Part shown: positions 1-64,000 of the stretch, one piece after another | Numbering within the stretch: the first letter of the stretch is position 1 | Layout of the letters: each line of letters starts with the position of its first letter | Assembly (NCBI RefSeq): GCF_015645445.1 | Contig: NZ_JADOGI010000026.1 | Coordinates: 1 to 64,000, forward strand | Length of the DNA stretch: 64,000 nucleotides | Reading direction: 5' to 3' | DNA from: Nonomuraea cypriaca | Lineage (GTDB): Bacteria > Actinomycetota > Actinomycetes > Streptosporangiales > Streptosporangiaceae | The notes under the pieces: model-generated | Databases searched by the model: none | The model's input: the letters and a program-made list of their open reading frames with translations, nothing else | What the model was told of the DNA's origin: nothing | Position numbers and translations under genes: made by a program

Positions 1-495
1 AAGAGACAGGTCCCCGCCTTGGTCCTCCTCCCGGTAGCCGAGAGGGACGAACTCGATGTCGACGAAATGCTGGGCGGCGGCGTAGCGAACCTCGGTGCCG
101 CCGGCGACGCCTGGGGACGCGTCCGGGCAGGGGATGCCCGTTCCGGGCGCGACGTCGCCAGCATCAACCGCGATCACGAGCGAGGAGAGTGTGGCCCCGC
201 GCAGATGCGCCACACTGACCAGGCCGCGAGCGTCGTCGCCCAGCTCGATCGCGTACGTGCTCGGGTTCGTGGGGCCGGCCACCTGGGCGTACATGCGGGT
301 GGAGAACACGCTGGTGTCCTCGGCCAGCGCAACCCACGGGGCGCCGCCCGAGATGTCGATGTCGTCCACGTCGCCGGTCGAGGTGACCCACGCCAGGAGG
401 ATGTCTCCGGGCTGCACGCCGTCCGGGGCGTCGATCAGGTCGAAATCCCCGATGGGGGTGACCGACACGGATCGTGGTCGGGCGGTGCCCGCCAT
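1..495 (-). CDS. Phage tail-region protein, partial (C-terminus beyond window)
   Basis: The frame is open for 165 codons from ATG at 495 to the first base of the window. An AGGGGG ribosome site lies a few bases upstream. The protein begins MAGTARPRSVSVTPIGDFDL and continues with a region rich in Asp, Gly and Thr that looks like a beta-structured virion surface or tail-tip domain. It follows the distal tail gene in the late operon with a 19-bp gap, where minor tail or fibre proteins usually lie. I do not recognise a specific family, and no catalytic motif is visible in the part seen. Confidence 0.7.
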   Translation of the reverse strand, partial: MAGTARPRSVSVTPIGDFDLIDAPDGVQPGDILLAWVTSTGDVDDIDISGGAPWVALAEDTSVFSTRMYAQVAGPTNPSTYAIELGDDARGLVSVAHLRGATLSSLVIAVDAGDVAPGTGIPCPDASPGVAGGTEVRYAAAQHFVDIEFVPLGYREEDQGGDLSL

Positions 496-514
496 ACTGC
501 CACCCCCTCTCGGG

Positions 515-2356
515 TCAGCTGACGGCGTGCCGCCAGAACGTCTCCATGCCGGCCGTGCCACCCGAGTCGCAGGTGAACAGCAGCCGGTTGGGGCCTGGGT
601 CGAACACGAAATCCTGCACGGAAGCGCTGCCCTCGACCAGGTCGTTGAGGTGGTTGGTGTCGCCGATGGCGGCGGTGCCTTCCTTGACGTCGATCACCAG
701 CGTCTGTCCGACGCCGATGACGGTTGAGAAGGCGATCACTCGGTCTGTGGTGAGGTTTTCGACCTGGACGCCGGATGCCGGGCCAGGAAAACGGAGCTCG
801 CCGGGCGTGCTGTCGTTGCCGTTGTTGAGGATGGCCGTCTCGACGTCCTTGGCGATGGTGAGGGAGGACCGTACGGGGTCGTAGCGGCGCGGGTCGGACG
901 CGATCCACTGCAGGGCGCCAGACATCAGGCCGAGCCTGGCCTGCCGGTTGATCGGGCCCGGCAGCCGCTCGGACAGGTGGGCGCGCACCAGCCACGGCTG
1001 CACGTCATCCCAATCCCAGACGACCAGCCAGCCCTCCTCCTCCGATTGTGCGGGGCCGGTGGCCATCACCAGGTCGTGCACGACCTGCCCCACCTGGCCG
1101 CGCGGCGCCTTGATCAGGGTGGCCCAGTTGATGGCCCGCTCGGCCGTGTACGGCTGACCCGGATACGAGCCCGAGGAGTCCGAGCGTTCGACGTTCCCGG
1201 AGATGAACGGCGCCGAGTCGACCCAGCCCTGCAGCTGCTGCCAGCTGTAGGGGGTTCCGGCCCCGAGGAGGAAGCCGTTCCATTCGATCTGGCCCGGCCG
1301 TGTGATGGCGTCGCCGGGCAGCACCGGCACGGTCACCGCTGGCGTCGGCACGTCGGCCAGGACCTGGACGGGTGCGAGGGTGACCTCCGCGCTGGCCGAG
1401 ATGCTGGGCGCGTACAGTTGCGCGATCGCTTCGATCGCGTTGAGGGTGACGTCGGCGCCGACGTTGATCAGCGGGTCAGGAACATCGGCCGCCGCCTCGA
1501 CGGTGGCGGGTGCGACGAGTTCGACGTCCTCGGTCGTTACGGATGGGGCCGGGACGGCGCCCGCGACTGTGACCGTGTCGGGGTGCGCCTGCGAGCCGGC
1601 GTTGAGGGCCGGGCCGGGCACACCCGCACCGGCCGGGACGGTCGCCGGGACCGGGGCGACGGACACTGCCACGGTCGGGGCGGGGAGGGAGGCGAGCGCT
1701 GCCACCGTGTCGGGGGTGGCGGTGGCGTCCAATCCCAGCACCGGATCCGTGTCAGCGGTTGCGCCCGCCCCGCCAGAGAGGGTTTGGCCGTTGCCGCTGT
1801 CGTCCGTGGTGGACGGTCCTGCGAACCGGTAGTAAGCGAACAGGTCCGCCGTCCGGGCGGGCGCGTACTGGTCGTATTCCGCCTCAAGCTGGGCGCCCGT
1901 CAGGGCGGCATCCCAGATCTTCACCGCGGAGAGGGACCCGTCCCACCACTCGTCGCCGAACACCGACTCGCCCAACCGAATCCGGGTGATGTTCGTGGAG
2001 TCGTCGGTCGTGAACGTCTGCTTGGTGAACGACGCGTCGCCGAAGGCGCGGACTCGGCTTGTGCCGGTCGACCCGTTGACGCTGATGCCGACGAAATACC
2101 AGACGCCGAACTCCAGCATGCCGAAGTCGACGAACGGGACGGTGGCGTCTGGAAAAAAGGTCAGCGTCGTGCCATCGATGTCGGTCTGCAGCACCTGGTA
2201 AGACGTTGTGGAGTTGTTGTCCACGCACCAGACGGTGGAGTAGTTCTCCCTGTTGGCGCCCAGCTTTACCCAGCAGGTGATCGTGAACGCCGTGGTTGCG
2301 CCGAGGGTGACGGTGCGCGTGTAGTGCTGGCCCGCAGCGTTGAACCTGACCGCCAC
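515..2356 (-). CDS. Distal tail (Dit-like) protein with N-terminal LamG domain
   Basis: A 613-residue tail protein with a GTG start behind a GGGAGG ribosome site. Residues about 1-185 form a LamG/concanavalin-like beta-sandwich (FTITCWVKLGANRENYSTVW, then WWDGSLSAVKIWDAALTGAQ, then LFAYYRF), a fold that usually binds glycans. Residues about 200-345 are a low-complexity linker of Ala/Val/Pro repeats (ASLPAPTVAVSVAP-like). Residues about 350-613 resemble siphophage distal tail proteins, with WNGFLLGAGTPYSWQQLQGW and a beta-rich end. It sits between tape measure and tail-tip genes, as Dit does. The likely role is the baseplate hub plus host surface recognition. The LamG fusion is unusual for Dit. 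The Dit call rests on context and general sequence character. Confidence 0.7.
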   Translation of the reverse strand: MAVRFNAAGQHYTRTVTLGATTAFTITCWVKLGANRENYSTVWCVDNNSTTSYQVLQTDIDGTTLTFFPDATVPFVDFGMLEFGVWYFVGISVNGSTGTSRVRAFGDASFTKQTFTTDDSTNITRIRLGESVFGDEWWDGSLSAVKIWDAALTGAQLEAEYDQYAPARTADLFAYYRFAGPSTTDDSGNGQTLSGGAGATADTDPVLGLDATATPDTVAALASLPAPTVAVSVAPVPATVPAGAGVPGPALNAGSQAHPDTVTVAGAVPAPSVTTEDVELVAPATVEAAADVPDPLINVGADVTLNAIEAIAQLYAPSISASAEVTLAPVQVLADVPTPAVTVPVLPGDAITRPGQIEWNGFLLGAGTPYSWQQLQGWVDSAPFISGNVERSDSSGSYPGQPYTAERAINWATLIKAPRGQVGQVVHDLVMATGPAQSEEEGWLVVWDWDDVQPWLVRAHLSERLPGPINRQARLGLMSGALQWIASDPRRYDPVRSSLTIAKDVETAILNNGNDSTPGELRFPGPASGVQVENLTTDRVIAFSTVIGVGQTLVIDVKEGTAAIGDTNHLNDLVEGSASVQDFVFDPGPNRLLFTCDSGGTAGMETFWRHAVS

Positions 2357-2374
2357 GCCGACCTCCCTTTCATG

Positions 2375-2399
2375 AAAAAACCGCCCCGGAGGCGGCGGT
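2375..2399 (-). terminator. Rho-independent terminator inside the late operon
   Basis: Read on the minus strand, an ACCGCC...GGCGGT stem with an 8-base loop is followed directly by six T. It lies between the 2423-2857 gene and the LamG-Dit gene, and could lower expression of the tail-tip genes relative to those upstream. Phage antitermination could override it. Confidence 0.75.
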
Positions 2400-2422
2400 G
2401 AACGGGCGTGGACCAGGGGCTT

Positions 2423-2857
2423 CTACGGCGGGGTGAGGTCAAACATGACGAGCCCGTTGCTGTGCGGGGTGACGAGCAGGGTGCCGTCGGCAGTGTTCAC
2501 CGGGCTGATGGTGACCCCGAACATGAGCGGGTCGCCGGCGACGGCGGCGGCGTACACGTCGATGTGGGCGACCCCCGACAGGGTGCTCTCCTCCCACTGG
2601 AACGCGTTCGAGGAGAACCGCATCACGCCCGCGCCTGGCCTGGTGAACGCGGTGCCCTCGACGATCTCGCCGCCCGCGTCATAGCCGGTGCCGACGATCT
2701 CGTTCGTCGTCGAGTACGCGGTGTCGTTGTTGTAGTCGGCCGCGGACGCCCGCGTGCTGTTGTACAACGCGGCCTGGTGGTCTTCGGCATCCCAGCTAAG
2801 GGTGAGCGCGGTTTCGAGGATGTCCTCGAACGTCGGCAGATACACACCAGAAGCCAT
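2423..2857 (-). CDS. Hypothetical phage tail-region protein
   Basis: A 144-residue protein beginning MASGVYLPTFEDILETALTL. It is acidic, predicted mostly beta, and has no catalytic motif or membrane segment. Its start overlaps the stop of the upstream gene (TGATG), so translation is probably coupled. It lies between the tape measure and the distal tail gene, so a minor virion protein is likely, but I do not recognise the family. A terminator follows it. Confidence 0.7.
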   Translation of the reverse strand: MASGVYLPTFEDILETALTLSWDAEDHQAALYNSTRASAADYNNDTAYSTTNEIVGTGYDAGGEIVEGTAFTRPGAGVMRFSSNAFQWEESTLSGVAHIDVYAAAVAGDPLMFGVTISPVNTADGTLLVTPHSNGLVMFDLTPP

Positions 2858-3405
2858 CAGCCCTTGTCCTTCCTGGCGGTGGCGCGCGTCCGCGGCGCCA
2901 CGGTGATGCTCGGGGCGGTCACGTCCGCGCTACCGGGCGGCAGGTCGGCCGGGACCGGATCGCCGGCCACGACCCCGCCGAGCGCCTCCAGGTCCCGCCT
3001 GAGCGGTATCGCGGCGGCGGTGAGCGTCTCCAGCTCCTGGCGGGCCGCCTTCAGCGCCTGCTCGACCTCGGCCCGCGCTTGCGGGTCCTCGCGGGCGTCG
3101 TTGTCACCGTGCTTGACCAGCATCGGCCCGGCGAGGATCTCCTGCAGACGCGGGATCGTCCGCGTCTGCAGTTTGACGATCTCCGCCTCACGACGGAGCC
3201 ACGTGCGGGTCTCCTCCAACCGCTCGGCCGCGGCCTGTTTCACCGCCTTGGCCTCCAAGATGGTGGCCCGGTTGCCGCCCTCCAGGGCCGCCCAATACGT
3301 CTCCTTGGCCGCATAGAGCGCCTCCTCGATCGGCGTGCACGCGTCCTCCAGCGCCCGCACCGCCGCGCGGGCGCGCTGGCCGTGGCGGACGATCCTCTTC
3401 GCCAT
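2857..3405 (-). CDS. Hypothetical coiled-coil phage protein
   Basis: A 182-residue, charged protein rich in Ala, Glu and Arg, with long helical stretches (residues about 15-150) that look like a coiled coil. The end is a Pro/Thr/Arg-rich tail. It is adjacent to the small 3406-3666 gene and coupled to the 2423-2857 gene. A structural or assembly role near the tail tip is plausible from position. No family recognised. Confidence 0.65.
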   Translation of the reverse strand: MAKRIVRHGQRARAAVRALEDACTPIEEALYAAKETYWAALEGGNRATILEAKAVKQAAAERLEETRTWLRREAEIVKLQTRTIPRLQEILAGPMLVKHGDNDAREDPQARAEVEQALKAARQELETLTAAAIPLRRDLEALGGVVAGDPVPADLPPGSADVTAPSITVAPRTRATARKDKG

Positions 3406-3666
3406 CTACCTGTACTCCTTGCTGATCGTGACCCCGGTCCACGGGGAGACGCTGAAGTGGGGCAAGACAATGTGCGCGTCCTGCCCCGACCAGCGCATGC
3501 GGATCTTGTTGCCAAGCTGATCCGTGACCACCTTCACCCAGTGGCCGGTCAAGGTGTCCCGGTACTCCCGCACCACGGGCTTGACCTGGTGCGTCCAGCC
3601 GCGTGGCCTGGCCTGCACCGACTTGAGCCGCCTCAAGTCGGCCTCGCTGTACCCCTGCACAGCCAC
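3406..3666 (-). CDS. Hypothetical small phage protein
   Basis: An 86-residue basic protein beginning MAVQGYSEADLRRLKSVQAR. It follows the tape measure gene after 12 bp and is adjacent to the coiled-coil gene. The body (VREYRDTLTGHWVKVVTDQL) looks beta-rich. Function unknown; a minor tail component is suggested only by position. Confidence 0.65.
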   Translation of the reverse strand: MAVQGYSEADLRRLKSVQARPRGWTHQVKPVVREYRDTLTGHWVKVVTDQLGNKIRMRWSGQDAHIVLPHFSVSPWTGVTISKEYR

Positions 3667-3678
3667 CTGCTGCCTCCC

Positions 3679-6192
3679 TTACGCCAGGCCCTGAGCCAGG
3701 ACCTTGAAACCGACCTTGCTGCCGATCTTGTCGATGTCCGGTTCCTCCCGCACGGTCGAGCCGGACATGTCCACGTTCACGACCACCCCGCCCGAGGCAG
3801 GCCGCTGTGACGTGGGCGGTGTGTAACCGGTCATAGGGGCGATCGATTCAGCTCCGAGAGCCAAAGCGGGCGGCATGTCTGCGAGAGCCGGCATGCCGTC
3901 GACAAGGCCACCCCTCGCCGCCTCGGCGACCTGGACCGCAGCTCTCTTAGCGGCGTCGACTGCCACGGAGCTAGCGGAGCTGATGCCGTTGGCGAGACCC
4001 TCCATGGCGTAGGAGCCGATCTCCATGAAAACGCGGCTCGGGCTCTGGATCCCGAGCAGGCTCTTGGCCGCGTCCACGGCGCTATCCACGACGCCCTTGG
4101 CGGCGTCCACGACAGCGCCGGCCATGTTCTTGATGCCGTTGATGAGACCCTCGACGAGATCCTTACCGGCCTGAAGTAGCAGGTCGCCGAGGTTCCCGAG
4201 CCCAGAAACGATCTTTTCGGGGAAGCCCTTGATCCAGTCGATCAACTCGGTCCACCGCTTGATCGCCCAGTCCTTGGCGGCACCGAACCACTCGCTGATC
4301 TTGTCGGGCAGCTTCCCAAGGTTGTTGACCAGCCACGTGATCGCCTCGGCGATCTTGCTGATGATCTCGGCGGCGAGCTTGACGATCCACGTGATCACGG
4401 TGGTGATGATGCTGATCAGCTTTGTGAAGACCGGCAGGACGGCGCCAAGGATCGTGCCTACCAGGCTGGTCAGGATCGAGATGATCGGCGTGACCGCGCC
4501 GACGATCTCAGCCAGGGCGGGCAGCAGTGGCGACAGCGCGCCGAGGATCTCGCCGAACGCGCCGACGACCTCGGCCAGGATCGGCACGACCGCGCCGATC
4601 AGATCGACGAGGACGGGCAGGATCGCCTCGATCAACGGCAGGAACGCGCCGACGATCTCAACGACGACGCCGATGATCGGCGTGAACGCGGGCGCAAGCT
4701 TTGTGAAGACGCCCGCTAGCTGGGTGACCAGCGGCATCACCGACTGCACCGCGCTCGCGAACGCGCCCGCGATCATGGTCACGATCTGCGTCAGGATCGG
4801 GAACAGCGGCGCGATCGCCGTGACGAGCGCCTTGAGGACGGTCACGAATGCCCCGCCGATCACGGTCGCGACCTGCGTCAACACCTGAATGATCGGCGTG
4901 AGTGCAGGCATCAGCGACGCGATCAACCCGGCGACCATCGTCAGGAGCGGCGCCACCGCCTGTACGGCCTGCACGAGCACGCCGCCGAACGCCGCCGCGA
5001 ACTGGCCGACCGCAGCGAGCACTGGCGACAGGGCAGTGACGAGCGTGGACAGGGCCGACGCGAGCGCGCCGCCGAGCGCGGCGATCAGCTCGCCGATCAC
5101 GGGGATCAGCGGCGCGATCGCTGGCACGAGAGCGCTGATGATCTGGCTCGCGAGCTGCGCGATCGGCCCCAGCAGGGGCGTGATGGCGGTGAGGAACTGC
5201 CCGAACGCGCCTGCGATCGTCGAGATCGACGGCATGATCGCCGTGAGCGCCTGCGAGAGCGCGCCGACGAGCGCCCCCGCGACCTGCGTAAGCACCGGCA
5301 GCAGGGCAGACGCGAGCGTGGCAGCGAGTTGCAGAACGGGCGGGATGATCGGCAGCAGTGCTGCGATGAACTGCGCGAATGACGTGACGATCGGGCCAAT
5401 GACCGGCTCCAAGGCGGTCAGGGCACCGCCGAGCGACTGCGATAGCGCGGTCGCGATCGTCTGCAACCCCGCGAACAGCGGGCCGACGAGCACGCCTGCG
5501 AAGTTGACGAACGCCGCCAGCAGCGGGCCAAGCGCCTGGAGCAGACCGCCGATTCCGGTGACTAGTGCCCCCAGCAGGTGCCCGTTCTGCGCGAACGCGG
5601 CCGTCACTGGGGCAAGAGCCCCGGCGAGTTGTCCGCCGAACGTGCCGAGGCTCCCCGCGACACCGCCGAGCTGTTCCGTGGTGACCCGGACAATGCCTTG
5701 TACGGCAGGCAGCAGCGGGCCGAGCATGGCCTGCACGCCCGTCGTGAACTGCCCGAACAGGGGTGCGATCGTGGCGAACATGCCCTGGAGGGCGGGTGCG
5801 ATCGTGCTAGAGAACGTCTCCTTGACCCGTCCCGCCACCTGCACGAGCGGCCCTTCCAGGACCGATGCGGCGTCGGCGAGATCGCTCTTGACCGACTTCT
5901 GGAGCCCCTCGAATGCGCTCTTGACGCGCTCGGACTCCATCGCGGCCCGGATGCCGATCTCGGCGATCTGGGTGGTGACGTTTACGTATGCCTTGGCGAG
6001 CCCGGCCGCGATGCCGACGCCCGTCGCGCCGAGGCCCATGAGAGCGCCGCCGCTTGCCACCGCTGCCCCCGAGATGAGAGCTGCGGACTTGGCGGTCGTT
6101 GCCATGGCCGTACGGGCACCGTTGAGCGTCTTGCGCAGGGCAGTGTCGTCGGCCGTGATGTATGCGACCAGCTCGCCGATAGTGAGCGACAC
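3679..6192 (-). CDS. Tail tape measure protein
   Basis: An 837-residue protein that sets tail length and is ejected through the tail tube. The N-terminus (MSLTIGELVAYITADDTALR) is typical of actinophage tape measures. It is followed by some 500 residues of hydrophobic Ala/Val/Ile/Pro-rich repeats with a period near 30-40 residues (VAPLLTMVAGLIASLMPALT style), then amphipathic helices and SLLGIQSPSRVFMEIG, a motif common near tape measure C-termini. At about 1.5 angstrom per residue the tail would be near 125 nm. It follows the tail chaperone genes, as is standard. The GTG start sits inside a hairpin described separately. Repetitive sequence gives long spurious frames on the other strand. Confidence 0.95.
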   Translation of the reverse strand: MSLTIGELVAYITADDTALRKTLNGARTAMATTAKSAALISGAAVASGGALMGLGATGVGIAAGLAKAYVNVTTQIAEIGIRAAMESERVKSAFEGLQKSVKSDLADAASVLEGPLVQVAGRVKETFSSTIAPALQGMFATIAPLFGQFTTGVQAMLGPLLPAVQGIVRVTTEQLGGVAGSLGTFGGQLAGALAPVTAAFAQNGHLLGALVTGIGGLLQALGPLLAAFVNFAGVLVGPLFAGLQTIATALSQSLGGALTALEPVIGPIVTSFAQFIAALLPIIPPVLQLAATLASALLPVLTQVAGALVGALSQALTAIMPSISTIAGAFGQFLTAITPLLGPIAQLASQIISALVPAIAPLIPVIGELIAALGGALASALSTLVTALSPVLAAVGQFAAAFGGVLVQAVQAVAPLLTMVAGLIASLMPALTPIIQVLTQVATVIGGAFVTVLKALVTAIAPLFPILTQIVTMIAGAFASAVQSVMPLVTQLAGVFTKLAPAFTPIIGVVVEIVGAFLPLIEAILPVLVDLIGAVVPILAEVVGAFGEILGALSPLLPALAEIVGAVTPIISILTSLVGTILGAVLPVFTKLISIITTVITWIVKLAAEIISKIAEAITWLVNNLGKLPDKISEWFGAAKDWAIKRWTELIDWIKGFPEKIVSGLGNLGDLLLQAGKDLVEGLINGIKNMAGAVVDAAKGVVDSAVDAAKSLLGIQSPSRVFMEIGSYAMEGLANGISSASSVAVDAAKRAAVQVAEAARGGLVDGMPALADMPPALALGAESIAPMTGYTPPTSQRPASGGVVVNVDMSGSTVREEPDIDKIGSKVGFKVLAQGLA

Positions 6193-6212
6193 GGGGGATC
6201 ACCCCCTCGTGT
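6189..6212 (-). promoter_or_regulatory. Hairpin sequestering the tape measure start
   Basis: On the minus strand the sequence reads ACAC-GA-GGGGG-TGAT-CCCCC-GTGT. The ribosome site GAGGGGG pairs with CCCCC, and the GTG start lies in the closing GTGT arm. The upstream chaperone frame ends exactly at this hairpin (stop at 6212-6214), so ribosomes finishing the frameshifted chaperone could open it. This would couple scarce tape measure synthesis to frameshift product. The coupling is inference from the sequence. Confidence 0.55.
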
Positions 6213-6846
6213 CACAGCGTGTTAAGGAACGACCTAGCGGCCTCGCCGTGCAGTTCGACCGGCTCGTTAGCGGTCACCTGCCGGTAGAGGCTTTGCGTCG
6301 AGAGCCCGCCGAGCAGCACGCGGAACTCCCACAGGGGAAGATCGACGATCTCGTGCGGGCCTAGCTGGTACTCGCGCCTGAAATCGGCCTGAATGATCAA
6401 CCAGCGCCGTTTGATCTGGTCTAGCGGCCCCGGCGCGTGCGCGCTTTTCCCCCGGCCTCAGCCTTGGCCTGGTGCAGGTTCTTCACCGAGGCGAGCGCCT
6501 CACGGAAGCTCATCGGCTTACCCGAGGCGTGCGCGATCGACCAGGCGAGCACGGTCTGGAACTCGGGCAGCCCCATGCCGCCGTCGATCCACTGCTCGAC
6601 GATCTCCTTGCTGTAGAGGTCGGCGAGCAGGCTCGTCACGTCCTCCATGCGGGACGAGTCCTGGAGCAGCTCGGCGCGGCGAGCGAATCGCACGGTCAGC
6701 TCGCGCGGCACCTCCACCTCGACGCCCTTGATCGTCTCGGTGCGCCGCTCCTCGGCCGCCTCGACCTCGGACCAGAACTCATCCCACGAGTCGTAGGTCT
6801 CGGCCTGCGGCTCGTCGTGCTCGTTCTCGGGGTAGGTGTACGTCAC
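6212..6846 (-). CDS. Tail assembly chaperone, -1 frameshift fusion (gpGT-like)
   Basis: The second frame (6212 to about 6450) has no convincing own start: the first possible codon is TTG at 6400, without a ribosome site. The frame is open upstream to the slippery site G GGA AAA. After a -1 slip the product reads through SAHAPGPLDQIKRRW into LIIQADFRREYQLGPHEIVD. The LDQIKRRW-IIQADFRREY stretch is characteristic of the C-terminal part of actinophage frameshifted chaperones. The expected fusion is about 210 residues. Use one join at the heptamer when translating. Confidence 0.85.
6421..6846 (-). CDS. Tail assembly chaperone, short form (lambda gpG-like)
   Basis: A 141-residue acidic protein read from GTG at 6846, which overlaps the tail tube stop by 4 bp (GTGA). 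It contains a helical core (LADLYSKEIVEQWIDGGMGL) and a basic Lys/Arg tail. It lies between tail tube and tape measure, where siphophages keep two overlapping chaperone frames. It carries a slippery heptamer eight codons before its stop, so a fraction of ribosomes make the longer form. It coats the tape measure during tail assembly and is not in the finished virion. A start further upstream is possible, but the coupled GTG fits best. Confidence 0.85.
   Translation of the reverse strand: MTYTYPENEHDEPQAETYDSWDEFWSEVEAAEERRTETIKGVEVEVPRELTVRFARRAELLQDSSRMEDVTSLLADLYSKEIVEQWIDGGMGLPEFQTVLAWSIAHASGKPMSFREALASVKNLHQAKAEAGGKARTRRGR
6445..6451 (-). promoter_or_regulatory. -1 ribosomal frameshift slippery heptamer
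   Basis: On the minus strand GGGAAAA is read in phase G-GGA-AAA, a canonical X-XXY-YYZ site similar to the GGGAAAG of lambda gpG/gpGT. It lies near the end of the first chaperone frame, and the -1 frame is open from here to the second chaperone stop. Confidence 0.85.
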
Positions 6847-7319
6847 GCGCCCGCTCCCTCGGTCTCGACAGGCTCGGTCTCGGACTTGCCGCTCTTGGTG
6901 ATCGTCGCGGACCATGAGGTCTTGTCGTTGTTGCCGCCGCCCTGCTCGCCGAGCGTGACGGTGCAGGTCCAGATCTTCCAGTTCGGATCGATCGGGTGAC
7001 GGAAGCGCACGCGGGTCAGGGAGTCGGACCCAACGGCGTCCTCGCCGGCCATCGCCTCGACCCTGGCGCGGCCGGGCGGCAGCGCGCCCGTCAAGTCGTC
7101 CTTGAGCATGAGGCCCTCAAGCTCCATGCTCGCGCCGCGCTGCATGATCTCCTGCTCGTACGAGCCGCCCGACTCGAAATCGGTCGTCTCGGCCGTCTCC
7201 TCGTTCTCGCCAGGGTTCACGGTCACCGAGGTCAGCCGCTCGACGCGCAGCCACGCCTCGGGGGCCTCGTTCTCGATCTCCATGATGATGTCTCGGGCGT
7301 TGATGCGCCGCTGAGCCAT
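6843..7319 (-). CDS. Major tail tube protein
   Basis: A 158-residue protein beginning MAQRRINARDIIMEIENEAP, with the beta-rich composition of siphophage tail tube subunits (EAWLRVERLTSVTVNPGENE, and SGKSETEPVE at the end). It lies between the tail terminator gene and the tail chaperones, the standard place. Stacked hexamers form the tail tube. Its stop overlaps the chaperone GTG start. No extra Ig-like C-terminal domain is present. Confidence 0.87.
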   Translation of the reverse strand: MAQRRINARDIIMEIENEAPEAWLRVERLTSVTVNPGENEETAETTDFESGGSYEQEIMQRGASMELEGLMLKDDLTGALPPGRARVEAMAGEDAVGSDSLTRVRFRHPIDPNWKIWTCTVTLGEQGGGNNDKTSWSATITKSGKSETEPVETEGAGA

Positions 7320-7327
7320 TACGCCTC

Positions 7328-7753
7328 CTAAACGCGATTGGGCGTAGGACGATCAACGTCCACGCGAAAGTTCACGGTGAATTCAGGGCGGCCCTGCTCG
7401 TCCGGGCCGATCGGGTACGGCCCTGACTGAGTGCCGATTGCGAGCTGCAACCACGTCCCGCCGGCCAGCGCGCGGCGGCCGACTCCGTGGAGTCGGTCGT
7501 AAACGTCTTGGGCGCGCTGCTCGGCCACGCGCACGTCAACAGCCGGGCCACGCACGCGCACCTGGATGTATGGCTCGTCCCACGGGTTGCCGGCGTCGGA
7601 CTCGCGGCCGACGTACTGCGCGACGGCGAGCGCCGAGTCAGGCGACGGCGGTAGGAACGTGTGGAAGATGTCGCCGCCCGGCAGCCCGTCCTCGCGGTAG
7701 GTGCCGAGTCCGAGGTCATCGAGCAGCGCGCAGATCTCGCCGACGAGCGTCAT
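7328..7753 (-). CDS. Tail terminator / minor capsid protein
   Basis: A 141-residue protein beginning MTLVGEICALLDDLGLGTYR. It fits the small phage tail-terminator family (often annotated minor capsid protein), with a central YIQVRVRGPAVDVRVAEQRA and a C-terminal FTVNFRVDVDRPTP strand pair. It would cap the tail tube and join it to the head. It overlaps the upstream gene by 4 bp and is directly followed by the tail tube gene, as expected. Confidence 0.75.
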   Translation of the reverse strand: MTLVGEICALLDDLGLGTYREDGLPGGDIFHTFLPPSPDSALAVAQYVGRESDAGNPWDEPYIQVRVRGPAVDVRVAEQRAQDVYDRLHGVGRRALAGGTWLQLAIGTQSGPYPIGPDEQGRPEFTVNFRVDVDRPTPNRV

Positions 7754-8100
7754 GCGAGCGCCCGCCTGATCTCGGCGGCCACGATGTCGAGCAGCTCGTC
7801 TCGGCCCTCGGTCAAGGGCTGCTCCAGGTATTTCGCTTGCCGGCCTGCGTCGTGCTTGTAGGTCAGGTCCTCGTGCTGGCGCACGGCGTACGGCGTGTCA
7901 TACGAGACGACGCCGGTCATGCGGGACTCGTCAACGCTCGCCGTGCCCGAGATTTCGAGGGTGTGCTCCTCGATCGGCACGAGCTGACGCGACCTGCCGA
8001 GCAGCTCGTCTGCGGCCTTTTGCAGACCACGCACAGCCGCTTTGCGAGCGGCGGCGTTGGCCAGGTTGCCCGTCCATTTGAGCTTGAAAGACTGCGGCAC
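7750..8100 (-). CDS. Head-tail connector protein (HK97 gp10-like)
   Basis: A 116-residue protein with an N-terminal helical segment and the pattern SRQLVPIEEHTLEISGTASV, then VVSYDTPYAVRQHEDLTYKH, that is typical of the gp10/minor capsid connector family. It probably sits in the neck between portal-stopper and tail terminator. It overlaps the tail terminator gene by 4 bp. Confidence 0.75.
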   Translation of the reverse strand: MPQSFKLKWTGNLANAAARKAAVRGLQKAADELLGRSRQLVPIEEHTLEISGTASVDESRMTGVVSYDTPYAVRQHEDLTYKHDAGRQAKYLEQPLTEGRDELLDIVAAEIRRALA

Positions 8101-8117
8101 GTCCGCCCTCCTCTCGA

Positions 8118-8450
8118 TCAGGTCAGGGCGATTTCGAGGTGCGAGGGCACCGGGAGCTTGCCGCCGTCATGCGTCGTCGTCGTGATCGCCTGCGCCTGAG
8201 TGCCGTCCGGGAGCGTGACCCGCGACAACGGCGGACACGTCACGCCGAGCCGGACGCGCAGCGTCGTCTCGGAGACGACCTCGGAACCCTCAGCGGAGCG
8301 CACGAGCCGACGCCGGCCATCGACGAGCGCCCGCACGGTGACGGGCGCCGCATACACCGGGCCGTACGCGCCCGACCCCATGTAGGGCTCTATCTGCACG
8401 TCGTGGCCCATGCGATCGAGCAGCCAGCGCGGGATTCCACGCCCTGCCAT
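8118..8450 (-). CDS. Head closure / stopper-like protein
   Basis: A 110-residue protein. ATG at 8450 overlaps the stop of the previous gene (TGATG), which decides the start over longer GC-biased extensions. It contains beta-rich segments (VTVRALVDGRRRLVRSAEGS, TCPPLSRVTLPDGTQAQAIT) like phage head-closure proteins (SPP1 gp16 type). Position between the connector and gp10-like genes supports that role. Family assignment is from context. Confidence 0.7.
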   Translation of the reverse strand: MAGRGIPRWLLDRMGHDVQIEPYMGSGAYGPVYAAPVTVRALVDGRRRLVRSAEGSEVVSETTLRVRLGVTCPPLSRVTLPDGTQAQAITTTTHDGGKLPVPSHLEIALT

Positions 8451-8854
8451 CACGGCCGCCAGGTGCCGACGCCGTGGCGTAGCAGCCCGGCCCCGCCGAG
8501 GATCTCGACGGCCTCGGGGGCGATCCGCGGGTCGCTCGGCGTGCCCGAGCTGCCTGTCGCCCGAGAGAAGCTGATGCCGCCGGCGGACACGTTCGTGTAG
8601 TCGCCGCCTGCTCCGGTGCCGTCGTCGCCGTGGTCGTCCCACCACTCGACGAGCGCACACGCGGCGTCGCGTAGAGCGTCGGCGTGCTCGGGCTCGGTCG
8701 GCATCCCGGCCGGGTCCACGGGGTAGACGGCGGTGAGCAACAGCCGGTTGTCGATTAGGCGTGAGGCGCGAGCGAGCAGCCGGTCAGCGTCGGCGGGTGG
8801 GTCGTCGCCGGTCCAGTCGGTGAGATCGTCGGCGGTGGCGTAGACGCGAGCCAT
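8450..8854 (-). CDS. Head-tail adaptor protein
   Basis: A 134-residue protein beginning MARVYATADDLTDWTGDDPP. The mostly helical pattern (ADRLLARASRLIDNRLLLTA ... DAACALVEWW) matches phage head-tail adaptors (HK97 gp6 / SPP1 gp15 type), which bind the portal ring. It is the first of the connector series after the capsid block. A GC-rich hairpin (8886-8912) without T tract separates it from the gene before. Confidence 0.78.
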   Translation of the reverse strand: MARVYATADDLTDWTGDDPPADADRLLARASRLIDNRLLLTAVYPVDPAGMPTEPEHADALRDAACALVEWWDDHGDDGTGAGGDYTNVSAGGISFSRATGSSGTPSDPRIAPEAVEILGGAGLLRHGVGTWRP

Positions 8855-8918
8855 TGATCACCCCTTTTCTCTCGTGGGGCGCCGCGCGGGGGCAGCGGAG
8901 AGCCGCCCCCGCACGGGG

Positions 8919-9149
8919 CTAGGAGCGAGGCTTGGCGGCGGGCTTGGCCGCCGCCTGCTTGGCGTCGTCGTCCGTCTTGGCCGGCGTCTCTTCGACCCGC
9001 TCGACCGTGTAGCCGCGCCGGGTGAGATACGCCAGCTCGCGGCTGGTGATCTCGTCGTCGCCGACGCGGGCCACGCCGCGATTGAACGCGACGTTGCCCA
9101 CGACGCCGTTGTATGACCGCTCAGGGGCGGTGATCTTGTAGTGCGCCAC
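8919..9149 (-). CDS. Small phage head-region protein
   Basis: A 76-residue protein from GTG at 9149 with AAGGTGG upstream, directly after the capsid stop (2 bp). It begins VAHYKITAPERSYNGVVGNV and ends in an Ala/Lys-rich tail (KQAAAKPAAKPRS). Small proteins of this shape follow the capsid gene in many actinophages. It may be a head decoration or completion protein, but I cannot assign it. Longer upstream frames are shadows of the capsid gene. Confidence 0.7.
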   Translation of the reverse strand: MAHYKITAPERSYNGVVGNVAFNRGVARVGDDEITSRELAYLTRRGYTVERVEETPAKTDDDAKQAAAKPAAKPRS

Positions 9150-9151
9150 GA

Positions 9152-10198
9152 TCAGCCCACCTTCACGTTTCGCATGACGCCGCACGCCTTGGAGTTCTTG
9201 AGCACGACGGCAGCCGGGCCCATCTCCAGCTCGCCGACCTTGACCGCGCCAGCGGTCGTGAAGTCGGGCAGCCACGTGCGCACGAACGGCCGACCCGCGA
9301 CCGTCGCGCCGTGGAACGCATCCAGGCCGAACGTGATCGCGTACAGGTCGGTGACGTTCTCGACCGGGGCAGCGCCGATGGTGCGCTGCTCGACCGGGAC
9401 GATCGGACCCATGCCGGTCGCGGTGTCGCCGGCGTCGATCAGCACCCAATCGCCGTACGTCTCGATCTTGCGGCCAAGGTCGTCCTTGGTGCTCGTGTGC
9501 ATCGACGCCCAGCGCGCGAGAGCACGCAGGCGAGCGATCGAGCGCGTGTTACCGACGATCGCCTTGGTACCGGCCGGGACAGCGCCCGGTGCGGCGGCGT
9601 CGCCCGAGCCGACCCGCGACGGGATGATGCTGGACAGCCACTCGTCGAGCTGGTCCAGTCGCTTGTTCGCCTCGTCCTGCGTGCCGACGCTGGCCGTGCT
9701 CCAGTCGGCGTAACCGGTTTCACCCTCGTCCGGGACGTACTCGGTGGAGCTGCCGACGAGCAGCTTGTCGAGTCCGTCCCAGCCGTTGGTGTCCACGGCC
9801 ACGTCACCGTTGATGATCTTGTTCTGCAGGTCGGTGGTCACACCGACGAGCAGCTGCGACATCTGGAACGAAACCTCGTTCGTCGCGGCCGGGCCGAGGT
9901 CCGAGATCACGCGGTCCACGTCGAACGAGCCACCGAACGGCTTGAGCTGCACCGTCCGGTGCTCGCGCTCGGCCTGGGTGCGCGCGTACTCGGCGTTGAT
10001 CGCACGGAACGCGCCACCCCGCGCCGTCTTGAGCAGGGTGTAACCGTAGGTGAGAGTCCCGCCGCCCGCGCCGGGCGTCACGGCGTCGTCCCAGACCATC
10101 TGATCGGCCAGCCACGAGTACCGGCGCAGCGTGTCGATCACCGCGTGATCGATGTCGTCGCGGGCGTTGATCTGCGCCATCGCAAGAGTGATAGCCAT
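9152..10198 (-). CDS. Major capsid protein
   Basis: A 348-residue protein beginning MAITLAMAQINARDDIDHAV. It has the features of HK97-fold capsids of actinophages: helical start, NAEYARTQAEREHRTVQLKP then FGGSFDVDRVISDLGPAA, a central ATNEVSFQMSQ helix, and a C-terminal beta region (FHGATVAGRPFVRTWLPDFT). It follows the scaffold gene by 8 bp and forms the icosahedral shell. Size is within the usual 300-400 range. Confidence 0.92.
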   Translation of the reverse strand: MAITLAMAQINARDDIDHAVIDTLRRYSWLADQMVWDDAVTPGAGGGTLTYGYTLLKTARGGAFRAINAEYARTQAEREHRTVQLKPFGGSFDVDRVISDLGPAATNEVSFQMSQLLVGVTTDLQNKIINGDVAVDTNGWDGLDKLLVGSSTEYVPDEGETGYADWSTASVGTQDEANKRLDQLDEWLSSIIPSRVGSGDAAAPGAVPAGTKAIVGNTRSIARLRALARWASMHTSTKDDLGRKIETYGDWVLIDAGDTATGMGPIVPVEQRTIGAAPVENVTDLYAITFGLDAFHGATVAGRPFVRTWLPDFTTAGAVKVGELEMGPAAVVLKNSKACGVMRNVKVG

Positions 10199-10206
10199 TG
10201 CGGCTC

Positions 10207-10956
10207 CTAACGTCCGTAGTGATTGCTGATGGCCCCGGCCAGCCCGGCGGCGCGCTTACCGCCGCCGCCTGGGGCACCGGGGTTCTCGACGCCCGACCGC
10301 TTCGGGGGCGTCTTGGTCTCGGCGGCGGCCAGCTTGGGATTCGCCTTGACCGCCGTCTTGATCGCGTCTGCCACCGCATCGGCGAACCCGTCGTCGTCCG
10401 GGTCGAGCGCGGCCACGGCCTTGAGAAACGAGCGCGAATCGAGCAGCGCCGAGGCGTCGCCGCCGTGATTGCCGGCGGCCCGGTAGACCTCCAGCTCGAC
10501 CGTCTTTTCGCGCAGCGCCGTCTCGGCGCCGCCGAGCTTGGCCGTGAGCTGGTCGGCGAGCTGCTTGGGGTCCTCGCTCTTGGACTTGAGCCCGAGCAGC
10601 TCGGCGATCTTGTCGAGCTGCGTCTTGGCCTCGGCCTGGGCCTTGTCCGCCGCCTGCTTGTTCTGCTTGGCGCGGTTCTCGTTCTCGCGCGACTTGCGCT
10701 TCCAGAACTCCAGGTCGTCGCCGCTCTTGCCCTTGCTGGCGTCGCCGTCGCCCTTGCTGGCGTCGTCGCCCGTGCCGGCGTCGTCGTCGGCGGGCGGGTC
10801 CTGCTGCTGGCTGCCGTCGCCCTGCGGGTCCGTTTCGGTCCCGTCGTTGGCGGGCGGCGTGTCGTTCTCCGAGGAGCCGCCAGCGATCAGGCGGATCGGG
10901 CGGCCATCCTTGCGGTAGCCGATGATCTCGCCGGGCATGGTGGCAGGGATGTGCAT
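10207..10956 (-). CDS. Capsid scaffolding protein
   Basis: A 249-residue, very charged protein. The ATG at 10956 (MHIPATMPGEIIGYRKDGRP) has a GGGAG ribosome site six bases upstream and is preferred to a longer frame from 11070. The middle is acidic and low complexity (DDDAGTGDDASKGDGDASKG), followed by a coiled coil (residues about 85-175), then a Gly-rich basic end (GGGGKRAAGLAGAISNHYGR). This layout and its place before the capsid gene are typical of phage scaffolds, which direct procapsid assembly and are then removed. Confidence 0.88.
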   Translation of the reverse strand: MHIPATMPGEIIGYRKDGRPIRLIAGGSSENDTPPANDGTETDPQGDGSQQQDPPADDDAGTGDDASKGDGDASKGKSGDDLEFWKRKSRENENRAKQNKQAADKAQAEAKTQLDKIAELLGLKSKSEDPKQLADQLTAKLGGAETALREKTVELEVYRAAGNHGGDASALLDSRSFLKAVAALDPDDDGFADAVADAIKTAVKANPKLAAAETKTPPKRSGVENPGAPGGGGKRAAGLAGAISNHYGR

Positions 10957-10964
10957 GTGGATCT

Positions 10965-11019
10965 CCCGTTGCGGGTTGGTTGGATTGCCCGTTGCGGGCA
11001 TGGCTCCGCCCGTTGCGGG
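10965..11019 (-). repeat. Three copies of palindrome CCCGCAACGGG
   Basis: Copies at 10965-10975, 10988-10998 and 11009-11019 (23 and 21 bp apart). Each is a perfect CCCG/CGGG inverted repeat around CAA. They lie just upstream of the scaffold ribosome site, so they could bind a protein or form small RNA hairpins in the leader. If translation began at 11070, two of them would encode PATG repeats. Confidence 0.7.
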
Positions 11020-11193
11020 CGTGAGAAGTCGTTGGGTGCGGCGCTCTACCGGCGGGCCGGGAGCAGCCATGTGCGGGGCTCTAAGGCGGCCACAGCAGCC
11101 TCACGAGCCACTCCAGGCACGAGTGCCTTAGATGGCGGCGAATGCGTCTCTACGGCGACTTGAGCGCGTTGTGGCGTGAAGGGGGCGCAGAAT

Positions 11194-11236
11194 GCAGAAC
11201 GCCCCACCAGCGGATAACACCGGCGGGGCGTTCTGC
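11194..11236 (-). terminator. Strong hairpin after the 11287-11625 gene
   Basis: A 12-bp perfect stem GCAGAACGCCCC/GGGGCGTTCTGC, extended by G-T and C-G pairs on the minus-strand transcript, with a loop of about 13 bases. There is only a weak T-rich tail (TTCTGCATTCT) so it may be a terminator or an RNA-processing site. Confidence 0.5.
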
Positions 11237-11286
11237 CTCAAGACGCAGGCGGCGGCGCATCCCCCAATGACGCCGCCCGCGCCGAG

Positions 11287-11625
11287 CTACTCGCTATCGA
11301 GGTAGTACATGGGCGCGTACAGCGACGGATCGAGCAGCGACGACGCCGGACGCCCAAGGCTGTACGCGCGGCGATGCACCGCCCACACGTACGCCCCGGC
11401 GCGCGAGGTCTCGCGGTTCGGCGGGTCGGCGTGCAGCCACCCGGCCGCCCGCTGGTCGTCCGTCCACACGTGCCCGAGCACCCGGCCGCCGGGCTCGTCA
11501 CGCAGCGCGCGACGACGCACCGGCCCCTCGGCCTGCGCCGAGTACGTGGCAGGCGCGGACACGAGCGCCGATTCCGGCGTGTCGGCGAACCGCTGCGACA
11601 TGCCCTCGGGCGGCTGCTCCGACAT
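11287..11625 (-). CDS. Hypothetical protein downstream of the toxin-tailed minor capsid gene
   Basis: A 112-residue protein beginning MSEQPPEGMSQRFADTPESA. It is soluble and has no recognised domain. It contains WTDDQRAAGWLHADPP and ends PMYYLDSE. It lies 44 bp after the stop of the ADP-ribosyltransferase-tailed gene, the place where an immunity protein would be expected if the tail is a toxin, but this is only positional. It could equally be a minor head protein. Confidence 0.6.
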   Translation of the reverse strand: MSEQPPEGMSQRFADTPESALVSAPATYSAQAEGPVRRRALRDEPGGRVLGHVWTDDQRAAGWLHADPPNRETSRAGAYVWAVHRRAYSLGRPASSLLDPSLYAPMYYLDSE

Positions 11626-11669
11626 GGGCCCTCCCCCTGGTCGACGGTGGTGCCCTCATCCTGGCGCAG

Positions 11670-13973
11670 CTAGTACCCGAGATAGGCGTCGCCGTACGGG
11701 TCAGGCGTCCAATCCGGCCCCGGCGTCCACCCGTCCGGCACAACCTCGGCTTCGATGTACCAAGCGCCGTCACGGCGGTACACGTCGTGAATCACGTACT
11801 CGGTATCTCGACGCAGCATCAGCTCGCGCTCGTGCGGATAGTGCGACAGCGGGATCATGTTGACCGCCTCGTGCCCGGCCGGCACACGCAACATCAGGTA
11901 GTACAGGCCGCTGAACGCCGCCCGCTCGCCGACGCTGGTCGAGAGGTAACCCGACTCCTTGCGCACCTGGCCGACGAGCGCACGCATCCCGGCCTCGTCG
12001 TTCGGCTCGACGCCAAGCGTGTGCTTGTACGGCCCGCCGACGCCGCGATGCACGATCACCGCCTCTGGCACGTGCGTCTGCTGCATGCCGGCGTCGATCA
12101 GGTCGATCAGGTCCTTGGTGCTGCCGGTCGGCGGCGGGTTACGTAGGGCGGTGTTGATCCGGTCGTATGCGTTGCTTGAGTACGTCTTGATCGCGTCGTA
12201 CTCTTCGCCCCGGTTGAACTTCGGCAAGGGCATCTCGCTGTGAATCCACGCGACACCCTCATCGTTGGCGTAGTGGCGCACGCCCTGCCGCATGCCGGGC
12301 GGCCTCGGCCGGGCGGCACGCGCCGCTAGCTCGCGTTCGAGCGCCCGCAGCGCCGCCGCCCGCAGCGCCGGGTCCTTGACCTGCCCCAGACGGCGATTCG
12401 TCGTCGCCTGCGGGTCGTCGGACAGCGCGAGCTTGCCGGCGAACTTCTGGTGTGACTTGCTGGTCTCGCCCTTGTCGGCCAGCTCGTCGAACAGCTTGAC
12501 GGCGGCCGCCCATTCGGCGCGCTCGTCGTCGCTGCCCTCCAGGTTGACGAGCCGCTCGTACAGCGGGGCGTACGACAGCGCGTCGTGGTGGTCGAGCAGT
12601 CGCGCCAGCGTGACCTCGCCCGGCGCGGGCGGGGGCGGCTCGGGCTCGGGTGCGGGCTTGGGCCGCTCGGGCGTGATGTCGGCGAGCGTGAGCTGACCGG
12701 GCACCACCTGCTCGGCGCGGCTCTCGCCGTCGAGCGTCGGCGGGTTGGACAGCAGCGGCGTGGCGTCGCCCGCGATGTCGAGCTGGCCGGCGGGCGCGAG
12801 ATTCGACACCGGCCCGCCGGCCGGGCCGCGCGAGTTCGGGACGTTGCCCGCGCCGATCGCCTCGCGATAGCGCAACCGCTTGAGCTGCGGATTCGCGGCC
12901 AGGTGGTCGCGCATCTCGCGCTGCCACTCACGCGCCCGCGCCTCGGCCTGCTTGCGCGCCTCGGGCGTCAGGGCGGCCTCGGCGCGGGCCTTGTACCGGC
13001 GTATGTTGCGCTCGATCTCGCGCTGCCTCTGGCGTGCCTTGTCGCCGTCCGGGTCGGCGGTCGGCTGCTTGGGCAACCTGGTCACGCCCGGCAGGTACGC
13101 CGACACCGAGTGACGACAGTTCGGGTGATGCAGCCCCGCCTCCTGCGCGGCGCGCAGCGTGGCCACCACATCAACGGTGACCATCTCCTCGTCGCGGGTC
13201 GCGTGCTGCATCTGCACCTGGCCCGTGGTCACGCCGTCGATCGAGAGCACGCGGCCCTCGAACGGGCGACACAGGGGGCATTCCTGCGTCACGTCGGAGA
13301 CGTAAACGAGGTTGATGCCCGTCCCGAGCAAGCGGTGATTCTGCGCCTCGATCGCCGCCCGCGCGGCGTTGGTGCGCGTGACCATCTCGGCGTAGCTGGA
13401 GAGCTGCCAACGCCGATTGGCCTTGTCCGTGAAACTCGTAACGCCCTGGTCGACGAGCCGCTGCCACACCGCCTGTGCGGCCTGCCTGCGCGTGAACGCA
13501 CCCGACGCGATACGCGCCGCCGATTCCGCCTGCACCGCCCGGTAGGCGTCCTGCACGTCGCGCAGGATGTTGGCCGACACCGCGCCGAGATCCTGATGCA
13601 CCGCCTTGGCGATGGCCTCGATCGTGGCCGCGTTCGGCAGCACTTCCTTGGCCGCGCCGGCACCTTGGCCGATGCCCGACTTGGGGAACCATGACTTGGG
13701 CAGGTCGGCGAGCGCGTTGCCGAACCCGTCCGCGTAGGCGCCGGCGATCGCCTGCCGGATCGTCGTCGCGGCGTTGGCGTTGAGGACGCCCAGGATCGTT
13801 TGCGCTGACCTGCGTAGTTTGGCGAGCGCGTCGCTCTTGTCCTGCTGGTAGGTCGTGCCGAGCCCGTCCTTGAGCCGCGCGGCGATCGCCCGGTTTACGG
13901 CCGACTCGACACCCCGGTACAGGTCGGCCACCGTGGCGGCGATCGAGTCGAGATAGAGCTGATCGATCGCCAC
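11670..13973 (-). CDS. Minor capsid protein with C-terminal ADP-ribosyltransferase domain
   Basis: A 767-residue protein following the portal gene. Residues about 1-300 resemble phage minor capsid protein 2/MuF-type head proteins, including ECPLCRPFEGRVLSIDGV and HHPNCRHSVSAYLPG (metal-binding-like Cys/His). Residues about 300-520 are a charged, Pro-rich linker. Residues about 550-750 show the three signature elements of the R-S-E class of ADP-ribosyltransferases: Arg in VIVHRGVGG (about 642), STS in GYLSTSVG (about 678), and ExE in HERELML (about 715). Such tails on head proteins are known from temperate-phage polymorphic toxins, delivered with DNA. Activity and target are not known. Confidence 0.85.
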   Translation of the reverse strand: MAIDQLYLDSIAATVADLYRGVESAVNRAIAARLKDGLGTTYQQDKSDALAKLRRSAQTILGVLNANAATTIRQAIAGAYADGFGNALADLPKSWFPKSGIGQGAGAAKEVLPNAATIEAIAKAVHQDLGAVSANILRDVQDAYRAVQAESAARIASGAFTRRQAAQAVWQRLVDQGVTSFTDKANRRWQLSSYAEMVTRTNAARAAIEAQNHRLLGTGINLVYVSDVTQECPLCRPFEGRVLSIDGVTTGQVQMQHATRDEEMVTVDVVATLRAAQEAGLHHPNCRHSVSAYLPGVTRLPKQPTADPDGDKARQRQREIERNIRRYKARAEAALTPEARKQAEARAREWQREMRDHLAANPQLKRLRYREAIGAGNVPNSRGPAGGPVSNLAPAGQLDIAGDATPLLSNPPTLDGESRAEQVVPGQLTLADITPERPKPAPEPEPPPPAPGEVTLARLLDHHDALSYAPLYERLVNLEGSDDERAEWAAAVKLFDELADKGETSKSHQKFAGKLALSDDPQATTNRRLGQVKDPALRAAALRALERELAARAARPRPPGMRQGVRHYANDEGVAWIHSEMPLPKFNRGEEYDAIKTYSSNAYDRINTALRNPPPTGSTKDLIDLIDAGMQQTHVPEAVIVHRGVGGPYKHTLGVEPNDEAGMRALVGQVRKESGYLSTSVGERAAFSGLYYLMLRVPAGHEAVNMIPLSHYPHERELMLRRDTEYVIHDVYRRDGAWYIEAEVVPDGWTPGPDWTPDPYGDAYLGY

Positions 13974-14016
13974 GGCGCACCCCCCGCCATGCGCTTACGC
14001 GGGGTGACGCCGCGGG

Positions 14017-15627
14017 TTACGCTGCGGTGTCCTCGTCGGGCTGCTCGTCGTCCTGGCCCTCGTCGGCGAAGATGTCGCCGCTGGCCAGAGCGTCAGAGAC
14101 AGGCCGAATCGCCAGAGGGTCGCCCACGGGCGAGCCGCGCTCGGCCTTGATCCGCTTGACTTCCTCCGTCACCTGGGTCTCGTCCCAGTCCGGGTGGAGC
14201 AGAGCGACGATGACCTCGGTGCTCGCCGCCTCGGCGCGGCGCAGCACGTCGGCGGTGTTCGCCAGCGACAGCATGTCCTCGGACACGGAATCGCCGAACT
14301 GGACACGCGGCCGGGACGGCTCGACGGGCGTGCCGAACATCTCGCGGTCGATCGCGAGCAGGTTTTCGATGCGGGCGGCCACGCCAGGCTGCCAATAGCC
14401 CGTCTTCTTGTCGCGGGTGATCATGCTGCGCCGCTCGCGCGCCTTGACCTCGGTCGCCGTAGCAGCGACGTCGCCGGTTTGGCCGAACGACTGCGCGCTA
14501 TATCCGGCGGTGCGCACGATCTGCGTCATCAGGTGCTCGGCGGCGGTCAGGTGGTCGTTGACCCTGATCGCGAACTGGTGCGCTTGCAGCTCCATGCGAT
14601 CCGCGCCGGCCAGCGCGTCAACGGCCTCGTACGCCTCGCGATCGATGAACGTCGCGCCCTGGCCCGCGCCGAGATTCTCCAGGTACGCGGACGGCACGAC
14701 CAAGCGGCCCTTGCCGATGCGCACGTCGCGCATCAGCGACGAGTACACCTCGTCGAGCGCGTCCATCAGCGGTTCAGCGCCCGCAAAGTCGGAGCGGCCG
14801 AGCGGCGCGGCGGCCGGGATCGCACGCCACACCCTGTTCGGGCGCATGTTCGGAATGTAGCCCGCCGTCAGACTGGGCACGCCGGTCTCGATCACGTCGC
14901 CGTCCGTCAACTCGTCGGCGATCGGCGCGGTCTCGTGGTGCTCCGTGAGCGGGATGCTGCGGCCGAGATCCTCCTGCGTGCCCTCGTAGAGCGCGTGATG
15001 GATGGCGCCCGGCTCGTGCCGCTCCAGATGCCGGATGACGGTCTTGCCGTCCGCCGCGATGACGCGCCAGAACGTGACCGCCGTCAGGACGCCCCAACGC
15101 CACTCGGGCACCGCCGCGTCCGGGTGGACGGCGGACAGCCACGGCCCCTCGGGGCGGATCTCGCGATCCCAGCAGGTGCGCAGGTAGACACCGCCGAGCG
15201 CCGCGCACACCTCGGCGGCTTCCAGCAGGTCGGCGCGCAAACCGTTGTCGGCGAGCGCGTCGAGCCGCTCCTGTGTGGCCGCGTGCTCGACGGTGAGCGT
15301 CGGCGGCTCGCTGAACAGCAAGTCCGCGCTCGTGCTCGCGATGTCGCCGGCCAGCGGCAGGTGCAGTTTGCTGCGGCGGTCCCCGTGCGCGACGGGCTCA
15401 CCCCACCACCAGCGAGCGACACGGCCAACGACGCCGCCCCTGTACTGCGAGGGGCGGTTCACGAGCCGCCGGCGTGACGTGTCGTCGAAGCCGTCCGCGC
15501 GTTCGCCGCCGTAGAACACGCTGAGCTGGTCGGCGTCGCCCGAATACCAGGCGGACCACTCGGTGATCTTGTCGAGAATCGGGCCTTGTGCGGTGGGCGG
15601 CCAAGCGCCGCCGTCTGGCAACGGCAT
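14017..15627 (-). CDS. Portal protein
   Basis: A 536-residue protein with typical actinophage portal features: RADGFDDTSRRRLVNRPSQY near the N-terminus, LHLPLAGDIASTSADLLFSE, a central AEPLMDALDEVYSSLMRDVR, and YSAQSFGQTGDVAATATEVK in the C-terminal part, ending in an acidic tail. Twelve copies form the ring through which DNA is packaged and ejected. It lies between terminase and minor capsid genes, as usual. Confidence 0.92.
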   Translation of the reverse strand: MPLPDGGAWPPTAQGPILDKITEWSAWYSGDADQLSVFYGGERADGFDDTSRRRLVNRPSQYRGGVVGRVARWWWGEPVAHGDRRSKLHLPLAGDIASTSADLLFSEPPTLTVEHAATQERLDALADNGLRADLLEAAEVCAALGGVYLRTCWDREIRPEGPWLSAVHPDAAVPEWRWGVLTAVTFWRVIAADGKTVIRHLERHEPGAIHHALYEGTQEDLGRSIPLTEHHETAPIADELTDGDVIETGVPSLTAGYIPNMRPNRVWRAIPAAAPLGRSDFAGAEPLMDALDEVYSSLMRDVRIGKGRLVVPSAYLENLGAGQGATFIDREAYEAVDALAGADRMELQAHQFAIRVNDHLTAAEHLMTQIVRTAGYSAQSFGQTGDVAATATEVKARERRSMITRDKKTGYWQPGVAARIENLLAIDREMFGTPVEPSRPRVQFGDSVSEDMLSLANTADVLRRAEAASTEVIVALLHPDWDETQVTEEVKRIKAERGSPVGDPLAIRPVSDALASGDIFADEGQDDEQPDEDTAA

Positions 15628-15643
15628 GGCTATCTCCCTCCGG

Positions 15644-15793
15644 TCACGTGCGATCGCTGATCAGGTTCGCCATCGCCAGCCACGAATCGGCGAGCGACTC
15701 AAGGCGCTCCATCGTGGCGAGATTCGTTTCGCCCTCGGCGTTGCGCAGGATGCGCGCGGCGTTGTCGAGCGCCTCGTCTGCGGTGATGCTCAC
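15644..15793 (-). CDS. Small 49-residue phage protein upstream of portal
   Basis: A short frame with GTG at 15793 and a strong AGGAGG ribosome site eight bases before it. It begins VSITADEALDNAARILRNAE and is helical and acidic, ending ANLISDRT. It fills an otherwise empty gap between the portal and the 15806-16090 gene and matches its neighbours in codon use. Function unknown. Confidence 0.7.
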   Translation of the reverse strand: MSITADEALDNAARILRNAEGETNLATMERLESLADSWLAMANLISDRT

Positions 15794-15805
15794 GGGCTGG
15801 GCCTC

Positions 15806-16090
15806 CTACAGGAACAGGTGGGTGTCAGCGACGGCGAGCGCGATCGAGGGCAGCCCGTAGAACGCGCGCACGGACGAGAGCGACGCGCGCAGGCCGGGGA
15901 GCGCGTCGAGCTGGACGCGCACCGCCAGGCACACGGACGGCCAGGCGTCGGCCGGGTCCGACTGCCAGGACCCTTGTATGCGCGTGGCGTGCTTTTCGAT
16001 CGCGCGCCGTAGAGCGGTCAGGTACTCGCGCCACATGTCGGGGGAGAGTTGCCGGTCTGGGTCGCCGGCAACGACGTAGAGCGTCGTCAT
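15806..16090 (-). CDS. Hypothetical phage protein
   Basis: A 94-residue protein from ATG at 16090, which overlaps the upstream stop by 4 bp. It begins MTTLYVVAGDPDRQLSPDMW and contains WREYLTALRRAIEKHATRIQ. No recognised domain. Its place between terminase and portal suggests a packaging-time or host-interaction role, but nothing in the sequence shows it. Longer frames in the same phase run through the upstream gene and are shadows. Confidence 0.7.
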   Translation of the reverse strand: MTTLYVVAGDPDRQLSPDMWREYLTALRRAIEKHATRIQGSWQSDPADAWPSVCLAVRVQLDALPGLRASLSSVRAFYGLPSIALAVADTHLFL

Positions 16091-16362
16091 GTCGGCGCCC
16101 CCGTGCTGCCTGTGCGCTCGGGCCAGTGCCAGGTGCCGCCGCGGTGCTCGTCCTCGCTCTGGAGAATGGCCCGGTTGAAGTGCAGGCCCTCCGGGTTGAA
16201 GACGGCGAGGTTGACGTGCCCGACGAACTGGCCGCCCGGCCCGTGCTGATAGGTGTCCACCTCGGTCACCACCGCCGCCCGGCACACGCTCGGGTACTCG
16301 CCGCCGGGGGTGCCGTACGAGACGTAGTGGACGATGCGGCCCACGCTCGGGGTTGGCGTCAT
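16087..16362 (-). CDS. Small actinophage protein near terminase
   Basis: A 91-residue protein from ATG at 16362, overlapping the terminase stop (ATGA). It begins MTPTPSVGRIVHYVSYGTPG, then GEYPSVCRAAVVTEVD and VNLAVFNPEGLHFNR. Proteins with this pattern are very common in actinobacterial prophages and appear to be small beta-rich folds. The function is not known to me. Confidence 0.78.
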   Translation of the reverse strand: MTPTPSVGRIVHYVSYGTPGGEYPSVCRAAVVTEVDTYQHGPGGQFVGHVNLAVFNPEGLHFNRAILQSEDEHRGGTWHWPERTGSTGAPT

Positions 16363-17648
16363 GCTGCGGGCTCCAATCGCGCTTGGGCGAGCCGTGAGCG
16401 CCATACCTGCTGCGTGGTCTGGATGGCGTAGCGCATGGCGTCGAGCCCGTGGTCATCGGCCTTGATCGGGGAATCCTCACCGCGCTCGGCGGCTTTCTCA
16501 TCCCACGAGTAGCCGGGGAACTCGTTGATGAGCGCCGTGCACGACTCGTGGACGAACAGGCGGCGAGTCGCGAGCAGCGACGCGACGGTGCGAATGCCGG
16601 GCAGCACGGTGTTCTCGCCGAGCACTGATCGGACGCCGTCGCCGTGGAGCTGGATGCGGAAGCTCGCCGCGCTGGGGTCTACCACCGTGTAGCGCGGCGA
16701 GATGCCGGTCAGGTCGGTGCCGTAGACGGGCGCGGTCGAGAGCCAGGTGCGTAGGCGTTCGCTGTACTCGACATCGGTGAGTTGGCGGCGGCCGATCTTG
16801 CTGTCGTAACGGTATTCGTGCGTCAGGTAGAGGCGGCTGTCCGCGCCGAGTCCGAGGATCGTCGCGTGGAAAGGGTTCGTCGTGCCGTAGTCAATCCCGG
16901 TGCTGATCCACTGGTCGATGCGCGGCAGCTCGGCGACGACATGCGTGTCTGGGTCCCACGAGTCGTAGACGACGCCCTCGGCGAGACACCATTCGCCGGC
17001 CACGAAACGCCGATACCAGAGGCCGGTGTACTGCGCTTTGAGCCGATCGACGTAATCCGCGGTGAGGCTCGGGTTGTCGTCGAGCGTGAAATGCCAGTGA
17101 CGCATCCCCACCTCGGGGGCGCGCAAGATGAACTCGCGCCGCATCCAATGGCCGGGGCCGTCCGGGTTGGTGGTGGCCAGCAGCTTGGCGCCAGCGACGC
17201 GCAGACGCGAGAGCAGCATCATCCAGAACGAATGCGGCACCAGCGTGGCCTCGTCGACGTACGCCAACGCCACGGTTGCGCCTCGGATGCGGCCCTCCGC
17301 GCGGGTGTCGGACGCGCCCACCAGGTGCACCGTGCGGCCGAGAATGACCGCAGTCGTGCTGCCGGTGGTGTGATGCACCTGGGCGGCGAGCGGGCCGAAG
17401 AGTGCCGGCGACTGGAGCGGGTCGATCAGGTTGCGCTCGATCGTCTGCAACGTTCTGCCAACGACGACGATCAGCCCCGAGTCTGGGGCGGCAGCGACGG
17501 CGATCAGGAACGCCAACAGGCTGGCGATCGTCTTGCCGGACGACACCGCCCCAGACCAGAGCGCGAGCTGTGGCGTATCCATCGCGCCAACGATCGAGCG
17601 GATCTGCTTGGGCGAGAGCACGGCAGTCACAGCGTCGAGGCTGATCAT
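16359..17648 (-). CDS. terL: Terminase large subunit
   Basis: A 429-residue DNA packaging motor. The ATPase part has the Walker A-like SGAVSSGKT (about residues 32-40) and Walker B VALAYVDEA (about 126-134), then LLATTNPDGPGHWMRREFIL coupling motif. The nuclease part has GIDYGTTNP (about 250) and the C-terminal DDHGLDAMRYA with its metal-binding Asp residues. It overlaps the small subunit gene by 4 bp. It cuts and packages phage DNA with the portal. Confidence 0.95.
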   Translation of the reverse strand: MISLDAVTAVLSPKQIRSIVGAMDTPQLALWSGAVSSGKTIASLLAFLIAVAAAPDSGLIVVVGRTLQTIERNLIDPLQSPALFGPLAAQVHHTTGSTTAVILGRTVHLVGASDTRAEGRIRGATVALAYVDEATLVPHSFWMMLLSRLRVAGAKLLATTNPDGPGHWMRREFILRAPEVGMRHWHFTLDDNPSLTADYVDRLKAQYTGLWYRRFVAGEWCLAEGVVYDSWDPDTHVVAELPRIDQWISTGIDYGTTNPFHATILGLGADSRLYLTHEYRYDSKIGRRQLTDVEYSERLRTWLSTAPVYGTDLTGISPRYTVVDPSAASFRIQLHGDGVRSVLGENTVLPGIRTVASLLATRRLFVHESCTALINEFPGYSWDEKAAERGEDSPIKADDHGLDAMRYAIQTTQQVWRSRLAQARLEPAA

Positions 17649-18175
17649 CCGCTCTCGTCCTCGGCGGCCTGGTGCTCGTCGTCGTTGCCGAGGTGGGCGG
17701 CGACGGCGCGTAGCCCCTCGGCGAGCCCGGCAATCATGCTCTTAGCGCCGTCTGCGCCGTGGTCGCTGTCGACGGCCTCCAGCTTGGCGGCGGTGGTCGC
17801 GGCCGAGCTGACGGACTGGATTAGTGCCTTGACCTCTTGGGCGGGCGGCTGGTCGAGCTGGGCGGTCTCGATGCCGTTGCCCGTCGTCGTCGTCCACGAG
17901 TAGACGGGGGCCTCTAGCCGGTCAAGGATCGTCTCGATCTGGCCGTATAGGCGGGCGATGATGCCGAGCCGTCGAGTGCGTGCGTCGGCCTGGGCGGCGG
18001 CGGTGGCGGCTGCCGTCTGCGCGGCGCGATCCCAGGTGAGACCGAGCCGGGCTGAGACGCGGCTGATGGTCGATGGGGCGCGGCCGAGCGCGCGGGCGAC
18101 CTCGTTGCAGCTCGCGCCATCGGCGTGCATGCGGCGGATCTGGGCGATCTCGTCGTCGCTGATTGGGCTGCTCAC
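17645..18175 (-). CDS. terS: Terminase small subunit
   Basis: A 176-residue protein with an N-terminal helix-turn-helix (ISDDEIAQIRRMHADGASCN, then EVARALGRAPSTISRVSARL) that resembles resolvase-type DNA-binding domains, followed by a helical oligomerisation region. It precedes the large subunit with a 4-bp overlap. It would bind the packaging start site. It is the first gene of the late leftward operon; a divergent gene begins 75 bp away. Confidence 0.85.
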   Translation of the reverse strand: MSSPISDDEIAQIRRMHADGASCNEVARALGRAPSTISRVSARLGLTWDRAAQTAAATAAAQADARTRRLGIIARLYGQIETILDRLEAPVYSWTTTTGNGIETAQLDQPPAQEVKALIQSVSSAATTAAKLEAVDSDHGADGAKSMIAGLAEGLRAVAAHLGNDDEHQAAEDESG

Positions 18176-18210
18176 GGGGCCTTTTGCACCTCCCCCTGGA
18201 GCTGATACCT

Positions 18211-18250
18211 TGTAGGTTCAATAGACAAGGATTCGGGAGGTGGCGCAGTC
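18211..18250. promoter_or_regulatory. Inverted repeat between terS and divergent HTH gene
   Basis: CCTTGT-AGGTTCAATAG-ACAAGG forms a 6-bp inverted repeat with an 11-base spacer in the 75-bp divergent gap. It is followed by GGGAGG, the ribosome site of the rightward gene. It is placed to act as operator for the late operon and the small HTH gene. Confidence 0.45.
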
Positions 18251-18556
18251 ATGGCCGCGAAAAAGCAGCAGCAGAGGCCAGTGAGGTATGTCGGCGCGGC
18301 GGCGGTTGCGAGGTGGATCGAGATCTCGCCGGCCTCGGTGAGCATCTACCGCAATCGGTACGCGGAGACGGATCACCCGTGCCCAGAGCCTGACGTGATC
18401 GTGCAGATCGAGGCGGGGCGAGAGGTGCCGGGCTGGCTGCCGGAGCGCGAGGAGGAGTGGCGCGAGTGGGCGCGTACGCGCGTCGGGCCTGGCGTCGGTG
18501 GCGGTCGCCCGCCGAAGACTCCCGCCGGCAAGGGTAAGGCGGCGACCACTGCCTAA
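18251..18556 (+). CDS. Small HTH-like phage regulator
   Basis: A 101-residue protein divergent from terS. It begins MAAKKQQQRPVRYVGAAAVA and contains WIEISPASVSIYRNRYAETD, which looks like a winged or Xis-type DNA-reading helix-turn-helix (the pattern of choosing a site with PxP-EPD following). The C-terminus is basic and Gly/Pro-rich. Position between early and late blocks suggests a late-gene regulator. Assignment by pattern only. Confidence 0.65.
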   Translation: MAAKKQQQRPVRYVGAAAVARWIEISPASVSIYRNRYAETDHPCPEPDVIVQIEAGREVPGWLPEREEEWREWARTRVGPGVGGGRPPKTPAGKGKAATTA

Positions 18557-18570
18557 CGTTGTTGCGTGTA

Positions 18571-18600
18571 TTGACGACGTTTCCCGGCCCCGCGTAACGT
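18571..18600 (+). promoter_or_regulatory. Early promoter A (family of six)
   Basis: -35 TTGACG (18571-18576), 18-bp spacer, -10 TAACGT (18595-18600), followed by a dyad ending ACAACGTT. It reads into the 18637 gene. The same arrangement recurs at five other prophage sites. Confidence 0.75.
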
Positions 18601-18636
18601 TGTCTAATCACCAAACAACGTTTCCGGGAGGAACCC

Positions 18637-18939
18637 ATGCCCCCGACCCGCCCCGAGGACAAGCAGCGCGACGAGACGTTCGCCGCCTGGCGCGAGCGCA
18701 CCGCAGACTGGCGCACCATGACCAAGATCGCCGCCCAGGTCGACGACGTACGCAAGGAACTGCGCGCCGCCAACAGCACGCTTGCCGGCCTGGTGGACGG
18801 CGACGAGATCCCCGAGAGCATGCGCGAGCACGTCGAGAGCTGGCAGAACGCCGCCCGCGACGCCTACTCGCTCATGCGCGAACTCAACATCACGAGCTGG
18901 CGGCACGAGCTACGCGAGCAGCTCGACACCCGCGACTAG
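18637..18939 (+). CDS. Hypothetical early phage protein
   Basis: A 100-residue, acidic, helical protein beginning MPPTRPEDKQRDETFAAWRE, with a good GGGAGG ribosome site. It is expressed alone from promoter A and closed by a bidirectional terminator, so it is a single-gene unit. No recognised domain or membrane segment. Several small prophage genes share the same promoter type, so it is likely controlled together with them. Confidence 0.75.
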   Translation: MPPTRPEDKQRDETFAAWRERTADWRTMTKIAAQVDDVRKELRAANSTLAGLVDGDEIPESMREHVESWQNAARDAYSLMRELNITSWRHELREQLDTRD

Positions 18940-18952
18940 CAGCGCGACGAGC

Positions 18953-18984
18953 AAGGCCCCTCCCCTATCAGGGTGAGGGGCCTT
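18953..18984. terminator. Bidirectional terminator
   Basis: AAGGCCCC...GGGGCCTT, an 8-bp stem that continues inward with CTCCCCTATCAGGGTGAG pairing, followed by TTCTC on the plus strand. It lies between convergent genes 18637-18939 (+) and 18987-19715 (-). Confidence 0.75.
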
Positions 18985-18986
18985 TC

Positions 18987-19715
18987 TCATGCCTGCGACG
19001 CGAACGCGCCGACGACCGTCCACGAGTGCCAGCGGAACAGCACCTCGGGCGACTGCCAGCCCGCCGCCTCGATCGTGTCGACGAGCGACTGTGGCGACTG
19101 CGGCCGCAGGACGCCGCGCAGCGATCGAGCCTTGGCCCTGATCGCCGAATCGCTGATCCCGTGCGCCGCCTTCACGTCGTGCGAGGCGTCGTTCGCGATC
19201 TCGGCCCAACGCGAATCACGCGCCCGGACTTTCTCGGCGACGATCAGCGCCCCGGAGTCGTGCGAGTGCGCGCGAGCGAGCCGCAGCGCGTCGAGCCGCT
19301 CGTGCAGCGGCAAGAACTGGAGCGTAAACAAGCTGATCGTCAGATCGGCGTTCTCGTGCGCGAGCGGCGCGTCTTGGATGCGCGCCACGTGGTAGCCGAT
19401 AGAACCGCCCGCGAGCGGCTCTAGATCGACGCGAGCGCGATCAAGCATCGCCGCCTGATCGTCGTATAGGGCGAACCTGATACGCCGCTCACGCTGGCGC
19501 TCAAGGATGCGCCGGGCGGTCGTCCCCGTGGACGCGCCCAGGTCAGCGACAAGGCCACCCGCCGGCACGAGCCAGTCCGCAGCCTCGGCGACAAGGTTCT
19601 GTATGTCGTCATAGAACGGCACCGACGCGCGCACGTGCTCGTCGAACACCTGCACCACATCCGGGGTGAACTCCCAGCCGCCGGTATCGAACTGCTCGGC
19701 GATGTCCACGCTCAC
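18987..19715 (-). CDS. CmoA-like carboxy-SAM synthase homologue
   Basis: A 242-residue Rossmann SAM-binding protein, GTG start overlapping the methyltransferase stop (GTGA). It follows the CmoA pattern along its whole length: WEFTPDVVQVFDEHVRASVP at the start, motif I VADLGASTGTTARRI (55-70), LYDDQAAMLDRAR, ISLFTLQFLPLHERL (128-141), LIVAEK (157-162), then HDVKAAHGISDSAIRAKARS with Arg197 near where CmoA has its prephenate-binding Arg. CmoA makes carboxy-S-adenosylmethionine from SAM and prephenate for tRNA modification. No CmoB is nearby; instead its partner is a DNA methyltransferase. That pairing is the odd and informative part. It could still be an ordinary methyltransferase. Confidence 0.8.
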   Translation of the reverse strand: MSVDIAEQFDTGGWEFTPDVVQVFDEHVRASVPFYDDIQNLVAEAADWLVPAGGLVADLGASTGTTARRILERQRERRIRFALYDDQAAMLDRARVDLEPLAGGSIGYHVARIQDAPLAHENADLTISLFTLQFLPLHERLDALRLARAHSHDSGALIVAEKVRARDSRWAEIANDASHDVKAAHGISDSAIRAKARSLRGVLRPQSPQSLVDTIEAAGWQSPEVLFRWHSWTVVGAFASQA

Positions 19716-20791
19716 GCGCTCACCACCTTGGCGAGAATCTCGTCGCGCACCGTGGCGGCGACGTGCGCCATCATCACGGGCGGCACGGCGCGGCCGATGC
19801 GCTCCCACCTGTGGCGGTAGAGCCCCGTCAGCTCGAAATCGTCAGGGAACCCACCGATGCGGCGCAGCTCGGCCAGCGTCAGATATCGCGGCTGGTCGGG
19901 CATCGTGATCGTGGCAGTGCCGTCACCGCCGCCCCTGGCGACGATCGTCGCCGCAGGTCGATCCCAGGCCATGCGCGTGAGGCTCGTTCGCTTGGGGTGG
20001 CACTTGCCGGGCTCCAGCTCGTGCCAATACGGCTCGATCGAGTAGCCAGCGAGCGGGAGGCGTTGCCCCGTCTCGGGGTCGTGCTCGATCAGGTCGAACG
20101 CGCCGGGCAGGTCGCCGATCGCGTCGCGCAGCGTGTAGCGATACGGCAACGGCGTCGGGTGCGCGGGGTCCGCAGCAAGGTCGTTGCGAACGCCTACGAA
20201 GATGATGCGCTTCCGGGCCTGGGGGACGCCGAGCCAACTCGCGTCGAGCAGCCGGGCCGTCACCTTGTAGCCGGCGTCGCGCAGGGCGGCGAGGATCATC
20301 AGGAAGTAGCCCTTGGCCTTGCCGATGACGAGCCCGCTGACGTTCTCGGCGACGAACGTGCGCGGCTGCAACCCCTTGAGCAGGCGCGCGTACTCGAAGA
20401 ACAGATCGTCGGTGCGCTGCTTGGTCGAGCTGTACGCCTTGACCTGGCCCCACCCGGCCTCGCGCTTGCCGGCGGTCGAGAACGACGCGCACGGCGGCGA
20501 GCCGTCGAACAGGTCGATCTCGCCGACGTCGAGCCCGGTCGCGTTCAGGATGTCGCCTGGGGCGACCTCGCGAATGTCGCGGGTGTCGAGCTGGGTGTAT
20601 GCGCTCGCGTTGGCGCGGTACGTGTCGGCGGCGGCGGGGATGAACTCGCTCGCCCAGGCGACGCGGAACCCTGCCATGCGGTAGCCGAGCGAACTGCCCC
20701 CACACCCGCTGAAGGTGCTGACGGCGGTGTAGCCGTTCCATGGGATCGCGTTGATCTCGCCCATGCTGGGCACGCGGTAGGCGGGCTTCAC
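19712..20791 (-). CDS. DNA cytosine-C5 methyltransferase with atypical motif X
   Basis: A 359-residue C5-methyltransferase read from GTG at 20791, which overlaps the preceding small gene's stop (GTGA). Motif I is VSTFSGCGGSSLGYRMAGF (24-42), motif IV GSPPCASFS with catalytic Cys101, motif VI VAENVSG, motif VIII QARKR, and motif X ERIGRAVPPVMMAH near the C-terminus. Almost all members have Asn in IGNAVPP; here residue 334 (CGC, 19790-19792) is Arg. An Arg or Lys in the cofactor pocket is expected to favour the extra carboxylate of carboxy-SAM. Neighbour CmoA homologue fits. Likely substrate is phage or host DNA; the recognised sequence is unknown. No restriction gene is present. Confidence 0.93.
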   Translation of the reverse strand: MKPAYRVPSMGEINAIPWNGYTAVSTFSGCGGSSLGYRMAGFRVAWASEFIPAAADTYRANASAYTQLDTRDIREVAPGDILNATGLDVGEIDLFDGSPPCASFSTAGKREAGWGQVKAYSSTKQRTDDLFFEYARLLKGLQPRTFVAENVSGLVIGKAKGYFLMILAALRDAGYKVTARLLDASWLGVPQARKRIIFVGVRNDLAADPAHPTPLPYRYTLRDAIGDLPGAFDLIEHDPETGQRLPLAGYSIEPYWHELEPGKCHPKRTSLTRMAWDRPAATIVARGGGDGTATITMPDQPRYLTLAELRRIGGFPDDFELTGLYRHRWERIGRAVPPVMMAHVAATVRDEILAKVVSA

Positions 20792-20940
20792 TGGGCGGCT
20801 CCCGACCAGCAGTAGAGACAGTAGGGGCAGCGGTACTGCACCGGGATCGTCTCGTCGTAGATGGGGAACTCGGCCGGGGGCGTGTCCGGGGCGGCGGGGT
20901 TCTTCTGGTGGTTCTCGGGATCGCCGCTGGTTGCGGTCAC
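20788..20940 (-). CDS. 50-residue zinc-knuckle-like protein
   Basis: GTG at 20940 with a GGGAGGGG ribosome site. The protein is Pro/Glu-rich with a C-terminal RCPYCLYCW cluster (three Cys) that could bind zinc or pair with a partner. Its stop overlaps the methyltransferase start by 4 bp, so the two are translationally coupled. It may help target or stabilise the methyltransferase. Too short for confident family assignment. Confidence 0.68.
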   Translation of the reverse strand: MTATSGDPENHQKNPAAPDTPPAEFPIYDETIPVQYRCPYCLYCWSGAAQ

Positions 20941-20955
20941 GTCCCCTCCCTTCGG

Positions 20956-21189
20956 TTAGGCGGCTTGGCGCAGCTCGTCGCGCTCGTGCGCGGTGGTGGG
21001 GACGCGCCGGCCAGTGCGTAGGCACAGCTCGATGGCGGCGAGGTCCCAAAAGTCGTAGTAGGCGCTGCGGCCTGTGCGTAGGAGCCGGCGCGCTCGGTAG
21101 CGGTGCGCCCAGACGCCGAGCGTCGAGCGGTTCACGTCGAGTCGTTCGGCTGCGTCGGCGAGCGTGATGGGCTCGATGGGGTGGCGCAT
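20956..21189 (-). CDS. Helix-turn-helix protein heading the DNA-modification operon
   Basis: A 77-residue protein from ATG at 21189 (MRHPIEPITLADAAERLDVN). It has a MerR/Xis-type DNA-binding helix-turn-helix (ADAAERLDVNRSTLGVWAHR, then YRARRLLRTGRSAYYDFWDL). It is first in the leftward unit with the zinc-knuckle, methyltransferase and CmoA-like genes, 15 bp before the next. It may autoregulate the operon. The longer frame to 21264 lacks a ribosome site. Confidence 0.75.
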   Translation of the reverse strand: MRHPIEPITLADAAERLDVNRSTLGVWAHRYRARRLLRTGRSAYYDFWDLAAIELCLRTGRRVPTTAHERDELRQAA

Positions 21190-21265
21190 GACAGCCCCCA
21201 GAAACGCGAAAATCCCTCGGCCGCCGGGTGGCGTCGAAGGATGGGTGTTGCAGCTTGATCGCAAA

Positions 21266-21293
21266 GTATTACGGCTGACCAGCGATGATGCAA
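21266..21293 (-). promoter_or_regulatory. Promoter of the DNA-modification operon
   Basis: On the minus strand TTGCAT, 16-bp spacer, TAATAC (21266-21271), about 75 bp upstream of the HTH start. It differs from the six early promoters and lies back to back with promoter B. Confidence 0.5.
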
Positions 21294-21317
21294 ATCGCGG
21301 AATCCTTGTTGTGTGTG

Positions 21318-21347
21318 TTGGCTAGGTTTCCAGCCTCCGCCTAACGT
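21318..21347 (+). promoter_or_regulatory. Early promoter B
   Basis: -35 TTGGCT (21318-21323), 18-bp spacer, -10 TAACGT (21342-21347), followed by AGTCGTATCAAGCAACAACG, the conserved dyad region of the family. It reads into the 21385 gene. Confidence 0.72.
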
Positions 21348-21384
21348 AGTCGTATCAAGCAACAACGTTCCGAGAGGAAAACAC

Positions 21385-21711
21385 ATGTCGTACACACCCA
21401 ACGTCGTGCTCCCCGAGCTGTCCGGCCTAACGCTCGTCGGCCAGATCGACTTCTACGACGGACCCACCGAGGCCGACGTGACCGGCGTGTGGCGTGACGA
21501 CGCCATCGGCCAGCTTTACTTCGCCGACGACTGCGACTTTGAGGGGATATTGGCGCACGACGCCGTGACCCGAGAGGACCTCTTCCCGTGCACCGCCGAC
21601 GTGCTTGAGGCGTACCTGAACGAGCGGCTGGACGGCGCCGAGTGGATGAACGCTCGCGAGCCGTACGTCGCCGAGATCGCCGAGCTGATGGGTCGCGCCC
21701 GCGCCCTCTGA
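21385..21711 (+). CDS. Hypothetical early phage protein
   Basis: A 108-residue acidic protein beginning MSYTPNVVLPELSGLTLVGQ, with GAGAGG upstream. The first half looks beta-rich and the second helical (DVLEAYLNERLDGAEWMNAR). It is a single-gene unit between promoter B and a terminator. Acidic small early proteins of temperate phages are often DNA mimics or host-takeover factors, but nothing specific is visible. An upstream GTG extension to 21313 would overlap the promoter and is rejected. Confidence 0.75.
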   Translation: MSYTPNVVLPELSGLTLVGQIDFYDGPTEADVTGVWRDDAIGQLYFADDCDFEGILAHDAVTREDLFPCTADVLEAYLNERLDGAEWMNAREPYVAEIAELMGRARAL

Positions 21712-21724
21712 CCGCCCCCTTGCC

Positions 21725-21748
21725 GGCCCCGGCCATTCGGTCGGGGCC
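21725..21748 (+). terminator. Terminator after the 21385 gene
   Basis: Ten-base-pair stem GGCCCCGGCC/GGTCGGGGCC with loop ATTC, followed by TTCCTGC. It closes the unit just before promoter C. Confidence 0.65.
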
Positions 21749-21779
21749 TTCCTGCGCCTGAGCTGCTATGTCGTATGTG

Positions 21780-21808
21780 TTGACAAGGTTTCTGGCTCCT
21801 CCTAACGT
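21780..21808 (+). promoter_or_regulatory. Early promoter C
   Basis: -35 TTGACA (21780-21785), 17-bp spacer, -10 TAACGT (21803-21808). GTCGTAT occurs both just upstream of the -35 and just downstream of the -10. This is the best consensus match of the six. Confidence 0.8.
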
Positions 21809-21841
21809 AGTCGTATCAGCCAACAACGCAAGGGAGTCACA

Positions 21842-22234
21842 GTGACCACCACCGACAACAACCGCCAGGCCGTGACCTGGGCGCTCTACGAGTACGCCAA
21901 GACCGCCATCAAGAACGAGACCACCGCTCGCGACAATCTCGCCGAGGCGCTCACCGAGGGCACCTCGTGGCCGATCGTCGACTACATGACCCGCGTGCTC
22001 GTCGCCGAGGCCGACGCCGCCCCCTGGCACTGGGCCAAGCTCACCAGCGGCGAAGAGGGCGACATCATCAAGGGCGCGAGCGTCGCGTATGACAAGCACC
22101 TCGCCGACCTGGTGCAGATCGTCCTGGCCGCGTTCAGCAGTGACCCCCTGACGAACGTCGCCGCGCACTACAAGCACGAGGGTGCGCGCAAGTTCGTCTC
22201 CACGGTCGGCCCGCTGCTCGACCTCCTCAAGTAG
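21842..22234 (+). CDS. Hypothetical early phage protein
   Basis: A 130-residue protein from GTG, beginning MTTTDNNRQAVTWALYEYAK. It is helical and soluble, with AAPWHWAKLTSGEEGD in the middle. It is expressed alone from promoter C and followed by two hairpins. No recognised domain. Shared promoter type suggests it is repressed in the lysogen. Confidence 0.75.
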   Translation: MTTTDNNRQAVTWALYEYAKTAIKNETTARDNLAEALTEGTSWPIVDYMTRVLVAEADAAPWHWAKLTSGEEGDIIKGASVAYDKHLADLVQIVLAAFSSDPLTNVAAHYKHEGARKFVSTVGPLLDLLK

Positions 22235-22242
22235 CCACCCGC

Positions 22243-22331
22243 GAGAGCCCCGGCCGCCGCTACAGGCCGGGACTCTCACAACACCAGCGCCACACACTCG
22301 AAAGGCCCTCGGCACACCGCCGGGGGCCTTT
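22243..22331 (+). terminator. Two tandem hairpins
   Basis: First, GAGAGCCCCGGCC/GGCCGGGACTCTC (22243-22277). Second, AAAGGCCC/GGGCCTTT with CGG-CCG extension (22301-22331), followed by a pyrimidine run (TCCCTATTCT). The second is a typical terminator. Confidence 0.7.
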
Positions 22332-22376
22332 CCCTATTCTCCGCGAATGCGCACGTCATCGCCCATACTGGGGCGG

Positions 22377-23132
22377 ATGTCCGACGAGATGCGCCCATGC
22401 GCGAGAGATGCCCGCTGCACGAATCGCGTCGTAACCCCGGATGGACCACAGCCCGCCTGGACGTGGCGGGCGTTCTGCGATGGCGACAGAGACGCGATCG
22501 TGGCGGCCCTGCGTGGCATGCCGATGTTGTACGCGGCGCTATCTGATCTGCTCGTCGCGCCGCGCTCCCCGGCCGTGCGTGATGACGTGCGCGTGGCCGT
22601 GTCCAAGTCGCCGCCTGTGCCGCTCGACTTGCACGCCGACGAGCTGGCGCGCGAGATGGTCGAGATCGTCGTCTCGTGGGAGGAGCGCGTGCGCGACGTG
22701 GCGCGGCTCGTCCCGCTCGACACCGCCGCGTCGCGAGCCCGTAGGCAGGGCGTAGCGCTGTCTCAGGCGGTGCGCGTACTCGCGCCTCGGATTGACGCGC
22801 TGCTGGCGCTACCCGCCGCCACAATGGCGCGCGGCGGGGAGCTGCTCGATCTCGACGGCGCGGCGGCCGGTCTGGAGATTCTCGACATGCGCCGGCGGGC
22901 GTCGCGGGCCCTGCCGGAAAGCCGCGGGGACTCTCGGCCGATCTCGATCCCGTGTGGTGGCTGCGGGTGGCGGACGCTGATGGAGCTGCTCGACGCGCTC
23001 GGCTACCTGGACGGGGCGCGCTGCCGCAACTGCGGCCACGAGTACGACGCGGAGGGGCTCGCCACGCGGCGGGCCGACGCGCTCGCACAGGCCCAGCGAC
23101 GAGCCGGGGCACAGAGGGGAGCGCACGCGTGA
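22377..23132 (+). CDS. Phage protein with C-terminal zinc ribbon
   Basis: A 251-residue protein from ATG at 22377 (MSDEMRPCARDARCTNRVVT). The N-terminus has a small Cys cluster (CARDARC), the middle is helical, and the C-terminus has a zinc ribbon (IPCGGCGWRTLMELL ... CRNCGHEY). Proteins of this layout are frequent in actinomycete prophages next to replication or modification genes; the role is unknown. An alternative ATG at 22347 lacks a ribosome site. It is coupled to the next gene. Confidence 0.72.
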   Translation: MSDEMRPCARDARCTNRVVTPDGPQPAWTWRAFCDGDRDAIVAALRGMPMLYAALSDLLVAPRSPAVRDDVRVAVSKSPPVPLDLHADELAREMVEIVVSWEERVRDVARLVPLDTAASRARRQGVALSQAVRVLAPRIDALLALPAATMARGGELLDLDGAAAGLEILDMRRRASRALPESRGDSRPISIPCGGCGWRTLMELLDALGYLDGARCRNCGHEYDAEGLATRRADALAQAQRRAGAQRGAHA

Positions 23133-23377
23133 TCAATGAGGAGCAGGCCGAGGCAGCGCGGCGAGCGCTCGGGCAATTCAGCGCCGGGCTTGCGGCGCCG
23201 CTGGCGCGAGCGTCCGAGCAGCTCGCCGCAGCGTTCGCCGAGGTCGGGCGTCAGGTGGCGCAGCTATTCGACGCTTTCCACGCGCGGTACTGGGCCGGGG
23301 GTCCGGACGTACCCGAGGTCCGCCGGCGTCCATCCCAGCCCCCTCGGGTCGGTGCGACCAGGCGCCAAGCCCAGTAG
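23129..23377 (+). CDS. Small helical phage protein
   Basis: An 82-residue protein from GTG at 23129 overlapping the upstream stop (GTGA). It begins VINEEQAEAARRALGQFSAG and has a long amphipathic helix (residues about 5-55), then a Pro/Arg-rich tail. It is the last gene of a two-gene unit ended by a terminator. Function unknown. Confidence 0.68.
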   Translation: MINEEQAEAARRALGQFSAGLAAPLARASEQLAAAFAEVGRQVAQLFDAFHARYWAGGPDVPEVRRRPSQPPRVGATRRQAQ

Positions 23378-23382
23378 ATAGA

Positions 23383-23414
23383 AACGCCCCCGGCAGATCT
23401 CTCCGGGGGCGCTT
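23383..23414. terminator. Bidirectional terminator
   Basis: CGCCCCCGG/CCGGGGGCG stem flanked by AA and TT runs, between convergent genes at 23129-23377 (+) and 23427-24278 (-). Confidence 0.75.
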
Positions 23415-23426
23415 CTGTTCAGCGGA

Positions 23427-24278
23427 CTACTTGCAGCGAACGGCCTTGACCGGGATCACCCAGCTGGGCTTGACGCCCTTCTTCAGCACGTAACCGGCCT
23501 CGGCCGTGGTCTTGACGAGGTGGCGGCCGGGCTCGACCGTCACGCGACCGGGCTGGACCGCGTTACCGGCGATCTCGTACTTCACGCCACGCACGCGCGG
23601 AATGAGCATCGAGGCCGGGCGGACCTTTCCGTTGGCCTTGCAGCTCTGCGCGGTCACGGTCGGCTTGATCGGCGTGGCCGGGGTCGCGCAACCGTTGGTG
23701 ATGTCGCCGCTGTAGCTGCCGTTGACATCGATCCAGCGCTGGCCGCACTGCCCCCGGTAGTCGAACGAGTAGTTCCCGGTCCGGAACGTCGCACCGGAAC
23801 CGGCCGCGAAGAAGAGCTTGCCCCAGTCGCCGGTCTCGGCGGGCATGCCGGGGCAGATCACGCTCCGGTCGGCCGTGCCGTTCTTGTCGCAGCGGTAGTT
23901 GTAGGCGGCCTTGACCTTGCTGGCGTCCGGCTTGGTCGCCGACTGCACGAAGATCTCCATCGAGCCCTTGAAGGTGCCCTCGGTAGGCGTGGTGATCGGA
24001 ACGCCAGCGCCCGGGGACTTGCGGTCCTTCAGGGTGCGGAACGTTCCAGCGTCGCGGACGGTGACCTTCCACGACGTCTTCGTGTTCCACGTCGCGATCG
24101 TGACCGTGCGCGTGAACGCGGTGGTTGCCCAGTAGCCGTGCGACCCGTTGTCCAAGTAGTTCGTGATCTGCGCGGAGTGCGTTAAGGGCGCCTGCGCGGC
24201 GGCTGGTGAAGCCGCCGCGAGCATTCCTGCGGCGATGGCCGCCGAAGCGGCAGCGGCGAGGACGGTCTTGATGTTCAA
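23427..24278 (-). CDS. Secreted protein (lysogenic conversion candidate)
   Basis: A 283-residue protein whose TTG start at 24278 has an AAGAGG ribosome site and gives a clean signal peptide (LNIKTVLAAAASAAIAAGML then AAASPAAA-QA). The mature part is beta-rich with paired Cys (YNYRCDKNG...VICPG; RGQCGQRW...TNGCATP; AQSCKAN) and ends in two Ig-like strands. No enzyme motif is visible. As a self-contained secreted-protein gene in a prophage it looks like a moron expressed from the lysogen, altering the host surface or neighbours. Function not recognised. Confidence 0.75.
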   Translation of the reverse strand: MNIKTVLAAAASAAIAAGMLAAASPAAAQAPLTHSAQITNYLDNGSHGYWATTAFTRTVTIATWNTKTSWKVTVRDAGTFRTLKDRKSPGAGVPITTPTEGTFKGSMEIFVQSATKPDASKVKAAYNYRCDKNGTADRSVICPGMPAETGDWGKLFFAAGSGATFRTGNYSFDYRGQCGQRWIDVNGSYSGDITNGCATPATPIKPTVTAQSCKANGKVRPASMLIPRVRGVKYEIAGNAVQPGRVTVEPGRHLVKTTAEAGYVLKKGVKPSWVIPVKAVRCK

Positions 24279-24661
24279 TGGTGCCTCTTTCTTCGGGGGT
24301 GAGAGAACGAAGTGACCATCACGAAAGGGAGATCGAGCATGTAGTCGGATCCCCTTGCCGCTAATAAGCCCATTCGCCCCGTTAATCTCAGCCATGCGTT
24401 CACGACGGCCGCCTGGGGATCATTGCACAAGATTGGGGAAGAAACGCCGGAAGCGCCTCCGGGATTCTTGCGCTATCAGCGGCGGCGGGCGCCCTCCAGC
24501 AACACCCGGTCAATCTCCCCGCTGAACAGGTCCGCAGGAGTCCACACGCCGGCATCGAAGGCCACGCAGATGAAAGCGCTCGCCATGGGATTCAAGGCCG
24601 AACTCGACCAGGCGAACGCTGAGCTGGAGAAGCTCCGCGCCGACGCGACTACCGAGCAGCC
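24279..24661. other. 383-bp spacer between two moron genes
   Basis: No supported gene. A plus-strand frame (24423-24689) encodes ...AELDQANAELEKLRADATTE near its end, but it lacks a ribosome site and overlaps the next gene. The region probably holds the promoter of the secreted-protein gene (minus strand). Confidence 0.4.
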
Positions 24662-25444
24662 TCAGGAGAGCGTCCACTCGCCCTTCTGATTCGCGAACCC
24701 GCTGTTCAGGCCGTACTGGAACTTCACCAGCTTCGCCGACTCCGGCACCGCGAACAAGATCACACCCTTCCGGGCGTCACCCGCATTGATCCTCGCCGCC
24801 CCGTCAAACCCCTGACCTTCCCGAATCCGGGCATAAGTCGACTGGTACTGCTGCCCCTCCGAGTCGATCACGTTAGCGCCGTTCGACGGGGCACCGTCAT
24901 AGACCGCCTGCCCCACATTCGACAACGTCAGCTGCAGGGCGACCAGCTTGGTGCCGGTGTCCGGCTTCATGTAGTCCTCAGCCGGGGTCGCAGGGTTGAA
25001 CACCTGGTTCAACGTCACCTTCATCTTCAAGCCGGGGTCCATCCCCTCAAGGGTGATCGACCCGCCGACAGCGGCAATCGACTGCTCTTGCTGTGCCGGC
25101 TGCTCTGTCGCCGCCGCCCTATCCTCTTCGGCGGCCGGGGCGCTGGAGTCGGGCGCTCGGGTGGGCGCGGCCACGTTAGGCGAGTCGGCCTCCGTCACGA
25201 TGCTCTCGCGGCCGCCGGTGTCGGAGAGAACCAGCACTACAGCAGCGCACCCGCCTAACAGCATCAGTGGGATGCCGATCGCGAGCGCCAGGATCAGACC
25301 GAGGTTCCGGCGCGGCGGCGGAGGCGGGGGGCTTGTGGGCGGCTGATACCCGTACCCAGGATGCTGCGGCTGCGGGCCACTGCCGTAGGGCTGCTGCGGT
25401 GGCTGCTGGTCGTACGGCCCGTTCGGCTGCGACGGGTAACCCAT
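24662..25444 (-). CDS. Membrane-anchored DUF4352-like protein
   Basis: A 260-residue protein from ATG at 25444 with a GGAG site. It has a cytoplasmic Pro/Gln/Tyr-rich N-terminus (about 45 residues), one membrane helix (LGLILALAIGIPLMLLGGCA), a Thr/Ala-rich extracellular linker and a C-terminal immunoglobulin-like DUF4352 domain (KLVALQLTLSNVGQAVYDGA). This family is usually host-encoded in actinobacteria and lies at the cell surface. In a prophage it could serve in superinfection exclusion, but that is inference. Confidence 0.78.
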   Translation of the reverse strand: MGYPSQPNGPYDQQPPQQPYGSGPQPQHPGYGYQPPTSPPPPPPRRNLGLILALAIGIPLMLLGGCAAVVLVLSDTGGRESIVTEADSPNVAAPTRAPDSSAPAAEEDRAAATEQPAQQEQSIAAVGGSITLEGMDPGLKMKVTLNQVFNPATPAEDYMKPDTGTKLVALQLTLSNVGQAVYDGAPSNGANVIDSEGQQYQSTYARIREGQGFDGAARINAGDARKGVILFAVPESAKLVKFQYGLNSGFANQKGEWTLS

Positions 25445-25704
25445 AGAGCGGCTCCAGGGAAGAGGCGGGAACGCTGTGGGACGTTCCAAGCATCCCCTGG
25501 GTTTACCTGTCATACATGTCCACATCCGGACACGTGGCGGATCGTGTGGGAGATCGAGCAGCGGTGGCGGCCGTGATCGTGACTCCTGGGGCTGGCCGGC
25601 GAGCTGGGATGGTGTGACGCGCGGGCGGGGTCCGTGCATCACTACCGATTCGCACGCCTTCTCTACCCCGCCCGCACGGCTCTCTATCTCGCGTTGGAGG
25701 CTGC

Positions 25705-25842
25705 GTGACGCGCCCCCGTACGAACCCTCTGGTCCGTCTGTGGCGGCGGCTCGTGGGCGCTCTCGACTCGCTCGCGCGGTGGGACGAGCCTGAGCCCTGG
25801 GACGTGGCTGATTGGGGATTCGACCAGCCCGAGCGGCGCTGA
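25705..25842 (+). CDS. Possible 45-residue protein
   Basis: GTG at 25705 with TTGGAGG four bases upstream. The product (VTRPRTNPLVRLWRRLVGAL, then acidic DEPEPWDVADWGFDQPERR) has a basic Trp-containing half and an acidic half. It ends just before a long bidirectional terminator. Other short GTG frames lie upstream (25516-25705), so this may be the last of several tiny overlapping genes. Evidence is only the ribosome site and terminator. Confidence 0.45.
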   Translation: MTRPRTNPLVRLWRRLVGALDSLARWDEPEPWDVADWGFDQPERR

Positions 25843-25850
25843 TCGCGCAC

Positions 25851-25897
25851 ACAACGAAAGAGCCCGCCCCCGGTGATGGGGCGGGCTCTTTCGTTGT
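25851..25897. terminator. Long bidirectional terminator
   Basis: A near-perfect 20-bp stem, ACAACGAAAGAGCCCGCCCC pairing with its complement around a short loop, with A-rich 5' and T-rich 3' flanks. It separates convergent genes. Confidence 0.85.
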
Positions 25898-25914
25898 GTG
25901 GGGAAGTGCGCCGG

Positions 25915-26241
25915 TCAGCAGCCAAAGAACGCATGCGGAGCGAGGTCGGACGCGCCGTCGATCCACTCATCGCGGGCGATCATGTCGATCTCGATGGCAT
26001 ATGCCGCCTCGTACCAGCGGTCAGAGGCGGCGGGGTCGCGCTGCTCAAGGATCTCGGCGATCCAGCTGAGAGTGATGATGGCGGCTCTGGCCTCGTCGCC
26101 GGCGCTCTTGTCTCGCTGAGCTGTGGCGAGCACGTACATGTCACACAGTTCGCGGGTAGTGCGTGCTCCGAGCATGGCGCGGCCACGAGCATGCATCGCG
26201 GCGAGTCGGGCCTTGGCATCGTCGGCGGTCGTGTGCGTCAT
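25915..26241 (-). CDS. Hypothetical early phage protein
   Basis: A 108-residue helical protein from ATG at 26241 (MTHTTADDAKARLAAMHARG), ending HAFFGC. It has the pattern TRELCDMYVLATAQRDKSAG then AIITLSWIAEILEQRDPAAS, like a TPR-sized helical bundle. Single-gene unit from promoter D. Function unknown. Confidence 0.75.
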   Translation of the reverse strand: MTHTTADDAKARLAAMHARGRAMLGARTTRELCDMYVLATAQRDKSAGDEARAAIITLSWIAEILEQRDPAASDRWYEAAYAIEIDMIARDEWIDGASDLAPHAFFGC

Positions 26242-26282
26242 TGTTTCTCCTCGGATCGGAAACATTGTTGCTTGATACGACA

Positions 26283-26312
26283 ACGTTAAGAGGAGGCCAG
26301 GGATCATGTCAA
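26283..26312 (-). promoter_or_regulatory. Early promoter D
   Basis: Minus strand: -35 TTGACA (26307-26312), 18-bp spacer, -10 TAACGT (26283-26288), then TGTCGTATCAAGCAACAATG, the conserved dyad. Reads into the 25915-26241 gene. Confidence 0.78.
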
Positions 26313-26345
26313 CTCATGCGACACGGTTACGCGTAGGCACAAGAA

Positions 26346-26372
26346 CGGCCCCCGGCGCGATGCCGAGGGCCG
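26346..26372 (-). terminator. Terminator after the 26387 gene
   Basis: CGGCCC...GGGCCG stem with inner CGGC/GCCG pairing, followed on the minus strand by GTTCTTGT. It separates the two neighbouring single-gene units. Confidence 0.55.
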
Positions 26373-26386
26373 ATCGTCTAAGCAGG

Positions 26387-26773
26387 TCAGGCCATGTTGT
26401 TGGCCGCCGCAGCCTCGGGCGTCAGCAGCCAGAACTCGGCACGCCCGATCACCGACGACACGCCGCGCTCGCGCGCAATGCCGCTGTAGTGCCAGCGGGC
26501 GCTGTCGGTGCGGTAGCTGTCGTTCAGCAGGTCGCACACCTCGTCGAGCGCGGCGAGTAGGCCGGGCGCGTACTCGCCGACCTGCACACGCTGGGCGGTG
26601 TTGTTCTGCACGTGCCAGAGGGTCACGCGGCCGAGCTTGCCGTCGCGGTGGGCGGTGGCCGAGAGGGTGTCGGCGCTGGCGAGCCAGGTCGTGCCGTTCG
26701 GGCCGGCCGTGTGCGTGAGGGCGACGGCGGTCATGCTGATGGCGCGGGCGGCCTGGGCGGCGATGGTGGTCAT
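26387..26773 (-). CDS. Hypothetical early phage protein
   Basis: A 128-residue protein from ATG at 26773 (MTTIAAQAARAISMTAVALT), with GAGGAGAG upstream. It contains TLWHVQNNTAQRVQVGEYAP and an acidic helical stretch (LLAALDEVCDLLNDS). No recognised domain. Single-gene unit from promoter E. Confidence 0.74.
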   Translation of the reverse strand: MTTIAAQAARAISMTAVALTHTAGPNGTTWLASADTLSATAHRDGKLGRVTLWHVQNNTAQRVQVGEYAPGLLAALDEVCDLLNDSYRTDSARWHYSGIARERGVSSVIGRAEFWLLTPEAAAANNMA

Positions 26774-26820
26774 GGTCTCTCCTCGGTGGTTGCGAACCAA
26801 CGTTGTTGTCTTATACGACG

Positions 26821-26849
26821 ACGTTAAGAGGGGCGGAAAACCGTGTCAA
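26821..26849 (-). promoter_or_regulatory. Early promoter E
   Basis: Minus strand: -35 TTGACA (26844-26849), 17-bp spacer, -10 TAACGT (26821-26826), preceded by GTCGCATGTG and followed by CGTCGTATAAGACAACAACG. Confidence 0.78.
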
Positions 26850-26870
26850 CACATGCGACAAGGGGAAGGG

Positions 26871-27698
26871 TCACGCCACCGGCGAGAGCAGATCGAGCTG
26901 CTCGGGCACCGTCAGCGCAGCCCGCCTAAGCGACGCGATCCGCGCCGCCGCCTCCGCATCCCACCCGGCTTGATACGCGCCGTCGTACGGGTCGAGATCG
27001 CGAGCAACGGCCGGGCGGAGATCAAGCGGCAACGCCCCCGCCGGCAACCCGGCGCGCAGCTCGGCGAGCATCGCCCGACGCCACGCGAGCACCCGCGCGA
27101 GGTTCTTGTCCGGGGCGCGCGTGATGTACGTCCCGTCAATGGTGTGAGCGTGGTGCAGGTCGCGAGCGATACGCGAGCGCAGCAGCGACGAGACGCGCCC
27201 AACGTGGACGTGCTTGCCGATCGAGCGCGCGACTCGCGCCAGGTTGCCGGCGGCGTCCGACAGTTTCCACGCCGTGCTGCCGCCGACGAACAGGGCGTCG
27301 AAATCGTCCCAGTCCCAGAAGTCGCAGAACTCCATCCGATCCTGCGCGACCAGAGCGACCGGGAACCCGAGATCGCGGATCCGGCCGAGCATCTCGTACG
27401 AGCGCGAGATCGAGCGGAAAGCGTCGCCGACGACATCGGGGGCGACGACGAACAGGCACCAGGGCGCGAGGTGACGCATCGAGCGCAGCCACGTCAGGAA
27501 CGCCTCGTGGCCGGGGTACGCGCCGCCGAACACGCCGTTGTCGGCGCACCACCACCAGCCCTCGCGCATCCGGTTGCCCTGGGCCGGGGTGGTGATCGCG
27601 CCGAGGCGGCCAGCGCTGATGTGGTGCTGGATCGCCTCGGTGCTCGGCGGCGTCATGTAGAGCGGCGCCGACGTGTCGAGCGGGGGGAAGCCGGTCAC
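26871..27698 (-). CDS. DpdA-like (tRNA/DNA-guanine transglycosylase fold) protein
   Basis: A 275-residue protein with a TIM-barrel-like alternation. CADNGVFGGAYPGHE resembles the nucleophile region DSGGF of tRNA-guanine transglycosylases, FVVAPDVVGD and ALFVGGSTAWKLS are barrel strands, and HTIDGTYITRAP resembles the second Asp and TR motif. Short proteins of this type in phages are often annotated as DpdA family, which exchange guanine in DNA for 7-deazaguanines. No preQ0 synthesis genes are visible here, so substrate would come from the host or the unseen part. Assignment moderate. Confidence 0.6.
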   Translation of the reverse strand: MTGFPPLDTSAPLYMTPPSTEAIQHHISAGRLGAITTPAQGNRMREGWWWCADNGVFGGAYPGHEAFLTWLRSMRHLAPWCLFVVAPDVVGDAFRSISRSYEMLGRIRDLGFPVALVAQDRMEFCDFWDWDDFDALFVGGSTAWKLSDAAGNLARVARSIGKHVHVGRVSSLLRSRIARDLHHAHTIDGTYITRAPDKNLARVLAWRRAMLAELRAGLPAGALPLDLRPAVARDLDPYDGAYQAGWDAEAAARIASLRRAALTVPEQLDLLSPVA

Positions 27699-28270
27699 GA
27701 GCTGCTCGCGAGGTGGTCCCCGCCGGTCTCGCAGGTGTGCGCGTCGCGCTTGGCGATCAGCTCGTCGAGGTCGTCCCCGGCGTCGATGAACTCGATCAGC
27801 CCATCGCAGTCGGTGCAGCGGAGGATCGGATAGGCGTCGTCGCGGTTGACGTACGCGGGGCGCGGCTTGGCGCTCTCGCGCTGGTCGAGCAGCTCGGCGA
27901 GCACGTCCATCTCGGCCGCCGCGATGGCGTACGCGCGACGCAGGTACGAGCCGGACAAGTCGCCGGCCAGCCGCGCGAACTCGTCGGCCTGCTTGCGGTA
28001 GTAGCTGCGGGCCTGCTCGATCCCGACCGAACCGGCGACGGACTCGGCGCGCTGCTCGGCGCGCTCGGCCAGGTCGAGCAGATCCACGAGCATGGCCAGC
28101 TCGTCGAGCACGGCGCGGGCACCGTTGCGGGCAGCGCGCCCGACGCCAGGTCGAGCGAGGGTGGCGTGCGCGGCCTCGATCCTGCGCGCGATGTAGCGAG
28201 AGATCGGCGCGATAGGCGTCTTACGCGCGGCGTCGGCGGGGATCGTTGCCGCGTGCGGGGTGTGGTTCAT
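27695..28270 (-). CDS. Phage protein with C-terminal Cys/His cluster
   Basis: A 191-residue protein from ATG at 28270 with a GAGGG site. A long helical region (residues about 25-140) is followed by RCTDCDGLIEFIDAGDDLDE ... HTCETGG, a probable zinc site. It overlaps the DpdA-like gene by 4 bp, so the two may act together. Function not recognised. Confidence 0.7.
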   Translation of the reverse strand: MNHTPHAATIPADAARKTPIAPISRYIARRIEAAHATLARPGVGRAARNGARAVLDELAMLVDLLDLAERAEQRAESVAGSVGIEQARSYYRKQADEFARLAGDLSGSYLRRAYAIAAAEMDVLAELLDQRESAKPRPAYVNRDDAYPILRCTDCDGLIEFIDAGDDLDELIAKRDAHTCETGGDHLASSS

Positions 28271-28401
28271 GCTTCCCTCTGGTTTGTGTGCCGCGTGGCG
28301 CTTGCGGCTCTGTGGTGGCTTGTGAGCGGCTTTGTGGCCGGTGTGGTCTGTGGGTTCCGAGTTGCCCGTGTTCGCGGGTGTGTGGCCGCTTGTGGCTCCG
28401 C

Positions 28402-28620
28402 CTAGGGCTGGTTGTGCCGTGTGGTGAGGTGGCCGGGTTGTGCGCTGGGCCATTCGGCGAGCCGGAGCAGGATGCGGGCGGCGACGATCCACGGGGTGCC
28501 GCGCTCGGTGGCGTTGGCGAGTGCTCGGCGGATCTCGGCGGGTGTCCAGTCGGCGCGTAGGGCGGTGAGCAGGTCGATCAGCTCGGGCTCGGCGCGGTGG
28601 AGGGCGATGCGGGCGAGCAT
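28402..28620 (-). CDS. Small helical phage protein
   Basis: A 72-residue protein (MLARIALHRAEPELIDLLTA) with an AGGAG ribosome site. It is helix-rich, with ADWTPAEIRRALANATERGT, and ends in a polar tail. It lies 153 bp after the zinc-finger gene. The 130 bp downstream are low complexity, GTG-rich and seem non-coding. Function unknown. Confidence 0.68.
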   Translation of the reverse strand: MLARIALHRAEPELIDLLTALRADWTPAEIRRALANATERGTPWIVAARILLRLAEWPSAQPGHLTTRHNQP

Positions 28621-28693
28621 GGGTGTCTCCTGGGGCTGCTGTGGCTCGCGGGGCTAGAGGGGGTCTCTCGCGGGCGTAGAGGTGCGGGTGGTG

Positions 28694-28731
28694 CCTAGGA
28701 GACCTAGGGCGGGGTGTTATCCGCTCCTAGG
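28694..28731. repeat. Three CCTAGG palindromes in a small intergenic region
   Basis: Perfect CCTAGG at 28694-28699, 28703-28708 and 28726-28731 inside the 153-bp gap between 28402-28620 and 28774-29322. They may form a protein-binding cluster. No promoter core is obvious. Confidence 0.45.
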
Positions 28732-28773
28732 CCCCCTACGGCGCCGTCTAGATCGGTGTGAGAGCTGAGGGCT

Positions 28774-29322
28774 CTACCCGGCGAGCTGTGCGGCGAGATG
28801 GTGCCGGGCCTCGTGGGAGCGCGCGAGCGGGCGGCCGATCCCGTTCACGCATGAGCTGTTCGGCTGCGCCTGGCAGGGCGGCCACGGGCACTCGATGGCG
28901 CGCGCCTGCGACTCGCTGGGGCTGATGCCGCGCGCCTGCTGCCACGCGATCGGCGGCGGCCCGATGCGGCGCTGCCCGGCCGGGAGGGCGCGCGGGGTGT
29001 CGATGTGGAGACCATCGGCGGCGGCGGCGATCGAGCTGAGGAGCTGCTGCCGGTACTCGCTCGGGTCGTCGGTGTTCGGGGCGGGCACCTGGTGGGCGGC
29101 GAGGCGCTCGTCACGGATGCGGGTGACCTCGGCGAGCAGCTTGTCGAGCGACACGAACGCGGCGCGCGTGGCGAGCGCCAGGGAGGCGGCCTTGGCGTCG
29201 CGCGGGGTGACCTTGTGCAGCCCGGCGTTGTGCCAGGCGGCCGGGGTGTCGGGCTGCCACGTGAACGTCGGGAACAGGCTCGACAGGTAGCGCAGGAAGG
29301 TGACTGTCTCGGTGGGCGTCAT
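28774..29322 (-). CDS. Zinc-finger phage protein linked to replication
   Basis: A 182-residue protein beginning MTPTETVTFLRYLSSLFPTF. The C-terminal CPWPPCQAQPNSSCVNGIGR ... RSHEARH fits the small actinophage zinc-finger CPxC-x-G-x-C-HxxR. The N-terminal helical part resembles helicase-loader-like proteins paired with phage initiators. It starts 5 bp after the initiator gene stop, so a helicase-loading role is plausible but not proven. Confidence 0.7.
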   Translation of the reverse strand: MTPTETVTFLRYLSSLFPTFTWQPDTPAAWHNAGLHKVTPRDAKAASLALATRAAFVSLDKLLAEVTRIRDERLAAHQVPAPNTDDPSEYRQQLLSSIAAAADGLHIDTPRALPAGQRRIGPPPIAWQQARGISPSESQARAIECPWPPCQAQPNSSCVNGIGRPLARSHEARHHLAAQLAG

Positions 29323-29327
29323 CGGTG

Positions 29328-30548
29328 TTACTCCAGCTCTCCAGTGATGACGATGCGGTGGGCGGTGGTTGTGCTCGCGTAATCGCCGGTGCCGGTAGCG
29401 GCGGCCTCGGCGGCGAGCGCGGCGTGCATGGCGGCCTCGTAGGCGGCCTCTTGGGCGGCGGCCTTGCCGGTGGGCTTGGCTGGGCTGCTCTTGGCGGCGT
29501 CGCGCTTGGCCTGGAGGTGCATTTGCTCGTAGTGCTTGCGCAGCTTGGGCAGGCTCAGCACGTTGGCGCGCCAGAAGTCGCTGTCGTGGGCCCAGTCGAT
29601 CGCGGCGTTGATGTGGCCCTCGGGGATCGCGTCGCGGTCGAGCATCAGGCGGGCGGCGTCGCGCCAGCGCTGGGTGATGACGGGTCGCTTGACGCCGTGG
29701 GCGGCGATGCGGTCGGCGAGGCGGGCGCAGATGCGCTCGACGTCGAGCCGTCGCACGTCTGGGGGCAGGGCGGGCACGATCTCGGTCTGCTCGGGTGCGG
29801 CCTGCTGGGGCTGCTCGTCCTCCGCGTCGGGCGTCGCAGACGTGTTTTTACTACCTGTAGTAGTACGTGGAGTACTACTACTAACTACCTTCCCCCTACC
29901 CCTAGATCCCTTAGCCGAAGGGTTAGCGGGACCCTTCGGGGAACCCTTAGCGTTACCCTTCCGTGATCCAGTCCATCGGCCCTCGGCAACCGCCCTGAGC
30001 TGCGGATCCGCCGCCGGGCCGCCGAGCTGCTCCACGAACAGCGCCAGCTCGGCCGCAACGTGCGGTTTTTCCTGCGTCTTGTCCTGGAACTCGCCGAGGT
30101 CGCGGATGCGCAGCAGCTCGGCGAGCAGCACGGGGGGCAGGTGCGGCGACTCGATCAGCGCGGCGGCGTTGCGGGCCGACCGCATCAGGTTGGGGATCTT
30201 CCACACGCCGTCGAGTCGCACGAGCGACCTGATCAGCAACTCCTCGGTGTCCTCGTCCACGACGACGAGCGCACCGCCAGAGGGGTTAGCCGAAGGGTTG
30301 GCCGAACCGTTCTCGGAAGGGTTCGGGGAAGGGTTCGTCAGCTCGGCGAGCCCGGCGCGAACGTCGGCCGGGGTGAGATCAGACGCCGTGCCCGCCCACT
30401 TGCGCTCGCGCAGCGCCAACGTCCCGCAGTAGGAGAGATCCGGCTGCGAGAGCAGGAAGAGAAACAGACGCTGGGCGTTCGCCGAGTAGGCGCGGAACTG
30501 CTCGTCACGCCAGATCGACGTGAAGACGCGCGCCTCGTCACGAGCCAT
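29328..30548 (-). CDS. Phage replication initiator (replisome organiser)
   Basis: A 406-residue protein. The N-terminal winged-helix region (ARDEARVFTSIWRDEQFRAY ... NAQRLFLFLLSQPDLSYCGT) is typical of actinophage replication initiators. Two repetitive stretches, NPSPNPSENGSANPSANPSG and GSRKGNAKGSPKGPANPSAK, are encoded by DNA repeats that look like iterons. The C-terminal part (residues about 260-370) is a helical domain like DnaD or helicase-loader-binding regions. It overlaps the upstream Cys-rich gene by 11 bp. It would bind origin DNA and recruit host helicase. Confidence 0.8.
   Translation of the reverse strand: MARDEARVFTSIWRDEQFRAYSANAQRLFLFLLSQPDLSYCGTLALRERKWAGTASDLTPADVRAGLAELTNPSPNPSENGSANPSANPSGGALVVVDEDTEELLIRSLVRLDGVWKIPNLMRSARNAAALIESPHLPPVLLAELLRIRDLGEFQDKTQEKPHVAAELALFVEQLGGPAADPQLRAVAEGRWTGSRKGNAKGSPKGPANPSAKGSRGRGKVVSSSTPRTTTGSKNTSATPDAEDEQPQQAAPEQTEIVPALPPDVRRLDVERICARLADRIAAHGVKRPVITQRWRDAARLMLDRDAIPEGHINAAIDWAHDSDFWRANVLSLPKLRKHYEQMHLQAKRDAAKSSPAKPTGKAAAQEAAYEAAMHAALAAEAAATGTGDYASTTTAHRIVITGELE
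29846..30338. other. Putative phage replication origin inside the initiator gene
   Basis: Five tandem 12-bp units (30279-30338) with core GAAGGGTT or its variants, a second cluster of ACCCTT/AAGGGT motifs at 29906-29963, and next to it a 45-bp stretch rich in TACTAC/TAGTAG (29846-29890), strikingly AT-rich for this genome. Iterons, AT-rich unwinding element and location in the initiator gene copy the layout of lambda ori in gene O. In-frame amino acid repeats could also explain the DNA repeats. Confidence 0.6.
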
Positions 30549-30813
30549 TGCGGTTGTGCTCCGTTCGCGTGTCGCCCCTCGCCGGGGGCGTGGTGTAGGT
30601 GGTCGAGCCGTTGTTCGATCGAGCGGGTCGCGAGCTAGGACAGCCGCCGCAGTAGCAGCGGGCCGGCGCGCAGTAGGCGGTGGCGCCTGGCTCGGGCTTC
30701 CCGGCGAGGGCGGCCGGGGTGTGCTCGGCGCAACGCCACCCGATCAGGTAGTAGCGCGCCCCGAGGGCGTCGCAGTGACGCCCTCGGGGTGTTGGCCGGT
30801 GGCCGCACTGCAC
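30538..30813 (-). CDS. Small Cys-rich protein
   Basis: A 91-residue protein from GTG at 30813, which overlaps the upstream TAG stop. It has VQCGHRPTPRGRHCDALGAR, WRCAEHTP, and ARCYCGGCPSSRP: eight Cys/His in the pattern of a double zinc finger. The rest is basic and Ser/Thr-rich. Similar small zinc proteins precede replication genes in actinophages. Longer frames upstream are shadows of the neighbouring coiled-coil gene. Confidence 0.65.
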   Translation of the reverse strand: MQCGHRPTPRGRHCDALGARYYLIGWRCAEHTPAALAGKPEPGATAYCAPARCYCGGCPSSRPARSNNGSTTYTTPPARGDTRTEHNRNGS

Positions 30814-31958
30814 TAGTGGCTGCCGCCGGTCAGGTCGCGGAACAGGGTCTTGATCTGGGTCAGCTCGGCGAGCTTGGGCTGTACCTGGTCGAGCTGGTCG
30901 CGCAGGTCGTCGTTCTCGGCCTCCAGCTCGGAGACGCGGGTCTCGGCCTTGTCGGCGCGCGCCTCGGCGTCCTCGGCCCGGATCTCGGCGTTGTTGGCGC
31001 GCTCGCTCTCGGCACCGGCGCGGCGCTGCCACTCGTCGGCGCGCTCGCTCTCGGCGGCGGCGGTCTCCTCGGCCTGCTCGATGCGGGCCTTGATGCGGGT
31101 GAGCGCGGCGATCGGGTCCAGGTCGCTGGCCGGGCGCTCGATCACGGGCTCGATCTCGATCTCGGGCTCGGGGTCGGTCTCGACCAGGACGGCGACGGGC
31201 AGGCCGCTCTGGCGGATCTCCTGCGCGCGCTCGGCGGGCCACTCGATCGAGAGCCACCAGAGCGGGGCGCGGCCACGGCGGATCGCGCCCATCGCGCCGC
31301 AGTCGGCCAGGAAGCGGGCGAGGGTGATGCGGTAGGCGGGCGACCACTCGGGCGAGAGCGTCGCGATGGTGTTGTCGCGAGCGCCTGCCCAGAGGACGCC
31401 GCTGATCCGGTTGAGGATCGCGGGCTTGTCGCCCTGGGCGCGGGCCTCGTCGCGCAGGCACGCCCACACGGTGTAGGCGTCGTCTACGAACATGTCCGAG
31501 GGCAGCTCGACGACCTCGGCGGGGTTGTGCATGTCGGGGTTCTCCAGGTGGCGAAGGATTGAGGTTTCGTTGAGGCGCAGGACCTCGGCGACGGCCTGGG
31601 CGTGGCCGTTGCTCGCGGCGACGATGCGCAGCCCGCCGGGCACGGCCTGAACGTCGATCCCCTGCCCGCTGGCGTAGGTGAGCAGGTCGGCGATCGTCCA
31701 GCGGTTCGGCATGCCCCACGTGTTGGCGGGCTGCTCGTCGGCGGGCTCGGTGGCCTGGGCCATGCGGCGGATCGCTGCCTTGTAGTTGTTGAGGCTGTGC
31801 GGGGCGGCGACGTTGTTGCCGATGAAGATCGGCGGGTGGCCGCCCTCGGGGGCGGTGATGATCCAGGTGCCCTTGCGGTGGTCGACGTTGAGATCGGCGG
31901 CGCGAGCCTGGTCGAGCAGGGGCTTGACTTCCTTGCCCGGCTTGATCTGCTTGCTCAT
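30813..31958 (-). CDS. Large early protein with C-terminal coiled coil
   Basis: A 381-residue protein, first gene of the unit behind promoter F. The N-terminus (MSKQIKPGKEVKPLLDQARA, then FIGNNVAAPHSLNNYKAAIR) resembles HicA-like/dsRBD-sized folds used in small RNA-binding domains: KGTWIITAPEGGHPP fits. A middle helical region follows, then a long coiled coil (residues about 290-370, EIRAEDAEARADKAETRVSE). Probably a nucleic-acid-binding scaffold. Specific function not recognised. Confidence 0.75.
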   Translation of the reverse strand: MSKQIKPGKEVKPLLDQARAADLNVDHRKGTWIITAPEGGHPPIFIGNNVAAPHSLNNYKAAIRRMAQATEPADEQPANTWGMPNRWTIADLLTYASGQGIDVQAVPGGLRIVAASNGHAQAVAEVLRLNETSILRHLENPDMHNPAEVVELPSDMFVDDAYTVWACLRDEARAQGDKPAILNRISGVLWAGARDNTIATLSPEWSPAYRITLARFLADCGAMGAIRRGRAPLWWLSIEWPAERAQEIRQSGLPVAVLVETDPEPEIEIEPVIERPASDLDPIAALTRIKARIEQAEETAAAESERADEWQRRAGAESERANNAEIRAEDAEARADKAETRVSELEAENDDLRDQLDQVQPKLAELTQIKTLFRDLTGGSH

Positions 31959-32022
31959 GTTGTCCTTTCGTGGGGGGCGGGGTAGCGGCCCTGCCCCCGA
32001 AACCTCGTCGGTGTTGACGACA

Positions 32023-32052
32023 ACGTTAGGCGGGACACCGGAACCGAGTCAA
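32023..32052 (-). promoter_or_regulatory. Early promoter F
   Basis: Minus strand: -35 TTGACT (32047-32052), 18-bp spacer, -10 TAACGT (32023-32028), preceded by GTCGTATGTG. The downstream dyad is partly changed (TGTCGTCAACACCGACG). Reads into 30813-31958 and the replication genes. Confidence 0.75.
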
Positions 32053-32079
32053 CACATACGACTAGGATTTCCGTGCAGG

Positions 32080-32616
32080 TCAGGCAGCCTGCGCCAACTG
32101 CTCACGCTCGGCACGCCGGCGCGCGAGATGCCGGCGCTCCTGCTCACGCCTGGCCGCCGACTTGCGCCGCATGAACTCACGCGACGCCGCGAGCGCCAGC
32201 GGCGAGCGATCCCCGTACGTGAGGCGCGCCCGATTGCACGCGAGCAGCTCGTCGCGATCCATCAGCGCCACCTCGGCCGCGATGGCACGTTCCAGCTCGT
32301 CGGGCGAGAGATCGAGCCAGTCGTCATCCCACTCCATCGGGCGCGGCCACCCCTTGCGCTCGGCACGCTTACGCGCCCGCAGAGCGGCCGTGGACTCGGG
32401 CGGCGCGACGTTCCAGAGCTGCTCATAGAGCGCGGCCACCTTGCGCGCCGTCGCGGACTCGACGCGCTCGCGCTGGCGCATGCGGCGCACCATCTCCTTG
32501 GAGGACAGCCGCCGCTCGATCTCTTCGACGTGCCAGCCGATCGCGATCAGCGCCTCGATCCGGCGCTGAGTGCCCCAGCGCGGCACGAACTCGCGATCAG
32601 CAACCTTCTTAGTCAT
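32080..32616 (-). CDS. Helix-turn-helix phage protein
   Basis: A 178-residue basic protein from ATG at 32616 (MTKKVADREFVPRWGTQRRI). GTQRRIEALIAIGWHVEEIE and RRLSSKEMVRR form a helix-turn-helix common in actinophage regulators. The C-terminus is a highly basic helix (REFMRRKSAARREQERRHLA). It overlaps rusA by 8 bp. It is likely a DNA-binding early regulator. Confidence 0.72.
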   Translation of the reverse strand: MTKKVADREFVPRWGTQRRIEALIAIGWHVEEIERRLSSKEMVRRMRQRERVESATARKVAALYEQLWNVAPPESTAALRARKRAERKGWPRPMEWDDDWLDLSPDELERAIAAEVALMDRDELLACNRARLTYGDRSPLALAASREFMRRKSAARREQERRHLARRRAEREQLAQAA

Positions 32617-33154
32617 CAACGCGCTCCAGGGCGGGGATCGCCCAGACGCGCACGACCGCGCCGGGCTCGGGCAGAGAGTCGGGCTCGCGAGGATCGAGCG
32701 CGTAGGTCTTGGCCGTCTCGCGGTAGCGCACCACGCGGGCGTCATCGGCCCAGACGACGCCGGTCATCGCGTCCTCGGTCGAGCGGATCAGCTTGGACAG
32801 GTCCGGCGTGGACGCGCACAGCCACCACAGGTGACGTGACCACGCCAGGCCGGCGGGCCACCAGTCAGGCCGAGACTTGGGCTTGGTCCGGACGGTGAAC
32901 ACCATCTGGGCGACGATCTGGCCGTCGAGCAGCTCGGCGTGCCCGGCGTCGGCCATCGCCTGCCGGGCGGCCTCGGCCACCGCCGCGCGCCAGGGCTTGA
33001 CCTTGGCGCTCGACTCGACCTGAGCAACCTTGCCCGTGAACACTCGAGCCTTGCCGCGCCCCTTGTAGACCGGCCGGCCGTTCTTGCTGCCCTGCGGGCC
33101 GGGCTCGCCGTAGGCGACGAACTCCAGCCACGGCGCGGTCTCGACGATCGTCAC
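32609..33154 (-). CDS. rusA: RusA-like Holliday junction resolvase
   Basis: A 181-residue protein from GTG at 33154, overlapping the upstream stop (GTGA). It shows the RusA fold signature: EPGPQGSKNGRPVYKGRGKA near the start, then TPDLSKLIRSTEDAMTGVVW with ADDARVV, supplying the catalytic Asp residues. RusA resolves four-way junctions made during phage recombination and replication. It lies with ERF and YqaJ genes, forming a recombination set. Confidence 0.88.
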   Translation of the reverse strand: MTIVETAPWLEFVAYGEPGPQGSKNGRPVYKGRGKARVFTGKVAQVESSAKVKPWRAAVAEAARQAMADAGHAELLDGQIVAQMVFTVRTKPKSRPDWWPAGLAWSRHLWWLCASTPDLSKLIRSTEDAMTGVVWADDARVVRYRETAKTYALDPREPDSLPEPGAVVRVWAIPALERVDD

Positions 33155-33414
33155 GCCGCCCCCTCGCTCGCGCCCCACAGGGACTCGCGATAGGCGGACT
33201 CGGCGAGCAGGCCACGCTCGATCGCGACCAGCTCGGGATCGTCGCCGTCAACGTCCGGGACGGCGCGCAGCTCGGCGAGCGGCTCCAGGTCGCGCAGCAG
33301 CTCCGCAGCGGCGGCGTCCACGCGGACACGACGGCGACGCACCACGGCGAGCGCGCCGCCGAGCGCGGCGGCGGCCATGGCGGACATGCCGCCGTAGGCG
33401 TAGGGGTCGCTCAT
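33151..33414 (-). CDS. Small hypothetical protein with N-terminal membrane-like helix
   Basis: An 87-residue protein (MSDPYAYGGMSAMAAAALGG), where residues 8-25 form a short Ala/Gly-rich hydrophobic helix followed by RRRRVRVDA. The remainder is acidic and helical. The 4-bp overlap with rusA shows coupling. It might be a membrane-anchored early protein. No family recognised. Confidence 0.62.
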   Translation of the reverse strand: MSDPYAYGGMSAMAAAALGGALAVVRRRRVRVDAAAAELLRDLEPLAELRAVPDVDGDDPELVAIERGLLAESAYRESLWGASEGAA

Positions 33415-33458
33415 CGGATACCCCCGAACGTGAGCAGGCGGACCAGGGCGACGATCAC
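33411..33458 (-). CDS. Possible 15-residue coupling ORF
   Basis: GTG at 33458 overlaps the upstream stop (GTGA) and TGA at 33411 overlaps the next start (ATGA). The peptide VIVALVRLLTFGGIR is hydrophobic and basic. It may merely carry ribosomes across the 40-bp gap. Evidence is limited to overlap geometry. Confidence 0.35.
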   Translation of the reverse strand: MIVALVRLLTFGGIR

Positions 33459-33973
33459 GCGGCCCACCGCCGCTCGCACAGGCCGCCGGCGGGCGTGCCG
33501 TCCTCGGCGTGGCTGAACCCGTTCTGCTCGTCCCAGAGCACGCGGGCGCCGCAGTTGGCGCACGTCTCGCGAGGGTCGAGCGTCACGGCGCGGGCCGGGG
33601 TCGTCGCCGGGCTCTCGGCCGGGGGCGCGACCGGGCTCGGCACCGAGACGAAAGGGCGGAACAGATCCGGCGCGGGCGAATCCGCGGGCGTCTTGGCGGA
33701 CGCGCTCGCGCTCTCGCTCGGGATGGCCGCCGGGGTGTAGCGATCGATCGCGGCCTGGTAGGCGGCGGCGAGCGCCTCACAGCGGGCGCGCGTCTCCCGC
33801 AGCGACTCGCGCCGCTTGGCGAGCGACTCCAGCTCAGCGGCGACGCGCTCCATGCGCGGGCCGACATCGGCCAGCTCGGCGGCAGCGGCGGCGGCGTCAT
33901 GCTTGGCCTCGTCGCGCTTGCCGGCGAGCAGCGACGCGACGGCGCTCTCGGCCTCAAGAGTCGTCATGGTCAC
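33455..33973 (-). CDS. Coiled-coil phage protein with zinc ribbon
   Basis: A 172-residue protein. Residues about 5-75 form a coiled coil (RMERVAAELESLAKRRESLR), then a Pro/Ala/Ser linker, then TCANCGARVLWDEQNGFSHA ... GGLCERRW, a probable zinc-binding end. It is a common arrangement for small phage accessory proteins. Role unknown. Confidence 0.68.
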   Translation of the reverse strand: MTMTTLEAESAVASLLAGKRDEAKHDAAAAAAELADVGPRMERVAAELESLAKRRESLRETRARCEALAAAYQAAIDRYTPAAIPSESASASAKTPADSPAPDLFRPFVSVPSPVAPPAESPATTPARAVTLDPRETCANCGARVLWDEQNGFSHAEDGTPAGGLCERRWAA

Positions 33974-34019
33974 GGGTTGTTCCTCCGATTGGGTGGCGTA
34001 GAAAGGGCTGCGTGCGGGG

Positions 34020-34080
34020 CCGTAGCAGGCGCTACGGCCATGGGAGCGCCGCCCGGCGGGGAAGGATCCGGGCGGCGCTC
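34020..34080 (-). terminator. Two hairpins after the ERF gene
   Basis: GAGCGCCGCCCGG/CCGGGCGGCGCTC, a 13-bp perfect stem (34044-34080), followed on the minus strand by CCGTAGC/GCTACGG (34020-34037) and later CCCTTTCT. It may attenuate or process the early transcript between recombination and downstream genes. Confidence 0.5.
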
Positions 34081-34088
34081 TCGACGGG

Positions 34089-34874
34089 CTAGGAGCGGGT
34101 CTTGCCGATGCGGACGATCAGGTCGCCGATCGCCTCGGACTCGCCCGTCTCGTTCTCGATCAGCTCGCCGAGCCGGTTCATGCTCTTCAGCTCGTAATGG
34201 GCCTGGTAGAGCCGCTGCTTGCTGGTGGCCGGGTTGAGCGCCTCATCGCGGTAGCTCGTCGCCGGGCGCAGCGGGGCCTCACCGCGTTCCAGGTTGTGCG
34301 CGTCCGGGTCCGTGTCGCGCAACGGCACCATGCCTGCGTGGAACAAGAGCGTGCGCAGGGCGACCGACTGGGCCTTAGCCGTGCCCTTGTCGCCGTTGTC
34401 GAGAGACTCACCGGCGGCCTCGGCCTCGATGTAGTCACCCATCGGCCCGTAGATGCGGTACTGGATGGTCACGGTGCACTCGCGGGCGGCCTTGCCCCCC
34501 GAGGTGGTGGCCGGGGCGTGGCCGGCGATGACCTTGTGGGGGATCACGAGCACGCCGTGACGGCGGATGACGGGGGCGAACGCCTCCATGGCGGCGTCAA
34601 CGCCTCGGTACCAGAACTTGGCCGGGCCGCTCTCGACCTGGCTGGCCTTGGCGATGGCGCGCACGTCCTTCATCACGCGGTTCCAGGCGACGACGACGGG
34701 CACCTGCGGCGGGTCGTCGCTGCCGGTCTCCTCCTCGTAGGCGATCAGCTCGGGCGACGGCCCGACGATCTGGGGCCAACCCGCCTGCGGCGCGGCGGCG
34801 GTCTCGACGACCTGCGCGGCGGGGGCGGCGGGGGCGGCAGCCTGGGCGGCGGCCTGCGCGAGGGTGGACGACAT
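34089..34874 (-). CDS. ERF-family single-strand annealing protein
   Basis: A 261-residue protein from ATG at 34874, overlapping the YqaJ stop. The Ala/Pro/Gln-rich start is followed by the ERF core: KFWYRGVDAAMEAFAPVIRR, then VTIQYRIYGPMGDYIEAEAA, GESLDNGDKGTAKAQSVALR. ERF proteins anneal complementary strands in RecA-independent phage recombination. The exonuclease next to it supplies the single strands. Confidence 0.88.
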   Translation of the reverse strand: MSSTLAQAAAQAAAPAAPAAQVVETAAAPQAGWPQIVGPSPELIAYEEETGSDDPPQVPVVVAWNRVMKDVRAIAKASQVESGPAKFWYRGVDAAMEAFAPVIRRHGVLVIPHKVIAGHAPATTSGGKAARECTVTIQYRIYGPMGDYIEAEAAGESLDNGDKGTAKAQSVALRTLLFHAGMVPLRDTDPDAHNLERGEAPLRPATSYRDEALNPATSKQRLYQAHYELKSMNRLGELIENETGESEAIGDLIVRIGKTRS

Positions 34875-35929
34875 CAGCTCTCCTCGGTCTTGCGGAAGTT
34901 GCGGCCGACGTTGATCGCCCGCACGGTGGTCTCGGTCACGCACGCCTCGTAGGCGTCGGGGTACTGCTCGGCCATCAGCGCCAGGGCGACAGCCGGACGC
35001 CCGCGCCGGGCGGTGTACGAATAGGCGTCTTCCTCGGCGAACTGGGCGCGCTCGTGGCCGCCGAGCAGGGCGATCAAGTCGGCCTTGGCCTCGTCCTTGC
35101 CACGCTTCTCACGCTTCTCGGCGAGCCGGTGCGTCTCGTACCGGTCGAGCAGGTCGAGCACCTCGGGGCCGACGTCCAGCCCGCCGGCCCGCTCGGGGTA
35201 GAGGTCGCCGTACAGCTCGACGAGCCGATCGGGGTCGCCCGAGGGCGCGGGCGTGTCCCCGGCGATGATGCGCTGACGCATCAGGTCGGCGGCGGCGATC
35301 AGGTTCTCGATGATCGCCTCGTGGTCGTTGCGCCTGATCACGTACTGGCGGTAGTCGTTGCCGCCGATCAGGACGGCGACATGCACGTGGTCATAGCCGG
35401 TGACGGCCATCTGCCAGAGCACCTGGGCGAGCACGTCGTCAGGCGTCGAGCGCAGCCACTTGCCGGCCAGCCACGCCGAGCGGGTCTTGATCTCCAGGGC
35501 GCACGTCTCGCGCTGCTCGCGGTTCAGCGGGCACTCGGTCACGCGGCGGTCGAGCGTGCAGGTCATCCACGGGCGCTCGTCGTTGCCGACCAGGCCGACC
35601 CGGCGCACCACCGAGCGGTTACGCCTGGCCCATTCGCGGGCGATCGTCTCCTCGTGCAGGTTGCCCCACAGGGCGGCCTCGCCCGCGTTGTCGTCCTCGG
35701 GCAGCTCGCCGCGCTTCTCGTGAAAGACGCGCAGGGGCACGTTGTAGCCGACGCCGAGAATGTCGGCGACGTCCGACGAGCCGATGCGGGTCGAGCCGTC
35801 GCGGTGGTCGCCGCGCCGGGCGGCGAGCCACTCGGCGCGCCCGGCGGTGGCGGGCAGGACCAGGCGGGCGGTGGGGGTGACCCGCCGCCCCACGATGGGG
35901 GCGGCGGGCTCGATCGCGATCGCGGTCAC
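34874..35929 (-). CDS. YqaJ-like viral recombinase exonuclease
   Basis: A 351-residue nuclease. STRIGSSDVADILGVGYNVP, then ALWGNLHEETIAREW (catalytic Glu), WMTCTLDRRV (Asp) and ALEIKTRSAW (Glu-x-Lys) form the lambda-exonuclease-type PD-(D/E)xK active site. A coiled coil follows. It resects DNA ends for the ERF protein. The pair plus RusA is a typical recombination module, also used for phage circularisation. Confidence 0.88.
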   Translation of the reverse strand: MTAIAIEPAAPIVGRRVTPTARLVLPATAGRAEWLAARRGDHRDGSTRIGSSDVADILGVGYNVPLRVFHEKRGELPEDDNAGEAALWGNLHEETIAREWARRNRSVVRRVGLVGNDERPWMTCTLDRRVTECPLNREQRETCALEIKTRSAWLAGKWLRSTPDDVLAQVLWQMAVTGYDHVHVAVLIGGNDYRQYVIRRNDHEAIIENLIAAADLMRQRIIAGDTPAPSGDPDRLVELYGDLYPERAGGLDVGPEVLDLLDRYETHRLAEKREKRGKDEAKADLIALLGGHERAQFAEEDAYSYTARRGRPAVALALMAEQYPDAYEACVTETTVRAINVGRNFRKTEES

Positions 35930-36567
35930 TCGGCCACCCCGACGTGGCGGTAACCGGCCTCCGCGAGGTGCTCGGCGAGGTGCCGGGACTCGTGCCGCCC
36001 GAGGCTGCTGCCCTCCCAGAGCATGCGCGTCAACGACTCGACGGCCTCGGCCTTGGCCTTGGCCTCGGGGTTGTCGAGCATCTCGGCGGCAGCCGCGTAC
36101 AGGGCGGCGATCTCGCGCGCCCTTTCCGGGCTGAGGTAGTCGCCGCCGTCCACGTCCCCGACGAGCGAGTGAACGCGGGTGCCGGAGAGCATGCCGAGCG
36201 CGTCAGCCTCGGCCGGGCGGGGCAGAATCACGGGCGGCTGCTGGCCGGCGGCCTCGTACAGCTTGCCCACGAACTCGGGCAGCTCGTCGGCGGTGACGTA
36301 GACGCTGAGGGTGGGGCTGCTAAGCATGGCGGTGTTGGGGTGCGCCTTCGACGGTTGGATGTTCATGTGGTCGCCGTCGCTGTCGGTGTGCTTGTGCTCG
36401 ACGGGCTGGGGCATCCCGGCCGCCTCGTACAGGGCGGCGACGAGCTTGGGCAGGTCGTCGTGCTTGATGTGCACGGCCCCGCCGTCGATGAACACGGCCT
36501 TGGGGAACGTGTCAGAGGGCGCGATCCGCATCGTGTCGCCGTCGAGAGAGGGGATGTACGTGCTCAT
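35926..36567 (-). CDS. Phage protein with duplicated module
   Basis: A 213-residue protein with two repeated units: GDTMRIAPSDTFPKAVFIDG ... LPKLVAALYEAAGMPQP and GDHMNIQPSKAHPNTAMLSS ... LPEFVGKLYEAAGQQPP. Each looks like a beta-beta-beta-helix fold. The last part is helical and acidic-basic (SLGRHESRHLAEHLAEAGYR). It overlaps YqaJ by 4 bp. Function not recognised. Confidence 0.72.
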   Translation of the reverse strand: MSTYIPSLDGDTMRIAPSDTFPKAVFIDGGAVHIKHDDLPKLVAALYEAAGMPQPVEHKHTDSDGDHMNIQPSKAHPNTAMLSSPTLSVYVTADELPEFVGKLYEAAGQQPPVILPRPAEADALGMLSGTRVHSLVGDVDGGDYLSPERAREIAALYAAAAEMLDNPEAKAKAEAVESLTRMLWEGSSLGRHESRHLAEHLAEAGYRHVGVAE

Positions 36568-36734
36568 TTGCTGCTCCGGGAGGTGTAGGGAGTGCGGTAG
36601 AGGGGGCCGGTCTTGGCCTTGATGCCGGGGTCGGCCCCGCCGGGCCGGGCGTGGTCAAGCCACAGCTCGGCGGGGTAGTCGGCGACCTGGGGCCACTCGT
36701 CGTGGCCCCTCAGCCGGTCGAGCAGTCGCCTCAC
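36564..36734 (-). CDS. Small hypothetical phage protein
   Basis: A 56-residue protein from GTG at 36734, overlapping neighbours at both ends by 4 bp (GTGA upstream, ATGA downstream). It begins VRRLLDRLRGHDEWPQVADY and has a basic, Pro/Gly-rich end. The two couplings and matching codon use support it. Function unknown. Confidence 0.65.
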   Translation of the reverse strand: MRRLLDRLRGHDEWPQVADYPAELWLDHARPGGADPGIKAKTGPLYRTPYTSRSSK

Positions 36735-37105
36735 GTGGCGGCCGCCACGAGCCGAACCGCCTCGTCCAGGTCGCAGCACTTGAGCCCGGCCCAGACGTTG
36801 ACGTGCACACCGCCGTAGGTGCCGGCGATGTTGAGCTGACCGCCGCGCTGGTGCGGGTGGTAGTTCTCGACGTCCCACATCACGCCGTCGAGCACGTCGG
36901 CGTAGAGGCGCATGCGCTCGATCAGCTCGGGCAGCGAGGTGGGCGAGATCTGGGCGCGGATCTCGACGGGCATGCCGGTGCGGGCGGCGATCTCCCACAG
37001 GCACGGCGGCGTCAGGCCGGGGACGCGGGCGAGAGTGGCCAGCGCGTCGGCGGCCAGAGCGAGTTCGCTGCTGCGCGTCGGGGCCTCGGGTGCGATAGTG
37101 GTCAT
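36731..37105 (-). CDS. Hypothetical early phage protein
   Basis: A 124-residue protein from ATG at 37105 (MTTIAPEAPTRSSELALAAD). It has ELIERMRLYADVLDGVMWDV and GQLNIAGTYGGVHVNVWAGL, an alpha+beta pattern. First gene of the leftward recombination unit after the repressor. No family recognised. Confidence 0.7.
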   Translation of the reverse strand: MTTIAPEAPTRSSELALAADALATLARVPGLTPPCLWEIAARTGMPVEIRAQISPTSLPELIERMRLYADVLDGVMWDVENYHPHQRGGQLNIAGTYGGVHVNVWAGLKCCDLDEAVRLVAAAT

Positions 37106-37178
37106 TGGTCCTGCCTCTCGGTGGTTGCGGGACATGGGGCGTTCGGCCGTAGCGGGACCGGACGCCCCCTTTTGCGTG

Positions 37179-37721
37179 TTAGGCGCTGTAGCGGCGGCCG
37201 GGCTTGGCCGCGAGCAGGTCGCCCTCGTCGCGGGCGGTGGTGCGCGAGCGGCGGCCGGTGTTGACGCGGCGGCTCGTCGCGCTGTCCTGCTGGCGCGTGC
37301 GGGTGACCGGGCCGGTCACGGCGTGCTCGGCGACGGCGGCGCGGAGCTGGGCGAGCGTCCAGCGGACCTTGCCACCGATGCGGGTGTGCTCGACCCCGGC
37401 CGTAGCGAGGCGGCGCAGCAGGTTGGCCGTGACGCCGCCGCCGATGATCTCGGCCGCTTGCTCGCAGGTGTAGAGCCGGAAGTCGGCGATCTCGATCACC
37501 TGCGCGGGCGGCTGCTCGTGCTCGGCGGGCGTCTCCTCGTGAGTCGTCGCCGGGGCGAGATCCGCGACAGACGAGCGCAGTTCGGCGGCGATCCGCTCCA
37601 GCACTTCCGTGCTCGCGGGGCGTCGGCCTAGCTCGATGTTGCGGAGCGACTGCGGGTGCAGCCCGACTCGTTCCGCCAGGCCACGGACGGTAAGCCCGGC
37701 CGTCTCACGCAGGGAGCGCAT
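37179..37721 (-). CDS. XRE-type phage repressor with a second DNA-binding domain
   Basis: A 180-residue protein. Residues about 1-55 are an XRE helix-turn-helix (MRSLRETAGLTVRGLAERVG, LHPQSLRNIELGRRPAS). After a linker, residues about 90-145 (RLYTCEQAAEIIGGGVTANL ... TRIGGKVRWTLAQLRAAVAE) look like an Xis/MerR-type winged helix. The C-terminus is Arg-rich. It is divergent from 37991 across an operator-rich region and is the likely immunity repressor. An in-frame GTG at 37763 close to the predicted transcription start could give a leaderless longer form. Confidence 0.75.
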   Translation of the reverse strand: MRSLRETAGLTVRGLAERVGLHPQSLRNIELGRRPASTEVLERIAAELRSSVADLAPATTHEETPAEHEQPPAQVIEIADFRLYTCEQAAEIIGGGVTANLLRRLATAGVEHTRIGGKVRWTLAQLRAAVAEHAVTGPVTRTRQQDSATSRRVNTGRRSRTTARDEGDLLAAKPGRRYSA

Positions 37722-37770
37722 GGGCGAGCCCTGCCCCTGGTGGGGCGTGGTGTGTGGATTCACGTTGACC

Positions 37771-37998
37771 ACAATAGGACTCAAGTGGACTCAAGGTCAA
37801 CCGAGGTCATCTGAGGGCAGCTCGGGTCAACTGGCTGTTGCCATCGGCGGGTGCTGGGCTCAGAATGAGCGCGGGGACTCACAGAGTCGCGAGCGTGACT
37901 CGTGTGGGTGGGTGTGTGCGTCGAGGTGCCTTTGACCTGGGCTTTCAGGTAGGACCACTATGGTTAACGAGAAACGAAAGACTCATCCCCATGACTCA
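37771..37998. promoter_or_regulatory. Immunity switch: divergent promoters and GACTC operators
   Basis: Leftward promoter: TTGACC (37795-37800), 18 bp, TATTGT (37771-37776). Rightward promoter: TTGACC (37932-37937), 18 bp, CACTAT (37956-37961). GACTC or GAGTC occurs about seven times between 37779 and 37996, including two direct copies inside the leftward spacer and a GACTC-ACA-GAGTC palindrome. This is a typical operator cluster for a phage repressor. Confidence 0.65.
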
Positions 37999-38461
37999 TG
38001 CACACCAAGGATTACCGGTGATGACCGCTCAGGACCGGCGTCAGGCGTGGATACGCCTAGGCGAGCTACTGACGGCGCGCCGCGTCGAGATCGACCCGAG
38101 ATACACCAACAAGCGCCTGTTCGCCGGGGAACGCGGCGTGAACTACCGCGTGATCAGCGACATAGAGGCAGCGAGACGCGACAACTTCGGCGCTCCCATG
38201 CTGCGCGCGATCGAGGTTGCCTACCGCCTGGAGCGAGGCGCGATCGCCGAGGCGATCGAGCAAGGGCCGGCCGAGGCCCTGCGCGTCGAGCAGCCCGAGA
38301 TGCGCGTCGCCGAGATCTCCGCAGCCGATGGCATGCTGTTGGTGCCGGTGCCGGCGGACATGACAGAGGCGGAGCGTCAGCGTGTTCAGGAGTGGGCGGC
38401 GCGGATGGCCGCCGATATTGTCCGTCTCAGACAGACTACGGACCGTGACGGCGAGTTGTAG
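37991..38461 (+). CDS. Phage DNA-binding regulator, rightward from the switch
   Basis: A 156-residue protein. ATG at 37991 (MTHAHQGLPVMTAQDRRQAW) or the internal ATG at 38021 with AGGA upstream could be the start. WIRLGELLTARRVEIDPRYT, NKRLFAGERGVNYRVISDIE and AARRDNFGAPMLRAIEVAYR form a degenerate XRE domain common in actinobacterial prophages. It is divergent from the repressor and upstream of the integrase, so a Cro-like or integration-control role is likely. Confidence 0.72.
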   Translation: MTHAHQGLPVMTAQDRRQAWIRLGELLTARRVEIDPRYTNKRLFAGERGVNYRVISDIEAARRDNFGAPMLRAIEVAYRLERGAIAEAIEQGPAEALRVEQPEMRVAEISAADGMLLVPVPADMTEAERQRVQEWAARMAADIVRLRQTTDRDGEL

Positions 38462-38598
38462 GGATAATCACAGGTAGGCAGGGTGTTTCGCTCTAGCCTT
38501 CGAGCCCTCTAGCGCTGCACGGTCGCGCAGTGTATACCGGATTAGCTCTTATCGGCTGCATTGACCTGCGCGCATATGGCGCAGCTAAGGAACGCCCC

Positions 38599-39003
38599 GT
38601 GAAGACCTTCCGTATCGTCCTGGCGTCCTCGGAGACGCTGGACGGACGCGCCTGCGCGATCCACATGGGAGAGCACGACCTGACCGGGATCGTGGATCGC
38701 GACCTGGTGGATCGCTCGTACGTACCCAGGTATGAGGCTTTCGTGCGCGAGCAGTTCGGCGGGGCGCGCCGGCTGGCGCGCCCCATGCCTAGGCCCTTCC
38801 TGTCCGTGTGTTTCGTCCCCGCTGACGGTCTGCACGTGCAGCTTACGCAGCAGGCGATCATTAGATATGTCCCGCGCGACGTGGCAAGCCCGCGGCTGCT
38901 CCACGAGGCAACGCTGCTCGCCAACGACGTCATGCGGTACTACGTGCTCCCGCAGGTCGCCCCCGTGATCGCGCACGACCTGCTGGCACGCACGGCCAGC
39001 TAG
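38599..39003 (+). CDS. Hypothetical protein upstream of integrase
   Basis: A 134-residue protein from GTG at 38599 with AAGGA seven bases upstream (VKTFRIVLASSETLDGRACA). It has GLHVQLTQQAIIRYVPRDVA and a C-terminal helical part. Lying 24 bp before the integrase, it could act with integration, immunity or exclusion. It is not a recognisable excisionase. No family recognised. Confidence 0.68.
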   Translation: MKTFRIVLASSETLDGRACAIHMGEHDLTGIVDRDLVDRSYVPRYEAFVREQFGGARRLARPMPRPFLSVCFVPADGLHVQLTQQAIIRYVPRDVASPRLLHEATLLANDVMRYYVLPQVAPVIAHDLLARTAS

Positions 39004-39027
39004 CCCTCAGCCCACAGAGAGGACAAC

Positions 39028-40608
39028 ATGCCGTTTACCGAAGAACGCAACGGCCGATGGCGGGTGAGATGGAGGCTCCCCGCCGGCAACTACGCCTCGG
39101 CTACTTATGACGAGTACGGCGCGCCCTTCCCCGACGAGGAGAGCGCCCGCGCCTACGGCCTCAACATGGAGGCCGACATCCGGCGAGGCATCTACAAGGA
39201 CCCGCGAGCGGAACAGCTCACGTTCCGCGAGTACGCCGAGGACTGGTATCGGAACCTGGACTTGGAGCGGTCCACGACACAGAGCTACCGCCGCATGCTG
39301 CGCGGGCACATCATGGCGGCGTTCGGGCATCTCGCCCTGGTGAACATCACGCCCGACATCGTGAACCGGTGGGAGCGCTCGGTCGTCGCGGCCGGGTACG
39401 CGATCAGCACGGCCAGGACTGCCCGCGCGGTGTTATCGAGCGTGCTCGACGACGCCAGGCGGGCGGGGCGCATCGCCTCCAACCCGGCCGAGAAGCCGCG
39501 CGGGAAGGGCCGCAAGGCAGACCGCAGGATCGAGGTGTTCGAGCAGGCGGCGAAGGTGTGGCCGTCGCCGTTCGAGGCGATCCTGATCGGCGAGCGAATC
39601 GCGCTGCTGTCCGGGCGCGAACGCGATTTCGTGATGGTCTTGCTCGCCGCCTGGACGGGCCTGCGCTGGTCCGAGCTGCTCGCGCTCACCCCGTCCTCGC
39701 TGGACGAGCGCGGGCGGCTCAAGGTGCATTGGAAGCTGTACGAGGATGACGGCCGCTGGTACTGGGGCCGTCCCAAGGACGGCAGCATGCGCATCATCGA
39801 CCTGCCCGAGTGGCTGTGGGAGATGGTGCGGGCGATCCGGCCGCGCCGGTGCGGCTGCCCGAAGGATGCCGCCGCCCCGTTCTGTCAGGGGCGCGAGGTG
39901 CTGTTCCTCGGCGAGCGCACGCACCACCGCCGCTCGGCGTTCTCGCGCCTCTACCTGCGCCCGGCCGCCGAGGGCGTCTATCCGACCAAGGGCAACGCCC
40001 CGGTGCTCGCCGACGCGGCGACGAGCTGGCCGGGCGAACCGCTGGCGTCTTGGCCGGCGGCCGTGCCCGGCGTCGCGTACGAGCCGCCGCTGCTGCGGCG
40101 GATCGCCCGCCAGACGCCGGGGCAGGTGAACGCGAGGTCTCAGCGGGCCGAGCTGGTGGCGTACGCGATCGAGCAGGGCGCGGACGAGCAGCTCGTCGCG
40201 CGCATGTCGCGTGAGGCGCTGATGGACGCCTACCTGCGGCCGCGCGCCGATGGGCTGGTGTCGTGGCTGCCGATCCTGCCGGACTTGACCATGCACGGTC
40301 TGAGGCACGCGCATCAGACGTGGATGGACGACGGCGCGATTAAGACGGCGCTCAAGGTCGAGCGGATGGGTCACACCGATTACACGATCTCGGCTCGTTA
40401 CGGACATGTGACCGACACGATGCGGGGCGAGTTGCTCGATCTGCTCACCGCGCTACGTGATGAGGCGCTGCGGCGGCGCTGGGAGCTGTCGCCGCGCTCG
40501 TCGGTGCGCGTCTTGGATGACGCGCTGGCGGGTATCGGGAGCCCTGTTGTCGCTCCCCTGTTCTCCCAGAATTCTCCCAAAACGCAGAGAGCCCGTCTCA
40601 CCGGGTGA
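39028..40608 (+). CDS. int: Tyrosine-recombinase phage integrase
   Basis: A 526-residue integrase. The N-terminal AP2-like arm-binding domain (MPFTEERNGRWRVRWRLPAG) and SAM-like core-binding domain (TFREYAEDWYRNLDLERSTT) precede a catalytic domain with Arg in AAWTGLRWSELL, HxxR in MHGLRHAHQTW, His in RMGHTDYTI, and Tyr in SARYGHVTDTM. An insertion of about 80 residues lies in the catalytic domain. It inserts the prophage at the adjacent tRNA-Thr. Length is at the upper end for the family. Confidence 0.95.
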   Translation: MPFTEERNGRWRVRWRLPAGNYASATYDEYGAPFPDEESARAYGLNMEADIRRGIYKDPRAEQLTFREYAEDWYRNLDLERSTTQSYRRMLRGHIMAAFGHLALVNITPDIVNRWERSVVAAGYAISTARTARAVLSSVLDDARRAGRIASNPAEKPRGKGRKADRRIEVFEQAAKVWPSPFEAILIGERIALLSGRERDFVMVLLAAWTGLRWSELLALTPSSLDERGRLKVHWKLYEDDGRWYWGRPKDGSMRIIDLPEWLWEMVRAIRPRRCGCPKDAAAPFCQGREVLFLGERTHHRRSAFSRLYLRPAAEGVYPTKGNAPVLADAATSWPGEPLASWPAAVPGVAYEPPLLRRIARQTPGQVNARSQRAELVAYAIEQGADEQLVARMSREALMDAYLRPRADGLVSWLPILPDLTMHGLRHAHQTWMDDGAIKTALKVERMGHTDYTISARYGHVTDTMRGELLDLLTALRDEALRRRWELSPRSSVRVLDDALAGIGSPVVAPLFSQNSPKTQRARLTG

Positions 40609-40623
40609 GGTGAAACGGGCTCT
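40588..40623 (-). terminator. Terminator of tRNA-Thr, overlapping int 3' end
   Basis: AGAGCCCGT/ACGGGCTCT 9-bp stem with inner pairing; on the minus strand it is followed by CTGCGTTTTGGG. It lies within the last codons of int, so phage DNA supplies the terminator for the host tRNA. Confidence 0.6.
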
Positions 40624-40631
40624 GAGCTGGG

Positions 40632-40705
40632 AGCCGCCTTGGGGATTCGAACCCCAGACCCCTTCATTACGAGTGAAGTGCTCTGGCCGACTGAGCTAAG
40701 GCGGC
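40632..40705 (-). tRNA. tRNA-Thr(CGU), phage attachment gene
   Basis: Minus-strand cloverleaf: acceptor GCCGCCT/AGGCGGC, D arm AGCTCAGTCGGCCAGAGC, anticodon arm CTTCA-CTCGTAA-TGAAG with anticodon CGT, T arm CTGGGGTTCGAATCCCCAA. Discriminator base T at 40632, CCA not encoded. Its 3' end faces the integrase, marking the integration site. Confidence 0.95.
40633..40680. other. Probable right attachment site (att core region)
   Basis: The T arm to anticodon part of tRNA-Thr next to int. The core usually lies here and restores the tRNA. The second copy is outside the window, so limits are not known. Confidence 0.6.
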
Positions 40706-40909
40706 GTGCCTTGCGGCGTGGACGAGTCTACAGGAGCTCAAGGGGTTCTCGCTCCCACCAATGGGGCGACCACCGCCTATTCACCGATCCGCCGCGCAGG
40801 AGTACCGTGAACATGCTGCCTGAGGTGGTCGGGGGCCCTTTCACTGTCGCCGGAGACAACCCTCCCGGCGACCGCGCGGCGGGCTTTTCGCACATCATAC
40901 GGAGGCCTC

Positions 40910-41779
40910 TTGAGCCGCATCGTGATCGCACCTGACGGCAGAAAGCTGGCGGTCGAAGAGCGGGGCAAGCCCGACGGGAGTGCGATCTTCCTCCTGCACG
41001 GCACCCCCGGCAGCCGGCTGGGTCCCTCGCCTCGCGCTCAGGTGCTCTATCGGCTGGGGGTCAGGCTGGTCACGTTCGACCGGCCGGGCTACGGACTGTC
41101 CGATCGGATGCCAGAGAGGACGGTCGCGGACATCGCCGCCGACGTGGCCGCGATCGCCGATGAGCTGGGGCTGGAGCGGTTCGCGGTCGTCGGGCGTTCG
41201 GGTGGGGCGCCGCACGCGCTGGCGTGCGCGGCGCTGCTGCCAGAGCGGGTGACGAGGGTGGCGGCGCTGGTCAGTCTCGCGCCGCACAGCGCCGAGGGGC
41301 TCGACTGGTTCGCGGGCATGGCGGCGTCCAACGTGTTCGAGTATCTGGTGGCGCGGGCGGGGCCGCATCTCGCCGCCACGCGCCTGTCGTCGCAGGCCGA
41401 GCAGATCCGGCGGGATCCGGCGGGCAAGGTGCTCTCGATCGTGATGGAGGGCGGAGCGTCGGATCGCCGGGTCTTCTCGGATCACGGACTGCGCTGGATG
41501 ATGGTACGCAACTTCGCCGAGGCCCTGCGTCACTCGGCGGACGGCTGGGTGGACGACGTCCTGGCGTTCAACTCAGAATGGGGGTTCGATCCGGCGGTCA
41601 TCCACGCGCCCACGCTGGTGTGGCACGGCGAGAACGACGTGTTCGCGCCCGTGGAACACGCCCGGTGGCTGGGCCGGCGCATCCCCAACGCCACCGTCAG
41701 CATCCAGCGCGGAGGCGCGCACCTGGACGCGCTGAGCATCCTGCCCAGCGTGCTGCCCTGGCTCATGCGCGCGTCATAA
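40910..41779 (+). CDS. Alpha/beta hydrolase
   Basis: A 289-residue protein with a TTG start and GGAGG site. LLHGTPGSR oxyanion region, nucleophile elbow VVGRSGGAPH (Ser), acid WHGENDVF (Asp) and GGAHLD (His) give a full catalytic triad. The family covers esterases, lipases and haloalkane/epoxide hydrolases; substrate cannot be told. It is the first host gene after the prophage, 204 bp from the tRNA, and convergent with fxsT. Confidence 0.9.
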   Translation: MSRIVIAPDGRKLAVEERGKPDGSAIFLLHGTPGSRLGPSPRAQVLYRLGVRLVTFDRPGYGLSDRMPERTVADIAADVAAIADELGLERFAVVGRSGGAPHALACAALLPERVTRVAALVSLAPHSAEGLDWFAGMAASNVFEYLVARAGPHLAATRLSSQAEQIRRDPAGKVLSIVMEGGASDRRVFSDHGLRWMMVRNFAEALRHSADGWVDDVLAFNSEWGFDPAVIHAPTLVWHGENDVFAPVEHARWLGRRIPNATVSIQRGGAHLDALSILPSVLPWLMRAS

Positions 41780-41799
41780 AGAAACGCGCCATAAAGGAA

Positions 41800-44700
41800 T
41801 CAGGACGTCTGCGGCTCGACGTCGCGACTGACGCGCTGCCAGTCCCGCAACGCCCTGGTGCACGGGTGCTCCTCCCCCAGCTTGCCCGCGACGGCCACGA
41901 GCGTGTTCTTCCGCAACTCGCCGGCCTGCGACTCCTGCCCCAGCCCCCGTACGGTGACGGCCAGGTTCGCCTGGCAGGCCAGCGTGTCCGGATGCACCGG
42001 CCCCAGAGTGGCCACCAGCTTCGCCAGGGCATCGCGCTCCATGCGCTCAGCCGTCTCCAGGTCGCCCACCTCGGCGGTGCAGTTCGCCAGGTTGATCGCG
42101 CAGGACAGCGTGAACGGATGATCCCGCCCGAGTGAGTTGCACATCGCGCTGAAACTACGTTCACTCAGCTCCAGCGCCTCGTCCACACTTCCGAGCCCGC
42201 GCACGTACACGGACAGGTTGTTCGCCGCGGCTGACGCGTAAGGATGCTCCGCGCTGAGCAGTTCCTCGTAGCCGGCCAGCACGACGGCCGTCATGTCCCT
42301 GGCGCCCGCCAGATCGTCCATCGCGGACATGCAGCAGGCCAGCTCAAGCGCGGCGGCCTTGCCCTCGGGGTCGGACGGGTACAGCCGGCGGTAGCGCCCG
42401 TAGATGTCGCGGGCCAGCAGGATGGCCTCCTCGTGCTGCCCGGCCCTGCGCAGCGACACGGCGAGGCTCTTCGTGGCGCGCAACGCCTCGGGATAGTCGT
42501 CGAAGCTCAGGTCGGAGTACTGCTTGAGGGTCTGGCGGAGCAGCTCGATCGAGCCCTCGAGATCGCCGGCCTCGCGCATGTCACGGCCGAGGTTCTGGGC
42601 GGAGAGCAGGGTCGAGGGGTGGGCGGGGCCGAGCACGGTGATCATGCGACGGTAGATGTCGTCGTCGAAGTCCTTCGCGTTGCGCCAGTCACCGACGAGC
42701 CGGTACGACACGGCCAGGTTGTTCGCCGCCCGCAGCGTACGCGGATGGTCCTCGCCGTACATCTCCTGCCAGCGCTCGTACACCTGTCTCTCCTGCGCCA
42801 GCGCCTCGGCGTACATGCCGAGGACCCGCAGGTCGGCGGCGATCCCGCCGGCGGTCATCAGGGTGTGCGGGTGGTTGTCGCCGAGCAGGTCGCGCTGCCG
42901 GGTCCAGACCCACTGCTCCAGCTCGTACGCCTCCTGCAACCGCCCGAGCGACCGCTGGACGTTCGCGATGTTCGTCAGCAGGTGCAGCCGCTGCCGCTCC
43001 AACTGGTCGAACTCCTGCTCCCAGAAGTCCGCCAGTCGCTGACCGAGTTGCAGGGCGTTGTCGTACTCGCCGCGTTTCCACCAGTACCGCACGCGTTCGG
43101 TGAGGAGCTGCCTGACCTCCTCCTCGCCGCAGTTCTCGGCCCCCGAGGGCAGCAGGTGCGGCCAGATCAGGTCGTAACGCTCCCAGTTCTCCGGATCGTC
43201 CACCTCACCCTGCCGCGGCCGGGCGCCGACCAGAATGCGGTGCACCTCGTGCGCGACGGTGACCCGCTCCTCCTCCGTCATGTGGCCGCGGATCACGGCC
43301 TGGACGAGGCGGTGGACCTGCAGGGTGTTGCTGCCCTGGTCGATCTTGGCGAGCGCGAACCTGCTGATCTCCCTGATGACCCGGCCGAGTACCAGCTTCT
43401 CGCCGCGTAGCGCCTCGTCGAACGGCAGCAGCACCTTCATGGTCTCGTCGCTGTAGAGGAGCGAGAGCGAGATCGGCTCTGGTGAGAAGAAGGCGCACAG
43501 TTGCAGCAGCCGTTCGGCGGCCGGGGAGCGCTGCTTGAGCTGGCTCAGGGAGACGTTCCATGTCGCGGCGACCGGGCTCGGGTAGTCGGCGGGCTGGTTG
43601 ACGGACAACACCGCGGCCGTCTGGTGGTGCAACTCCTCGACATAGCTGGCCGCCGACTGACCGGTCTCCCCCAGCCAGGCCGCCGCCTGCTCGACCGCGA
43701 GCGGCAGGTAGCCGAGCTCCTCCGCGACGTGCAGGGCGTCGTGCGGGTCCAGCCTGGGCACCCTCCTCAGCAGGTGCTCCAGGCTCTCCTCCCGGCTGAA
43801 CACGTCGACCTCCAGCGGGGCCGCCACGCTGGACCAGGTGGGATTGCGCGAGGTGACGATGACGTGGCCGCCGCCGCTCGGCACGTAGTCGCGCAGGTCG
43901 TCGGGCTCGTCGGCGTTGTCGAAGATCAACAGCCAGCGCCCGTACGGCTGCCCCCTGCGCAGCGCCTCGCGGGCCGCCTCGGCCGCCTCGACCACGCTGT
44001 CGCCGACCGGGAGCCCCAGGCGGCGGGCCAGCTCGGCCAGCGTCGGGTTGATCAGCTCGGGCTGCTCCGCGGGCACCCACCAGACCACGTCGTAGTCGGC
44101 CATGAACCGGTGCGCGTACTCCAGCGCCACCTGCGTCTTGCCGACGCCGCCGAGCCCGTACAGTGCCTGCGGGAGCACCACCGCCTGGCTGCTGCCGACG
44201 AGCTGGTCCCTGAGCGTTTCCAGCGCCTTGTCACGCCCGGTGAAGGCGGCGTTGCGCGGCGGGACGTTCCAGACGGCGGGGGCGCCGCCGGGGAAGCGGG
44301 CGCCCGCGACGGCGGTGGCGTCGAGCACGTATCCGGGCTTGCCGACCGCGCGCAGGACCGCGTCCACGGCCTGCGCCGGGCCGAGCCGCATGAGATCGAC
44401 GGTCTGCTGCTCGCTGAAGGGCGGGATGAGCCGCAGGTCGCCCGCCACCCGCAACGCGGTCATGTCGGGGAGCGCGCTCAGGTCGTCGGCCAGGTTCTCG
44501 GCGCGGAAGTCCTGTAGGTAGGCCGCGGACAGCACGATGACGATGGGGGAGGCGTCGCCGAGCCGGCGGTCGCCGGCCTCGTTCGCCGCGGACAGCGCCT
44601 GGGGGGTGACGTAGAAGTTCGCGAGCCGCAGGATGGCCGCGATCCAGTCCGCCCACATGCGGTCCTCGGGCGCGTAGCTGAGCAGGACCTCCTGCCGGAG

Positions 44701-45693
44701 CACCGTCTCCTTGCGGGTGAACGCCTCCAGCCAGCGCAGCCGGACCGGCTCCGCCATCGCCGGCAGCCCGGTGACCTCGCCCTGCGTGATCGCGCCGGTC
44801 AGCCGTTCGTACGCGGCCAGCATCGACCCCGGCGACCCCGGCGTGTCCCCGAACGTGGCCAGCGTCTCCTCAAAGGCATAGAAGCGCTTGTACGGGACCT
44901 CCGTCGCCGCCCAGTACTGATCACGCTCATCCGGGGTCATCCCCACAGGAAAACTCTCGAACCGGGCACGGGCGTAACTGCGCCCGGCGTCGACCTTCTT
45001 CTTCTCCCCGTCGTCCACCCGCATCGGCACCGGCAGGATGCGGATGTCGCGGTCGCCGTGCCGCTCACTGATCGACCACGCGACCTTCGAGGCGCCGTCG
45101 ATGCTCTGGTCGCTCATCGTGAAGCAGTCGACCAGGACGTCCGGCATCTGAATGGTGCAGATGTCGGCGATGTCGCTGAGACCGGTCCTGCTGTCGATCA
45201 GGCAGTAGTCGTAGTTGCGCTTGATGTCCTCGCGCAGGGCGTCCAGGAAGCGGCCGCCGCCGAGCCGGTCGTAGAAGGTGTCCCAGTCGAAGGCGGACAC
45301 GAGCGAGGAGTAGTCGCGGTTCTGCTGACCGGCGGAGACGAAGTCGAGCGTGCCGCTCTTGGGGAACGTCCACTCCAGAGACACCGCGTGCGGGATCACG
45401 CTGGCGTACTCCAGATGCCAGTCGCGGTCCCGCTGCCGCGAGACCGTGGCGGCCCATCGGTACTCGTTGACGATGTCGATCACCCCGGTCGTCGCGCTGA
45501 TCACGCTGTCGTCCAGGAAGGGGCGGAAGAAGCGGTGCAGTCCGGGCGATTCGAGGTCCCAGTCCATGGTCAGCACACGCTGACCGTTGCTCGCCATGAT
45601 CCAGGCGACGTTCGCCAGCGTCATGGTGCGCCCGGTGCCGCCCTTGTAGGAGTAGAACGTGATGATCTGGCCGTCATTCCGGTCGGTTGTCAT
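41800..45693 (-). CDS. fxsT: FxSxx-COOH system P-loop/TIR/NB-ARC/TPR protein
   Basis: A 1297-residue multi-domain protein. Residues about 5-300 hold a ParA/MinD-like ATPase ([20 protein letters not shown]). Residues about 330-430 are TIR-like ([20 protein letters not shown] ... VIVLSAAYL). Residues about 480-760 are an NB-ARC STAND NTPase ([41 protein letters not shown]). The rest is a long TPR array ([20 protein letters not shown] type repeats). It is the standard partner in fxs RiPP clusters and overlaps fxsC by 20 bp. The layout is that of a sensor that switches on by nucleotide-driven oligomerisation. Actual role unknown. Confidence 0.92.
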
Positions 45694-46900
45694 CGCCAGG
45701 CTCCATCAATCGAGGTCGTCTGACCACAGGCCCCGGCGGCGGGTACACCTGGGCCGTCTGCAGGAAGCGCTTGGACGCCACCGCCAGCATCTTCGGCATG
45801 TCGTGTCGCAGGGCGCGGAGCGAGGTGACGTCGTGGATGGCCGGGTCGCCCTCACCGCCCGTCATGGCCTCGCCCAGCGAGCGCCGCAGGCGGGGCTCGG
45901 CGTCGCTCGTCTGCGCGTCCGCCATATTCCACGGCACGACGACGGGGAACCAGCGCGCCCCCTCGTCACCGAACTTCCGCAACGTCTCGTACGTCTCGGG
46001 CCGGTCGGCGGCCCACGGATCCACCAGCACCATGCCCGGCGCGTCAGGCGGCTCGCCCGGTAAGCCGAGAGCGGCCGTCTCGGTCGCGAATCCCTGCCCG
46101 CGAGCGAACTCCGCGACATGCGAGACGACCGACCGCGGATTGTCCTCGTGCCGGTACGGATTCCATTCCTGGGCCGTCATCCCGTAGTAGTACGGATTTC
46201 GCCCTTCAGGAAGATTACCGAGGTGCGGCGCCACCACCGTCACCTTTATCCTCCTGGACACCTTGTAGTCGGCGAAGGCGTTGGAGAGCGTGGTGTAGTC
46301 GGGCAGATCATGCGCCTCGAGCAACGGAGACGACTCGGCGACCGCCTTGATGCGCCGCGCGAGCTCGAGTATCGCCTTCCGGTACGCGTCCCGCCGCGAC
46401 TGGACCTTGATCAGGCCGTACAGGCCGGTGCTGTGGTTCCTCGACCACAGGCCGTCCTGGCTGTACTGGATCCTGCTGGCGCATTCCGGCAGGTCGTCGT
46501 CCCCGACGGGGAACCACACGACGGGCATGATGACCGGCGGCGGGTCGGACATGTGGGCGGCCAGCCGCATCTGGATGGCCGACCATTCGCGGCCGCAATG
46601 CTCGCTGCCGAAATAGCGCGGGGAGTAGAGCGGCACGAAGACGCGGCAGGTGGCGAGCGCCCTGGACACCTCGCCCGGCCACTGATTTCCCAAACGTAAT
46701 TCGCGGTCGACGAATCCCACATCCGAGGCTTTTGGCAGGCTCGTTATTTGGATGAGGTCGTGGCACAAGGCGTCGAAGAATCGGTATACCCACTTGTTGG
46801 GGTCGCCGCCGCCTATGGTCTCGTCCGCAGGGGTATGCGCATAGCTCAGGAAGAAATACGGAACCTGACCACTTCCTCCGGAAGCCGACATTTCCGGCAT
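45674..46900 (-). CDS. fxsC: TIR-like protein FxsC
   Basis: A 408-residue protein. The N-terminal TIR-like fold shows [20 protein letters not shown], then [20 protein letters not shown] and [20 protein letters not shown], with the Glu/Trp expected in TIR domains. A second half ([20 protein letters not shown] ... [20 protein letters not shown]) is the conserved FxsC C-terminus. It belongs to fxs cyclophane RiPP clusters, and with fxsT suggests a signalling or defence function for the product. NAD hydrolysis has not been shown for this family as far as I know. Confidence 0.9.
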
Positions 46901-47130
46901 CGACCTCCTCCCCTCCGGGACGATTCACTATACATCCGAACAAGTCAGAGGAAGTGCTCCATAGGTGATTCCCGCCATTGCCACATCGGCCGGACCCTTG
47001 TTTTCGGTCGCTTATAAAGACATTTCCAGCAATGGCAAATCCCAGCCCGTTAGCCACGCACGCCCAACCTGAGCCACGCACGACCGACGTGGCGGCGCGT
47101 GTGCACGGCGCGTGTGCACCTGGCGCCTGC

Positions 47131-49515
47131 CTAACGGCGTGCGTCGACCGGCCAGGAGGCCAGCGTCTCCCGCATCCGGCCGACGAATCGCTCGCCCAGC
47201 GCGGTCAGGGCCTTCGAGCCGACCAGGGTCTCCGTGGCGGCCAGCGTGTGCCCGCGCCAGCGGAGGTATTCCTCCTGCGCCTTCTCCAGCTCGGCACCCT
47301 CGACGGTGTGCCGCCGCGTCCGCCAGAAGTCCGTCACGGCGATGTGCGCGTACGTGCCTTGCAACAGCCCTTCCAACGGCCTCGGATCCTGCCGCCAGGG
47401 AGCGTGGTAGAGCCGCGTGTCGGCGCGGTCGTACAGGTCGAACAGGTCGAAGACGGCACCCAGCTTGACGTGCTGGAACTCGTGCATGATCAGCAGGGCG
47501 AGCGTCGCGGGGCCGTCGGGCAGGGCCGCCGCGACGGCTCCGAAGGCGTGCCGCGCTGTCGAGCTCACGTCCTGGCCAGGCGGGGCCTGGGCGAGGGGCG
47601 TGAGCGTGCTGAGCCCGCCGCGCAGGCCGGGCGCGTACTGCGGATATTCCTTCTCGATGAGCCGCCACGCCTGCTCGAACGACGCCTGCCACGCGGCGAC
47701 GACCGCCTCGTCCAGCCGCCCGGCGGCCGGCCACTGGTGGCTGTCGCGATGCGGATCGGAATCCTCGAGCACGACGGAGTAGTCGCCGCTGGCCAAGGTC
47801 CTGACCGGCTGCCACTCCGCCCCGGCGTCCGCCACGATCCGCCCCGCCCGCACCACGAGCGTCACACTGTCGCCATCGAGCCCGCGCAACGTCCCCACGG
47901 TCGGCAGGTACGCCGCCCCATCGACGACCACCACGGGCAACGTCAGATCCCGCCCGGCACGCACCGCCGCAGCGGCAACCACGTTCGCCAAATAACGCCC
48001 CCGCTCAACCCCCAGCCCAGCCTGCTCAACGCCCCGCCCGGCCAGATCTGCACCCCGCTCGACGTGACCCATGCCCCGCCTGACCGGCCCCTGCCCGGCG
48101 TGGCCCGCATCCAGCCCGGCCTGGCGCTCGGAGGACCGGGGCTCCGTGCGGCCACCTGGCCCGGCCTGGCGCTCACCCTGTAGGCAGTCCACCGCCCAGG
48201 AGCGGACATAGGGGTGGGCCAGCACGGACTCCAGCACGTCGCGGTGGTGGGTGTCGAGGTCGGTCAGCAGCTCCCACACCCCCGCCGGGGCGAGCGGGCG
48301 CAGCGCCGCGATCAGCGCGCGGCGCAGGCTGCGCTGCGCGTCCGCCAGCAGCTCGATGTCGGCGGCATCACCGAACCCGGTGGCGAGCGCGTCCAGGCTG
48401 GCGTACGGAATCGCGTGCGTGGACATCTTGGTCGCATTCCCGAGATGAGTCACCAGCTTGAACAGGTCTTCACAGTAAACGCTGGGATTGTCGAACGAAC
48501 CATCCCGGTAGCGGTGGGTGTAGAGGCCGCCGCCACAGCTGCGTACGACCGGGCAGCGCCGGCACGTGTCCGACAGTCCCTCCAGCCCGCGCTGCTGCTC
48601 GCGCGTCTTGGGATGGACCGCCACGTCGTCGAGGGTGTGCAGGAAGACGTCGTAACCGGTCGCCGGCGCCCCGTCGTAGGTCACCTTCAGCGAGTCGACC
48701 AGCTCGTACGAGCCATCGGTGTCGATCACGACCATCGAGCTGGGCTCCAAGCCGATCGACTCGGACAGGCTCGCCCCGCCCTTGACCGTTCGCGCGATGG
48801 ACTCGAACAGCCGGATCGGCATGGGCCGCCCGTCGGCGTCCCAGCGGTCGAAGATCGCGATCAGCCAGTCGGCGTAGGCCGTCGGGGACGGGCGCGCGGG
48901 CGGCGTGTCCCAGGTCGCGTACGGCAGGAGGAAGTCGATGCGGGGCGGCCCCAACTCCAGCAACGCCTCGTAGACCGCGATCGGGTCGTTGGCCACGTCG
49001 ATGGTGCACAACAACCCACCGTAGATCTCCGGCCGCGCCCGCAACCGCTCGACCGCCCGGATGACCTGGTCGTACGAGCTCTTGCCCGACGCGTAGCGGC
49101 GATGGCGGTCGTTGGCCGCCCGGTCGCCGTCCAGTGAGATCCCGACGGAGATCTCGCGCTCGGCGAACAGATCGCAGAACCGGTCGTCCAGGCGCACGCC
49201 GTTGGTCTGGATGTGCAGATGGAGGCGGCAGATCCCGTCGAGCGCGCCACGCAAGGCGTCGGCGATGCCCGCCAGCCGTTCGTGACCCGCCAGGAGCGGC
49301 TCCCCACCGTGCAGCACGACGTGGATGTCACGCACGTCGTGCTGTTTCACGTGCTCCGCGATGCGGGCCGCCACCTGGTCGACGATTTGCAGGCTTATGC
49401 CACGGGGACGACTGCGCCAGCTCTGATCGGCATGCTCGTATACATAACAATGGTCACACGATAGATCGCATCGGCTGTGCACTTTGAGCACGAACTGCTG
49501 GAAAGGAGTGATCAC
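47131..49515 (-). CDS. fxsB: Radical SAM/SPASM-HExxH maturase FxsB (FxsBH form)
   Basis: A 794-residue fusion from GTG at 49515. Residues about 1-390 are radical SAM plus SPASM: Cys16, Cys20, Cys23 (SRCDLSCDHCYVY) bind the SAM cluster and DTCRRCPVVRSCGGGLY with CEDLF the auxiliary clusters. Such enzymes join an aromatic ring to the beta carbon two residues on. After a Gly/Arg/Glu-rich linker (about 445-505) comes a C-terminal HExxH domain (LLIMHEFQHVKLGAVFDLFD), related to 2-oxoglutarate HExxH peptide beta-hydroxylases, often regarded as inactive in FxsBH. The substrate is FxsA, encoded 25 bp upstream. Confidence 0.92.
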   Translation of the reverse strand: MITPFQQFVLKVHSRCDLSCDHCYVYEHADQSWRSRPRGISLQIVDQVAARIAEHVKQHDVRDIHVVLHGGEPLLAGHERLAGIADALRGALDGICRLHLHIQTNGVRLDDRFCDLFAEREISVGISLDGDRAANDRHRRYASGKSSYDQVIRAVERLRARPEIYGGLLCTIDVANDPIAVYEALLELGPPRIDFLLPYATWDTPPARPSPTAYADWLIAIFDRWDADGRPMPIRLFESIARTVKGGASLSESIGLEPSSMVVIDTDGSYELVDSLKVTYDGAPATGYDVFLHTLDDVAVHPKTREQQRGLEGLSDTCRRCPVVRSCGGGLYTHRYRDGSFDNPSVYCEDLFKLVTHLGNATKMSTHAIPYASLDALATGFGDAADIELLADAQRSLRRALIAALRPLAPAGVWELLTDLDTHHRDVLESVLAHPYVRSWAVDCLQGERQAGPGGRTEPRSSERQAGLDAGHAGQGPVRRGMGHVERGADLAGRGVEQAGLGVERGRYLANVVAAAAVRAGRDLTLPVVVVDGAAYLPTVGTLRGLDGDSVTLVVRAGRIVADAGAEWQPVRTLASGDYSVVLEDSDPHRDSHQWPAAGRLDEAVVAAWQASFEQAWRLIEKEYPQYAPGLRGGLSTLTPLAQAPPGQDVSSTARHAFGAVAAALPDGPATLALLIMHEFQHVKLGAVFDLFDLYDRADTRLYHAPWRQDPRPLEGLLQGTYAHIAVTDFWRTRRHTVEGAELEKAQEEYLRWRGHTLAATETLVGSKALTALGERFVGRMRETLASWPVDARR

Positions 49516-49540
49516 CCCACTCAGCCATCCCTGTCCGCGA

Positions 49541-49717
49541 TTAGATGTAATTACCGAAGGCCGCGATGGGCACAGCAGGCGCGTCAGAGCTCTGCGGCAT
49601 CATCCGCCGCAAAACATCTGCCATCACCTTGCTCTCCTGGGTATGAATATCCCCAAAAGAAACGTCGCGAAGGTCCCTGACCTCAGAGGCCAGCTCCTCG
49701 CCCTCAGCAATGATCAT
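49541..49717 (-). CDS. fxsA: FxsA-type cyclophane RiPP precursor with FGNYI end
   Basis: A 58-residue precursor from ATG at 49717 with AGGA eight bases upstream. The leader begins MIIAEGEELASEVRDLRDVS and runs through VMADVLRRMMPQSS. The C-terminus is PAVPIAAFGNYI. Canonical members end FxSxx-COOH; here Asn56 replaces Ser, with Phe54 as the ring donor. An aromatic-x-Asn motif is also used by three-residue cyclophane enzymes. A weak promoter-like TTGGCA/GATAAT with 19-bp spacer is at 49792-49822. It directly precedes fxsB. Confidence 0.88.
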   Translation of the reverse strand: MIIAEGEELASEVRDLRDVSFGDIHTQESKVMADVLRRMMPQSSDAPAVPIAAFGNYI

Positions 49718-49985
49718 CGGATCGTTCCTAATTCGCGTTGAATGACGGCAAGGCGGACAAGGCCTTGGCGCGCAACACGAAACGTCCCCGCATTATCGAT
49801 GATGTCTTCGAGCCATTGCCAAGACCCCTGGCGAGACCGTTGCCATGAAGCGCCTCATTATGTCAATCACAGTGCCAGGCTGTCTCGAAATGAGATAGCC
49901 CAGTTACGCTATCGTGACGCAACCGACACCTCAAAATGGCGGAACCCGGTAAACTGGACGCCCGCTATATGCGTCGATTTTGCAA

Positions 49986-50822
49986 TTAGCTTCCTGCCTC
50001 GCCACCGTACCGTGCATCGTGCTGTTTGCGCGGGGAGCACACGGACGCCGAAGGACAAGCGCACCTGCGCCCGCCGTCATTCAGCCGGACCACCACCGAG
50101 TCGGACGGCACGTTGTGACCGACCACGGTCCCGGCCCCCTGCGGAGTGTCCACGTTCGCTCCCACGCGCGGCGCCGAGGCCCGGAACTCCTGGTAGAGCG
50201 GGTGCTCGTACTTCAGGCAGCACATGAGCCGCCCACACGCCCCGGCGATCCGCAGTGGGTTGACCGGCAGGTCCTGATCCTTGGCCATCCGCACGGAGAC
50301 CGGCTCGAAATCCTTCAGGAAGGTGGCGCAGCACAGGTCGCGCCCACAGGGCCCGATGCCACCCTGGAGTCGCGCCTCGTCCCTGGGCCCGATCTGCCGC
50401 AACTCCACCCTGGCCCGGAGATTGCGGGCCAGGTCGCGGACCAGGGAGCGAAAGTCGACCCGATGCGGTGCGGAGAAATAGACCGTATAGACATTTTCCT
50501 GGTCAAGGTAGTCGATTCCGACCACCTTCATCGGCAGCGTATGTCGCTTGATCAAACGTTTGGACACGCTACGGGCCTCCGCCCGGCGGCGCTTGTTGGT
50601 CTCGTCGCGCGCGAGTTGCTCCTCAGACACCGGCCCCGCACACACCGGCAGCCCATCGATGTCCTCACTCGTATATTGCGGCGCCCACACACACTCGGCC
50701 ACCTCCGGCCCCGAGTCGGTCGGGACAAGCACCTTGTCGCCCACCTTCGGGCTGTGCGCGCCGGGATCGAGGTAGTAAAGCCTTCCGTAGCGGGTGAAGC
50801 TCACGGCCATGATCATTCCCAT
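49986..50822 (-). CDS. ricT: PSP1 domain protein (RicT/YaaT-like)
   Basis: A 278-residue protein from ATG at 50822 (MGMIMAVSFTRYGRLYYLDP). It has the PSP1 core: VGDKVLVPTDSGPEVAECVW, then RHTLPMKVVGIDYLDQENVY, VDFRSLVRDLARNLRARVEL and the Cys cluster GPCGRDLCCATFLKDFEPVS ... GACGRLMCCLKYEHPLYQEF, which binds Fe-S in RicT of Bacillus. It lies downstream of holB, as in many Gram-positives. The end is Cys-poor and Arg/Ser-rich. RicT-type proteins aid RNA processing in Firmicutes; in actinobacteria the role is not clear. Confidence 0.88.
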   Translation of the reverse strand: MGMIMAVSFTRYGRLYYLDPGAHSPKVGDKVLVPTDSGPEVAECVWAPQYTSEDIDGLPVCAGPVSEEQLARDETNKRRRAEARSVSKRLIKRHTLPMKVVGIDYLDQENVYTVYFSAPHRVDFRSLVRDLARNLRARVELRQIGPRDEARLQGGIGPCGRDLCCATFLKDFEPVSVRMAKDQDLPVNPLRIAGACGRLMCCLKYEHPLYQEFRASAPRVGANVDTPQGAGTVVGHNVPSDSVVVRLNDGGRRCACPSASVCSPRKQHDARYGGEAGS

Positions 50823-51030
50823 GGGCTCGAGCTCGCCTCCTGACGGCGTAGGGGGTCTTACGGCCTTCGTTTGCCACATTACGTGCCTTCACCCACCCAA
50901 GGTCAGGGGGTGCGGGTGCGGATGTTGACGCCGAAACACATGCTCGCCAGGCACACCTTGCCCTCGTCGAGGGACGACAACCCATAGCGGGTGGCCAGTG
51001 TGCTCGTGGCCGTGTTCGCACCGAGCGAAG

Positions 51031-52203
51031 TCAGGAACGCAACGCCAGCATCATCGCCTCAACCGCGATCTGTGGGTTGACGCTCACCGCCAGCCGCTCC
51101 CTGCACTGCATGATCGCATCGATCCGCCGCAAGGTGTCCTCGGGCGTCGACCGTTTGGCCAGCTGGTCGAGATCGAACCGGATGTTGTCGTTGGCCAACT
51201 CGACCACCGCTCCGAACTGCAGAGCCAGCACGTCCCGATAGAACGACACCAACTCCAGCAACGCCGCGTCCAGCGAGTCCCGCTTGATCCGGGTGGCCCG
51301 CGACTTCTGCCGGTCCTCCAACTCCTTCAGCGCCCCGGCCCCACCACGTACGAGCCCCCGGTTGAGGCCCTTCCCCGTGGACCCCTCGCCGTACAGTTTG
51401 CGCAGGTCCGAGGTCTCGCTCTCATTGAGCGTGGCCGTCGCGGCGGCGGCCTCCTCCTCGGCCGTCTTCACCAGACGCTCGGCGGCGAAGACGCACTCGC
51501 CCACCCCGGTCAGCGAGCGTGGGATGCCCAGCACGGCCTCCCGCCGCCGTCTGACGCCCTCGTCCATGGCCAGCGCGCGGGCGCGCCCGATGTGCCCCTG
51601 AGCGGCCTGGGCGGCGAACCTGGCCATCTCCCACGGCACGCTGTCCCTCGTGGCGAGCACGTGGGCGACCGCCTCCGTGTTCGGCGTGGTCAGGGTGACC
51701 AGGCGGCAGCGGGACCTGATGGTGGTCACCAGATCGTCGGGGGCGGGCGAGCACAGCAGCCACACCGTACGTGGCGGCGGCTCCTCGATGGCCTTGAGCA
51801 GGGCGTTCGCGGCGGACTCCGTGGCCCGGTCGGCGTCCTCGAAGAGGATCACCCGCCACCGGCCCTGCGTCGGCGCCCCGGCCGCTCTGAGGATCAGCTG
51901 ACGGGTCTGCCGGACACTGTAGGACAGCCCCTCAGGGCGTACGGACTCCAGATCGGGGTGGGAGCCGATCAGCACCTGGTGGCACTGGTCACAGTGGCCG
52001 CAGCCGCCGTCCGGGCACATCAGCGCCGCGGCGAAGGCGCGGGCGGCCTCCTCCCGGCCCGAGCCCGGCGGACCGGTGAACAGCCACGCGTGCGTCATCC
52101 CGGCGCCGCGCCCGCCCGCGACGACCTCGCCCGCCGCCGCAGCGGCCCGCGACAGCACGGCCGTCGCCTGGTCCTGCCCCACGAGGTCATCGAAAACCGT
52201 CAC
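51031..52203 (-). CDS. holB: DNA polymerase III delta' subunit
   Basis: A 390-residue clamp-loader ATPase from GTG at 52203 (VTVFDDLVGQDQATAVLSRA). Walker A is FTGPPGSGREEAARAFAAAL (Arg replacing Lys, so ATPase is probably inactive, as usual for delta'), the zinc site CPDGGCGHCDQCHQVL, and SRC motif TIRSRCRL. It helps load the beta clamp. It lies downstream of tmk, the normal arrangement. Residues upstream of the chosen start are not family-like. Confidence 0.93.
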   Translation of the reverse strand: MTVFDDLVGQDQATAVLSRAAAAAGEVVAGGRGAGMTHAWLFTGPPGSGREEAARAFAAALMCPDGGCGHCDQCHQVLIGSHPDLESVRPEGLSYSVRQTRQLILRAAGAPTQGRWRVILFEDADRATESAANALLKAIEEPPPRTVWLLCSPAPDDLVTTIRSRCRLVTLTTPNTEAVAHVLATRDSVPWEMARFAAQAAQGHIGRARALAMDEGVRRRREAVLGIPRSLTGVGECVFAAERLVKTAEEEAAAATATLNESETSDLRKLYGEGSTGKGLNRGLVRGGAGALKELEDRQKSRATRIKRDSLDAALLELVSFYRDVLALQFGAVVELANDNIRFDLDQLAKRSTPEDTLRRIDAIMQCRERLAVSVNPQIAVEAMMLALRS

Positions 52204-52266
52204 GAGCCCAAGGCTAGTTGCACTCGGCCCAACGACGCACAGGGGCGGCGGCAACCAGCACGACAA

Positions 52267-54312
52267 CTAGTCGCGGATGGCGGGCATCGTGCCCGTGGCG
52301 TCCTCGGACTCGCGGGGCACCGGGTCGGGCAGGATCTCGCGGATGCGGTCCTGGATGCGCCGGGTGATCTCGTCGGACGGCAGCGTGCCGTCGACCACGA
52401 AGTAGCGCTCGGGCGCGGCGGCCGCCAGCGCGCGGAACTCCTTGCGTACGCGCTCGTGGAACTCCAGCGGCTCGGCCTCGATCCGGTCGGCAGCCCCGCC
52501 CAGCCGGGTCAGCCCCACCTCGGGCGGCGTGTCGATGAGCACGGTCAGGTGCGGCACCAGCCCACCCGTCGCCCACGCGTTGACCTTGGACACGTCGCCG
52601 GGGTCGAGCGCCCGCCCGGCGCCCTGGTAGGCCAGCGACGAGTCGACATAGCGGTCGGTGACCACGAGCGAGCCTCGGTAGAGCGCCGGCCGGATCACCT
52701 TCTCCACGTGCTCGGCCCGGTCGGCGGCGTAGAGCAGCGCCTCGGCGCGCGCCGTCAGCCCGCGCTCGGCCGCGTCGAGAAGGATGGCGCGCAACCGCAT
52801 GCCGACCTTGGTCGAGCCCGGCTCGCGCGTCTGGACCACGTCGAAGCCCTGGTCGCGCAGCCAGATGGCGATCAGCCGCGACTGGGTCGTCTTGCCCGAC
52901 CCCTCGCCGCCCTCGAACGCCACGAACAACCCAGGCACGTGCTCGGCCGCCTGCCTGGGGAACCGCTCCCCGCGCACCGCCGCGATCAGGTCCGCGGACA
53001 GCGAGACGCCCTTCCTGTCGTCCATGTGGCGCAGCGCCAGCACGCCGACCGACATCGCCAGCACCCCGCCGATCAGGAGCACCAGGTTGGAGCCGTCGAA
53101 CCGGTAGGCGAACTCGCCGAACTCCAGGACGTGCATGCCGAAGATCGCCGCCACCGGGTTGGCCGCGGCGACCACGAACAGCAGCGTCACCCGCGCGGTC
53201 GACTGCAGGAACGAGAACGTCCGCCCGCGCAGCGCGTCCTCGACCTCGAGCCCGATCAGCGTGTAGCCGATGATCCAGGCGATCCCCGCGCACGCGCCCA
53301 GCAACACGGTCAGCATGACCACGATCACCAGGTTGTGCACCAGCGCGGTCGCCACGAGCACCAGCCCCGCGACGGTGATGGCCAGGCCGAACAGCCGCCG
53401 CCGCGACAGCTCCCGCAGCAGCCTCAGCCCGAAGAACATGCCGAGCGCCATGCCGACGAACACCGCGCCGAACACGACGCCGTAGGCCGCGTCGCCACCG
53501 CCGAGCGCCTGTACGTAGATCTTCGCCACGCCCACCACGGCGCCGCCGGCGGCGAAAGCCCCCAGCATGCCGATCACCAGGCCGCGCACCAGCCGGTTGC
53601 CGCCGACGAACCGCCAGCCCTCGACGACCTGCTTGAGCACCGAGGGCGTCGAGATCGCGCCGTTTCGCTTCGGGATGTCACGCAGCGTGAAGATCAGGAA
53701 GGCCGACACCAGGTAGGCGCAGGCGTTGACGACAAGGGCCAGCCCCGTGGCGTCCCAGCCGGACAGGAACGGCACCATGCCCGTGGCCAGGTCGCCCGCC
53801 ACGGACAGCGCCGCGAACAGCATGGCCGCGATCGGCGCGCTGCCGTACGTCACCATCAGGTTGAGCTGGTTGGCCGACTCCAGCTGCGACTTGGGCACCA
53901 GGTTGGGCACCGTGGCGTCCTTGGCCGGGACCCAGAACAGGTTGACGCACTCGACCAGGATGGTCGCGACGATCACCCACTGGTAACTGTTGACCAGCGG
54001 AATCGACAGCACCACGGCGAATCTGGCGAGGTCGGAGACGAACATCGTCAGCCGCCGGTCGAACCGGTCGGCGAACACGCCCGCGAGCGGCCCGAGCAGC
54101 ACGGCGGGCAGCATCTTGGCGATGAAGACACCACCGATGGCCAGCGACTGCACCCGATAGTCGTCGCCCCGGGTGAGATTTCCCGCGAGGGCGGTCAGCG
54201 CCAGGATGTTGAGCCAGTCACCCAGACTGCACACCGACATGGCCGTCCAGAGCCGTCGAAACGGCGCGTTGGCCAGCACATGGGTGGGTCGGCGTCGGCC
54301 AAGGGCAGTCAT
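52267..54312 (-). CDS. tmk: MFS transporter-thymidylate kinase fusion
   Basis: A 681-residue fusion from ATG at 54312. Residues about 15-430 are a 12-helix MFS transporter (NAPFRRLWTAMSVCSLGDWL, GPLAGVFADRFDRRLTMFVS). Residues about 460-665 are dTMP kinase: FEGGEGSGKTTQSRLIAIWL Walker A, TREPGSTKVGMRLRAILLDA, VVTDRYVDSSLAYQGAGRAL and LIDTPPEVGL. The kinase makes dTDP for DNA synthesis. The fused transporter is a known actinobacterial variant; its cargo is not known. No separate tmk is present in the window. Confidence 0.95.
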   Translation of the reverse strand: MTALGRRRPTHVLANAPFRRLWTAMSVCSLGDWLNILALTALAGNLTRGDDYRVQSLAIGGVFIAKMLPAVLLGPLAGVFADRFDRRLTMFVSDLARFAVVLSIPLVNSYQWVIVATILVECVNLFWVPAKDATVPNLVPKSQLESANQLNLMVTYGSAPIAAMLFAALSVAGDLATGMVPFLSGWDATGLALVVNACAYLVSAFLIFTLRDIPKRNGAISTPSVLKQVVEGWRFVGGNRLVRGLVIGMLGAFAAGGAVVGVAKIYVQALGGGDAAYGVVFGAVFVGMALGMFFGLRLLRELSRRRLFGLAITVAGLVLVATALVHNLVIVVMLTVLLGACAGIAWIIGYTLIGLEVEDALRGRTFSFLQSTARVTLLFVVAAANPVAAIFGMHVLEFGEFAYRFDGSNLVLLIGGVLAMSVGVLALRHMDDRKGVSLSADLIAAVRGERFPRQAAEHVPGLFVAFEGGEGSGKTTQSRLIAIWLRDQGFDVVQTREPGSTKVGMRLRAILLDAAERGLTARAEALLYAADRAEHVEKVIRPALYRGSLVVTDRYVDSSLAYQGAGRALDPGDVSKVNAWATGGLVPHLTVLIDTPPEVGLTRLGGAADRIEAEPLEFHERVRKEFRALAAAAPERYFVVDGTLPSDEITRRIQDRIREILPDPVPRESEDATGTMPAIRD

Positions 54313-54453
54313 GTTTTCAGCGTATCCAGGTGTCGGCCAGAAGCGGGTAGACAAGCGACGAGCCGGATATTCCCGGCTGCTCGCCGCTGAGGGTATTACG
54401 TCCGTGGCCTCGCGCGCAGGTTAGCGACCTCGAATAGGCCCCAGAAAACATCA

Positions 54454-55008
54454 TCAATTCCCAACTCCAGCCCCATGCCGGGCTTCTTCCACCAATGGCT
54501 CCCACTCGGCACGGATGTCCGGCGGCAGCTCCAGCTCGTCCCACAGCTCCGCCAGCAGCACGCCGTCGACGTGGCCGAGCAACTCCTCGGGGCCGCCCTC
54601 GATGAGCAGTAACGCGTACGCCGCCCTTCGTTCGGCCCGATCGCCCAGGTCGTAGCTCCGCTCGCGCAGCCGCACGGCCCTCAGCGCGGCGGCGACCGGC
54701 AGCCGGGGCAGGCGGTCTGGCACGTGGAAGGTCCTGCCGTCCCGCACCAGGGCGGTGAACTGGACCTTCGGCTCCAGCACCAGCCGGAACCCCGCCGCGT
54801 CCAGAATGCGCCCCGCGGTCTCCAGCGTCGGCGACTTCCTGCCGTGCTCATAGGCCGACAAGGTCGTCCTGGACGTGCCGCTCACACTGGCCAGGGCCTT
54901 CTGGTTGAGACTCGCGGCATGCCTGGCCTGCTTGAACAGCAGCCCGCCGCGCTTGGCCCAGAAGGCGACGTCCGCCCGCAGCACCCGCTCCGCCGGCGAA
55001 GAGACCAT
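54454..55008 (-). CDS. XRE-family transcriptional regulator
   Basis: A 184-residue protein with an N-terminal helix-turn-helix (LLFKQARHAASLNQKALASV, SGTSRTTLSAYEHGRKSPTL, ETAGRILDAAGFRL). The rest is helical (RLPRLPVAAALRAVRLRERS ... ELWDELELPPDIRAEWEPLV). This layout is common in actinobacterial antitoxin-like or stand-alone regulators. No toxin partner lies beside it. A TANAT-like operator was not found. Confidence 0.82.
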   Translation of the reverse strand: MVSSPAERVLRADVAFWAKRGGLLFKQARHAASLNQKALASVSGTSRTTLSAYEHGRKSPTLETAGRILDAAGFRLVLEPKVQFTALVRDGRTFHVPDRLPRLPVAAALRAVRLRERSYDLGDRAERRAAYALLLIEGGPEELLGHVDGVLLAELWDELELPPDIRAEWEPLVEEARHGAGVGN

Positions 55009-55063
55009 GCCCCCACCTCCAAAGGTATCCAGAGGGATACTACGCCCAGATGGCGTTGCGTGA

Positions 55064-56311
55064 CTACCGGATCGCGGAATGCAACTCCAGGATCGTGATC
55101 TCCGGCGGAGCCCCGACGCGTACCGGCGGACCCCAGAACCCGGCGCCCCTCGTCACGTAGACCCGCACCCCGCCGATGGTGGCCAGCCCGGCCACGACCG
55201 GCTGCTGCAACCCCACCACCAAGTTGAACGGCGCGATCTGCCCGCCGTGCGTGTGTCCGGAGAGCTGCAGGTCGACACCGTGGCGCGCGGCCTGGTCGAC
55301 CTGGACCGGCTGGTGCGCGAGCAGCACCGTGGACCTGCTGGTGTCGCGGCCGCCGAGCGCCTTGCCGAAGTCGGGGCCGTCGCCCACGGACTCGCCGTTG
55401 AGGTCGTTCACCCCGGCCAGGTCGAGTACGGCGCCCTGATGCCTGATCTCCACGCGTTCGTTTCGCAAGGGGCGTACGCCGAGTTCGCGCAACTCCTCGA
55501 TCCATTCGAGGTGCCCGCCTGACGCGAAGTATTCGTGGTTACCGGTCACGAAATAGGCACCGTAACGGGATTCGAGGCTCCGCAGCGGCCGCGCCAGCGG
55601 CCCCAGGTCCGCCACCGACCCGTCCACCAGGTCGCCCACGATCGCCACGACGTCGGCCTCGAGGCCGTTGATCATGCGGACGATCCGCTCGGTGTGCGCC
55701 CTGCCGGTGAGCGGCCCCAGGTGGATGTCGCTCACCACGGCGAACCGCAGGCCGCCGAGCCGCGGGTCCAGCTTCGGCAGCCCGACCTTGATCGATTCGA
55801 TCACGGGGTCGCCGAGCGCGCTCGCCATGCCGTACCCGACCGCGCCCAGCGCGCCCACCCCCGCGACGGCGGCGGTGGTCCGTTCCAGGAAGAGCCGCCT
55901 GCTCATGGACGGCGTCGCGGAGGACACGCCCGCGGGTGCCTGAGACGCCTCCTCCGGCGTGGACGCGGCGCCGGCCATGATCGCCACCGGCTCGGGCTCA
56001 GGCGCCGGCGTACGCCCCCGCTCCGACCGCCGCAGGACCCACCCCGCCACCGCCCGCGGTATCTCCAGCACGACGAGGAAGATCACCAGGTAGAACATCA
56101 GCGCCAGCCAGACGTAACCCGGCCAGGCCAGCCCGTGCAGGAGGTCCATGCGTGACCCTGCGAAGGTGGCCACGAGGAGCCCGAGCAGCCCCGCCAGGCC
56201 CCAGGTCAGCGCCTTGCGCAGCCGCCCGGGGCCCGTGGTCGGGCGCACCAGCCGGAGCCACAGATACCAGTGGGCGAGCAGGACCCCGCCCACGAAGATC
56301 AGGACGAACAC
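55064..56311 (-). CDS. Membrane metallophosphoesterase (YaeI/YkuE-like)
   Basis: A 415-residue protein from GTG at 56311 (VFVLIFVGGVLLAHWYLWLR) placed 16 bp after topA. Four membrane helices span about residues 1-110. A twin-Arg-like SRRLFLERTTAAV (about 165-177) precedes the catalytic domain: VVSDIHLGPLTGRAHTERIV, VAIVGDLVDGSV, VTGNHEY, and LSGHTHGGQ, giving the full dimetal set. It probably hydrolyses phosphoesters of lipid or UDP-sugar type outside the membrane. Longer upstream frames overlap topA. Confidence 0.9.
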   Translation of the reverse strand: MFVLIFVGGVLLAHWYLWLRLVRPTTGPGRLRKALTWGLAGLLGLLVATFAGSRMDLLHGLAWPGYVWLALMFYLVIFLVVLEIPRAVAGWVLRRSERGRTPAPEPEPVAIMAGAASTPEEASQAPAGVSSATPSMSRRLFLERTTAAVAGVGALGAVGYGMASALGDPVIESIKVGLPKLDPRLGGLRFAVVSDIHLGPLTGRAHTERIVRMINGLEADVVAIVGDLVDGSVADLGPLARPLRSLESRYGAYFVTGNHEYFASGGHLEWIEELRELGVRPLRNERVEIRHQGAVLDLAGVNDLNGESVGDGPDFGKALGGRDTSRSTVLLAHQPVQVDQAARHGVDLQLSGHTHGGQIAPFNLVVGLQQPVVAGLATIGGVRVYVTRGAGFWGPPVRVGAPPEITILELHSAIR

Positions 56312-56327
56312 ATAACCGATGCTACTT

Positions 56328-59015
56328 TTACGATTTGGCCGCCGGCTTCTTGGCGGGAGCCTTTTTCGCCGGGGCCTTCCTCGTGGTCTTCTTGGGCGCG
56401 GGCGCCCGCTCACGACGCTCGGCCAGCAACTCGGCCGCCCGCTCGATCGTGATGTCCTCGACCGTGTCACCCTTGCGCAGCGAGGCGTTCGTCTCCCCAT
56501 CGGTCACATAGGGCCCGAAACGTCCCTCCTTCACCACGACGGGCTTCTTGGAGTTGGGGTCGTCACCCAGCTCGCGCAGCGGCGCCGCGGCCGCGGCACG
56601 CCCCCGCCCGCGCGGCTTGGGCTGCGCGAACAGCTCCTTCGCCTGCTCGATCGTGACCGTCAGCAGGTCCTCCTCGGAGGTCAGCGAACGAGAGTCGGTC
56701 CCCTTCTTCAGGTAGGGGCCGAACTTCCCGTTGAACGCCACCACCTCCTCGCCCTCCAGCTCGCCCACGACCCTGGGGATCGACAGCAGCCTGAGCGCGT
56801 CCTCCAGCGTGATGGTGTCCAGCGACATCGTCTTGAACAGTGAACTGGTACGCGGCTTCGGCACGTCGGCCTTCTTCGTCCGCCGCTTCGGCGTCTCCTC
56901 CTCCGACGGCTCGGGCAGGACCTCCGTGACATAGGGCCCGTACCGGCCGTCCTTGGCCACGATCATGTGCCCGCTCACCGGGTCGTGCCCCAGCTCACGG
57001 TCGCCCGTGGGCCGCGAGAACAGCTCCTCCGCCTTGTCCGCGGTCAGCTCGTCGGGCGTCATGTCCTCGGGCACGTTGACCCGGGCACCGTCCCTGTCGA
57101 GGTAGGGGCCGTACCGGCCGACGCGCAGGACGATGTCCGTCCCCTTGATCGGGAAGGAGCTGATCTCCTTGGCGTCGATGTCGCCCAGGTCGGTGACCAT
57201 CTCCTTCAGGCCCTCGTCGCCGTCCGCGCCGTAGTAGAAGCGCTGCAGCTCCGGCACCCGCTCCGCCCGGTCGTTGGCGATGTCGTCGAGCACCTTCTCC
57301 ATGTCGGCCGTGAAGTCGTAGTCGACCAGGTTGCCGAAATGCTGTTCCAGCAGGTTGACCACGGCGAACGCCAGGAACGACGGCACCAGCGCCGTGCCCT
57401 TCTTGAACACGTAGCCGCGATCGAGGATCGTCCCCAGGATCGAGGCGTACGTCGAAGGCCGCCCGATCTCCCGATCCTCCAGCTCCTTGACCAGCGACGC
57501 CTCGGTGTAACGCGCGGGCGGCTTGGTCGAGTGACCGGCCACGTCGAGCCTGGTCACGCTCAGCGTGTCGCCCTCGGCCAGGTTCGGCAGCCGCTTCTCG
57601 GAGTCGTCGCGGTCGGTCGACGGGTCGTCGGACCCCTCGACGTACGCCTTGAGGAACCCGTAGAACGTGATCGTCCGGCCGGACGCGCTGAACTCGACGT
57701 TCTCGCCCGACGACGACCTGCCGCCCACCTTCACCGTGACCGACTCGCCGACCGCGTCCTTCATCTGCGAGGACACCGTACGCTGCCAGATCAGCTCGTA
57801 GAGCCGGAACATGTCGCCGGACAGCCCGGTCTCGCCCGGCGTGCGGAACTCCTCGCCGGACGGCCTGATCGCCTCGTGCGCCTCCTGCGCGCTCTTGACC
57901 TTGCTGCTGTAGACGCGAGGCTTGTCCGGAACGTACTGGGCGCCGTACAACTTGATCGCCTGCGAGCGCGCGGCCGTCACCGCCGTCTCCGACAGCGTGA
58001 TGCTGTCGGTACGCATGTAGGTGATGAAGCCGTTCTCATAGAGCCGCTGCGCGACCTGCATCGTGTACTTCGCGGAGAACCCCAGCTTCCTGCTGGCCTC
58101 CTGCTGCAACGTGGTGGTACGGAACGGGGCGTACGGCTTACGCGTGTACGGCTTGCGCTCGACGGTCTTGACCCCGAACGACGCCCCCCGCAGCCGGCTC
58201 GCCAGCTCGCCCGCGGCCGCCTCGGACAGGTGCAGCACGTCGGCGTTCTTGAGCAGGCCTGTGCTGGCGAAGTCGCGGCCCTGTGCCACCCGCTTGCCGT
58301 CGACCAGGGTCAGCGTCGCGGTGAAGTCACGCGGCCGCTCCTCCGCCTTGCCGGTGTCGAAGAGCGCCTGCAGATCCCAGTAGTGGGCGGCGGTGAACGC
58401 CATGCGCTCCCGCTCGCGCTCCACCACCAGCCTGGTCGCCACGGACTGCACCCGGCCCGCCGACAGGCGGGGCTTGACCTTCTTCCACAGCACGGGGCTG
58501 ACCTCGTAGCCGTAGAGCCGGTCGAGGATGCGCCTGGTCTCCTGGGCGTCCACCAGGCGCAGGTTGAGGTCGCGCGGGTTGGCCAGGGCCACCTGGATGG
58601 CCTGCGGGGTGATCTCGTGGAACACCATGCGGTGCACGGGGACCTTGGGCTTGAGCACCTCTCGCAGGTGCCAGGCGATGGCCTCGCCCTCGCGGTCCTC
58701 GTCCGTGGCCAGATAGAGCTCGTCGGCGTCCTTCAACAGCTGCCGCAGCTTGTTGACCTGCGATCGCTTGTCCGGGTTGACGACGTACAGCGGCTCGAAC
58801 TCGTGCTCGACATTGACCCCGAGACGCGCCCATGGCGCCCCCTTGTACTTCTCGGGAATGTCGTCGGCCTTCTCCGGCAGGTCGCGGATGTGACCGATGC
58901 TCGATTCGACGATGTAGCCGCGCCCGGCAAGGTACCCGGCGATCGTCTTCGCCTTGGCAGGCGACTCGACGATCACCAGGCGTGTTCCGCCGGCGCTGCC
59001 GTTCTTGGCTGGCAC
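56328..59015 (-). CDS. topA: DNA topoisomerase I
   Basis: An 895-residue type IA topoisomerase. TOPRIM start RLVIVESPAKAKTIAGYLAG, TDEDREGEAIAWHL acidic triad, active Tyr in NGFITYMRTDSITLS, then the zinc-free actinobacterial C-terminus with four Toprim C-repeats (RYGPYLDRDG, RYGPYVTEV, KFGPYLKKG, RFGPYVTDG) and a Lys/Ala/Pro tail (KKTTRKAPAKKAPAKK). It removes negative supercoils. Essential in actinobacteria. Start ATG is directly in front of the conserved motif. Confidence 0.97.
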   Translation of the reverse strand: MPAKNGSAGGTRLVIVESPAKAKTIAGYLAGRGYIVESSIGHIRDLPEKADDIPEKYKGAPWARLGVNVEHEFEPLYVVNPDKRSQVNKLRQLLKDADELYLATDEDREGEAIAWHLREVLKPKVPVHRMVFHEITPQAIQVALANPRDLNLRLVDAQETRRILDRLYGYEVSPVLWKKVKPRLSAGRVQSVATRLVVERERERMAFTAAHYWDLQALFDTGKAEERPRDFTATLTLVDGKRVAQGRDFASTGLLKNADVLHLSEAAAGELASRLRGASFGVKTVERKPYTRKPYAPFRTTTLQQEASRKLGFSAKYTMQVAQRLYENGFITYMRTDSITLSETAVTAARSQAIKLYGAQYVPDKPRVYSSKVKSAQEAHEAIRPSGEEFRTPGETGLSGDMFRLYELIWQRTVSSQMKDAVGESVTVKVGGRSSSGENVEFSASGRTITFYGFLKAYVEGSDDPSTDRDDSEKRLPNLAEGDTLSVTRLDVAGHSTKPPARYTEASLVKELEDREIGRPSTYASILGTILDRGYVFKKGTALVPSFLAFAVVNLLEQHFGNLVDYDFTADMEKVLDDIANDRAERVPELQRFYYGADGDEGLKEMVTDLGDIDAKEISSFPIKGTDIVLRVGRYGPYLDRDGARVNVPEDMTPDELTADKAEELFSRPTGDRELGHDPVSGHMIVAKDGRYGPYVTEVLPEPSEEETPKRRTKKADVPKPRTSSLFKTMSLDTITLEDALRLLSIPRVVGELEGEEVVAFNGKFGPYLKKGTDSRSLTSEEDLLTVTIEQAKELFAQPKPRGRGRAAAAAPLRELGDDPNSKKPVVVKEGRFGPYVTDGETNASLRKGDTVEDITIERAAELLAERRERAPAPKKTTRKAPAKKAPAKKPAAKS

Positions 59016-59206
59016 GCTGCTTCCTACCTCGCTGTTCGCTCGCGAATCCCCCTGAGCCGTGAGTCGGCACAGACTGAAAGGTAACCCGACTCGCGGAAAT
59101 TTCCTTCCCCCGGGCTACCCACTAGCTTCCGGGTCCACCCACAAGCACGCAGAATAAGGCCCATCGAGCGGCATGGCGCCCTGACTCACCCTGGAGACTA
59201 ATCGTT

Positions 59207-59392
59207 GTGCTCGACTACTCCTACATGGATATCTTCATTCCGCGCGACCTCACTCGCGAAGCAGCACGTCAGCTGCTGACCGAACACGCAGAGTACGGTC
59301 AGTGGGAGCTGGCGCGGGTCCGCGTGCACCCTGACGGCAGCCGTCACGTACGGCTACGCCGCAAGGTCATGCGGGTACGCAGCACGCTGTGA
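59207..59392 (+). CDS. DUF5703 family protein
   Basis: A 61-residue protein from GTG with GGAG upstream. EAARQLLTEHAEYGQWELAR and PDGSRHVRLRRKV match the DUF5703 pattern, a small actinobacterial family of unknown function. Divergent from topA and followed by a terminator. Confidence 0.9.
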   Translation: MLDYSYMDIFIPRDLTREAARQLLTEHAEYGQWELARVRVHPDGSRHVRLRRKVMRVRSTL

Positions 59393-59403
59393 ACGCGGAC
59401 AAC

Positions 59404-59444
59404 GCTTTGCCCGCCCCGGGCCGCGCCCCCGGAACGGGCAAAGC
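59404..59444 (+). terminator. Hairpin terminator after DUF5703 gene
   Basis: GCTTTGCCCG/CGGGCAAAGC stem with inner CCCCGGG/CCCCCGG pairing, followed by ATCTAT. Functions probably in both directions, between convergent genes. Confidence 0.65.
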
Positions 59445-59532
59445 ATCTATCGCTGACTACTCATGGATGCGAGCAGTAGCCGTACCTTGTATATGTACTT
59501 CCTGAATCCTGTGCTTCTGGATCTCCCCAAAC

Positions 59533-61344
59533 CTACTTCCGGCCGAACCGGAACCGGCGGGCCGTCGCGAAGAGCGTCGCCGAGACGGCGAACATCGAGC
59601 CGAGGACGAGGGCGAGCAGCGAGTTCGCGTTCATCCCTGTGACGCCGGCGGGCTGAGCGGCGCTCATCAGGCCGAGGCCGGCGAGCGGCAGGGACTCGGC
59701 GGTCGAGGTGATCGTGTCGCCGACCGGGGTTGAGCCGAGCAGATCGGTGGCCGGCTCCAGCACGGGGTCCGGCCGCTCGGGGACCGGGCGGTTCTTGGGT
59801 GTGGGCGACGACGCGGCGAGGTGCTTCGGCAGGATCGGAGACTGCCCCAGGCCGGGCAGCTCGGGCAGATGCGGCAGCCCGAACGACTTGGAGGCTTCGC
59901 CGAAGCCCTTGGCGGTGCCCTCGAAGAAGGGCTGCGCGTTCATGCCCGCGCCCTGCACCGGATGGGTGACGTTGCCGAGGCTCTGCAGCCCGCCCAGGGC
60001 CGGGACGACCGGCAGCATGGGCAGCAGCGCGCCCTTGGCGGCCACCGGCTTGCCGAGGACGCCGAGGCGGCCGTTCTGGTGAAGGCTCCCGTGTCCTGCC
60101 CGGCCGGGGTTCGCCCCGCCGAGGCAGCCGGCCGCGGCGTCACCCAGAACGGCGGCGGCATTGCCGCAGACGTTGATCGGAGCGGTGATCGGCGCCACGA
60201 TCTGGTTGCCGCTCAGCACCCCGGCCTGCCCGGACGTGTGGTTGCCGCCCGCGCCGCGACCGGCGTTCTTCACGTGGGCGCCGCCCTTGCACCCGGCGAA
60301 CGCGCGGCCGAGCACGGCCGCGGCGTTGCCGCAGACGTTGATCGGAGCGGTGATCGGCGCGATGACCTGGTTGCCGCTCAGCACCCCGGCCTGCCCCGAC
60401 GTACGGTTGCCGCCCGCGCCCGAGCCGCCGTTCTCGACCGCCGCGCCGCCGCTGCATCCAGCGATCGCGTTTCCCACGGCGTTGCCGCAGACGTCGACGG
60501 GCAGGCTGATCGGGGCGATCACCTGGTTGCCGCTGCCGGCCCCGAAGCGCCCGTCGGTGTCGTTGCCCGACGATCCCGCGGCCATGTGGCGGCTCTGATA
60601 AGCGCGCCCCGGCCCGCCGTTGGTGACGCTCGCACCGCCCTTGCAGCCCGCGAACGCGCGCCCGACCGCCGCCACCGCGTTGCCGCAGATGTTCACCGGC
60701 AGGCTGATGGGCGCGATGATTTGGTTGCCGCCCAGCACGCTCGCGTCGCCGGACGTACGGTTACCGCCCGCACCACCCCTGCCCTGATTGCGAACGGTCG
60801 CGCCGCCCTTGCAGCCCGCCGTCGCGCCGCCGAAGATCGCCACCGCGTTGCCGCAGGCGTTGATGGGCGCGCTGATCGGCGCGACGACCTGGTTGCCGCC
60901 CAGCACACTGGCGTCGCCGGACGTACGGTTACCGCCCGCACCACCCCTGCCCTGATTGCGAACGGTCGCGCCGCCCTTACAGCCCGCGTCGGAGCTCCCG
61001 ATCAGGGAGAGGGCGTTGCCGCAGGCGTTGATCGGCGCGCTGATCGGCGCGGTGATCTGGTTGCCGCCGAGGATGCTCGCGTTGCCCGACGTCCTGTTGG
61101 AGCCGCCGCCCGCGCTCTGGTTCACGACGTCGGCGCCGCCCTGGGAGGAGGCCTCCGACGAGCCGATCGCGGCGATGGAGTTGCCGCTGATGTCGATGGG
61201 CAGCGAGATCGGCAGGTCGATCTGGTTGCCGCCGCCGATGGAACCGTCGCCGGAGGTGTCCGCGAGGGCGGTGCCGCCGCCGAGCGACATGACCGCGACC
61301 GCGAGAAGGGCCGCGGGAGTAGATGCCTTTGCCCACGTACGCAT
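59533..61344 (-). CDS. Multi-repeat long chaplin
   Basis: A 603-residue secreted surface protein. ATG at 61344 has AAGGAG seven bases upstream and gives a signal peptide (MRTWAKASTPAALLAVAVMS, LGGGTALA-DTSG). Seven chaplin-type repeats follow (pattern GGNQIxAPISxPINxCGNAxxxxG...AGCKGG). The first lacks both Cys; the other six have a pair each, which in chaplins form a disulfide. A Pro/Leu-rich linker leads to a C-terminal membrane helix (SLLALVLGSMFAVSATLFAT) with RRFRFGRK, like a cell-wall sorting tail; AGVTG is a possible degenerate sortase motif. Chaplins coat aerial hyphae with amyloid. Most long chaplins have two repeats. Confidence 0.9.
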   Translation of the reverse strand: MRTWAKASTPAALLAVAVMSLGGGTALADTSGDGSIGGGNQIDLPISLPIDISGNSIAAIGSSEASSQGGADVVNQSAGGGSNRTSGNASILGGNQITAPISAPINACGNALSLIGSSDAGCKGGATVRNQGRGGAGGNRTSGDASVLGGNQVVAPISAPINACGNAVAIFGGATAGCKGGATVRNQGRGGAGGNRTSGDASVLGGNQIIAPISLPVNICGNAVAAVGRAFAGCKGGASVTNGGPGRAYQSRHMAAGSSGNDTDGRFGAGSGNQVIAPISLPVDVCGNAVGNAIAGCSGGAAVENGGSGAGGNRTSGQAGVLSGNQVIAPITAPINVCGNAAAVLGRAFAGCKGGAHVKNAGRGAGGNHTSGQAGVLSGNQIVAPITAPINVCGNAAAVLGDAAAGCLGGANPGRAGHGSLHQNGRLGVLGKPVAAKGALLPMLPVVPALGGLQSLGNVTHPVQGAGMNAQPFFEGTAKGFGEASKSFGLPHLPELPGLGQSPILPKHLAASSPTPKNRPVPERPDPVLEPATDLLGSTPVGDTITSTAESLPLAGLGLMSAAQPAGVTGMNANSLLALVLGSMFAVSATLFATARRFRFGRK

Positions 61345-61550
61345 GAGAATGCTCCTTGTGGCTCTAGGGGGATTACCTGAACGGTTCGCAGGCATGCCGA
61401 GGCCGTCGCGAGATGATCGCGCACAGCGGTGACCCCGGGTTCGCGAACCTGATGGAACTGACGTGTTCACCCGCCGGCGGAGGGGATTCCGGCCGCGCTC
61501 CGCCGCTGTTCTCGGCCGTTGCTCAGGGCCGATGGATGTATGGGGCGGGA

Positions 61551-62333
61551 TCAGTCAGGAGAGAAAGAAGGGTCGTCCGCCGCTGTGCGGACGACGGGGG
61601 GAAGCACGCACGCCAGGAAGGCGCGCTGAACCTGGAGCCGCGGGTCGAAGACGGACCTCGCGACATCCCCCGCAGCGGGCCCGAACGGGCCGCTGCCACC
61701 GCCATTGGGCACCAAGCCATTGGTGTCCAGGATCTTTCCGGCGGTGGACGGTGCTGGCAGGCCAGGATCCTGCTGGCTGTTGAGCCCGTCGACCGTGCGC
61801 CCGGCCATCGCTTCGGCGTTGTCCGAAGCCGCGCTGTGCTGAGTGCCGGTGAGGGCGCGGGATGTGGTGCCTCCGGCCGCCTGGCCGGCGTTCTCATCCA
61901 CCTCGGTGACACTCGCGTGCGCCTCGGTGGCGTTCGCATCCGCCTCGGTGACACTTGCGGGCGCCTCGGTGGTACTCGCGGGCGCCTGGTTGGCTTCCGT
62001 GTCCGCCTCGATGGCGTTTGCGGTTGCCTGGGTGACTTCCGCGTTCGTCTCAGTGGCGCTCGTGGGCGCCTGGTTGGCGCTCGCGGCTCCCTCTGCGGCG
62101 TTCGCGGCCGCCGGGGCGGCGGTGAGTGTGCCGAACAGGACGGCGAACAGCCAACCGGCGGCCACCAGGGCCCCGATCCCGGCTGCCCGCACGACGAGCC
62201 GACGGGCACCGGCCGCGAACCGCGCCATCCGGTCAACCCGATCGGCAGTCGCGTTCTGCCCCGGGACGGTCACGGGCAGACGGTGGGCAGGGAGGGTCGT
62301 CGACCCCCACTGCCGCACCGCCGCGCGCGCCAC
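61551..62333 (-). CDS. Ala/Thr/Glu-rich membrane protein next to chaplin
   Basis: A 260-residue protein from GTG at 62333 with GGGAGG upstream. One membrane helix or signal anchor (GIGALVAAGWLFAVLFGTLT, residues about 52-71) precedes a repetitive region (TEAPASVTEADANATEAHAS type, residues about 90-150) and a low-complexity end. It is 206 bp upstream of the chaplin on the same strand. The Thr/Glu repeats suggest a wall-spanning stalk. No domain recognised. Confidence 0.7.
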   Translation of the reverse strand: MARAAVRQWGSTTLPAHRLPVTVPGQNATADRVDRMARFAAGARRLVVRAAGIGALVAAGWLFAVLFGTLTAAPAAANAAEGAASANQAPTSATETNAEVTQATANAIEADTEANQAPASTTEAPASVTEADANATEAHASVTEVDENAGQAAGGTTSRALTGTQHSAASDNAEAMAGRTVDGLNSQQDPGLPAPSTAGKILDTNGLVPNGGGSGPFGPAAGDVARSVFDPRLQVQRAFLACVLPPVVRTAADDPSFSPD

Positions 62334-62672
62334 GTGACCTCCCGCGTTTCCAGAACCGGCCTCAGCTCGTGAGGCCGGTCCATGGACTCACCCCTCAACG
62401 GTCCGTAACCGTAGCAGCACCCATGGTTGCCGCAAGGCCTTTTCACCTGGGACCCAGAAATTCACCAAGCCCCCGCCGACCAAACCCCCCGCAATCACCC
62501 CAAGGGCCCCGGCGCTCCGCCATGAGACACCCATCAGGAGCCCCCGGCCCCGCCATCCCGGCCTGCCGCTGCACCGCCGAAGAGCGGACCGATTCTTGGT
62601 ATGACGCACTCCTCAGAGTTTGCTAACCTTACTGAGCCGACGCGGGATGACGGTCTCGCGTGCAGGCACCAA
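62334..62672. other. 339-bp spacer before tRNA-Leu
   Basis: No supported gene. It holds the GGGAGG ribosome site of the leftward gene and probably the promoters of both neighbours. Short frames here have no ribosome site. Confidence 0.5.
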
Positions 62673-62761
62673 GTCCGGGTGGCGGAATAGGCAGACGCGC
62701 TAGCTTGAGGTGCTAGTGCCCAGTGATGGGCATGGGGGTTCAAGTCCCCCCTCGGACACCA
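62673..62761 (+). tRNA. tRNA-Leu(GAG)
   Basis: Acceptor GTCCGGG/CTCGGAC, anticodon arm CTAGC-TTGAGGT-GCTAG with anticodon GAG, long variable arm TGCCCAGTGATGGGCA, T arm GGGGGTTCAAGTCCCCC, encoded CCA at 62759-62761. Confidence 0.97.
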
Positions 62762-62876
62762 AGATCATTCATAGGATCGCATAGATATGCAAGATTGAGC
62801 CGATGCCCGAGACAGGTTTGTCCGGGCATTTCGCTTGTCTCGGTCGACTCAGTTATGGGTGCGCTGCATAGTCCTC

Positions 62877-62895
62877 CATGGGGGTTCGACTCGCC
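62877..62895 (+). repeat. T-arm-like partial repeat of tRNA-Leu
   Basis: CATGGGGGTTCGACTCGCC matches tRNA-Leu 62731-62749 at 16 of 19 positions, the first 11 identical. It lies between the tRNA and the recombinase pseudogene and could be a decayed attachment site, or chance resemblance to the universal T-arm consensus. Confidence 0.4.
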
Positions 62896-62904
62896 GGCCG
62901 GCCG

Positions 62905-64000
62905 TCACATCATGATGATGATGCTTTCGCCTCGGACAACGGTCACGAGCGCGGGGATATCCGGCTGGTAGGTGAACGTCAGACCCATCGAGCGGCACAT
63001 GGCGACCTGTCCGGCGAGGGCACGCGGGACGTCGATCATTTCCAGGTCGCTCCGGTTCTGTGATGCCGCGACGGCTCGGATGAGCAACGCGCCCAGGTGC
63101 TCGGCCACCTTGTCTTCACGGATGAAGACGTTGCGGTGATGCCCTTGACGACACCGGTAATTGGGCCGGTTGTTGGTCCATGACCCCTCCATGGACCGCT
63201 GACAGAAACCGCAGCGCAGCAGCCCCCTGAACACGTAGGCCCGCGATGTCCCGAGAATCACAGGGGCGACCTGGGCACGATCAAAGTTCTCCAGGCTGAC
63301 GATCGCAGGGTGGGCAGGACGGCGCGACCACACCCACGAAGACCCGGGATTGCCCCGCCTCACCTGGTGAACACCCACAGCGACATCACAGGGATCGACC
63401 AGCACCTCCGTCGTACGTTGCTTGTTCCACACCTGGTAACCGGTGTAGCGGGCGTTACACAGGATCGACAGCACGGTGCCGACCGTCCACATCTCGCCCG
63501 AGCGGTGAGAATTCCGCGAGCCGACGGACACGGAACCCGGTCAGCGTTGAGGGCGGCAACGATCCGTCCAGCGCCCAGCCCATCGAGCCGGAGCATGAAG
63601 ATCCTCCTCACCACCGCAGCCGCCGGCGGATCCAGAGCAAGCCGGTGAAGCCGTACCCCTGCGGCGGCCGGCTGCGGGCTGGGATGGGGTCCAGCATCGG
63701 CCAGCCGATACCCGTACGGCGGACGCCCGCCCAGGAACCGGCCCTCGAACTCGGTCTGGGCTGACATCGCGGCCCGAACCCTGACCTGGATCCGGCGGCG
63801 CTCGGTCTTGGAGATCCCCGCATACATCGACATGATGAGGTTGTGCGCCTCAGAGTCCGGATCAACGGGGCCGCCGATCTCCGGAACCCACAGCGGCACG
63901 CCGAAGTGGGCGAACAACGGAAAGTCAGGGCGTACTGATTGTCGTAGAAGACCCGCTGCGGTTCACCGATCACAACGGCGTCAAAGCCCCGTTCCGAGTC
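62905..64000 (-). pseudogene. Serine-recombinase pseudogene with two frameshifts, partial
   Basis: A large serine recombinase remnant; the N-terminus lies beyond the window. Three frames join: FDAVVIGEPQRVFYDNQYAL (to about 63925), then LFAHFGVPLWVPEIGGPVD ... YAGISKTERRRIQVRVRAAM (63917 to about 63540), then EMWTVGTVLSILCNARYTGY ... GLLRCGFCQRSMEGSWTNNR (63531 to 62905). The breaks are near 63920 and 63540. Recombinase zinc ribbon and coiled coil are still present. It sits 143 bp from tRNA-Leu, so it is likely the relic of an integrated element. Confidence 0.85.

What the first reader, a model, noticed from the sequence alone, without database searches (positions are those of the whole stretch)
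18987..21189. Possible natural 5-carboxymethylcytosine DNA modification system
Seen: a coupled operon of a DNA cytosine-C5 methyltransferase and a homologue of CmoA. The methyltransferase motif X reads ERIGRAVPP with Arg334 where the family almost always has Asn (IGNAVPP). Known: CmoA makes carboxy-SAM from SAM and prephenate; and, as I recall, an engineered C5-methyltransferase (M.MpeI with one active-site Asn changed to Lys or Arg, N374K/R) accepts carboxy-SAM and makes 5-carboxymethylcytosine. Whether that Asn is the motif X Asn should be confirmed by alignment. Inference: the phage encodes its own carboxy-SAM supply and a methyltransferase adapted to use it, giving a charged cytosine modification that could block restriction or CRISPR. 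I do not know of a described natural system, but could not search.
Basis: partly seen in the sequence, partly recalled or inferred. Interest (0 to 1): 0.93.

Follow-up and report, generated by a model that had tools for sequence, protein, structure and literature searches.

The report
Prophage cytosine carboxymethylation genes, ligase lost
A bacterial prophage carries two overlapping genes that likely let it write carboxymethyl groups onto cytosines in its own DNA, a phage modification reported in December 2025, but its contig lacks the amide-adding ligase gene that its closest relatives carry, so its DNA would likely keep the bare, charged base.

Summary
Window 18987-19715 (-) encodes a CmoA homologue and 19712-20791 (-) a C5-cytosine methyltransferase with Arg at motif X (IGRAVPP); the genes overlap by four bases.

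New here: (1) a co-occurrence test: among related MTases with readable motif X, 110 of 116 Arg clusters have CmoA nearby, 0 of 58 others do. (2) This module lacks the ligase; a prophage of the same bacterial genus has ParB-CmoX-ligase-CmoA in the same slot beside the terminase, and the tree places the window among ligase-bearing relatives. (3) ParB is reduced to its Cys-rich tail, a 50-aa ORF overlapping CmoX. (4) No second CmoA was found in the host, so the prophage likely needs its own.

Most likely the prophage makes bare 5cxmC, a state not found in native S-B43 DNA. No chemistry was measured here. The prophage's left end is missing from the contig, so a ligase there is not excluded.

The parts
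18987..19715 (-). cmoA homologue: predicted carboxy-SAM synthase
   Evidence: phmmer to E. coli CmoA 4gek E 3e-21; AlphaFold2 model pLDDT 89, best PDB match 4gek TMq 0.84; 26% identical to proven SpCmoA
19712..20791 (-). cmoX homologue: predicted DNA cytosine C5-carboxymethyltransferase, GTG start, GTGA overlap with cmoA
   Evidence: PF00145 E 8.2e-53; best solved relative 8yf3 = SpCmoX, E 6.9e-64; model pLDDT 92, best PDB match 8yf3
19790..19792 (-). codon of Arg334 (motif X, ERIGRAVPP); equivalent of SpCmoX Arg350 and HhaI Asn304
   Evidence: alignment to 8yf3 and HaeIII; role of Arg350 from PMC12783734
20489..20491 (-). codon of the catalytic Cys (motif IV, GSPPC)
   Evidence: alignment to the SpCmoX GSPPC
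20788..20940 (-). 50-aa ORF equal to the Cys-rich C-terminal tail (EFPxYDExIPxxYxCPxCxYxWSG) of the ParB-like protein found upstream of cmoX in relatives; GTGA overlap with cmoX
   Evidence: phmmer with TurkishDelight gp122 E 1.3e-8 over its residues 153-195; sequence
20956..21189 (-). small HTH-like ORF upstream; membership of the operon uncertain
   Evidence: HTH_23 below its cut-off; MerR-like PHROG E 3.5e-4
16359..17648 (-). terminase large subunit of the same prophage (context)
   Evidence: PHROG terminase E 2.4e-42; 55% identical to the syntenic terminase in G039
39028..40608 (+). tyrosine integrase of the prophage (context)
   Evidence: Pfam Phage_integrase over its cut-off; PHROG integrase E 6.5e-46
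40630..40705 (-). tRNA-Thr(CGT), likely attachment site of the prophage
   Evidence: ARAGORN, 21 bases from the integrase gene; no att duplication shown

Best explanation
This is a two-gene CmoA-CmoX module of a prophage, predicted to put carboxymethyl groups on C5 of cytosines in the phage's DNA: CmoA likely turns SAM and prephenate into carboxy-SAM, and CmoX, whose motif X has Arg where ordinary cytosine methyltransferases have Asn, likely transfers the carboxymethyl group. Shown here: the genes, their overlap, the Arg, the homology to the proven S-B43 enzymes, the tight co-occurrence of Arg with CmoA in a sample of relatives, the lack of a second detectable CmoA in the host assembly, and the absence of a detectable Asn-synthetase-type ligase from the contig. 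Inferred: the activity itself, the DNA sites modified, and that the product stays as bare 5-carboxymethylcytosine because the ligase was lost in this lineage. The likely benefit is protection from host restriction; in the published work 5cxmC blocked HhaI cleavage in vitro.
For: CmoX: 41% identical to SpCmoX and 65% to Streptomyces phage TurkishDelight gp123; best sequence and fold match in the PDB is SpCmoX 8yf3; Cys of SPPC, Glu of ENV and Arg at motif X are kept. CmoA: best sequence and fold match is CmoA. Co-occurrence: 246 loci fall into 180 clusters at 90% identity; 6 clusters are unread or misread at motif X. Of the other 174, 116 have Arg and 110 of these have CmoA in the fetched flank; 58 have another residue (42 Met, 15 Asn, 1 Leu) and 0 have CmoA. 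One of the six Arg exceptions has CmoA elsewhere on its contig. Host: a search of the whole genome with the window CmoA found only itself. Ligase: no Asn_synthase match on this contig, and no hit of two ligase profiles in the window or the rest of the contig. The same-genus prophage in G039 has the ligase between CmoX and CmoA beside a 55%-identical terminase. Tree: window joins G039 and L036 (100*); the next branches (L161, support 83; the Streptomyces-type group, 86) also carry ligases. Biochemistry of the homologues: PMC12783734.
Against: Nothing was measured in this prophage. E. coli CmoA Arg199, which salt-bridges the carboxylate (PMC3663124), aligns with Ala here; but the proven SpCmoA has Glu there. 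The window CmoA scores 101 bits against the 193-bit cut-off of NCBI's CmoA model TIGR00740; proven SpCmoA also fails it, at 116 bits. The co-occurrence is between related sequences: on a tree only 4 well-supported independent contrasts remain, mostly concordant but short of significance (median p 0.125). Five Arg clusters have no CmoA on the record held. ParB is reduced to its tail, which could also mean decay. The prophage's left end lies beyond the contig, so a ligase there cannot be excluded.
Confidence: 0.83

Rival explanations
1. The module makes 5cxmC, but another enzyme (encoded in the missing left arm of the prophage, or by the host) amidates or otherwise finishes it, so bare 5cxmC is only an intermediate, as in S-B43.
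For: In S-B43 native DNA only the glycine amide was seen, not 5cxmC (PMC12783734). The contig starts inside the prophage's tail genes, so the left arm is missing. The host genome holds other Asn_synthase proteins (6 matches on 5 contigs).
Against: In G039 and TurkishDelight the ligase sits between CmoX and CmoA, a slot that here is closed by a 4-base overlap. The host asparagine-synthetase proteins score 404 bits or less on the GATase-type phage-ligase profile, against 550-722 for 43 phage loci and 672 for G039; two ligase pieces cut by contig ends (L183, L186) score 402-422, and the CmoY type scores far lower on this profile, so the score alone is not proof. The 404-bit host protein lies among host-type genes, judged by eye. 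83 ligase-less Arg+CmoA loci show no recurrent alternative ligase among the ten commonest neighbour families within 4 kb.
Confidence: 0.3
2. The module is decaying: the ParB domain and the ligase are gone and the remaining enzymes are no longer used.
For: ParB is reduced to a 50-aa tail and the ligase is absent, while both are present in the sister prophage G039.
Against: Both enzyme genes are full length with the tested motifs, third-position G+C is high as in neighbouring genes, and the three ORFs overlap tidily by GTGA. 64 of the 112 clusters tabulated as Arg+CmoA (two of them misread) lack a detected ligase in the fetched flank, so the two-gene form is common.
Confidence: 0.1
3. An ordinary orphan 5-methylcytosine methyltransferase beside an unrelated SAM-binding enzyme.
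For: Ordinary C5-MTase profiles match well (TIGR00675 over its cut-off; PADLOC type II MTase).
Against: Motif-X Arg, tied to CmoA in relatives (110 of 116 clusters). SpCmoX with this Arg accepts only carboxy-SAM, and R350N accepts neither donor (PMC12783734). CmoA is adjacent and overlapping.
Confidence: 0.04
4. CmoA serves tRNA modification (cmo5U) during infection, and its position beside the MTase is incidental.
For: PHROG annotates the family as 'tRNA methyltransferase', and CmoA's known cellular role is in tRNA.
Against: The Arg/CmoA co-occurrence across phages and the overlap of the genes; S-B43 has CmoA and no CmoB (PMC12783734). CmoB was not searched for in the window's host.
Confidence: 0.03

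Closest known systems
CmoA-CmoX-CmoY of Synechococcus phage S-B43 (Yang et al. 2025, PMC12783734; PDB 8YF3)
   Same: CmoA homologue plus C5-MTase homologue with SPPC Cys and motif-X Arg; phage-borne; 41% (CmoX) and 26% (CmoA) identity
   Different: No CmoY ligase found on the contig; CmoX and CmoA overlap directly; integrated prophage; recognition site unknown (S-B43: GC)
Streptomyces phage TurkishDelight gp121-125 and the G039 prophage
   Same: CmoX 65% and 73%, CmoA 63% and 67-70% identical; same neighbourhood type; G039 also has a 55%-identical terminase beside it
   Different: Both have ParB-like protein(s) and a ligase of the glutamine-amidotransferase/Asn-synthetase type between CmoX and CmoA; the window has only the ParB tail and no ligase there
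Engineered M.MpeI N374K carboxymethyltransferase (cited in PMC12783734)
   Same: Basic residue replacing an active-site Asn lets a C5-MTase use carboxy-SAM (as cited there)
   Different: Engineered, prefers CG, Lys instead of Arg; not aligned here
E. coli CmoA/CmoB tRNA cmo5U pathway
   Same: CmoA fold and predicted carboxy-SAM synthesis
   Different: DNA C5-MTase in place of CmoB; Arg199 of E. coli CmoA not kept

Membership tests
Phage CmoX (DNA cytosine C5-carboxymethyltransferase) | C5-MTase fold with SPPC catalytic Cys | tested here: met
   PF00145 E 8.2e-53; GSPPC kept; 8yf3 best fold match
Phage CmoX (DNA cytosine C5-carboxymethyltransferase) | Arg at the motif-X position equivalent to SpCmoX Arg350 | tested here: met
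   ERIGRAVPP aligned to ERVGRMVPP of 8yf3
Phage CmoX (DNA cytosine C5-carboxymethyltransferase) | CmoA encoded in the neighbourhood | tested here: met
   Overlapping cmoA gene; 110 of 116 Arg clusters have CmoA
Phage CmoX (DNA cytosine C5-carboxymethyltransferase) | Transfers carboxymethyl from carboxy-SAM, not methyl from SAM | not testable with these tools
   Needs an enzyme assay
CmoA (carboxy-SAM synthase) | Overall homology and fold of CmoA | tested here: met
   E 3e-21 to 4gek; Foldseek best match 4gek, TMq 0.84
CmoA (carboxy-SAM synthase) | Arg199 contacting the carboxylate (E. coli numbering) | tested here: not met
   Ala in the window; but Glu in the proven SpCmoA, and Arg in only 34 of 180 aligned sequences, so it does not define the phage branch
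CmoA (carboxy-SAM synthase) | NCBI equivalog cut-off TIGR00740 (193.3 bits) | tested here: not met
   101 bits; proven SpCmoA 116 bits and TurkishDelight 90 bits fail it too
CmoA (carboxy-SAM synthase) | Makes carboxy-SAM from SAM and prephenate | not testable with these tools
   Needs an enzyme assay
Complete CmoA-CmoX-CmoY hypermodification system | Asn-synthetase-like ATP-dependent ligase (CmoY) in the locus | tested here: not met
   No PF00733 match on the contig; two ligase profiles without a hit in the window and the rest of the contig; the prophage's left arm is not on the contig
Restriction-modification system | Companion restriction endonuclease | tested here: not met
   None recognised among the prophage genes scanned; not every ORF was scanned

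The most novel reading that the evidence does not exclude
A natural phage genome whose finished DNA carries bare, negatively charged 5-carboxymethylcytosine: an ancestor had the ParB-CmoX-ligase-CmoA module, this lineage deleted the ligase and trimmed ParB to its Cys-rich tail, and the tail survives as a 50-aa microprotein that still serves CmoX. With the G039 prophage of the same genus as ligase-bearing control, it is a ready-made pair for asking what the amide adds.
Probability: 0.45. Interest if true: 0.6.

Novelty: new member of a known kind. Interest (0 to 1): 0.47.

Why it matters
The natural 5cxmC pathway was reported in December 2025 from a cyanophage whose native DNA showed the glycine amide and no 5cxmC. 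This window adds a prophage in a bacterium in which no other CmoA was found, and gives a pair of related modules (with and without ligase) in one genus. The Arg-versus-other comparison at motif X supplies a negative control that a search restricted to Arg-bearing sequences cannot: in the sample, relatives with Asn or Met had no CmoA nearby. If the bare base is confirmed, one can ask directly whether carboxymethylation alone protects phage DNA and what amidation adds.

Tried and rejected
Megablast of window 10000-34000 against 50,697 phage records: no match. Evaa gp2 as a CmoX: rejected, aligns poorly (20%), and PF00145 finds no C5-MTase in the 61-kb record. C125 of the same genome as the prophage's missing left arm: rejected; it carries a 57-base copy of the tRNA-Thr end beside what look like genes of another integrative element (read by eye, no family search). 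C10's asparagine synthetase as the missing ligase: rejected on host-type neighbours, judged by eye, and 404 bits on the phage-ligase profile. The Cys-rich tail as a mark of the Arg type: rejected; the same or a similar tail is found upstream of Asn-, Leu- and Met-type MTases. Direct alignment with M.MpeI: not done; it is not named among the PDB matches at E 1e-5. Geometry of Arg residues in the CmoA model: not measured.

Rows dropped and corrections. One search tabulated 112 Arg clusters with CmoA, 6 Arg without, 60 others without and 2 unread (Fisher p 6e-41, treating clusters as independent). On rechecking, two of the 112 (L034, L035; broken ORFs that do not show motif X, both with a CmoA hit, that of L035 weak) and two of the 60 (L259, L291; misaligned column; L291 reads Asn) were misread. 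I leave them out with the 2 unread: 174 clusters remain. One locus, L168, reads Ala there because its ORF breaks before motif X; it has CmoA and falls in the Arg cluster of L126. For the tree, 27 of 42 Met clusters, the 2 unread clusters, and L034 and L035 were left out. One search gave an earlier count (141 clusters, 124 Arg with CmoA, 5 without) that included loci found by CmoA similarity and named phages; it is not used.
Full report
Observation. On the minus strand the window holds a C5-cytosine MTase (20791-19712) and a CmoA homologue (19715-18987); the TGA stop of the first lies inside the GTGA that starts the second. The MTase matches PF00145 with E 8.2e-53 and the CmoA homologue matches E. 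coli CmoA with E 3e-21. Motif X reads ERIGRAVPP; the Arg stands where HaeIII and DNMT1 have Asn and where SpCmoX has Arg350.

Setting. The window starts at base 1 of contig C179 (69,682 bases) of an unnamed 11.5-Mb genome. Tail, head, portal and terminase genes run leftwards from about 18 kb. Replication-type, RusA, ERF, YqaJ and repressor-type genes follow to the right. An integrase lies at 39028-40608, 21 bases from a tRNA-Thr. I read it as an integrated prophage whose left arm lies beyond the contig end; the two att copies were not shown.

Prior art. Searches for carboxymethylcytosine, carboxy-S-adenosyl with phage and cytosine, CmoA with prephenate, N374K, 5cxmC, and CmoA with ParB and bacteriophage (listings only, in a library without preprints and most subscription journals) lead to one paper on this system: Yang et al., Nat Commun 2025, PMC12783734. 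I read parts 1 to 3 of 8 of its text (abstract to the start of Methods). It shows carboxy-SAM synthesis by SpCmoA, 5cxmC formation by SpCmoX, contact of Arg350 with the carboxymethyl group, loss of activity in R350N, resistance of modified DNA to HhaI, glycine ligation by CmoY, and 5gcxmC but not 5cxmC in native phage DNA. It lists 5,615 CmoX candidates selected for Arg350, with 4,257 CmoA, 2,251 ligase and 1,660 ParBc sequences in their contigs.

Relation to it. Window CmoX is 41% identical to SpCmoX and 65% to TurkishDelight gp123; window CmoA is 26% and 63% identical to the corresponding proteins. AlphaFold2 models (pLDDT 92 and 89) have 8yf3 (CmoX with Cx-SAM) and 4gek (CmoA) as best PDB matches. 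E. coli CmoA Arg199 (PMC3663124, passages read) is Ala here and Glu in proven SpCmoA, so its absence does not count against the function. The same holds for the TIGR00740 cut-off.

Co-occurrence test. Loci were gathered by MTase similarity, not by CmoA: 246 loci, 180 clusters at 90% identity. Six clusters are unread or misread at motif X, leaving 174. Arg: 116 clusters, 110 with CmoA in the fetched flank, 6 without. Other residues: 58 clusters (42 Met, 15 Asn, 1 Leu), 0 with CmoA. Clusters are not independent. On a tree built without the motif-X columns there are at least 7 changes between Arg and other residues, but only 4 well-supported independent contrasts; over 200 pairings CmoA goes the same way in 3.7 of 4 on average and never the other way (median p 0.125, not significant). 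Of the six exceptions, L108 has CmoA elsewhere on its 79.5-kb contig; the other five lie on records of 5.6-36.8 kb without a match.

Ligase. Of the 112 clusters that one search counts as Arg+CmoA (two misread), 48 have a ligase within the fetched flank and 64 do not. Among 83 ligase-less loci the ten commonest neighbour families within 4 kb are the CmoX/CmoA genes themselves, ParB-like proteins, terminases, a few other phage-type proteins and ORFs that look antisense (named by eye); no other ligase type stands out. One of 35 other genomes of the genus, G039, has a relative, in a syntenic prophage: ParB-like protein, CmoX (73%), ligase of 470 aa (672 bits on the phage-ligase profile), CmoA (67-70%), terminase (55%). 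In a CmoX tree of 47 rows the window joins G039 and L036 with full support; the next branches, L161 (support 83) and the Streptomyces-type group (86), all carry ligases, while a branch further out (L048) lacks one. Loss of the ligase in the window's lineage is the simplest reading.

ParB tail. In relatives the protein upstream of CmoX is ParB-like (so annotated in TurkishDelight) and ends in a CPxCxYxWSG tail; most of the tail-bearing ORFs are 150-300 aa, but 9 of 210 are under 100 aa, some of them next to contig ends. In the window only that tail remains, as a 50-aa ORF overlapping cmoX by GTGA. The same or a similar tail occurs upstream of Asn-, Leu- and Met-type MTases, so it likely serves the MTase in general, perhaps as a docking segment. 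This is inference.

Supply. A whole-genome search with the window CmoA finds no second copy in the host assembly. The published work could use E. coli's own CmoA; this prophage likely cannot borrow one.

Judgement. The module fits the published CmoX kind in each sequence feature tested. It is not filed under the complete CmoA-CmoX-CmoY system, because the ligase was looked for on the contig and not found. Its most interesting prediction is bare 5cxmC as end product. Activity, sites and end product are untested.

Noticed in passing
L003 (Gordonia phage Evaa 702-2237 and 3236-3952), L198, L202: CmoA homologues near a ParB-N-domain methyltransferase with no C5-MTase found in the record (Evaa complete 61 kb, L202 56.6 kb, L198 12.3 kb): candidates for a carboxy-SAM user other than CmoX. 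Distant relatives of that MTase occur in Pseudomonas SM1-like phages, which are not among the 62 records with CmoA hits, so the link is weak. L183 and L186 also show no C5-MTase, but they are cut just beyond a ligase.
   Followed up: partly
most loci (L221-L287): A third motif-X class: phage C5-MTases with Met (GMSVPP) in place of Asn, 65 loci in 42 clusters, none with CmoA in the fetched flank; 55 of the 65 have a ParB-like neighbour. Why Met is favoured is unexplained.
   Followed up: partly
Phage CmoA alignment, E. coli position 199: The carboxylate-binding Arg199 of E. coli CmoA is Arg in only 34 of 180 aligned sequences (Glu in 96, Ala in 38); Lys198 is kept in 179 of 180. The phage branch must hold the carboxylate differently.
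   Followed up: partly
window 41800-45693 (-): 1297-aa protein with P-loop, TIR-like, NB-ARC and TPR domains next to the tRNA-Thr; residues 7-194 match PADLOC PDC-M28B with E 3.7e-22: looks like a signalling or defence ATPase.
   Followed up: no
L308 (G000:C125) about 10042-10098: 57-base copy (93%) of the tRNA-Thr end in another contig of the same genome, beside a GntR-like gene and others that look like a separate integrative element using the same att site.
   Followed up: partly
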